From a virus, in IMG/VR virus record IMGVR_UViG_3300005738_000024, positions 1-24,861 of that record: a stretch of 24,861 bases of DNA; one strand, written 5' to 3'. Positions 1 through 24,861 of this stretch are shown here, one piece after another. The position numbers were made by a program, and so were the translations under genes. Below the pieces are notes generated by a model. That model worked only from the letters and a program-made list of their open reading frames with translations. It was not told the DNA's origin and ran no database searches. Positions within the stretch are counted from its first letter, which is position 1; each line of letters starts with the position of its first letter.

Positions 1-50
1 ACACATCTACCATCACCAATGTCAACTAGGAATAGCATCTTACTACTCAT
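1..50 (-). CDS. Partial CDS, N-terminus only, unknown function
   Basis: An ATG at 50-48 opens a reading frame that runs off the left edge of the window. It starts MSSKMLFLVDIGDGRC, and only about 16 residues are visible. The ATG overlaps the stop codon of the upstream 43-aa gene (ATGA), the coupling used throughout this cluster, which supports it as a real start. The fragment is too short to assign a function. Confidence 0.5.
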   Translation of the reverse strand, partial: MSSKMLFLVDIGDGRC

Positions 51-178
51 AGCACTTCTTGCTCTGGATTAAGATTTTTCACGAATTGCTCAGGATCCCT
101 TTCTGACTTGTGTACCCAATGATAGCGCATCATCTCGAAAATAGGATCCCACATGGGGATACAGACATAATCCTTCAT
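47..178 (-). CDS. Small hypothetical protein, 43 aa
   Basis: This frame encodes 43 residues starting MKDYVCIPMWDPIFEMM and ending in a charged tail (NPEQEVL). The start codon overlaps the stop of the preceding 34-aa gene (ATGA), and its own stop overlaps the next start, so it sits in a chain of translationally coupled small genes. The protein is rich in aromatic and charged residues, with no signal peptide or membrane segment. I do not recognise a family. The tight gene chain on both sides is the main reason to accept it. Confidence 0.55.
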   Translation of the reverse strand: MKDYVCIPMWDPIFEMMRYHWVHKSERDPEQFVKNLNPEQEVL

Positions 179-279
179 GTGTGTCTCGCAGCAAGTTCCT
201 TCAGTTCCTTTGCTGTCAATTTATTCAACTGCTCTGTGAAGTGATCAAGCAGTAATTGTTTATATTGTTTCTTGGTCAT
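175..279 (-). CDS. Small hypothetical protein, 34 aa
   Basis: This 34-residue frame starts MTKKQYKQLLLDHF and is mostly lysine- and leucine-rich amphipathic helix (EQLNKLTAKELKELAAR). It overlaps the end of the upstream 62-aa gene by 20 bases, and its stop overlaps the next start. No strong Shine-Dalgarno sequence is visible, so expression probably depends on coupling. The composition looks like a real helical peptide, but the length makes it uncertain. No function can be assigned. Confidence 0.45.
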   Translation of the reverse strand: MTKKQYKQLLLDHFTEQLNKLTAKELKELAARHT

Positions 280-448
280 GATATTGTTTAATTAATCTTG
301 CAACTTGTTTCCTATCAGTTCCCTCAGGAGCATTTCGCAAACATCGCAAAATACACTCAGTATCTGTGATAGTGGGTTTTATCGTAAATCCCCATTTGTC
401 AACTTCACCTTCAGCAGGTGCTTCGACATAATCAAATTCATGTGGCAT
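260..448 (-). CDS. Small hypothetical protein, 62 aa
   Basis: The protein starts MPHEFDYVEAPAEGEVDKWG and ends KQYHDQETI. The ATG at 448-446 is chosen over a possible start at 466 because it forms TAATG with the stop of the upstream 104-aa gene, the coupling pattern seen repeatedly in this genome. The second half (TDTECILRCLRNAPEGTDRK) looks like a compact helical region with two cysteines. I do not recognise a family. It belongs to the cluster of small genes reading off the left edge of the window. Confidence 0.65.
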   Translation of the reverse strand: MPHEFDYVEAPAEGEVDKWGFTIKPTITDTECILRCLRNAPEGTDRKQVARLIKQYHDQETI

Positions 449-762
449 TAGTCTCGCTGTCTCCAATCTGAAGGTTTATCTTGTTTGAACCAATCCTTAA
501 TATCATCAGCATCAGTGAATCCCTTCTTATGATTGGATGGATCGGGATCACCTAAACCCATCCTATTCAGAAAATCGTCGGTACTACCTTCCTCAATCTT
601 ATATGTGATTTGACGACGTGCCATCTTTAACATCTCATTAGCAGATGTATTTGCCTTTGCTAACTTATTCGCCCAAATCATATCATCTAGTTTTACTTCT
701 TCTCCATTCGCAATGCATTTACAAATAAATTCTAGTCGTAGTCTATATTGTGTAGATAACAT
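448..762 (-). CDS. Hypothetical protein, 104 aa, first gene of a small operon
   Basis: A soluble 104-residue protein starting MLSTQYRLRLEFICKCIANG. The N-terminal two thirds look helical; the C-terminus is acidic and hydrophilic (GLGDPDPSNHKKGFTDADD, then WFKQDKPSDWRQRD). It is the first gene after two promoter candidates, a sigma70-type at 823-851 and a late-type at 784-791, and heads the chain of small coupled genes down to position 1. No catalytic motif or membrane segment is visible. Proteins of this general look occur next to the hub cluster in cyanophages, but I cannot name a family with confidence. Confidence 0.7.
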   Translation of the reverse strand: MLSTQYRLRLEFICKCIANGEEVKLDDMIWANKLAKANTSANEMLKMARRQITYKIEEGSTDDFLNRMGLGDPDPSNHKKGFTDADDIKDWFKQDKPSDWRQRD

Positions 763-783
763 ACGCCACTCATTTCCCTTAAG

Positions 784-791
784 TATTTAGA
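784..791 (-). promoter_or_regulatory. Candidate T4-type late promoter (TCTAAATA)
   Basis: The minus strand reads TCTAAATA, one mismatch from the T4 late consensus TATAAATA. It lies 21 bases before the ATG at 762, the same spacing seen for the late motif before the 246-aa hub-module gene (start at 12731). Late promoters of this kind are read by sliding-clamp-activated host polymerase with gp55 and gp33. The assignment rests on motif and position only. Confidence 0.45.
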
Positions 792-807
792 GCTACTATG
801 ACCTTTG

Positions 808-845
808 AACCCTTACAGAGTCATCATACTGGAACTTTAAGGGTT
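808..845 (-). repeat. Inverted repeat spanning the -10 region (AACCCTTA/TAAGGGTT)
   Basis: Eight-base perfect arms lie at 808-815 and 838-845, with 22 bases between them. The pair encloses the -10 box of the promoter at 823-851. In RNA from the upstream spike gene it could form a long-loop hairpin and help end transcription, but there is no clear U-tract. As DNA it could be an operator. The function is unknown. Confidence 0.4.
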
Positions 846-851
846 TGTCAA
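823..851 (-). promoter_or_regulatory. Candidate sigma70 promoter, TTGACA-17-TATGAT
   Basis: On the minus strand, TTGACA (851-846) is separated by exactly 17 bases from TATGAT (828-823). Transcription would start near 816 and lead into the 104-aa gene and the small genes behind it. The -35 box begins two bases after the stop codon of the spike gene. Four other sites in the window share this 17-base geometry, which makes chance less likely. Confidence 0.65.
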
Positions 852-852
852 G

Positions 853-1947
853 TCAATTTAAGAAGATTGTCTTACCTGTCATAGTAACTGCTGCTTTACC
901 TACAATATTAATATTAGTACTGCTTATTACTGTTGGACCAACTGCTTTTACATTGACAAAAGATGCAGCATTAATATCTAAAGATCCTGATACAGATTGT
1001 GCCAACTTCATTCCGTATGCTGCTGGAGGATCACCATCTCCCGCAAGACTTTTACCTAGTACAGTTAATTTCTTTATTCCACCAACCCTAGCAGTATCAT
1101 CACCAGTCAGGATTCTTCCAAACCCACCTCGCGTTGTTTGAACTAAAAAGTGACCAGTATCAGAAGTAATTTGATAATTTCCAGTAACTCTCTGTAAATA
1201 ATTACCAGTAGCAATGTTATTAATATCACCAATAGTATTAATAGATGCTGATGCACCAATCTGATCTTTCTGATTGACAGAAAACTCTCCACTTCCATCA
1301 ACATAGAAACCACCACTAGTTGTAAATCTAGTAAATGAGGTGTCAGCATTAAAATCGGTGGCAACTAAATTAACTTTACCTTGACCTTCACCTGCTTCAA
1401 AATTAATTGCTTCTCCAGATTTTAAAGTTAATGTATTCAGTGCATTAATTGTAACGTTATCTCCCTTCAATCCAACATCACCACCTTGTGATTCAATAGC
1501 AACATCACCTTCTACGTAAATAGAGAACGGAGCGGATTTTTTAACACCAGCACCAGATTCTTTAGAACCTTCTTGTTCAGACTCATCATCATTTCCACGA
1601 ACATGTAGATTATATGTGTCAGTTTTTTCGTGATGATCTTTTGCATGGATTACAATTTTGCCTCCACAACCTGATTGTCCAGGTTTACCTGTTGCTAATA
1701 CAATATTACCATTGACATCAAAATGGAACATAGACTGACCATTAGTCAGGATAAATCCTGTAGTGCTATCTTCATTCTTATAGGAACCCATCGTCCAACC
1801 ATGTTTTTTCGCTATAACATGGAAATCATCATTAGTAAACTGACCTTCTTCTAACTTATCAGATCCTTCCGGTCTAGCAGCACCTTTAGTTTGTAATTTT
1901 TTCTGACTATCACTCTGCTGGTGAGTGGTTGCATTTTCTATTGACAT
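853..1947 (-). CDS. Baseplate spike beta-helix protein (gp5 C-terminal / VgrG-like)
   Basis: A 364-aa protein whose middle and C-terminal parts are built of short beta repeats such as VAIESQGGDVGLKGDNVTIN and LTLKSGEAINFEAGEGQG. This alternating V-x-I/L-x-G pattern is typical of the triple-stranded beta-helix of T4 gp5 and of VgrG spikes. Residues 1-90 look globular and polar. The ATG at 1947-1945 forms TAATG with the stop of the large gp5-like gene, so I chose it over a start three codons upstream. I infer a trimeric membrane-piercing needle attached below the hub. In T4 this beta-helix is part of gp5; here it is a separate chain. No PAAR-like tip motif is visible, and the protein ends in a repeat (TMTGKTIFLN). 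It could instead be a side-fibre segment, but the position argues for the spike. Confidence 0.75.
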   Translation of the reverse strand: MSIENATTHQQSDSQKKLQTKGAARPEGSDKLEEGQFTNDDFHVIAKKHGWTMGSYKNEDSTTGFILTNGQSMFHFDVNGNIVLATGKPGQSGCGGKIVIHAKDHHEKTDTYNLHVRGNDDESEQEGSKESGAGVKKSAPFSIYVEGDVAIESQGGDVGLKGDNVTINALNTLTLKSGEAINFEAGEGQGKVNLVATDFNADTSFTRFTTSGGFYVDGSGEFSVNQKDQIGASASINTIGDINNIATGNYLQRVTGNYQITSDTGHFLVQTTRGGFGRILTGDDTARVGGIKKLTVLGKSLAGDGDPPAAYGMKLAQSVSGSLDINAASFVNVKAVGPTVISSTNINIVGKAAVTMTGKTIFLN

Positions 1948-4880
1948 TACGGGCAATCAACATAGGAACCGGTTCCAATCTTGGCATAACCCTTACGCTC
2001 AAGATCATTATTATCTAGGCAAGTCACGTTTGCTAAGAAACGAGCGCCTCCTCCGCCACCACCAATAATAGTGACTTTTGGCATTTTTTTGTAACGTAGT
2101 GATCTGTCCAAAGTTCTTATACTAACAACAAATCCTCTCTCATCAATTTCAGCAGCAGCAACATTTTCCTTTCCATCAACTAGAACTTGAGGTATAGAAG
2201 TATACCCAACACCTGGAGATAGCATTGTAAATGAATCAATGATACATCTCAGGTTATTTGAATCTGCAGTATTAGGTAGATAATTTACACCTTGTCTAGT
2301 AACTCTAACTTCGGTCACAAACCCTCTAGGATCGAGTAGAGCAACTGCTCCACCCCCATAACCAGGACCAGTAATAATAACTTGTGGTGCCTTCTGATAG
2401 GGTCCTCCAGGCGTCTTTATTGGAATATCTATGATGGATCCATCTTCATCAGTAATAGGAGTACCCGCAATTGGTTTAATTGGAGTAAATGATTCTCCAG
2501 ATTCATCTCCACCGGTAAGAGGAATATCGTTCTCATCAACTAAGATAGAAAATTCTGTACTAACACCTTTACCTGATAGAATAATAGTTACATTTTCTGT
2601 TAACTCATTTTCAGTATCATCTTCAATACCAATAGCAATTTGAGATTTATTATTGACAATAGTGAATTGACCTGTTAGACTATTATTAACAAAATCACTC
2701 GGAGTTACATTAAGTCCGATCAAATAATAATCAATTATTGTTCCATCAGAAACATTTTGTGTAGTAACTGTTGCAATAACGTCTTCACCTTCTTTGTATT
2801 GTGACTTATCTGTAGTAATAGAATATGCAGGTACTGCATCCGTAGTATCATCGAAGTCTTCAGGTGTTTCAGTATTTTGTGCATCAATAAGAACTTCTTC
2901 AATAGCAATCAGTGCAGTTTCTGTAGTAACGCCATCTTGTGTTACTAATGCTGTACCAGTAGCTTCAAATAATACAAGTTCTGGTGATAGATCAACCACA
3001 CCATCATCTAAAGTTAAGATGCTTACTGATGCTGTATTACCAATCATACTAACAGAACCAATTAATTCGGATAGATCTTCTGATGTAATTGTTGGACCAC
3101 TAAGAGCATAATTAATGATTGTTCCATCAGGGACATTTAATCCTGTAATTGTGTATAAAATTGTGTCACCTTCTTGATATACACTCTTATCTGCACTTAC
3201 AGATATAAATGGCGTGTCATCTTCTGGTGTTGGAGTACCTCCATCAGAATCATCTGGAAACTCAGGAACTGGAGATCCACCACCACCATCATCTATTCCA
3301 TCATCAGGTAATTGAATTTCATTATCAGGATCTAAAGGTGTCAGTGGGAAATCAACAACTGCATCTGCTGGTGGTGTCTCGTTAGGTGGAGAGTTCGTAG
3401 GATCATCGTAAATACCTCCAATAAAACTAACGGAAGTTGGATCTTTCTTGGGTACTTGTTTTGCTTCATCACATACAAACAGACCTTGATCTCCAATTCC
3501 ATCTTCAATTTGCTTGAGAAGATCATCAAGATCATCCCCACCATCATTAGTACCACAATCGACACATTTTTCTTGTATTGGTTCGCATTTCTGTCCAGGA
3601 CCAGTACAAGAAATTCCAAGTAACTTCATAAATTTATTGAGGATTCCTCCAATAATGTTGAGAGGTGCTGCAGCTGCTTCTAAGATTTCTTGAATAGGGG
3701 CAAGAATTCTTGAAACGATCTCATCAAGTCCTGCTAAAATTTCATTTAGAATTCCATCAACAACAACATCAATAAAACATGCAGCTGCACTAAACACATC
3801 AGTAAGATAACCTAAAATCAAATCAGTAATAAATTTAGCGATAGTATCAGTAAAGTCTGCAATACTACATCCCAAGTCTTTAAATATATTATCAAATATT
3901 TCTTTTACTTTCTTTAGTTTGTTGCTTCGTTCTTTAATAGGTACAAATGCTTCATCTGGATTAGCATATGGTCCTTTAGCAACATAACCTACAGTTTCTT
4001 CCGTAGTCAGAATAGATTTATTAAGAAAATCAATTGCTTCACGTAACTTTTTAGTAATCTCTGTTTTACCTCTAGCAATAAAACTCTTTGCTAATCTAAT
4101 AACACGTCCTACATGATAACGACCGATTGCGACACCATCATATAGTAATCCATTCACTTTACTTACATAATAATCTCCAATATTTCCACCAGACGCTTGG
4201 TTTGCTGCTAGTAAATCTCCTAGAATTCTAGTAAGACCAGTTTTTAAATTATTTTCAGAACCACAATTAGGATTAGCAATGGTTACACAACTTTTTCCTC
4301 CAGTAGGATTAGATTCGCTGTGTTTTGCATATGCTGCTAATAATATAGGTGGAGCACCATTTTTTAAATCTGACTTATCAGCATCGATAACACCTTTATC
4401 TGTATTAGCGTTGTTATCATTCTTACCACTTTGGGTATCAGTAGATCTATCTTGCTTTGGATTAGTATCTGGATCTAATACTGCTTTAAAATTTAATGGA
4501 CCAGAACCAGTATCTTGATTAACTATTTCAGTGGCACCTTTGACACCACCAACAGAACCCATGATAATAGGTTTTTGCTTATCGTTGTCAAGGTAAAAAC
4601 CAATAACAAAACAACCACGTTGCAGTCCAGGAGATGCACCACCAGTACCACCTTCAATAAAAGGTGTAGTTACAGGCATCATTAAATGCGCCCATGGTAA
4701 TTCTTCAGTACCGGTAGCATTTTCACCTGTTTTTAAGTGCTGTCCAATAATACGCACACGAAAACGACCAGATCTCTTAGGATCATCTTTTTTATCAGAT
4801 TCTACTTGACCGATCCACCAGGAGAATCCGTCAGAACCAATCTGATGTATTGGATATAGTGAAGATAAAGACTGATCCAT
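1947..4880 (-). CDS. 5: Baseplate hub protein, gp5-like, OB-fold with Ig-like repeats, no lysozyme domain seen
   Basis: A 977-aa protein. Residues 1 to about 115 match the N-terminal OB-fold of T4 gp5: an early WWIGQVES, then GRFRVRIIGQH, ELPWAHLMMPVT, and finally GFYLDNDKQKPIIMGSVGG. In gp5 this domain docks on the gp27 ring. T4 gp5 then has a lysozyme domain; I see none here. Instead there is a long helical/hydrophobic stretch (about 330-420), a four-cysteine segment (about 423-447), an acidic Pro/Asp-rich linker (about 490-550), two tandem Ig/Calx-beta-like domains (about 555-665 and 684-790, each starting with a DKSxYxEGE/D-type motif), and glycine-rich repeats (about 810-960) of the GPGYGGGAV / GGGGGGARF type. 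A Shine-Dalgarno AGGAG precedes the ATG. It sits between the gp27-like gene and the beta-helix spike gene, which fits a hub role. Symbol 5 applies to the N-terminal domain; the rest has no T4 counterpart that I recognise. Confidence 0.8.
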   Translation of the reverse strand: MDQSLSSLYPIHQIGSDGFSWWIGQVESDKKDDPKRSGRFRVRIIGQHLKTGENATGTEELPWAHLMMPVTTPFIEGGTGGASPGLQRGCFVIGFYLDNDKQKPIIMGSVGGVKGATEIVNQDTGSGPLNFKAVLDPDTNPKQDRSTDTQSGKNDNNANTDKGVIDADKSDLKNGAPPILLAAYAKHSESNPTGGKSCVTIANPNCGSENNLKTGLTRILGDLLAANQASGGNIGDYYVSKVNGLLYDGVAIGRYHVGRVIRLAKSFIARGKTEITKKLREAIDFLNKSILTTEETVGYVAKGPYANPDEAFVPIKERSNKLKKVKEIFDNIFKDLGCSIADFTDTIAKFITDLILGYLTDVFSAAACFIDVVVDGILNEILAGLDEIVSRILAPIQEILEAAAAPLNIIGGILNKFMKLLGISCTGPGQKCEPIQEKCVDCGTNDGGDDLDDLLKQIEDGIGDQGLFVCDEAKQVPKKDPTSVSFIGGIYDDPTNSPPNETPPADAVVDFPLTPLDPDNEIQLPDDGIDDGGGGSPVPEFPDDSDGGTPTPEDDTPFISVSADKSVYQEGDTILYTITGLNVPDGTIINYALSGPTITSEDLSELIGSVSMIGNTASVSILTLDDGVVDLSPELVLFEATGTALVTQDGVTTETALIAIEEVLIDAQNTETPEDFDDTTDAVPAYSITTDKSQYKEGEDVIATVTTQNVSDGTIIDYYLIGLNVTPSDFVNNSLTGQFTIVNNKSQIAIGIEDDTENELTENVTIILSGKGVSTEFSILVDENDIPLTGGDESGESFTPIKPIAGTPITDEDGSIIDIPIKTPGGPYQKAPQVIITGPGYGGGAVALLDPRGFVTEVRVTRQGVNYLPNTADSNNLRCIIDSFTMLSPGVGYTSIPQVLVDGKENVAAAEIDERGFVVSIRTLDRSLRYKKMPKVTIIGGGGGGARFLANVTCLDNNDLERKGYAKIGTGSYVDCP

Positions 4881-4899
4881 GTTTTAATAACTCCTACTC

Positions 4900-6288
4900 T
4901 TATTTAACGTTAGACTCGTAATCTTTAATACCCATAGTATCACGAATTAATTCTAATCTACTAACAAATTCTGGAGTTCCAGACTCATTAACAAAAAGAT
5001 AGTTATGAGATAACTTAGAAATTAAATATGTACCACTATTTTCTTCATCATATGGGGTAACATTCCTAATCTCTTCTGCTGCCATATTAGGAAGAAAAAT
5101 GTTAATTTTATCACCAACTACTAAGTTGGAATTGCCTGGAATGGTAATTTCAACTTTTTGATTTTCCATCAAGTATCTTCTACCAATGGATTGAGCAGTA
5201 TAATATTTTGCATAATCAGGAAATTCTGCATCGCCATCTTCTTCTGGATTAGCAATATTATCTCCCTGATACCACACTTCATTATCTAATAAGATTGTCA
5301 TAATTCTAGTTGGACGACTAGACAAATCTTTTTGATACTTGGCAAGAGAAGATTGACTACCTAGATGAGACATGTTATTAAATGTCTTTGACATGTCATA
5401 CTTATACTCTTCATATTTCTGTGATGCCATATCAAAATAACATATATGGGTAGAGTATATTCCATTATTTAACTTATCCATCATATCAATTTCATCCATA
5501 AACTGATATTCTTCTATAGTATTAAATGCAATTTCACTTGATTTACCCACTACTGGTCTTGAGATATAATCGGCAACTGGTTCGGATCCACCAAAACTAT
5601 CAGAACCATCAGAACATAACAAATCCATAGACTTAAAGATAAACCCAGATTTATTCTCGAAGAATAAATAACCAGCTGTTCCTGATGCCTGAGTCGCATT
5701 ACTACCAAGTTCTCCATTTGGTAGTGTTTCTTCTGGTTGTATACCTTTTTTAAAAGTAGAAGATTTGGGAACAGATTTTGCCATCAATGATTGAATAAAT
5801 GCATGGCACTTTCTCCCATTAGGAAATACACTTGTCTTGTATTTACATGTTTCTGTAAAAATATCTTTTTTAGTTCCTAACGTATTTTTCAATATATTAG
5901 TTACAATTTGATCAGGAGATGCTTTAAATTTTTCCGTAACTCTTGCACCTTCATTTATCAATGCCTCTTCCGATAAGAGAGCAAGGTTATACACTTGTTT
6001 ATTTTGATATGCACTTCTGTTGTACACATTCCAAATACATAACTCATATTCAACTAATTCTTTTTTTACGTTCTCTACTACAATTTTAACTTTTTCTCCA
6101 CCTTGTATTGGTAAAGACCCATAGAAATTTACACCACTATCAAGTACCGCGATATTAGCACTGACAAATGGTCTGTAGATATCTTCAAAATATGATATAG
6201 CAGCAATAGTTTTAGTAATATTATGCTCTACACCGGCAACATCAGTCAATGTTACTTTGATTGGATTAAAAAATTTAGAACTTGACAT
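4900..6288 (-). CDS. 27: Baseplate hub subunit, gp27-like
   Basis: A 462-aa protein with the layout of the gp27/VgrG N-terminal hub family. The N-terminal beta domain includes FEDIYRPFVSANIAVLDSG and IQGGEKVKIVVENV. A middle region follows, and the last part has the typical second barrel with VVGDKINIFLPN and GTYLISKLSHNYLF. In T4, gp27 forms the trimeric ring at the centre of the baseplate that joins tail tube to gp5. The gene is directly upstream of the gp5-like gene, as expected for partners. Its ATG overlaps the stop of the M23-peptidase gene (TGATG). Sequence similarity to T4 gp27 is weak by eye, so the call rests on fold pattern, length (T4 gp27 is 391 aa) and position. Confidence 0.65.
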   Translation of the reverse strand: MSSSKFFNPIKVTLTDVAGVEHNITKTIAAISYFEDIYRPFVSANIAVLDSGVNFYGSLPIQGGEKVKIVVENVKKELVEYELCIWNVYNRSAYQNKQVYNLALLSEEALINEGARVTEKFKASPDQIVTNILKNTLGTKKDIFTETCKYKTSVFPNGRKCHAFIQSLMAKSVPKSSTFKKGIQPEETLPNGELGSNATQASGTAGYLFFENKSGFIFKSMDLLCSDGSDSFGGSEPVADYISRPVVGKSSEIAFNTIEEYQFMDEIDMMDKLNNGIYSTHICYFDMASQKYEEYKYDMSKTFNNMSHLGSQSSLAKYQKDLSSRPTRIMTILLDNEVWYQGDNIANPEEDGDAEFPDYAKYYTAQSIGRRYLMENQKVEITIPGNSNLVVGDKINIFLPNMAAEEIRNVTPYDEENSGTYLISKLSHNYLFVNESGTPEFVSRLELIRDTMGIKDYESNVK

Positions 6289-8411
6289 CAGAAGTTGCTT
6301 CCTGTGAGGGGATATAATGGATTAGATGTTGCCCAAGGAGATGATGGGGTAGATTCTGTAGGCATTCTAAACATCGAATTCGTTCCACCCGGCATAGTTA
6401 TCCCTGGTAAAATTACCGGAGATCCCATTCCTGGTGTTGGCGCTGTAGCTGCAGGTGCTGCAGCAGGATTTGATACTGGAGATATAGGAGATGCAGCAGT
6501 TGGAGTTACTACACCATTAGCAGCAAGACCAACAGTAAAGTATGAATCTGCAAGTCCCGCACCATTTGTCACTGTGCCATCTTTATAATATTCCCAATGT
6601 AGATGTGCTCCCGTAGAACCTCCACCACCAGGATTTCCAGGAACACCACCAACTTTACCAACCATAGTCCCAGGATGAACTACCTCACCATTACTCACAT
6701 TAACTGAACTCAAGTGAACATATCTTGATGCAGTGCCATCATCATGTTGAATCTTAACAATACCAGAAACTTGAGATGATGTATCAGGAGCCATAACTTC
6801 AATTACTTTTCCCCCCTTCTTCAATGCAATTTCTTTACCTTCTGGGATACTATAATCAATGCCATGATGCATTGTTCGTTTGCCTGTTATGGGATGCGCT
6901 GCTCTCATACCAAAACCATCAGTAGATGCATAGTCACCAACAGATCCTCCATTGGTAATCATTGCTCCAGGACTAATTCCTCTAGATCCAGGTGGCGAAG
7001 ATGCATTAGTTGCATTACCTGATCCAGTTTTTCCTTGTCCACCAGAACTATTAATACCATTCATTGGTAATCCTTTTGCTTGACTAGGACCACCAAAAAA
7101 AGATCCAACTAATGTAGACGGAATTCCAAAAGCAGCAGCTGCGGGAGTAAATAATCTTTGAACAACTGGACGAAATACTGCACCAACTCCTCCCATATTC
7201 TTGATAACACTGCCAGCAGTAGAGAGCATTAATGCACCTGCTGCCATTGTTGGTAGTTGTAATGCTTTAGCAAATGGAGCAGATTTCTTCTGATTTTCTG
7301 GATTTGTTTTTACTGCACTCGTCATCTTTCCCTTAGGAATGATTGCAGATGATCCTGATACTGAAGTGGGATTATCTAATATACCACCAGATGCTAATTT
7401 ACGACGACCAGGAAGTGCTCTCGATTGCAATCGAGGCATAAAACCATTAATTCCGCCACTTTGACCACGACTTCTCGCCCAGGGAGAAGAAGATCCCATT
7501 GGTTGTGGTCCGATAGGTCTAGTATATGCTCTAGATCTAGACATACGTGGCATTCTATTTCTGCCACCACGCCTTCCTAATAATCTTCGTCCTAATAATC
7601 TACCACCAAAACCTAAAAGACGACCTAAAATACCTCCACGACCACCTTTGCCTCCACCTAATCCTAGTCCATCGCGATCATTATCAAAAGGACTTAACCC
7701 TGACGAGTTTCTTCTTGAAGATGTAGCTAACGAAGTTGCTCTAACTTCTGCATCATCTGCTTCTTTTTTCTGTTGCTCTAATTGCAGTTTAGATATATTA
7801 AGTTGTTTTTCTTCTAAAGAAGAACTTTTAGAAAAAAATGATTTAATAGAACTCAAACTACTAGTCATTCTAGTAGCAAGAACAGGACTCTTATCTTGAT
7901 CTTCTTTTTGTTTTAACTGATCAAACTTTGCCCCAAGAATATTGAATTTTTCTGCAACACTTGCAGCAAATTTACCTAATGCACCCTGTTCTTTATATCC
8001 AGCACCAGAAAGATCAAGTTCAGTTTGTGTAACTCTTTGTATACCTGTTGGTGAAGCAGCAACTAATGCTTCAAATCTTTTTTGTTTAGTTAATGATGGA
8101 TCATTTTGCTCTTGAGGATTTTGTTGGAAGAACCCCATGGTTCTTCTTCTCATATCACCACCGAACTCAGTTCCTAATGCTTTCTTCGCAAAAAACCCTT
8201 TACCTTGATTAGTTTTTTGTGCTTTTAAATCATCTAAACGTTCTTGCTGTTCTGGTGTTCTTACATCTAAAGATTCGAGATCTTCAATTTCTTCATTTTG
8301 CTTACGCCTAGCAGTGGCTGCCATACCAATGGCACTACCAATTTTCTCGCCAAGAGCACCAGCAAGACTTCCATATTGGGGTTTTTCGTAACTTTGGGTG
8401 CCTGCTGCCAT
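6288..8411 (-). CDS. Tail hub protein with C-terminal M23 (LytM-type) peptidase
   Basis: A 707-aa structural protein. The C-terminal region (about 490-625) carries M23 metallopeptidase motifs: HHGIDYSIP supplies the first zinc His and Asp (HxxxD), and GAHLHWEYY supplies the HxH pair. Such enzymes cut peptide cross-links in peptidoglycan, so this would help the tail breach the cell wall. The N-terminal 120 residues share a pattern with the neighbouring 865-aa protein (GxKIG, MAAxARRK, KKALGxxFGGD, DPxL). A glutamine- and lysine-rich coiled-coil-like segment follows (about 165-225), then an Arg/Gly-rich block (about 250-290), then a Ser/Pro/Gly-rich linker. The start at 8411 has no strong ribosome site. 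A late-promoter motif lies about 83 bases upstream. It may fill part of the gp29 or tape-measure role, but I see no direct similarity. Confidence 0.8.
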   Translation of the reverse strand: MAAGTQSYEKPQYGSLAGALGEKIGSAIGMAATARRKQNEEIEDLESLDVRTPEQQERLDDLKAQKTNQGKGFFAKKALGTEFGGDMRRRTMGFFQQNPQEQNDPSLTKQKRFEALVAASPTGIQRVTQTELDLSGAGYKEQGALGKFAASVAEKFNILGAKFDQLKQKEDQDKSPVLATRMTSSLSSIKSFFSKSSSLEEKQLNISKLQLEQQKKEADDAEVRATSLATSSRRNSSGLSPFDNDRDGLGLGGGKGGRGGILGRLLGFGGRLLGRRLLGRRGGRNRMPRMSRSRAYTRPIGPQPMGSSSPWARSRGQSGGINGFMPRLQSRALPGRRKLASGGILDNPTSVSGSSAIIPKGKMTSAVKTNPENQKKSAPFAKALQLPTMAAGALMLSTAGSVIKNMGGVGAVFRPVVQRLFTPAAAAFGIPSTLVGSFFGGPSQAKGLPMNGINSSGGQGKTGSGNATNASSPPGSRGISPGAMITNGGSVGDYASTDGFGMRAAHPITGKRTMHHGIDYSIPEGKEIALKKGGKVIEVMAPDTSSQVSGIVKIQHDDGTASRYVHLSSVNVSNGEVVHPGTMVGKVGGVPGNPGGGGSTGAHLHWEYYKDGTVTNGAGLADSYFTVGLAANGVVTPTAASPISPVSNPAAAPAATAPTPGMGSPVILPGITMPGGTNSMFRMPTESTPSSPWATSNPLYPLTGSNF

Positions 8412-8493
8412 GCTCGACTTTTTTTACTAAAAATTAGCGGAGAATTTTTTTCGGAATTCTGGTAATCGAATATTCAATTTAGTTTCACTTATA

Positions 8494-8501
8494 TATTTAT
8501 C
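8494..8501 (-). promoter_or_regulatory. Candidate T4-type late promoter (GATAAATA)
   Basis: The minus strand reads GATAAATA, overlapping the TGA stop of the 865-aa hub gene. It matches seven of eight bases of TATAAATA. Transcription would start near 8488 and give a leader of about 77 bases before the ATG at 8411. The leader contains a small inverted repeat (GAATT...AATTC). It would let the M23, gp27-like, gp5-like and spike genes be transcribed separately from the upstream hub genes. Confidence 0.5.
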
Positions 8502-11097
8502 AGTTTAGTTGCAACCTTCTACTCTTTAATGAATCTAGAGTGGTAATAAAACCTGAACCATCATAATACGTTGTTTTATTTTTACCTTCAAAACCTTGTT
8601 GAGATCCCTTGTATCCTAAAACTTGACTAGATCCCTGAATATAAATGGGTTGTATTGCTACACCTTTTGCTTGCTCCGCCATAATTAATAAGTTAGGTGA
8701 TGTTGGTACTGGTGCTTGTTGTTCAGGAGATGGAGAAGATATACCAGTGGTAACTCCATTAGATGTAGTAATTGGCGACACCGGGGGTTCCTGAGGCATC
8801 ACTGGACCTATATGTCCTTCAGGGACTTGAGTAGCAGAAGGTGCTGCTGGTGTTGCTGCTGGTGGTTGTGAAGTTCCCGTAGCATTAAGTACAGATTGAG
8901 CAGCACCAACCCTCTTCGACATAGAAGATTGTAGTTCATCTGCTCTTGCTCGCTCTACTTCATATGCAAATCCTCTTGTTTTATCAGCAACTGATGGACC
9001 ATATGCCATTCCTCTCTTGAATTGTGCAGTTTCGTATGGATTACCACCTTTAAGTTCCCATGCAATATAATCTAACTGCACTTCTAAATCACTAGCTGGT
9101 TTACCTTTCTCTGCTGCATATGTCACCAGTTTATCATAACGACCATCCTTCCATTGCATCAAACCATATGCACCTCCATTTGGATTTCGAGCACCAGTGT
9201 TAAAATTAGACTCTGCCCATAGGTTACCAACAATAGCAGCTGCTTCATCACTACTGAACCCTCTACTTACTAGACCAGAATGTAATTGCTTACCTGTAGC
9301 AGTATCTCCTTCACCAAGAGGTATACCTGTAATTGGTGTTGATGAATTAGATGGAGAACCATTCATTGTCTCTTGAGAATCTACACCATTACTTCCTTTA
9401 TTTCCACCGACTAATCCAATTTTTTGTGCGACAGATGCAATTGCTTCAGTTCCTCTACCAATAAAACTTTGAACATTAAATCTAGCAATACCAAATAATC
9501 TTTCAAGTGGTCCAATTTCTTGTGATATAAAATTCTTTACTGGTTTAGCAGATGGACCTGATTTTGATACAACAGTATCTGTAATGCCTAGAACAAATGG
9601 TAGTCCTGCAAGTGCTGAGTTACTAACTTCAGAAACAGATTCTACTGCATTTCTACCTATAGAAGAAGTTAGATCAATTTTATATTCAGGACCAGCTTCT
9701 CCAGCAATGAATCCACCTGATGCTAATTTTTCTGGCGGAGATGTAGCATCTGATGATGACTCTGCTTTATCTACTGCAGATTCTTGATCTGCCTTGGTTT
9801 TTTGTGACTTGGGTCCGCCACCAGTAACTGCATCATAGACAGCACCACCAACTAGGTCGCCAACAATACCCCCAGCAATCGTGCCAACACCAGGGATAGG
9901 AATCAGTGTGCCTAATGCACCACCAAGTGTAGCACCGATTGCTTTTGCTGCTGCTCTTCCTACTGATTCTCCTAATGCAAGAGATACTACAAAGTCAATC
10001 AGTCCGCCAACAATAGGAATACGTTTGAAAATAGGACGTAAGAATCCAATAATTGCTTTGCCAGAAATTCCAGATATTACTTTAGCTGCTACCGATGTTC
10101 CACCTTTAACTAATCCTCTTTGTGCTAATTTTTTACCACCTAGTCTTAGTGCTGTTCTCCTTATTCCTCTAGCAAAACCTCGTCTTCCTATACGAGCAGA
10201 ACGACCACCAAGTATGCTACCACCATCTAATAAATCTAAAGCAAAATCTAATGGACTACGACGTTCTCCTCCTTCATCATCTTCTTCAGAAGAATCTTCA
10301 TCTTCTCTTGAATTATCATAACTAAGTAAATCTGTAGGATCTAAGGTTTGTTCTGTATCAAATTCTCTTTTTGCAACTTGAGCAGTATCTTTTTGATCTG
10401 CTTCAAATCTAATAAAGTCTTCTTGTACTTTAATAGATTCTTTCTTTACCTTATTACTATTCTTTACTTCGTCTTTAGTTTCTTCTGTTACCTCGTTTGT
10501 TAGGTCAAGACCAAGTTGAACTGCTTCGTTTTTCTTATCTTTTGTATCTAATAACGCATCAAATCTAACAATTAAATTAGAAAATGCTTTGTCAATTACA
10601 TTAGTATTATCAGTCTCTGCTTGTAAAGGACCCTGCTGTATATCATAACTTGGTTGTACCTGTGCAGAAAATCTTCCTGACCTACCTAATGCAGGATCTT
10701 GAACATCAGTTGGATCTTTAGAAAATGTACCTCTAGTCCTATTAACTAAGTCTCCACCAAATTGAAACCCTAATGCTTTTTTTAAATAATATGCATTACC
10801 TTTTTTAATTTTGTTTGGATCTTTACGACGTGCTTCTGCCGCCATACTAAAAGATTCACCAATCTTAGCACCAAAAAATGCTGATAAAGTATCCCCCTGT
10901 CCAGTATCATTAACTTTGATTACTTGGAACTTAATCTTTTTTGCTTTTGCTTTACCTTCACTAGGAAGAGGCGCATCCTCAGGATCATTAACAATAGAAT
11001 CTACAAGAGGATCCAGCAGGTTCTCATCAAACCCTTTCCCCATGCGTTCTATCAGTTCGCCTAGTTTTTTCTTCCTTATTGGATCTACTTCAGGCAT
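8500..11097 (-). CDS. Tail hub protein with phage tail lysozyme domain
   Basis: An 865-aa protein. About residues 600-725 form a lysozyme-like domain of the phage tail lysozyme type, with GFSSDEAAAIVGNLWAESNF (the Glu in WAESNF is the likely catalytic residue), GAYGLMQWKDGRYDKL and LDYIAWELKGG. It probably cleaves peptidoglycan glycan strands during infection. The N-terminus (about 45-160) carries the same module as the M23 protein next door (MAAEARRKDP, YLKKALGFQFGGD, DPALGRSGRF). A charged coiled-coil-like stretch follows (about 180-260), then an Arg-rich block (about 285-325), then a hydrophobic Gly-rich segment (about 355-430) that looks able to enter membranes. LASGGFIAGEAGPEYKIDL is a motif common in tail proteins. 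The gene overlaps the upstream 60-aa gene by eight bases. The domain architecture suggests a tape-measure or hub-core protein carrying an enzyme. Confidence 0.8.
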   Translation of the reverse strand: MPEVDPIRKKKLGELIERMGKGFDENLLDPLVDSIVNDPEDAPLPSEGKAKAKKIKFQVIKVNDTGQGDTLSAFFGAKIGESFSMAAEARRKDPNKIKKGNAYYLKKALGFQFGGDLVNRTRGTFSKDPTDVQDPALGRSGRFSAQVQPSYDIQQGPLQAETDNTNVIDKAFSNLIVRFDALLDTKDKKNEAVQLGLDLTNEVTEETKDEVKNSNKVKKESIKVQEDFIRFEADQKDTAQVAKREFDTEQTLDPTDLLSYDNSREDEDSSEEDDEGGERRSPLDFALDLLDGGSILGGRSARIGRRGFARGIRRTALRLGGKKLAQRGLVKGGTSVAAKVISGISGKAIIGFLRPIFKRIPIVGGLIDFVVSLALGESVGRAAAKAIGATLGGALGTLIPIPGVGTIAGGIVGDLVGGAVYDAVTGGGPKSQKTKADQESAVDKAESSSDATSPPEKLASGGFIAGEAGPEYKIDLTSSIGRNAVESVSEVSNSALAGLPFVLGITDTVVSKSGPSAKPVKNFISQEIGPLERLFGIARFNVQSFIGRGTEAIASVAQKIGLVGGNKGSNGVDSQETMNGSPSNSSTPITGIPLGEGDTATGKQLHSGLVSRGFSSDEAAAIVGNLWAESNFNTGARNPNGGAYGLMQWKDGRYDKLVTYAAEKGKPASDLEVQLDYIAWELKGGNPYETAQFKRGMAYGPSVADKTRGFAYEVERARADELQSSMSKRVGAAQSVLNATGTSQPPAATPAAPSATQVPEGHIGPVMPQEPPVSPITTSNGVTTGISSPSPEQQAPVPTSPNLLIMAEQAKGVAIQPIYIQGSSQVLGYKGSQQGFEGKNKTTYYDGSGFITTLDSLKSRRLQLN

Positions 11098-11272
11098 TTT
11101 GTTGCTTTTGCTTTTCTTCTAGTTCTTTTAAATATTGATTAAGCAAAGACACGTATACCGTGCGTTCCCACGGCATCATATTCTCAATATCACTCAAACT
11201 ATATTTATGGTGCTGAATGAGAGCAAAATTTGTTCTATAGTAGTTTTCCAGCGTGTTATAGAACATGCTCAC
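11090..11272 (-). CDS. Small baseplate-hub assembly protein, 60 aa
   Basis: The protein reads MSMFYNTLENYYRTN... with MMPWERTVYVSLLNQYLKEL and a Lys/Gln/Glu-rich end. The phrase SLSDIENMMPWERTVY resembles the short assembly proteins found just after the T4_baseplate gene in T4-like phages, often labelled gp51 in cyanophages, and the GT-type products of tail chaperone pairs. I infer a chaperone or assembly role. The GTG start at 11272 overlaps the stop of gp26 (GTGA). An ATG two codons later is an equally good start and gives 58 aa. The 3' end overlaps the lysozyme-hub gene by eight bases. Confidence 0.65.
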   Translation of the reverse strand: MSMFYNTLENYYRTNFALIQHHKYSLSDIENMMPWERTVYVSLLNQYLKELEEKQKQQNA

Positions 11273-11985
11273 CCGAAAAAAGATTGCAGACCCTCCAAAG
11301 TATAAGAAGATTCGACACCAGTATTAGGATTGGTTACCTTAAACTCGTGACGTAGAACAGGCATAGTCTGGAAAAACTTTTGCACCTTTTCAAATTGTTT
11401 CTGTGTTAATCCTTCAATAAACTGAATTTTTTCTGCATGTGATGTAGTTGTAGAATCAAATACTTCTTCTCCTTCATAAATCTGATCGATACAACCAGCA
11501 ACTGTATTAAAAACTTCATCAGGATCATCTAGATCTTTACCAAGTAAAGTAAGATCAACAAACTCATTCAGTCCAGGATATCTCATAATCATACCAACAT
11601 TATCAGTCAGTTCGATTTTATTAGAGTGGTCCTTTTGTGTCTGAACACGTACTTCAGAAATATCTACAATGACATCAACTCTGGTTTCATTGTCATCAAG
11701 ACATGTAATCTTCATTGGAATATCTTCTCCAACAGATGCTGCCCTAATTTTAAGAAACAAAAACTCTAAATCAAAAGTAGTTAAATCATCTACCTTCAAA
11801 CGAGATAGCACACAATTTTTTACAATAGTTTTTACTGCTTCCTTTACTTCCTTGGGATCTTCACTTTCAGTAGCAAGAAGAAGTACCTTCTCTTCCTTAA
11901 CTAAGAAGGGACGATATTTAATTTTCTTTTTTGTTGATGGCAGTTCAAGTTCATAAGTTGGTGTAGCAATTGATGGTAAAGCCAT
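11269..11985 (-). CDS. 26: Baseplate hub subunit gp26 (T4_baseplate family)
   Basis: A 238-aa protein beginning MALPSIATPTYELELPST, followed by KIKYRPFLVKEEKVLLLATE. That opening is characteristic of the T4_baseplate family (gp26 of T4-like phages; T4 gp26 is 208 aa). The rest is mixed alpha/beta, with no membrane segment. In T4, gp26 is needed to build the central hub. The start is preceded by AAAGGATAA, a good ribosome site that overlaps the end of the upstream gene. The next gene, the 60-aa assembly protein, overlaps its stop, so the pair may be translated in fixed ratio like tail chaperones. Confidence 0.8.
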   Translation of the reverse strand: MALPSIATPTYELELPSTKKKIKYRPFLVKEEKVLLLATESEDPKEVKEAVKTIVKNCVLSRLKVDDLTTFDLEFLFLKIRAASVGEDIPMKITCLDDNETRVDVIVDISEVRVQTQKDHSNKIELTDNVGMIMRYPGLNEFVDLTLLGKDLDDPDEVFNTVAGCIDQIYEGEEVFDSTTTSHAEKIQFIEGLTQKQFEKVQKFFQTMPVLRHEFKVTNPNTGVESSYTLEGLQSFFG

Positions 11986-11990
11986 AATAA

Positions 11991-12731
11991 TTATCCTTTA
12001 AAGTTTGATATATCGTTGTAAGTGATGTTGTGTTTTGAATAGTAAAAATTAGCAGTCACTTTTGTTGACTGAGAAGTTCCAGCAGATAAAGGAACAGCAT
12101 CAATAGAGTATGGAAATACTTCTAGCATAGTATATACCATGGATGCTCTACTATTAGATGCTGATGCACCTTTTTCTACTTTACTAATAAGACACTTTGC
12201 TAAGTAATCTGAAGGATAATTTAAACGAATGCTTCTATCAACTTCGATATTACTTCCTTCAGATGCTATATTTTTTATGTCTACAAGTTTCTTGTTTGCT
12301 TGAGAACTAATTCTAAGTTGGGATTTAATATTGTCCTCAACTGGTTTGTTGTCATATTCTCCAAATATAGTTTGATACCATACATTAAGAAATTTTAATG
12401 GAGTCATGTCGGCATCACAGATCCATCCTAATTGAAAGTCTGTAAAGACTCTAGTATGTGGATAGTTTACTGTGCCTTGCCCTAGTAAAACACCTCGTGT
12501 CTGTCCAGTTTGAGCAGCAATGTTAGGTAGTTGCGCTTCATCACAAAATAATTTAATTACATTTGATCGTGTACCCTCTGCTAAATTTCCACCCGAAAAA
12601 CTCATACCAATAGATTCAAAATTTCTCCTTAATATATCTGAGGTAGGGAAAATCCATTCAATATCATAAGTATTACTATATGATAAACCACCGCTTTTAA
12701 CGATGGTGTCCATGAAAGTTTTGATTGACAC
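11991..12731 (-). CDS. Tail-tube-fold baseplate protein (gp19/gp54-like)
   Basis: A 246-aa protein starting MSIKTFMDTIVKSGGLSYSN. The segments NYPHTRVFTDFQLGWICDAD and TPLKFLNVWYQTIFGEYD, and the late MVYTMLEVFPYSIDAVPLS, have the order and spacing seen in tail-tube proteins of myoviruses (beta strands, a helix with WYQ, then an EVFP-type strand). I infer a tube-like baseplate protein, perhaps an initiator such as gp54, or a hub-tube adaptor. The GTG at 12731 gives 21 bases to the late promoter motif; an ATG at 12713 is the alternative. Neither has a clear Shine-Dalgarno sequence. It is the first gene of the minus-strand hub module. True gp54 is longer (about 320 aa), so the exact T4 equivalent is open. 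Confidence 0.55.
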   Translation of the reverse strand: MSIKTFMDTIVKSGGLSYSNTYDIEWIFPTSDILRRNFESIGMSFSGGNLAEGTRSNVIKLFCDEAQLPNIAAQTGQTRGVLLGQGTVNYPHTRVFTDFQLGWICDADMTPLKFLNVWYQTIFGEYDNKPVEDNIKSQLRISSQANKKLVDIKNIASEGSNIEVDRSIRLNYPSDYLAKCLISKVEKGASASNSRASMVYTMLEVFPYSIDAVPLSAGTSQSTKVTANFYYSKHNITYNDISNFKG

Positions 12732-12739
12732 GATAAATA
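12732..12739 (+). promoter_or_regulatory. Candidate late promoter for gp4 arm (GATAAATA)
   Basis: GATAAATA on the plus strand is one base off the T4 late consensus. Transcription would start near 12745, just before the GTGG/ATG region of gp4. It drives the plus-strand set gp4, the 220-aa gene, gp48 and gp53. It immediately abuts the start codon of the divergent 246-aa gene. Confidence 0.55.
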
Positions 12740-12752
12740 ATCGAGGTGGTTA

Positions 12753-12766
12753 TATTTATATTTATG
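12753..12766 (-). promoter_or_regulatory. Late promoter for hub module (TATAAATA, plus overlapping CATAAATA)
   Basis: The minus strand at 12760-12753 is TATAAATA, a perfect T4 late consensus. A second copy, CATAAATA, lies at 12766-12759 and overlaps it by two bases. Transcription would start near 12747, giving a leader of about 16 bases before the GTG at 12731. The motif extends into the first codon of gp4 on the other strand. Confidence 0.65.
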
Positions 12767-13201
12767 GCATACTCAGGGATATATAAACCTGTACACCCAC
12801 AAAAGTATCGCGGAAATCCTACTCGCGTAATTTATAGAAGTTTGTGGGAAAGAAAATTTATGTATTTTTGTGATTTTAATGAGAGTGTTATTGAATGGGG
12901 GAGCGAGGAAGTAATTATTCCTTATCGTTGTCCAACAGACGGCAGAGTCCATCGCTACTACCCAGATTTTTATATTAAAGTTAAGTCTAGATCAGGTATT
13001 ATTAGTAAATATCTAATAGAAGTTAAACCTAAGAAGCAAACACAAAAACCGAATGACAGACCAAAACGTAAGACTGCCTCTTGGAAAAGAGAAGTTCTAA
13101 CATATGCTAAGAACCGCGCTAAGTGGTCAGCAGCAGAGAACTTTTGTGAGGACAGGCAGATGAAATTTTTAATCCTCACCGAAGATCATCTAGGAGTATA
13201 A
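12764..13201 (+). CDS. 4: Head completion protein gp4, nuclease-fold
   Basis: A 145-aa protein beginning MAYSGIYKPVHPQKYRGNPT. It resembles T4 gp4 (150 aa) along its length, including YRSLWER, IEWGSEEVIIPYRCPTDGR, RYYPDFYIKV, LIEVKPKKQ and the late FLILTEDHLG. gp4 is needed to finish the packaged head before tail joining. The residues E29, D68, E86 and K88 (E...PDF...ExK) form a TnsA/restriction-like PD-(D/E)XK pattern, so a DNA-trimming activity is plausible. I chose the ATG at 12764 because MAYSG is the conserved start; a GTG six codons upstream is also open. GAGGTGG at 12743-12749 is a rather distant ribosome site. Confidence 0.9.
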   Translation: MAYSGIYKPVHPQKYRGNPTRVIYRSLWERKFMYFCDFNESVIEWGSEEVIIPYRCPTDGRVHRYYPDFYIKVKSRSGIISKYLIEVKPKKQTQKPNDRPKRKTASWKREVLTYAKNRAKWSAAENFCEDRQMKFLILTEDHLGV

Positions 13202-13202
13202 A

Positions 13203-13865
13203 ATGGCACAAGGTTTTAAAACGATTCAACGTAACAAAACCTACAATAATCCAGACACGTTGTTTGAAAAAGTAAGCAACGCGACGGGCGGAGAAAAGAA
13301 AAGTTTATCCTGGTATCGTTCTGCTACAAAACAAGTAGCATCATCATATAAAAAGGACATGAGTAAGTTTGTAAGAGACGAACTTAATTCAAATCAAGAT
13401 GAGAATACCCTTCGTAGGTATCCTAAAGAAGGACATCTTTTTATGTTTGAATACACAGCAAAGATGAGACACTTACCATACTATGATAAGTTTCCACTTG
13501 TTTATGTTGTTAAGGCATCACCAACTGAATTTTTTGGTGCTAACCTACATTACATGAACCCAAAGAAAAGAATACAAGCAGTTGTAAAATTAATGCAAGG
13601 TAGAATTGACATTCCTAAGAAGTGTTTTCATAAATACTTGCAGAATCATGTTGATGGTCTCTTCCTAGACATTGCTGCCGATGAATGGGACACTGCTATA
13701 CTATTACCGACCGAAGATTTTGTTAGAAATATAGGTTCTACTACATTTCCATACGATAAAGAATCGGTTTGGGAAGAAACTAACGAATCTAATTACGATA
13801 GAGTCAAAGGCACTAGAGTAGTAAAAGGTTATGGAAGCAAACAATCAAGGGAGATGAGTAAGTAA
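13203..13865 (+). CDS. Conserved T4-like phage protein, 220 aa, possibly gp2-like
   Basis: A soluble basic protein starting MAQGFKTIQRNKTYNNPDTL. The central part (about 75-165) includes GHLFMFEYTAKMRHLPYYDK, FPLVYVVKASPTEFFGANLH and IAADEWDTAILLPTEDF, a pattern I associate with conserved T4-like virion proteins. In T4, gene 2 (DNA end protector) neighbours gene 4, and the position here after gp4 is suggestive. I cannot confirm identity with gp2 by eye, and T4 gp2 is longer (about 274 aa). AGGAG lies just before the ATG, which starts one base after the gp4 stop. Its own stop overlaps the gp48 start (TAATG), so it belongs to the neck/baseplate operon. Confidence 0.6.
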   Translation: MAQGFKTIQRNKTYNNPDTLFEKVSNATGGEKKSLSWYRSATKQVASSYKKDMSKFVRDELNSNQDENTLRRYPKEGHLFMFEYTAKMRHLPYYDKFPLVYVVKASPTEFFGANLHYMNPKKRIQAVVKLMQGRIDIPKKCFHKYLQNHVDGLFLDIAADEWDTAILLPTEDFVRNIGSTTFPYDKESVWEETNESNYDRVKGTRVVKGYGSKQSREMSK

Positions 13866-14962
13866 TGACTAATTGGTTTCTGGAAGCTGTAGGATTGCCA
13901 TCTCCCGAGGATGAGGCGGGTACAAAGAAGAATGTCAATAACGAAGACTTAGGTAAAGAGATAATATCATATAGTTTTTCCGGGAGTCGTAACACAACAC
14001 CTCCCAAAGAGAGACTTACTTATCCAAAAGATAAAGTCTATGATGAGTTTACTGACTATGTTAATTTCCAATTCGTAAAATACTCACCACCTTTTGCTGC
14101 CACAGATGGTAACAACGTCATTACTGACAAGGGAAAACAGGTAAAAAATGCTGGCGCTGTAAACATTTATAATAATAATATTAATGAGTTTGTTACTGCC
14201 GGACTCCCAAATATTGCTATGTATATGCCTGAAGATATAGGTGCTGAATATGGTTCTCAATGGGGTGGAAAAGGTTTCACTAACACTGGCGCAGATATAA
14301 TGAGAGTTGCTGGTGCAGTGACAAACTCAAACAACTTAGGAACTTCAGCTGGTAAAGTTGGAGATGGTCTTAAGAGTTTTATGCAACGCGGTCCTGCTAT
14401 TGTCGGGGAGGCGATTGCTACTGCCACAAATAGTCTTCCAGGAAAAATCGGTGGATCTATTGACGCCAATGATGTGTTAGGTAGTATCGGTGGAGTTATT
14501 CTTAACCCAAATGTAGAATTACTATTCACTGGTTTTGAGATGAGAACTTTTGGGTTAGACTTTTTAATGTCACCAAAAACTAAAGAAGAAGCAGAAATGA
14601 TACGTGATATCGTTACAACATTTAAACGTGCTTCCTTGCCGAGACTTGGAGCATCTCCAGGTAATACTATTAATAATGTTTTTGGTGATGCAAAGGGAGA
14701 AGCAGAAGAAAATAGCAATAGCAACTTTATTGGTGTACCTAACCTATGCATCGTTAAGTTTATGAAAGGAGCAGCAGAGCATCCATATCTAGTTCAATAT
14801 AAACCTTGTGCTATTACTAATGTAAAAATTGTGTACACACCTGATGGAGCTTACGCTACATATAGAGATGGATCTCCTGTCGCAACTAAACTAACAGTAA
14901 CATTCGCAGAGACTAAACTTGTTTACAGCAATGAAATTTCATACGGAGGAGCTTCTTACTAA
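13865..14962 (+). CDS. 48: Baseplate tail-tube cap gp48
   Basis: A 365-aa protein, matching T4 gp48 (364 aa) in length and layout. The N-terminus is variable and Ser/Asn/Gly-rich, followed by FEMRTFGLDFLMSPKTKEEA (compare the T4 tube-like strand and helix), a helix DIVTTFKRASLPRLG, then VPNLCIVKFMKGAAEHPYLV and YKPCAITNVKIVYTPDGAYA, ending TKLTVTFAETKLVYS. The late strands have the tail-tube fold order seen in gp48. gp48 binds the hub and, with gp54, starts tube polymerisation. The ATG overlaps the previous stop (TAATG) and has a GGGAGATGAG ribosome site. Its own stop overlaps the gp53 start. Confidence 0.85.
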   Translation: MTNWFLEAVGLPSPEDEAGTKKNVNNEDLGKEIISYSFSGSRNTTPPKERLTYPKDKVYDEFTDYVNFQFVKYSPPFAATDGNNVITDKGKQVKNAGAVNIYNNNINEFVTAGLPNIAMYMPEDIGAEYGSQWGGKGFTNTGADIMRVAGAVTNSNNLGTSAGKVGDGLKSFMQRGPAIVGEAIATATNSLPGKIGGSIDANDVLGSIGGVILNPNVELLFTGFEMRTFGLDFLMSPKTKEEAEMIRDIVTTFKRASLPRLGASPGNTINNVFGDAKGEAEENSNSNFIGVPNLCIVKFMKGAAEHPYLVQYKPCAITNVKIVYTPDGAYATYRDGSPVATKLTVTFAETKLVYSNEISYGGASY

Positions 14963-15621
14963 TGCCATACTTTAATTACATACCAGACATTAAGTATGAT
15001 ACTAAACCTATTAGTTATCCTTTTTCTGAATCGGAATATGTTGTAGCGAAAAACTTTTTTCGTAGATATAAAATTAGTGATGACTTTAAAAAATATGCAG
15101 TGTTCTTTAAACAATATAATGTAAGTGACTTTGAAAAACCATGGATGATTGCTAACATTGCTTATGGAGATCCACAATTAGACTGGGTAATTCTTCTTAC
15201 AAATAATATTGTCAACCCATTGTTTGACTGGCCACAAGACTCGTTTACTTTGAGAAAAATATTAGAGGGAAAGTATAACGATCCTTATGGTACAATCAAA
15301 CACTACGAAACTTTCTATAAAACTGATAGTACAGGGGTTGTTGTACAAAATAAAGGAATTATTGTTGATCAACAATTTTATACAGACTCGCACAAATATT
15401 ACGACTCAGGTACGAATCAAGTAGTTACTAGTCCAGGTAATGAGTGGGCAAAACCTGTAACTATTTTTGAATATGAAAGCGATCTAAATGATAGCAAAAA
15501 AAATATCTTCTTACTAAAACCAGTATACTTAGATAACTTTATTCGTGAGTTCCGTACAAATAATAAGTACTCAGACTCTACAGATACTATTACTAGTAGG
15601 TTGAAGAAGACTGGAGTTTGA
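14962..15621 (+). CDS. 53: Baseplate wedge subunit gp53
   Basis: A 219-aa protein starting MPYFNYIPDIKYDTKPISYP. The signature ANIAYGDPQLDWVILLTNNI matches the T4 gp53 phrase around AIYGNPQLYWVLL, and NPLFDWPQDSF is the next conserved piece. T4 gp53 is 196 aa and has a LysM-like domain that links neighbouring baseplate wedges. The start overlaps the gp48 stop (TAATG) behind a strong GGAGGAG ribosome site. It is the last gene of the plus-strand arm and is followed by a clear bidirectional terminator. Confidence 0.9.
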   Translation: MPYFNYIPDIKYDTKPISYPFSESEYVVAKNFFRRYKISDDFKKYAVFFKQYNVSDFEKPWMIANIAYGDPQLDWVILLTNNIVNPLFDWPQDSFTLRKILEGKYNDPYGTIKHYETFYKTDSTGVVVQNKGIIVDQQFYTDSHKYYDSGTNQVVTSPGNEWAKPVTIFEYESDLNDSKKNIFLLKPVYLDNFIREFRTNNKYSDSTDTITSRLKKTGV

Positions 15622-15644
15622 TCGACTTTTTTAGGCAAAAAAAT

Positions 15645-15663
15645 GGGGGAAAAAATTTCCCCC
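15645..15663 (+). terminator. Bidirectional rho-independent terminator
   Basis: GGGGGAAA (15645-15652) pairs with TTTCCCCC (15656-15663) across a three-base loop. On the plus strand it is followed by TTTT, and on the minus strand by a run of seven T. It sits between the convergent gp53 gene and the 68-aa gene downstream of gp32, so it can stop transcripts from both sides. Confidence 0.85.
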
Positions 15664-15668
15664 TTTTA

Positions 15669-15875
15669 TCATTTTGAGAATCCCATTTTGTAGCAAGCAG
15701 ATGTTGCTAGTTCTGGTTTCTTTTTCAATACTCTATGAACATGACCATGAACATCTGTTTCTAAAGTAAGGTGTGCTTTAGTGTGAACGATCTGAATCAC
15801 CAGTAACATACCAAACAACGAAAGGTTGACCAGAGTTACTGGATGAAGCAGAGCTTTACCAAGAGTTTTAATCAA
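15669..15875 (-). CDS. Small membrane protein downstream of gp32, 68 aa
   Basis: The frame reads MIKTLGKALLHPVTLVNLSL, with one hydrophobic segment (about 13-30), then a His-rich stretch (VHTKAHLTLETDVHGHVHRV) and a basic C-terminus. The only start giving a complete protein is TTG at 15875, which overlaps the gp32 stop (TTGA). The next ATG lies inside the membrane segment. I see no ribosome site, so translation would depend on coupling to gp32. No family is recognised. The coherent single-span layout and the exact fit between the gp32 stop and the terminator support it. Confidence 0.5.
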   Translation of the reverse strand: MIKTLGKALLHPVTLVNLSLFGMLLVIQIVHTKAHLTLETDVHGHVHRVLKKKPELATSACYKMGFSK

Positions 15876-16750
15876 TCTGCTGCAAGTTTAGCGAAGTAGG
15901 ACAGAGCATCATCGTCATCATTAGAAGATGAAGTGATGTCTGGTGCGTTGAAGTCAGCAGTGCTAGAAGAGACAGGAGCAGGATCATACTCTTCACTCTC
16001 TACGCTAGGAGCAGATGGTGTGGAAGTACCGAGAACCATGCTCATGCGATTCTCTAATTCTGTATAAGATTTGAACTGATCAGAATTAGTGTAAAATTCC
16101 AGCGAGTATGCTTGCTGCCATAGTGATTCCATTTCTTCATCATCAGCACTCAATGCTGAAGGTGCTGCGAATTCAGAACTATCATAGTTCCAGTAACCAC
16201 CTACAGTTTTGATCTTCAGTTTGAAGTTAGCACCTTCCCAGAAATCAAAGACGTTGATTGGTGTCTCGTCTTGGAACTCAGGTTGCATTGCAGCAATCAC
16301 TTTGTCATGGATCTTCTTACCATAACGATACAGGAAGACTTTACCTTCGTTATCAGGATTAGCAGTGTCCTTAACAACATAGATGTTGCTGTAGTAAGAC
16401 AACTTGCGCTTGCGATTACGTGCGATTTCTTTGTCTGACTCAACACCGCTGTTCCACAACTTATTGTTAGCGGCACAGACAGGACACTGGTCTCCGTTAG
16501 TCGTCAGACAATTGTCGATCAACCAACCACCAGGACCTTGGAAGGCGTGGGAGTAGACTTTTGCCCATGGGAGTGACTCTCCATTAGGGGCGGGGAGGAA
16601 ACGAATAACGGCATACCCGTTACCACTCTTGTCGAGTGCTGGTTTCCATAGACGCTCATCGGCACCACCTTCTTTAGTGGATTTCGTGAGTTCTTTCTGG
16701 AGGAAGTCGAAGTTAGATTGGGACTTGCGCTTCAGATCTGCGAATGACAT
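15872..16750 (-). CDS. 32: Single-stranded DNA-binding protein gp32
   Basis: A 292-aa gp32 homologue (T4: 301 aa). MSFADLKRKSQSNF contains the N-terminal LKRKS (LAST) motif used for cooperative binding. The core has GNGYAVIRFLP and the zinc site H68, C81, C89, C92 (SHAF...NCL...CPVC), all four ligands retained. KRKLSYYSNIYVVKD and PENEGKVF-like segments follow, then FWEGANFKLKIK. The C-terminus is Ser/Asp-rich and ends DDDDALSYFAKLAAD, matching the acidic protein-contact tail. I chose the ATG at 16750 because it puts the LAST motif at the N-terminus; an upstream GTG (16804) would add 18 unlikely residues. There is no clear Shine-Dalgarno sequence. A sigma70 promoter and a foldable leader precede it. 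Confidence 0.93.
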   Translation of the reverse strand: MSFADLKRKSQSNFDFLQKELTKSTKEGGADERLWKPALDKSGNGYAVIRFLPAPNGESLPWAKVYSHAFQGPGGWLIDNCLTTNGDQCPVCAANNKLWNSGVESDKEIARNRKRKLSYYSNIYVVKDTANPDNEGKVFLYRYGKKIHDKVIAAMQPEFQDETPINVFDFWEGANFKLKIKTVGGYWNYDSSEFAAPSALSADDEEMESLWQQAYSLEFYTNSDQFKSYTELENRMSMVLGTSTPSAPSVESEEYDPAPVSSSTADFNAPDITSSSNDDDDALSYFAKLAAD

Positions 16751-16777
16751 GTTGGATTTATAGGATTTGGTTTGCGT

Positions 16778-16824
16778 GTTGGGTCTTACGTGCAGGCGGG
16801 TCACCCCCGACTCGTCTGCCCAAC
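16778..16824 (-). promoter_or_regulatory. Foldable gp32 mRNA leader (possible autoregulatory structure)
   Basis: The predicted transcript begins near 16824. Its first bases, GUUGGG (16824-16819), can pair with CCCAAC (16783-16778). Inside, GCAG/CUGC and CGGG/CCCG can pair too, giving a nested stem with internal loops that ends 27 bases before the ATG. T4 gp32 represses its own translation by binding a leader with a pseudoknot, so a structured leader here is suggestive. The actual fold has not been computed. Confidence 0.5.
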
Positions 16825-16830
16825 AAAAGT

Positions 16831-16859
16831 ATTATAGCATTGCTATGGTGGGGTGTCAA
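16831..16859 (-). promoter_or_regulatory. Sigma70 promoter for gp32, TTGACA-17-TATAAT
   Basis: The minus strand has TTGACA (16859-16854) and TATAAT (16836-16831) with a 17-base spacer, a perfect consensus. The TGA in the -35 box is the stop codon of the DUF1825 gene. An inverted repeat (ATAGCA-T-TGCTAT, 16834-16846) overlaps the -10. The -35 box lies in the loop of a GGGG/CCCC inverted repeat (16850-16863). Confidence 0.85.
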
Positions 16860-17206
16860 CCCCCTTGTTCTAGACGAGACTTGGCTTCTTTCTTGAGAGC
16901 TTCGACTCTGGTCTGTAGATTGTTAAACATCTCATTGAGATCTTCATTTTCTTCAGCACCTAGAAGTATGGCAGAATCTTTCATTGATTGTACCATATCT
17001 TTTGCTTCTTCATCATCAGAAAGTGTTAGTCTGGTGTAAAAAACTTTCTGTTTTTCAATAAGAGTTTCAAGAACTTCAAAGTATTGAAGTTGTTTGTCTA
17101 AAGAAAGAACAGGAAATGACATCATAGAACGCATACAAAACTGCTGCATCTCTGCCATTTCTTGTAGGTCTCCACGTACCATTTCGGATTGGAAAAAGTT
17201 ACTCAT
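16856..17206 (-). CDS. DUF1825 family protein in the gp59 position
   Basis: A 116-aa helical protein starting MSNFFQSEMVRGDLQEMAEM. The segments LQYFEVLETLIEKQKVFYTR and LTLSDDEEAKDMVQSMKD follow the layout of DUF1825, a small family of unknown function found in cyanobacteria and their phages (FFxSExV start, then a helix with ME..ER..IF..R and a second helix after LSDD). The gene lies between gp33 and gp32; in T4 this slot holds gp59, the helicase loader. No sequence similarity to gp59 is visible. Start and previous stop overlap (ATGA). Its stop codon is embedded in the gp32 promoter. A role in replication or in host takeover is inference only. Confidence 0.7.
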   Translation of the reverse strand: MSNFFQSEMVRGDLQEMAEMQQFCMRSMMSFPVLSLDKQLQYFEVLETLIEKQKVFYTRLTLSDDEEAKDMVQSMKDSAILLGAEENEDLNEMFNNLQTRVEALKKEAKSRLEQGG

Positions 17207-17451
17207 ACTAGCATTAATTTTGCTCTACTTGTTTTCTTCATGAAGTTAAGTTGCTGTGCATCAAACTTCAATTTTTCTTTAAGTGGTTTGCTAACCAACT
17301 TAGATACAGATTCTATTTCAATCTCGTTAACTTCACAATAGTGGATAACCGCATCAATATAATTCATATCATTATTATTTAATACTAATTTCTCCACGTC
17401 CTGTGAGAATCTCGCAGCAGTCATAAATTTATCCTCGGGATTTTCCTGCAT
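17203..17451 (-). CDS. 33: Late transcription coactivator gp33
   Basis: An 82-aa protein. NDMNYIDAVIHYCEVNEIEI, followed by SVSKLVSKPLKEKL, aligns with the T4 gp33 core (MSYLEATTAFLEENSIP...KFIPSGIIEKI). gp33 binds RNA polymerase and the sliding clamp to turn on late promoters. T4 gp33 is 112 aa, and its C-terminal hydrophobic tail (LDFLL) contacts the clamp; here the end is KKTSRAKLMLV, which also ends hydrophobic. GGA before the ATG is the ribosome site. It overlaps the upstream nuclease gene by 23 bases and the next gene by 4. The order gp33 - X - gp32 matches T4. Confidence 0.75.
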   Translation of the reverse strand: MQENPEDKFMTAARFSQDVEKLVLNNNDMNYIDAVIHYCEVNEIEIESVSKLVSKPLKEKLKFDAQQLNFMKKTSRAKLMLV

Positions 17452-18118
17452 ATTTTTCCTGGTATTCGGTGATGTACTCTTGTAGTCTTAAAAAGTATTC
17501 TTTTTTAGGGGTCACTACTGAAACTTGAACATCACTATTTTCACAAGCAACAATTGTTACTAGTTTCTTTACTGTAATGCCATACAATTCTTGCAAACAG
17601 CAGGCATATGCAGTTTCTTGTACGTAATAATCGTACAACCACGCTTCCTTTTTTTGTTCAGCAGAAGTTTTAAAGTCAATAATAGCGAGTTCTCCATCAT
17701 ACTCAGCGATGCAGTCAACACGTCCTGCAATCTTGAGGTAATCAGAATATAACGCTGCTTCTTGTAGGTATACTTTATTTATCTTGTTTAAAATACTCTT
17801 GCTGGAGTTGAACATGATCCAAGGAAGAGGCATGTCTTTATACTTTTTAGTATCTAACTCATTATTAATGTAGTCTTCTACTAGTTTGTGGTAGCGTGTG
17901 CCTCTACCTGAAGCGCGAGTTGTTTTTGCTTGTGCTACTTCCATACCAACTCTTTTACGCCATTTAGCTAGACCTGCTTGCTTCTTGGCGTTGTTGCTGA
18001 TCACAGTTGTGATAGATGGATACTGATTCCCACTAGGAGTAAGATAGTATCTCTTCCCATCAATCATTTCGGCATTCATTTCAACGGGATCTAACCCAAC
18101 ATGATCAAAAATATGCAT
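17429..18118 (-). CDS. PD-(D/E)XK exonuclease, RecB-like
   Basis: A 229-aa protein with the motifs of the RecB/Cas4-type nuclease family. GRGTRYHKLVEDY carries the first His (H77). E120 is followed by AGRVDCIAEYDG (D135), then AIIDFKTS (D148, K150) and the downstream QETAYA motif (Q167, Y171). These residues bind metal ions and cut single- or double-stranded DNA ends. It probably acts in recombination-dependent replication or in degrading host DNA. The start overlaps the phoH stop (TAATG). It sits inside the replication block ahead of gp33 and gp32. Confidence 0.85.
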   Translation of the reverse strand: MHIFDHVGLDPVEMNAEMIDGKRYYLTPSGNQYPSITTVISNNAKKQAGLAKWRKRVGMEVAQAKTTRASGRGTRYHKLVEDYINNELDTKKYKDMPLPWIMFNSSKSILNKINKVYLQEAALYSDYLKIAGRVDCIAEYDGELAIIDFKTSAEQKKEAWLYDYYVQETAYACCLQELYGITVKKLVTIVACENSDVQVSVVTPKKEYFLRLQEYITEYQEKYAGKSRG

Positions 18119-18870
18119 TACAATCCTAAATTAAGTTTGGCAATTAGATAAGACTTGACAAGACCAGAACGAACGATATCCTCAATTCCAAACTCAATGA
18201 GACTAAACTCATCCATGCTTGCAATAATTTTTTGGAAGTCTAGAATGCCTGTACGCTCGTTAGTTCTTTGAAGATCAGACTGCTGAGCATCACCACAGAA
18301 CATAATCTTTGTCTCTTGACCGCAACGAGTCATGATACTATCAAGTTCATGGAAGTTAAGGTTTTGACACTCGTCAATAATAACAATAGAGTTGTCTAGT
18401 GTGGTGCCACGAAGGAAAGATGTGGACCAGAACGATACAGTCTCTTGTTCTTTCAGATTTTCATACAGCATATCAAATGCTGCATCATCCGGCATCTCAA
18501 ACATTTTCTGAACCATATTTTTATATGGTATCTGATAAAGAGATGCCTTATCTTCATGGGTTCCAGGCAGGAATCCAATCTCTCTAGTAGCAACCAGGGA
18601 GCGAACGATATAAACTTTTTCGTAAGGAGTATACTCATCAAGTACATCTTTGAGTGCCAGATATAGAGCTACGAAAGTCTTACCTGTTCCAGCACAACCA
18701 GATGCATAGATGTTTTTACCATCAGCATACTGCTCAAACATTAGTCGCTGATTTTCTGTCAGTGCCTCAATGTTTAGAAGGTAGTCAGAATTAATAGGTT
18801 TCTTTCTACGCATCTGTTTGGCAGTCATACCATTGATGTCAGGTTGTGTTCTCTTTCTTCCTCTAGGCAT
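18118..18870 (-). CDS. phoH: PhoH-like P-loop ATPase
   Basis: A 250-aa protein with a Walker A motif GCAGTGKT (58-65), a Walker B motif IVIIDECQN (D166, E167) and the conserved VRSLVATREIGFLPGT phrase (about 89-104), all PhoH hallmarks. The N-terminus is short and basic (MPRGRKRTQP). PhoH is one of the most frequent genes in marine cyanophages. Its activity in phages is uncertain; proposals include RNA helicase/ATPase functions and a link to phosphate stress. A good ribosome site (GGTGGAG) lies just before the ATG. No pho box is visible, so phosphate control is not shown. Confidence 0.92.
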   Translation of the reverse strand: MPRGRKRTQPDINGMTAKQMRRKKPINSDYLLNIEALTENQRLMFEQYADGKNIYASGCAGTGKTFVALYLALKDVLDEYTPYEKVYIVRSLVATREIGFLPGTHEDKASLYQIPYKNMVQKMFEMPDDAAFDMLYENLKEQETVSFWSTSFLRGTTLDNSIVIIDECQNLNFHELDSIMTRCGQETKIMFCGDAQQSDLQRTNERTGILDFQKIIASMDEFSLIEFGIEDIVRSGLVKSYLIAKLNLGL

Positions 18871-18873
18871 ATG

Positions 18874-19113
18874 TCACCACTCCACCTGTGAATAAGGCAT
18901 CTTTGCCATCTTGTTCATGTGTTCACTCCATCCAGGGTGAGTCTTGTTCATTTTGTTGCGCCAGTCTCCGACTTCTCCGATACCAGCACAACCTTCTGAC
19001 CAATCTTTGTCCCACTCAGGATTCTCATCCTTCCAGGTACAATAATCTTTCACGGTCATATGGAGTTCTTTAGTTTCTCCAGTAGATTTATTTATGACAG
19101 GGTATGTAGGCAT
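18874..19113 (-). CDS. Small hypothetical protein between thyX and phoH, 79 aa
   Basis: The protein starts MPTYPVINKSTGETKELHMT and later has PEWDKDWSEGCAGIGEVGDW and KTHPGWSEHMNKM. The opening resembles small phage and bacterial proteins of the FmdB zinc-ribbon type (MPxYxF...TGE), but the paired CxxC knuckles are absent; only two separate cysteines remain. The ATG at 19113 forms TAATG with the thyX stop and has GGAG nine bases upstream, so I prefer it to the GTG at 19122. The role is unknown. Confidence 0.7.
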   Translation of the reverse strand: MPTYPVINKSTGETKELHMTVKDYCTWKDENPEWDKDWSEGCAGIGEVGDWRNKMNKTHPGWSEHMNKMAKMPYSQVEW

Positions 19114-19748
19114 TAGTTCCACTCCATTGCTTCAGATACTATTGGGAATTGTTCCATAAAAATTTGCTTACACTCGTTTGCAATATCCATATGTTCTTTT
19201 TGAGTTCCGTTAGCAGATCTCAAAGATATATAATGCATCCATGAACGCAAATTTCCTGTCATAAAAATGCGAGTGCCAACAGCAAGAGGAAGCACAAAAC
19301 GAGCACATTCCTTAGCAACCCCTTGACGCAGAAGCTCATTATAGAGATCAATACTCTCGGTAAAATGTCTAGCAATCGTCCCTTGTAATACAAGTTTCTT
19401 TTCGGGGCTGATATCATCCACTGAGTTCTGTCTATTCTTAAGATCTTGAGATCGAAGATCTGGGACAGGTATCTCATCACTAAGGAGATTAGTGTCTGCA
19501 TAGCGTTGAGAAAACTCTTGGAAAGTAAACGAACGATGACGCAGAATCTGAGCTGCAATACCACGAGATGTATTAATTTCAAGAGTCATGTGTGCTTGTT
19601 CAAAAACACTCCAGTGACCATGCTTAATACAATATTTCAGTAGACCAGAATATTTTTCATTGTTTTGATTGTTTGGATTGCTTACTCTAGCAATGTAAGC
19701 AATCATCTTCTCAGCATCAGGAGTAACAGATACTAATTTAACATTCAT
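19113..19748 (-). CDS. thyX: Flavin-dependent thymidylate synthase ThyX
   Basis: A 211-aa enzyme that makes dTMP from dUMP using FAD and methylene-tetrahydrofolate. The ThyX signature RHRSFTFQEFSQRY is at residues 70-83 (R-H-R-x5-6-S-x-R-Y). HGHWSVFEQAHMTLEI and PLAVGTRIFMTGNLRSWMHY, both conserved in the family, flank it. I start at MNVKLVSVTPDAEKM; an ATG four codons upstream (19760) is possible and would overlap the CP12-like gene. The common cyanophage version is close to this length. It supports phage DNA synthesis, as do the glutaredoxin and PurM genes in the window. Confidence 0.93.
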   Translation of the reverse strand: MNVKLVSVTPDAEKMIAYIARVSNPNNQNNEKYSGLLKYCIKHGHWSVFEQAHMTLEINTSRGIAAQILRHRSFTFQEFSQRYADTNLLSDEIPVPDLRSQDLKNRQNSVDDISPEKKLVLQGTIARHFTESIDLYNELLRQGVAKECARFVLPLAVGTRIFMTGNLRSWMHYISLRSANGTQKEHMDIANECKQIFMEQFPIVSEAMEWN

Positions 19749-19752
19749 ATTA

Positions 19753-19983
19753 TTATTCATCAAATACTTTACACATTGGGGAACCAGGGTGATCATCACA
19801 GAACTTATCTAGAACTTTATCTTGATGTCTGTTCTGTGGGTCAGCAATCTTACCTTCTGTCTTTGGATCCCACTCATCAGGTGAGTGTTCTTCATTAGCA
19901 TGGAAGTCTACCTTGTATTCATTCCACTTATCATTTGCATCATAGAGTGGATCGGATGGATCTCTTTGCTTAGGTTGTGACAT
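19753..19983 (-). CDS. CP12-like Calvin-cycle inhibitor
   Basis: A 76-aa hydrophilic protein whose C-terminus, LDKFCDDHPGSPMCKVFDE, closely matches the C-terminal loop of cyanobacterial CP12 (YCDDNPxAxECRVYxD): two cysteines (C62, C71) spaced by eight residues, then K-V-F-D-E. In CP12 this disulfide loop binds GAPDH, and the protein locks GAPDH and PRK in an inactive complex, slowing CO2 fixation. Many cyanophages carry a cp12 gene. Here the N-terminal cysteine pair is missing and the usual AWDxVEEL core is not obvious, so residues 1-55 (rich in Asp/Glu/His/Lys) differ from host CP12. The gene follows the 58-aa gene by three bases and precedes thyX. Confidence 0.72.
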   Translation of the reverse strand: MSQPKQRDPSDPLYDANDKWNEYKVDFHANEEHSPDEWDPKTEGKIADPQNRHQDKVLDKFCDDHPGSPMCKVFDE

Positions 19984-19986
19984 GGT

Positions 19987-20163
19987 TCAACTATCTTTTT
20001 TGAATTGTTTACGACATAGTTTAACTTCTTTGAGTTCATCTTTAATCATCTGATACGCATCTTCAGGTGATAGTTTACGTGCCATTTCCATAGCAGTGAT
20101 GATCTCAACTCTTGTTCCGAAGTGTTTAAGTGCTTCTTCAAAACAATTTAGTTCTTCATACAT
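19987..20163 (-). CDS. Small hypothetical protein, 58 aa
   Basis: This frame encodes MYEELNCFEEALKHFGTRVE and onward, ending EVKLCRKQFKKDS. It is a short helical protein with acidic and basic halves, two cysteines and no membrane segment. The ATG overlaps the stop of the upstream 53-aa gene (TGATG), and the stop is three bases before the CP12-like start. Tight coupling on both sides and sensible composition support it. No family is recognised. Confidence 0.65.
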   Translation of the reverse strand: MYEELNCFEEALKHFGTRVEIITAMEMARKLSPEDAYQMIKDELKEVKLCRKQFKKDS

Positions 20164-20324
20164 CAGTCAGGGTCTCCGTCATCATCGTATTGTTCACCAT
20201 ACGTATACTTACTTGTGTCAGGACTAATTAAATAAGATTGTTTGTCAGCATATACTTCAGTTTTTAGAGACTGAACTAACAACTCTAGATTTTGAATAAT
20301 TAGTTTTAGTTTGTCTTTTTCCAT
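20163..20324 (-). CDS. Small hypothetical protein, 53 aa, first gene after promoter
   Basis: The protein starts MEKDKLKLIIQNLELLVQSL, an amphipathic helix that could form a coiled coil, and ends with the acidic tail EQYDDDGDPD. It is the first gene downstream of the sigma70 promoter at 20345-20373, about 14 bases after the predicted transcription start. No typical ribosome site is visible in that short leader. It is coupled to the next gene (TGATG). The function is unknown. Confidence 0.65.
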   Translation of the reverse strand: MEKDKLKLIIQNLELLVQSLKTEVYADKQSYLISPDTSKYTYGEQYDDDGDPD

Positions 20325-20344
20325 AGAAGGTATTTGATTTACTA

Positions 20345-20373
20345 ATTATAGTATAAAAAAGAGGGGTAGTCAA
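20345..20373 (-). promoter_or_regulatory. Sigma70 promoter, TTGACT-17-TATAAT
   Basis: On the minus strand TTGACT (20373-20368) and TATAAT (20350-20345) are 17 bases apart. Transcription would start near 20338 and serve the small genes, the CP12-like gene, thyX, phoH, the nuclease and gp33. A TACTA-ATTA-TAGTA inverted repeat (20340-20353) is centred on the -10. The -35 box lies in the loop of the terminator hairpin of the preceding gene. Confidence 0.8.
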
Positions 20374-20377
20374 CCCC
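20355..20377 (-). terminator. Rho-independent terminator overlapping a promoter
   Basis: On the minus strand GGGG (20377-20374) pairs with CCCC (20366-20363) across a seven-base loop, TTGACTA, followed by TC and a run of six T (20360-20355). It ends transcripts from the 55-aa DUF4278-like gene. Its loop and T-run are also the -35 box and part of the spacer of the next promoter. Confidence 0.7.
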
Positions 20378-20399
20378 CCCTTTAATTAAACATCAAGTA

Positions 20400-20567
20400 T
20401 CACTTGGTGTATGTGCGACCACGATAACAGAATGTGCCGTGGGGTTCCTTTAATTCAACACAACGTGTAGTATATTCAACACCACGATATGCAGCGTGAG
20501 TAATCTGTGCGTTGTGAAGAGCAGATGCTTTGTTGATCTGCTTACGGATGATGTTAAGTGTGTTCAT
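20400..20567 (-). CDS. DUF4278-like small protein, 55 aa
   Basis: The protein starts MNTLNIIRKQINKASALHNA and ends with two YRG motifs: AAYRGVEYTT and FCYRGRTYTK. Paired YRGxxY motifs about 20 residues apart are typical of DUF4278, a small family common in cyanobacteria and their phages. I chose the ATG at 20567 because it has a strong AGGAG ribosome site eight bases upstream; longer frames start without one. The function is unknown. It lies 44 bases downstream of the riboswitch-controlled gene and is probably cotranscribed with it. Confidence 0.75.
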   Translation of the reverse strand: MNTLNIIRKQINKASALHNAQITHAAYRGVEYTTRCVELKEPHGTFCYRGRTYTK

Positions 20568-20611
20568 GATTGTTACTCCTGAAGTTGAGGTTGTTTTAAG
20601 ACCCCGTTCCT

Positions 20612-20779
20612 TCAGTCGTTTGCGTCCCAATACCACTCACAATCTGGAGCAGAATCCTTTAAGGTTTCTACTAACTCAACCTTTAGTAAATTACTAAGGT
20701 TTTGATTTGCCTCAATCTTCAGCATGATAGCATCAGTTTGAGTGCAGGTGAGTGTTGTGTAGAACAATAATTCTAGCAT
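20612..20779 (-). CDS. Small protein under riboswitch control, 55 aa
   Basis: The protein reads MLELLFYTTLTCTQTDAIML, then KIEANQNLSNLLKVELVETL, and ends PDCEWYWDAND. The N-terminal hydrophobic stretch could be a membrane or buried helix; two cysteines and an acidic, tryptophan-rich C-terminus follow. GGAGG lies 11 bases before the ATG, inside the leader element described at 20785-20838. Short peptides are the typical genes behind Downstream-peptide glutamine riboswitches. It does not resemble the basic IF7/IF17 inhibitors of glutamine synthetase, so that role is not supported. Family and function are unknown. Confidence 0.75.
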   Translation of the reverse strand: MLELLFYTTLTCTQTDAIMLKIEANQNLSNLLKVELVETLKDSAPDCEWYWDAND

Positions 20780-20784
20780 GGGAT

Positions 20785-20838
20785 GAACGCCTCCGTTCCG
20801 CGACTTACTTGCGTCCCACCCGAGAGTGGGATGAACGT
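20785..20838 (-). promoter_or_regulatory. Glutamine riboswitch candidate (glnA / Downstream-peptide class)
   Basis: The predicted transcript starts about where this element begins. On the minus strand it reads CGTTCATCC, a CCCAC/GTGGG hairpin, then GGACGCAAGTAAG, then GGAACG. Those blocks, in that order, match the consensus of glnA/Downstream-peptide RNAs, which bind L-glutamine. The closing stem P1 would pair CGTTC (20837-20833) with GAACG (20798-20794). A second CGTTCATCCCA copy follows at 20789-20779 and can pair with the same GAACG, leaving GAGG, the ribosome site, in a four-base loop. This gives a plausible switch: with ligand, P1 forms and the ribosome site is freed. Known members occur in marine cyanobacteria and cyanophages upstream of short genes, as here. 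Ligand and switching are inferred. Confidence 0.78.
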
Positions 20839-20844
20839 ATGGTA

Positions 20845-20873
20845 ATTATACCATAACTATTTATTGTTGTCAA
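20845..20873 (-). promoter_or_regulatory. Sigma70 promoter, TTGACA-17-TATAAT, with palindrome
   Basis: On the minus strand TTGACA (20873-20868) and TATAAT (20850-20845) are 17 bases apart. The predicted start near 20838 coincides with the first base of the riboswitch. The -10 sits in a perfect inverted repeat, TATGGTA-ATTA-TACCATA (20838-20855). The spacer also contains AATAAATA (minus strand, 20865-20858), a late-promoter-like motif. Confidence 0.82.
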
Positions 20874-20893
20874 ATGGTAATATTAGATACCAA

Positions 20894-21223
20894 TTATCTG
20901 ATGACGTGATCAAGTGTGTGAGAAAGTGCTCCCATCTTAGACTTTATTATAGAACATGCGAGTTCAGGATTTGCAGAATCTCCACAAGTGTAAACATCAA
21001 CCGCGGCTTTACCATCCTCTGGCCATGTATGAATACTCATATGACTTTCAGCAAGTAAAGCAATAGCAGTGACACCTTGAGGATAAAACTTATGAGACAT
21101 GATATTAATCAATGTCATGTTAGCATGTTTTGCTGCATCATCAAGAACTATACGAATAAAATCTTCATCATCTAAGAGATCAACATCTGCACCAAAGATG
21201 TTTAATAAAAAATGATCACCCAT
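20894..21223 (-). CDS. speD: S-adenosylmethionine decarboxylase SpeD/SpeH
   Basis: A 109-aa enzyme of the small bacterial type that makes decarboxylated AdoMet for spermidine synthesis. The motif LLAESHMSIHTWPEDGKAAV gives the self-cleavage site E59-S60, whose serine becomes the pyruvoyl group, and the acid/base His65. C80 in DVYTCGD is the other catalytic residue. The N-terminus MGDHFLLNIFGAD is typical. I start at 21223 because the ATG overlaps the stop of the upstream gene (TAATG); a start four codons earlier is possible. speD is a known cyanophage metabolic gene. It is slightly shorter than most bacterial SpeD (about 120-130 aa). Confidence 0.9.
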   Translation of the reverse strand: MGDHFLLNIFGADVDLLDDEDFIRIVLDDAAKHANMTLINIMSHKFYPQGVTAIALLAESHMSIHTWPEDGKAAVDVYTCGDSANPELACSIIKSKMGALSHTLDHVIR

Positions 21224-21480
21224 TACACCAACCAAAAAGAATCATTGCGTCCTAAGTTACACTTACGAATTTTAATATCAAAACCATTTTCTTGTAACCA
21301 CTTAGCATCTTGCCAAGATTCTTTCAGTGATCCAAAGAAAAATACTTCAGAATATTTCTTTGCAGATATCACCAACCCATTAGAATTAATACGACGCATC
21401 ACTTTAGGATCAGATCCAACTTTCCAGTATTGAATACAAAAAGTATTTTTATTACTACTAGGTCTACCAGAGATACTCAT
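21223..21480 (-). CDS. Conserved hypothetical protein, 85 aa
   Basis: The protein starts MSISGRPSSNKNTFCIQYWK and ends KIRKCNLGRNDSFWLV. The mixed pattern (IQYWKVGSDPKVMRRINSNG, then EVFFFGSLKESWQDAKWLQE) suggests a small alpha/beta domain with no membrane segment. The ATG at 21480 comes one base after the upstream stop; a longer frame reaching 21648 would run entirely over the upstream gene in another frame, so I reject it. The stop overlaps the speD start. No family is recognised. Confidence 0.65.
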   Translation of the reverse strand: MSISGRPSSNKNTFCIQYWKVGSDPKVMRRINSNGLVISAKKYSEVFFFGSLKESWQDAKWLQENGFDIKIRKCNLGRNDSFWLV

Positions 21481-21481
21481 T

Positions 21482-21730
21482 TTACTTTTGTTCTTTAGGT
21501 GGATTTGGGTTCCAAAGTTTAGGGTTTGCTCTTCCGTCTGACTGAGTAATATTAACGAAATCTTTTTTATACTTATCCCAATAGTGATCAAAGATTTCTG
21601 ATTGTTTAGCAGAAATAACAAGATCAAACTTATGTATATCCCCCTCAATATATTCTACTAAGAATGCACTGTAGGGAAGAGATTTATCTTTAGAAATTGA
21701 AGGATCACACGCAGTTTGCAAAATTTTCAA
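21482..21730 (-). CDS. Conserved hypothetical protein, 82 aa
   Basis: The protein starts MKILQTACDPSISKDKSLPY and continues FLVEYIEGDIHKFDLVISAK, then EIFDHYWDKYKKDFVNITQS, ending in a Pro/Lys-rich tail. It looks like a small soluble alpha/beta protein. The ATG overlaps the stop of the DUF6433-like gene by four bases (ATGA). The order RNase H - DUF6433 - this - 85 aa - SpeD forms one tight operon. I have a general sense that it is shared among cyanophages but cannot name a family. Confidence 0.7.
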   Translation of the reverse strand: MKILQTACDPSISKDKSLPYSAFLVEYIEGDIHKFDLVISAKQSEIFDHYWDKYKKDFVNITQSDGRANPKLWNPNPPKEQK

Positions 21731-22161
21731 GTGCGATTACCCCATTTAATTGTTGGGAAAGCTTGTTCAACACATGCTCTAGTAATCTTATACTTTTTCT
21801 GAAGTCCTTTATCTTTGACAAGAATAAGAAGCTGTGCTTCTTCTTCACAAAGACCTTCTAACATTTGAATGAATAAATTCTCACGCTGAGTCTGCTTTAA
21901 ACCAGAGTTACCACCTTTAAAGAAAAGATATAAGCGACGGAACTCTTTTTCTAGTACTGTATGATCAGTTCCTTTAGGAGCGTCGTTTACTTCAAATGGC
22001 ACTTCACCTTCAGGTAACATAGAGATAATGCTCTCATCATAATTTGCAATTAGGATGGAACGTAAAGCAGGAGTATTAAACTCTTGTAGAATTTGAATTT
22101 TTTGTGGTTTTGTTTTTGCATTGCTCACTTTTTGGAGCACTTCAGATACTAATAGTTTCAT
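21727..22161 (-). CDS. DUF6433-like conserved phage protein
   Basis: A 144-aa protein with PALRSILIANYDESIISMLP, FRRLYLFFKGGNSGLKQTQR, ENLFIQMLEGLCEEEAQLL and a late KYKITRACVEQAFPTI. This succession is characteristic of a family of unknown function in T4-like phages (DUF6433, as I recall it). It is helical and soluble. It starts inside the RNase H stop region (ATGA overlap) and overlaps the next gene by four bases. A role near replication is suggested only by its neighbour RNase H. Confidence 0.72.
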   Translation of the reverse strand: MKLLVSEVLQKVSNAKTKPQKIQILQEFNTPALRSILIANYDESIISMLPEGEVPFEVNDAPKGTDHTVLEKEFRRLYLFFKGGNSGLKQTQRENLFIQMLEGLCEEEAQLLILVKDKGLQKKYKITRACVEQAFPTIKWGNRT

Positions 22162-23021
22162 TTTTTAAAAGGTGTTGAACTACGAAAGAAATAATCTTGC
22201 ATCAAATCATTTAACTGATGCTCCTGGAAATATTCCAGAGGTACTTGTTTTCCACTAATATTTAGTGAATTAAACTCATTCAAAATCTCATCTTCAATTT
22301 CCGTAGGGATACAATCAAAATCAATTAGTAGTTGATTTCTTTTGTAATTTTCTAATTGTTCTTTACTAGAACAGAACTGATGTGGTTGTAACTCAACCCA
22401 CTTAGAAAGATTCTTCTGACTAATTGGTCTCTGTCTTACACCATTTACAAAACAATCATCAGGAGAAAGAAAGTTTGGGATACCATCTGACTTATCGCCT
22501 TTAATAATATGTTCTTTAATAAATGAATGTGGACTATCATATCCAATATGTTTTTTAGTTACTGGATTAAATTGATATACTCCTGGATACTTTTGCAATT
22601 GAATAAAATCTTTGTCGCCAGATAGAATTAGTATCTGTTCTTTCGGACCTTTGTTTTTACACAGGGTAGAGATAACATCATCTGCCTCTGCGCCAAGAAC
22701 TTCTACTACTTTGTAAGGAAAATACTCACGAATTTCATCACGTATTTTGTTAAGGACTTCAAAAATTGCTGACCAATCATGACCAGATTTTGCTCTGTCT
22801 TTTTTTCTATTCTGTTTATAATATGGAAAGACTTGCTTTCTCCAATATTGTTTAGAGTCATAGGCGAGAACCATCTCGCCATACTTCTCTCGATACTTAC
22901 TCTCATACATTTTTAATGATGTAAGAACCATATGTCTGACAAGATCTTCATTGAGCTTGTCAGTTTTCATTTGCGCCATCAAATTACTAATCATAATTTG
23001 ATTCATATCAATGATGATCAT
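22158..23021 (-). CDS. rnh: RNase H (T4 Rnh, FEN-like 5' nuclease)
   Basis: A 287-aa enzyme (T4 RNase H: 305 aa) that removes lagging-strand RNA primers by 5'-3' cutting. The metal-binding acids are present in family order: D5 (MIIIDMN), D55 (LAYDSKQYWRK), E112-D114-D115 (GAEADDVIS), D136 and D138 (SGDKDFIQL), D176 and D179 (KGDKSDG). YYKQNRKKDR and the DFDCIP segment also match T4. It overlaps the upstream membrane-protein gene by 14 bases; GAGGAGG stands immediately before the ATG, which is close for a ribosome site. The next in-frame ATG would remove D5, so I keep 23021. Confidence 0.92.
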   Translation of the reverse strand: MIIIDMNQIMISNLMAQMKTDKLNEDLVRHMVLTSLKMYESKYREKYGEMVLAYDSKQYWRKQVFPYYKQNRKKDRAKSGHDWSAIFEVLNKIRDEIREYFPYKVVEVLGAEADDVISTLCKNKGPKEQILILSGDKDFIQLQKYPGVYQFNPVTKKHIGYDSPHSFIKEHIIKGDKSDGIPNFLSPDDCFVNGVRQRPISQKNLSKWVELQPHQFCSSKEQLENYKRNQLLIDFDCIPTEIEDEILNEFNSLNISGKQVPLEYFQEHQLNDLMQDYFFRSSTPFKK

Positions 23022-23229
23022 CCTCCTCCTCGTCTACAAAACGTACTGATAATAGTTCTTCATTAATCCACACTCCATTCTGGTCATACATTTCAGGATG
23101 TCCTTCTTGCTCATCTTTAGAAAGAAATAGATAGACAACATTATTAATGTGCCATCCAGTAATAATTCCTACAATTAAAGACAAGAAAATAGTGACGCCT
23201 GAGAAAAAAAGAATGACTGATGTCTGCAT
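23008..23229 (-). CDS. Small membrane protein with acidic C-terminus, 73 aa
   Basis: The protein starts MQTSVILFFSGVTIFLSLIV, continuing GIITGWHINNVVYLF, which makes one N-terminal membrane segment (about 4-25). A hydrophilic part follows (MYDQNGVWINEELLSVRF) and the C-terminus is DEEEDDHH. AAGGAG lies seven bases before the ATG, a strong ribosome site. The probable topology is a single-pass inner-membrane protein with its tail in the cytoplasm. The function is unknown. It overlaps the start of RNase H. Confidence 0.7.
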   Translation of the reverse strand: MQTSVILFFSGVTIFLSLIVGIITGWHINNVVYLFLSKDEQEGHPEMYDQNGVWINEELLSVRFVDEEEDDHH

Positions 23230-23233
23230 TGCA

Positions 23234-23362
23234 TTACTCCTTGAGTACCTCCCAAGTGAATTCCAAATTAAAATTGAAAATTCTTTTAAGGAGAGTTAAT
23301 TTGTGATTAATGATAACACCATTTTTTTCTGGTGTATTCTCTTTTTTATCTCTCCTGAGCAT
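23234..23362 (-). CDS. Small basic hypothetical protein, 42 aa
   Basis: The frame reads MLRRDKKENTPEKNGVIINH and then LTLLKRIFNFNLEFTWEVLK, ending with E. It is polar and basic at the N-terminus and amphipathic/aromatic at the C-terminus. Its stop is four bases before the next start, and its last codons supply that gene's AAGGAG ribosome site. Its own ribosome site is weak (GAG). Evidence is moderate: it fills the gap between the glutaredoxin and membrane-protein genes and has a late-type motif just upstream. Confidence 0.5.
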   Translation of the reverse strand: MLRRDKKENTPEKNGVIINHKLTLLKRIFNFNLEFTWEVLKE

Positions 23363-23376
23363 AAGCTCTGTGCCTT

Positions 23377-23384
23377 TATTTATT
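23377..23384 (-). promoter_or_regulatory. Weak late-promoter-like motif (AATAAATA)
   Basis: The minus strand reads AATAAATA, 14 bases before the 42-aa start and just after the glutaredoxin stop. It could give late expression of the 42-aa gene, the small membrane protein and RNase H. The spacing is shorter than for the other late motifs, and AT-rich sequence makes chance matches likely. Confidence 0.3.
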
Positions 23385-23393
23385 TCTAATTCA

Positions 23394-23642
23394 TTATCTT
23401 TTTGACTTGACAAGACCTTTTACCACCAACAATTTTGCAGTTTCAACTAACCCTCCGATAGATTCTCCATCCATTATAACATGAGGAAATGTAGTTGCTT
23501 CAGGGTATTTAGAAACCATCTCCTCCTTTATTTCTTTCGTATCGCATAAAATTTCAGTATAATCTAACTCAGCACGAGTCATTAGTTCTTTTAATTGTGA
23601 ACAATACTTACAGGAGTTGATTGTGTAGATAGTAATTTCCAT
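23394..23642 (-). CDS. Glutaredoxin
   Basis: An 82-aa redox protein. MEITIYTINSCKYCSQLKEL carries the active site C11-x-x-C14. The cis-proline motif TFPHVIMDGESIGG, with its GG turn, follows the thioredoxin fold order. Phage glutaredoxins (T4 NrdC type) supply electrons to ribonucleotide reductase and other enzymes, so it fits the nucleotide-synthesis theme of ThyX and PurM. The ATG overlaps the stop of the 2OG oxygenase (TAATG), indicating coupled translation. Confidence 0.9.
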   Translation of the reverse strand: MEITIYTINSCKYCSQLKELMTRAELDYTEILCDTKEIKEEMVSKYPEATTFPHVIMDGESIGGLVETAKLLVVKGLVKSKR

Positions 23643-24205
23643 TAGAATTTGTTATACAAAAAAGCAGTTGCAATTAATTTATCACCTGAGAGTGGAATGT
23701 TTCCTTGGTGAGGATACAAATAATTACAAGGGAACATTAATACTTTACCTTTAGTTGGTTTAATTTTTCTTCCAGTGTAGATGAACTCTGTTTCTCCACC
23801 CTCTTCTACATCATTGAGATATAGAATGAATGCTACCATTCTATTATAAGTCTTTTGTGTAGCAGTGTCAATGTGTCCATCAAACAATCCTTCTCCTTTT
23901 TTATACTCTCTAATAGAATAGTCTTTTGATTCTATCTCATACTGCCATGGCCATCCCTTTGTTTCGGAAACGTATCTACTCACACTAATGTTAATAGTAT
24001 TATATAAAAGTTCCCATGCATCACCTTGCAACCAACTTCTAGTTGCTAAAAGAATATCTGGACGAACTTCATTCTGATCTGTCTCAGGATTTTTACTACA
24101 TGCTTCGTGCTGAAGTTCTTTATTGTCAACAAACCATTGAACTAATTGATCACAAATTTCATCATCAATTAATTTCTCTTCGTATATAAAATCGTCAAGG
24201 AGCAT
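23642..24205 (-). CDS. 2OG-Fe(II) oxygenase, prolyl-4-hydroxylase-like
   Basis: A 187-aa enzyme. H111 and D113 (GHIDTAT) and H166 (YPHQGN) form the iron triad, and K176 is the likely 2-oxoglutarate ligand. YLNDVEEGGETEF and KPTKGKVLMFPCN are typical of the P4H subgroup. It hydroxylates an unknown substrate; in cyanophages such enzymes are common and have been linked in theory to nitrogen metabolism through 2-oxoglutarate or to protein or DNA modification. The start codon follows a T-run with no ribosome site. A sigma70 promoter lies just upstream, giving a leader of about 16 bases. Confidence 0.9.
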   Translation of the reverse strand: MLLDDFIYEEKLIDDEICDQLVQWFVDNKELQHEACSKNPETDQNEVRPDILLATRSWLQGDAWELLYNTINISVSRYVSETKGWPWQYEIESKDYSIREYKKGEGLFDGHIDTATQKTYNRMVAFILYLNDVEEGGETEFIYTGRKIKPTKGKVLMFPCNYLYPHQGNIPLSGDKLIATAFLYNKF

Positions 24206-24211
24206 AAAAAA

Positions 24212-24226
24212 GGGTCGTTGAGACCC
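24212..24226 (-). terminator. Rho-independent terminator of the 56-aa gene
   Basis: On the minus strand GGGTC (24226-24222) pairs with GACCC (24216-24212) over a five-base loop and is followed by six T. It can stop transcripts coming from the 56-aa gene. A transcript from the promoter at 24229-24257 would start about inside the first arm and so escape the hairpin. Confidence 0.6.
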
Positions 24227-24228
24227 TC

Positions 24229-24257
24229 ATTATAGACCATGTATCAGGTTATGTCAA
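24229..24257 (-). promoter_or_regulatory. Sigma70 promoter, TTGACA-17-TATAAT, for the 2OG oxygenase operon
   Basis: On the minus strand TTGACA (24257-24252) and TATAAT (24234-24229) are 17 bases apart, a perfect consensus. The -35 box is formed by the last two sense codons of the 56-aa gene. It would drive the oxygenase, glutaredoxin and the genes behind them down to speD. Confidence 0.82.
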
Positions 24258-24419
24258 GATGTATTTACAAATTCTTTTACAACTTGCTTGATCGTCTAAA
24301 CATTCAATTAAACATTCGTAATAATCATTGATCATTACTAGTTCTTCTTCTGCATCATCTACAGTGTGTTCAAAATTATTCCATTCTGCCATTTGTTGAT
24401 GTGGAATTAAATTTTTCAT
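24249..24419 (-). CDS. Small acidic hypothetical protein, 56 aa
   Basis: The protein starts MKNLIPHQQMAEWNNFEHTV, has an acidic middle (DDAEEELVMINDYYECLIEC) and four cysteines in its second half (ECLIEC...SCKRICKYILT). The two CxxxC-like pairs could form a helical-hairpin disulfide or bind metal. CTGGAGA lies eight bases before the ATG, a good ribosome site. It stands alone between purM and the oxygenase gene, with its own terminator. No family is recognised. Confidence 0.7.
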   Translation of the reverse strand: MKNLIPHQQMAEWNNFEHTVDDAEEELVMINDYYECLIECLDDQASCKRICKYILT

Positions 24420-24538
24420 TGTAATCTCCAGGTGAATTAAGTTTTTCTAAGCATAACGAAGAGAAATTTGGTTACATTAGATACACAATTGATTCTGTAC
24501 TAATTATAATGGTTTCAACACAATTTACCTCAGTATAA

Positions 24539-24861
24539 CTACTCAACTTTTCCAATCACCCATGATCTCATGCCGAATGGAGTATCCGCAATTAGATTTT
24601 GTGTCAAGGTTGCTGCTTCTTGTGGCACAACTAAACAGAATCCAATACCAAGATTGAATACATTACGCATCTCTTCCTCAGCAATCTCTCCTGCCTCCTG
24701 GATCTTGTTAAAGAGTTCTGGTCTCTCCCAAGCATCGTAGTCAACATCAACTTTAAGACCCATTGGAAGGCATCGTGGAAGGTTCTCAGGCAGTCCTCCA
24801 CCTGTGATGTGTGCCATGCCTAGGATAGGAACCTCATCCAACAGGTGCTGGATCAGACGAG
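24539..24861 (-). CDS. purM: Phosphoribosylformylglycinamidine cyclo-ligase PurM, C-terminal part
   Basis: The frame runs off the right edge; about 107 C-terminal residues are visible, starting RLIQHLLDEVPILGMAHITG. GMAHITGGGLPENLPRCLP is the strongly conserved PurM motif, and VFNLGIGFCLVVP is the next block of the family. PurM (AIR synthetase) makes aminoimidazole ribonucleotide in purine synthesis and is one of several pur genes carried by cyanophages. The last residues, SWVIGKVE, match the usual end, so the 3' side is complete. The N-terminal ATP-binding half lies outside the window. Confidence 0.93.
   Translation of the reverse strand, partial: RLIQHLLDEVPILGMAHITGGGLPENLPRCLPMGLKVDVDYDAWERPELFNKIQEAGEIAEEEMRNVFNLGIGFCLVVPQEAATLTQNLIADTPFGMRSWVIGKVE

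Follow-up and report, generated by a model that had tools for sequence, protein, structure and literature searches.

The window analysed here, a stretch of 24,861 nucleotides corresponding to positions 1 to 24,861 of the IMG/VR record IMGVR_UViG_3300005738_000024, is a fragment of a T4-like cyanophage (Kyanoviridae). By blast, it matches S-RIM44 and Syn1 over full length, and its gene order is the same as in Syn1, a Vellamovirus. On the minus strand, about 480 nt form a self-contained phage cassette, which is composed of a promoter, two tandem glutamine-type aptamers, a nested open reading frame (ORF), a DUF4278-like gene and a terminator. The element is kept across hundreds of cyanophage records. 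Its features in the window are as follows.

20845 to 20873, minus strand: sigma-70 type promoter, TTGACA-17-TATAAT, with 12/12 consensus matches.
20794 to 20837, minus strand: aptamer 1 (compact), with P1 formed by CGTTC (20837-20833) and GAACG (20798-20794), a P2 hairpin and the core GACGCAAGTAAG; identified by cmscan and P2 covariation.
20785 to 20798, minus strand: competing local hairpin GAACG-GAGG-CGTTC, its loop holding the very likely ribosome site of the nested ORF; covariation and folding.
20779 to 20789, minus strand: 5' half of split aptamer 2, consisting of CGTTC, A and the P2 5' arm TCCCA; covaries with the 3' half on the other side of the ORF.
20612 to 20779, minus strand: nested 55-aa ORF (phrog_504, E = 3.5e-25; T4-GC_430), in the P2 loop of aptamer 2.
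20605 to 20629, minus strand: 3' half of split aptamer 2, TGGGACGCAAACGACTGAAGGAACG; identity with locus L203 and P2 covariation.
20579 to 20615, minus strand: anti-ribosome-site helix, CTGAAG (20615-20610) with CTTCAG (20584-20579); covariation and folding.
20400 to 20567, minus strand: output gene, 55 aa, phrog_545 (E = 1.6e-33), DUF4278-like.
20358 to 20383, minus strand: terminator-like hairpin with a T run, end of the cassette.

An 11/12 promoter-like site (20345-20373, minus strand) overlaps the terminator-like hairpin, just 5' of the next small gene (phrog_878). A 76-aa protein encoded at 19753-19983 (minus strand) has a CP12-like C-terminus (E = 4e-4, just below the Pfam cut-off).

The original prediction, a glutamine riboswitch starting at the transcription start, was built on short motifs that are all present on the minus strand: CGTTC at 20837-20833, the P2 arms TCCCAC/GTGGGA, GGACGCAAGTAAG and a GGAACG ending at 20794. 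The 12/12 promoter ends just before the first aptamer base, and the predicted transcript start, near 20840, approximately coincides with that base. The presence of a glutamine-type aptamer in a cyanophage is also borne out: the match is beyond chance by cmscan, the element is conserved, and the P2 arms of the compact aptamers covary (97 unique arm pairs, 0/5000 shuffles). In a 451-nt stretch, the compact aptamer (20840-20786, minus strand) scores 28.0 bits with Glutamine-II (RF01704; E = 5e-5) and 24.2 bits with Glutamine (RF01739). The Rfam gathering scores are 33 and 35 bits, respectively, and a scan of the whole window at gathering thresholds therefore gives zero matches.

Relatives without an inserted ORF pass the Glutamine cut-off, at 35.3-43.6 bits. 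Aptamer 2 of such loci gives single matches of 38.1 (L314), 35.5 (L319), 35.4 (L330) and 35.3 bits (L326), and matches spanning both aptamers reach 38.4-43.6 bits, with 41.1 bits in the phage isolate ACG-2014f. One relative (L224) tops the Glutamine-II gathering score, with 34.0 bits. The Infernal comparison proposed along with the prediction thus falls short for the window copy and succeeds for the ORF-less relatives; the class, uncertain from the window scores alone, is probably better settled by theirs. A glnA motif has been annotated in cyanophage S-CREM1 with 44.0 bits over 99 nt (PMC9964418), and known annotations of this kind would match in length a hit spanning two aptamers. The P1 and P2 helices and conserved core that characterize RF01739 are found here, with invariant core columns and a P2 that covaries in both compact and split forms. 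P1 hardly varies across elements and is uninformative, so that there is little covariation support for P1 itself; for the same reason, the use of P1 covariation to arbitrate between its two possible partners failed. Two aptamers of the same class before one gene, as in tandem riboswitches, are found in the ORF-less compact-compact relatives and in ACG-2014f. In aptamer 1 of this isolate (L531 1180-1210; CGTTCAACCC...GGGTCG), the U-A at the base of P2 is replaced by A-U, which suggests one P2 pair beyond the counted model.

The 11-base word CGTTCATCCCA occurs twice, at 20837-20827 and 20789-20779, as had been noticed. Both copies had been assigned to a single 3' half; a second one, at 20629-20605, had been missed. 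Sequence comparison gives good support to the view that a second aptamer has the second CGTTCATCCCA as its 5' half and, about 150 nt downstream, TGGGACGCAAACGACTGAAGGAACG as its 3' half, over the last codons and stop of the ORF. As these halves flank the 55-aa ORF, the whole ORF lies within the P2 loop. The final A of the 5' arm TCCCA is the A of the ATG of the nested ORF, and the 3' half overlaps its codons W-D-A-N-D and the TGA stop (20614-20612). Both halves in the window, CGTTCATCCC (5') and GGGACGCAAACGACTGAAGGAACGGGG (3'), recur in aptamer 2 of L203, which has no ORF. In loci fetched by protein similarity, the final codons of the 55-aa ORF run into a 3' half, GGGACGCAAACGACTRAAGGAACG, and CGTTCATCCC stands directly before the ATG.

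In about 380 loci, each 3' half was joined to the nearest 5' half, with P2 disregarded. The distances between halves form two groups, one compact and the other of 144-549 nt. In the long group, the P2 arms match their own partner and not those of other loci (CTTATGG/CCATAAG, CTATGG/CCATAG, CCTCA/TGAGG, CTCAC/GTGAG, CCTTA/TAAGG). Across the ORFs of about 245 distinct cyanophage elements, P2 covaries: 75 unique arm pairs have 4.19 contiguous pairs versus 2.88 when shuffled (0/5000 shuffles, a figure that, like all the permutation counts, overstates independence because the sequences are related), and C-G, U-A, A-U and G-C pairs are all present. For 54 distinct arm combinations, 88% of cells are paired in register as against at most 52% when slid, and changes on both sides number 37, compared with 15.9 (s.d. 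3.5) in shuffles (0/500). The covariation was found again in 69 loci fetched later and separately (39 unique arm pairs, 0/5000 shuffles; paired fraction 0.76 in register and no more than 0.44 when slid). The split aptamer 2 gave no match with the RF01739 model, which does not accommodate a loop as long as an ORF.

One ORF fits the loop in 241/245 unique split elements and in 65/68 of the later set. Its start codon lies 9-21 nt past the C of CGTTC, and exactly at +10 in 211/241; its stop lies inside or just before the 3' half (241/245 elements), and contiguous P2 extends into the AUG in 199/245. Relatives of the nested ORFs differ far more at third (0.48-0.49) than at second codon positions (0.17-0.18), a bias indicating selection at the protein level. 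The loop ORFs belong to phrog_504, phrog_6471 and phrog_13397, some being without family, and the same 3' half terminates ORFs of several unrelated families. In ORF-less relatives, compact aptamers have identical flanks. The arrangements seen are compact-compact, compact-ORF (the window), ORF-compact, ORF-ORF and, in L377, three aptamers. In L018/L211, a third glutamine-type aptamer (L018 1709-2258) has an extended P2, CCCATCAGAT with ATCTGAATGGG, and a 549-nt loop that holds a 182-aa HNH or endonuclease VII-like gene, which looks like a mobile element inserted beside aptamer 2.

The invariance of the last four codons was discarded as evidence, being circular in loci picked by that same string; in loci found by protein similarity, which are close relatives of the query, the ending GAC-GCA-AAC/CAC-GAC still dominates. 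The nested proteins of the window (20612-20779), L036, L149, L201 and L233 belong to different families and have one plan, a short hydrophobic N-terminus followed by two cysteines about 30-45 residues apart. To judge by this plan, they may be helical peptides that are exported and held by disulfide bonds.

Only a few bases, usually 3-4, separate GAACG in aptamer 1 from CGTTC in aptamer 2, and the two form the predicted local hairpin with GAGG in its loop. Its pairing has no exceptions: in 249 unique contexts, it is GAACG/CGTTC in 231 and CAACG/CGTTG in 18, with 0 mismatched. The duplicated arm had been proposed as an expression platform, and the covariation of this competing hairpin is in agreement; the same arm is in addition the 5' half of the aptamer that encloses the ORF. 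In the CAACG/CGTTG variant, the local hairpin is preserved at the price of one mismatch in P1 of each aptamer, and carriers of this variant may be switches stuck in one state. Carriers such as L018, L067, L095, L099 and L160 often lack the GGAG ribosome site (loop GTTC). With an ORF in the next aptamer, the linker between the P1 helices has GGAG in 136/164 cases; without one, in 0/25. GGAG is therefore very likely the ribosome site of the nested ORF.

A further helix joins the two genes. CTRAAG, which belongs to the core of aptamer 2 and holds the ORF stop, pairs with CTTYAG beside the AGGAG of the next gene. The two sides covary in unique contexts (TAA-T 84, TAA-C 0, TGA-C 40, TGA-T 33). In the window, CTGAAG (20615-20610) comprises the stop codon of the nested ORF and part of the aptamer 2 core, and CTTCAG (20584-20579) adjoins AGGAG (20580-20576), the ribosome site of the DUF4278-like gene.

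Unconstrained folding of the window transcript gives 0.99 for the long-range P2, 0.91 for the local hairpin and 1.00 for the anti-ribosome-site helix, and both P1 helices are nearly absent; this predicted fold is plausibly the ligand-free off state. Mean P2 closure in 80 elements is 0.82 with natural ORFs versus 0.47 with codon-permuted ones, natural ORFs being higher in 72/80, so the nested message itself seems folded in such a way that its ends stay together. The main physical difficulty is energetic: simultaneous folding of both aptamers is modelled to lie 14 kcal/mol above the off state. Weak glutamine binding could not repay so much, and co-transcriptional folding or tertiary contacts must help.

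The output protein of the window resembles DUF4278 (PF14105) with E = 7e-4 and 20.3 bits, for a cut-off of 25.3; relatives at the same position score 21.1-28.5 bits, one being above the cut-off. The DUF4278-like gene is present even where the 55-aa ORF is absent, and comparison of the loci suggests that this gene, not the 55-aa ORF, is the conserved output of the switch. The main reading of the original prediction, that glutamine frees the ribosome site of the 55-aa peptide, is not supported. Since folding of aptamer 2 puts the AUG of this ORF in P2, glutamine may switch the nested ORF off, not on. The glutamine synthetase inactivating factor IF17 has DUF4278 as its N-terminal part; in marine picocyanobacteria type 2 glutamine riboswitches precede DUF4278 genes, and with both types of glutamine riboswitch expression goes up with glutamine (PMC6316151). 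The phage cassette appears to retain the sensor and the type of output and to add genes within the sensor.

Taken at the level of sequence, the cassette is probably a tandem translational on-switch for the DUF4278 gene, in which the start of the nested ORF is clamped once aptamer 2 folds. The architecture is well supported; the regulation is what we infer. At low glutamine, the local hairpin and the anti-ribosome-site helix would keep the DUF4278 gene off. At high glutamine, both P1 helices would form together, being linked through their competition with one shared hairpin. The stop-codon region would then be absorbed by aptamer 2 and the DUF4278 gene translated, and the start codon of the nested ORF would be clamped in P2, giving reciprocal use of the two genes. 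Conversely, translation of the nested ORF would open aptamer 2. Because P2 is part of the fold predicted without ligand, the clamp may not need glutamine. A broader reading, to which we give slightly less than an even chance, is that of a gene fully enclosed by its own metabolite sensor, with translation and folding mutually exclusive, and of gene-in-loop chains that share arms, so that one ligand would set several small genes.

Other explanations were weighed against this switch. The covariation of the local hairpin is perfect and GGAG occurs in its loop only with a following ORF, as would be expected if there were a single compact aptamer, its duplicated arm hiding the ribosome site of the 55-aa peptide until glutamine frees it, and if the second 3' half were coding sequence only. 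We consider this improbable, because P2 covaries across the ORF, aptamer 2 scores above the Rfam cut-off in relatives that have this core and no ORF, and ORFs from several unrelated families end in an identical 3' half. The P2 loop might instead be a tolerant landing site, aptamer 2 serving the DUF4278 gene and the nested ORF being an unregulated passenger. Forms with and without ORF coexist between the same flanks, several families occupy the loop, including the HNH or endonuclease VII-like gene of L018/L211, and P2 is predicted to form without ligand. A passenger would hardly be expected to have its ATG at +10 from CGTTC in 211/241 and a contiguous P2 into the AUG in 199/245, and the ribosome site, added between the P1 helices only with a following ORF, looks like deliberate coupling; such a passenger is unlikely, with perhaps one chance in a handful.

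Translational coupling would fit the covariation of the stop codon with its partner in the anti-ribosome-site helix: ribosomes terminating at the nested stop would cover CTGAAG and open the DUF4278 ribosome site, and the aptamers would tune translation of the nested ORF, which drives the second gene. The same helix is found in ORF-less relatives, however, where no ribosome terminates, and there is little probability in this explanation. Promoter-stem-loop cassettes have been reported in T4-type phages, and the element can be likened to them as a DNA-level linker repeat that aids gene shuffling and has no ligand. It is indeed a self-contained cassette with promoter and terminator, and varied ORFs stand between constant flanks. 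With three covarying helices, an aptamer core common to glutamine riboswitches and matches passing Rfam cut-offs, a linker repeat is very improbable.

The phage element shares with type 1 glutamine riboswitches (glnA motif, RF01739) the P1 CGUUC/GAACG, the P2 hairpin, the GACG-AAGUA core and GGAACG; tandem copies are known in this class, and the ORF-less phage relatives pass its cut-off. It differs by the complete gene in the P2 loop of one aptamer and by the compact copy of the window, which scores below the cut-off. Type 2 riboswitches (Downstream-peptide motif, RF01704) likewise stand before short ORFs and have a DUF4278 output in marine picocyanobacteria, whereas the phage element is without most of the type 2 3' hairpin and has 28.0 bits for a cut-off of 33. 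Tandem (pseudo-cooperative) glutamine riboswitches comprise 157 doublets and 4 triplets (PMC9481103), with two or three aptamers before one gene as in the phage, where there is additional pairing between adjacent P1 strands. The survey admitted tandems only without an intervening ORF, and nested forms would consequently have been missed. Cyanobacterial IF17 (gifB)/DUF4278 proteins also have a glutamine-type aptamer before their gene; the phage protein differs in having only 55 aa and a putative function.

Homing endonuclease genes occupy loops of self-splicing introns. The phage arrangement resembles these in having an ORF in a peripheral loop of a structured RNA, and one phage loop has an HNH-type gene; in contrast, the phage RNA is an aptamer and not a ribozyme, and its closing helix takes in the start codon and, in many cases, the stop codon.

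Outside phages, the strict split pattern with a gap of 130-160 nt was found in 0/400 Cyanobiaceae genomes, as against 6/8 phage genomes. Both unmatched phage genomes carry the core variant GACGCACACGAC, so that a host form with an altered core could be missed too. A scan of bacterial genomes with the aptamer-core pattern gave mostly chance matches and served only to reach cyanobacterial genomes. Text searches of the literature, partial in their coverage, returned no description of an ORF inside a riboswitch aptamer loop.

The gene-in-aptamer arrangement in viruses of ocean cyanobacteria appears to be undescribed, and it may tie two viral genes to the nitrogen state of the host. Riboswitch aptamers are taken to be compact leaders before the genes under their control. 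Covariance-model searches and tandem surveys assume this; an aptamer that closes over an entire gene is therefore invisible to both. Covarying arms flanking an ORF offer a search rule for other gene-in-loop switches. If the proposed mechanism is true, host glutamine would set two or three small phage genes during infection, one of which resembles the N-terminal part of the host's own glutamine-synthetase inhibitor, and a connection between host nitrogen state and the expression of phage genes could then be tested directly.
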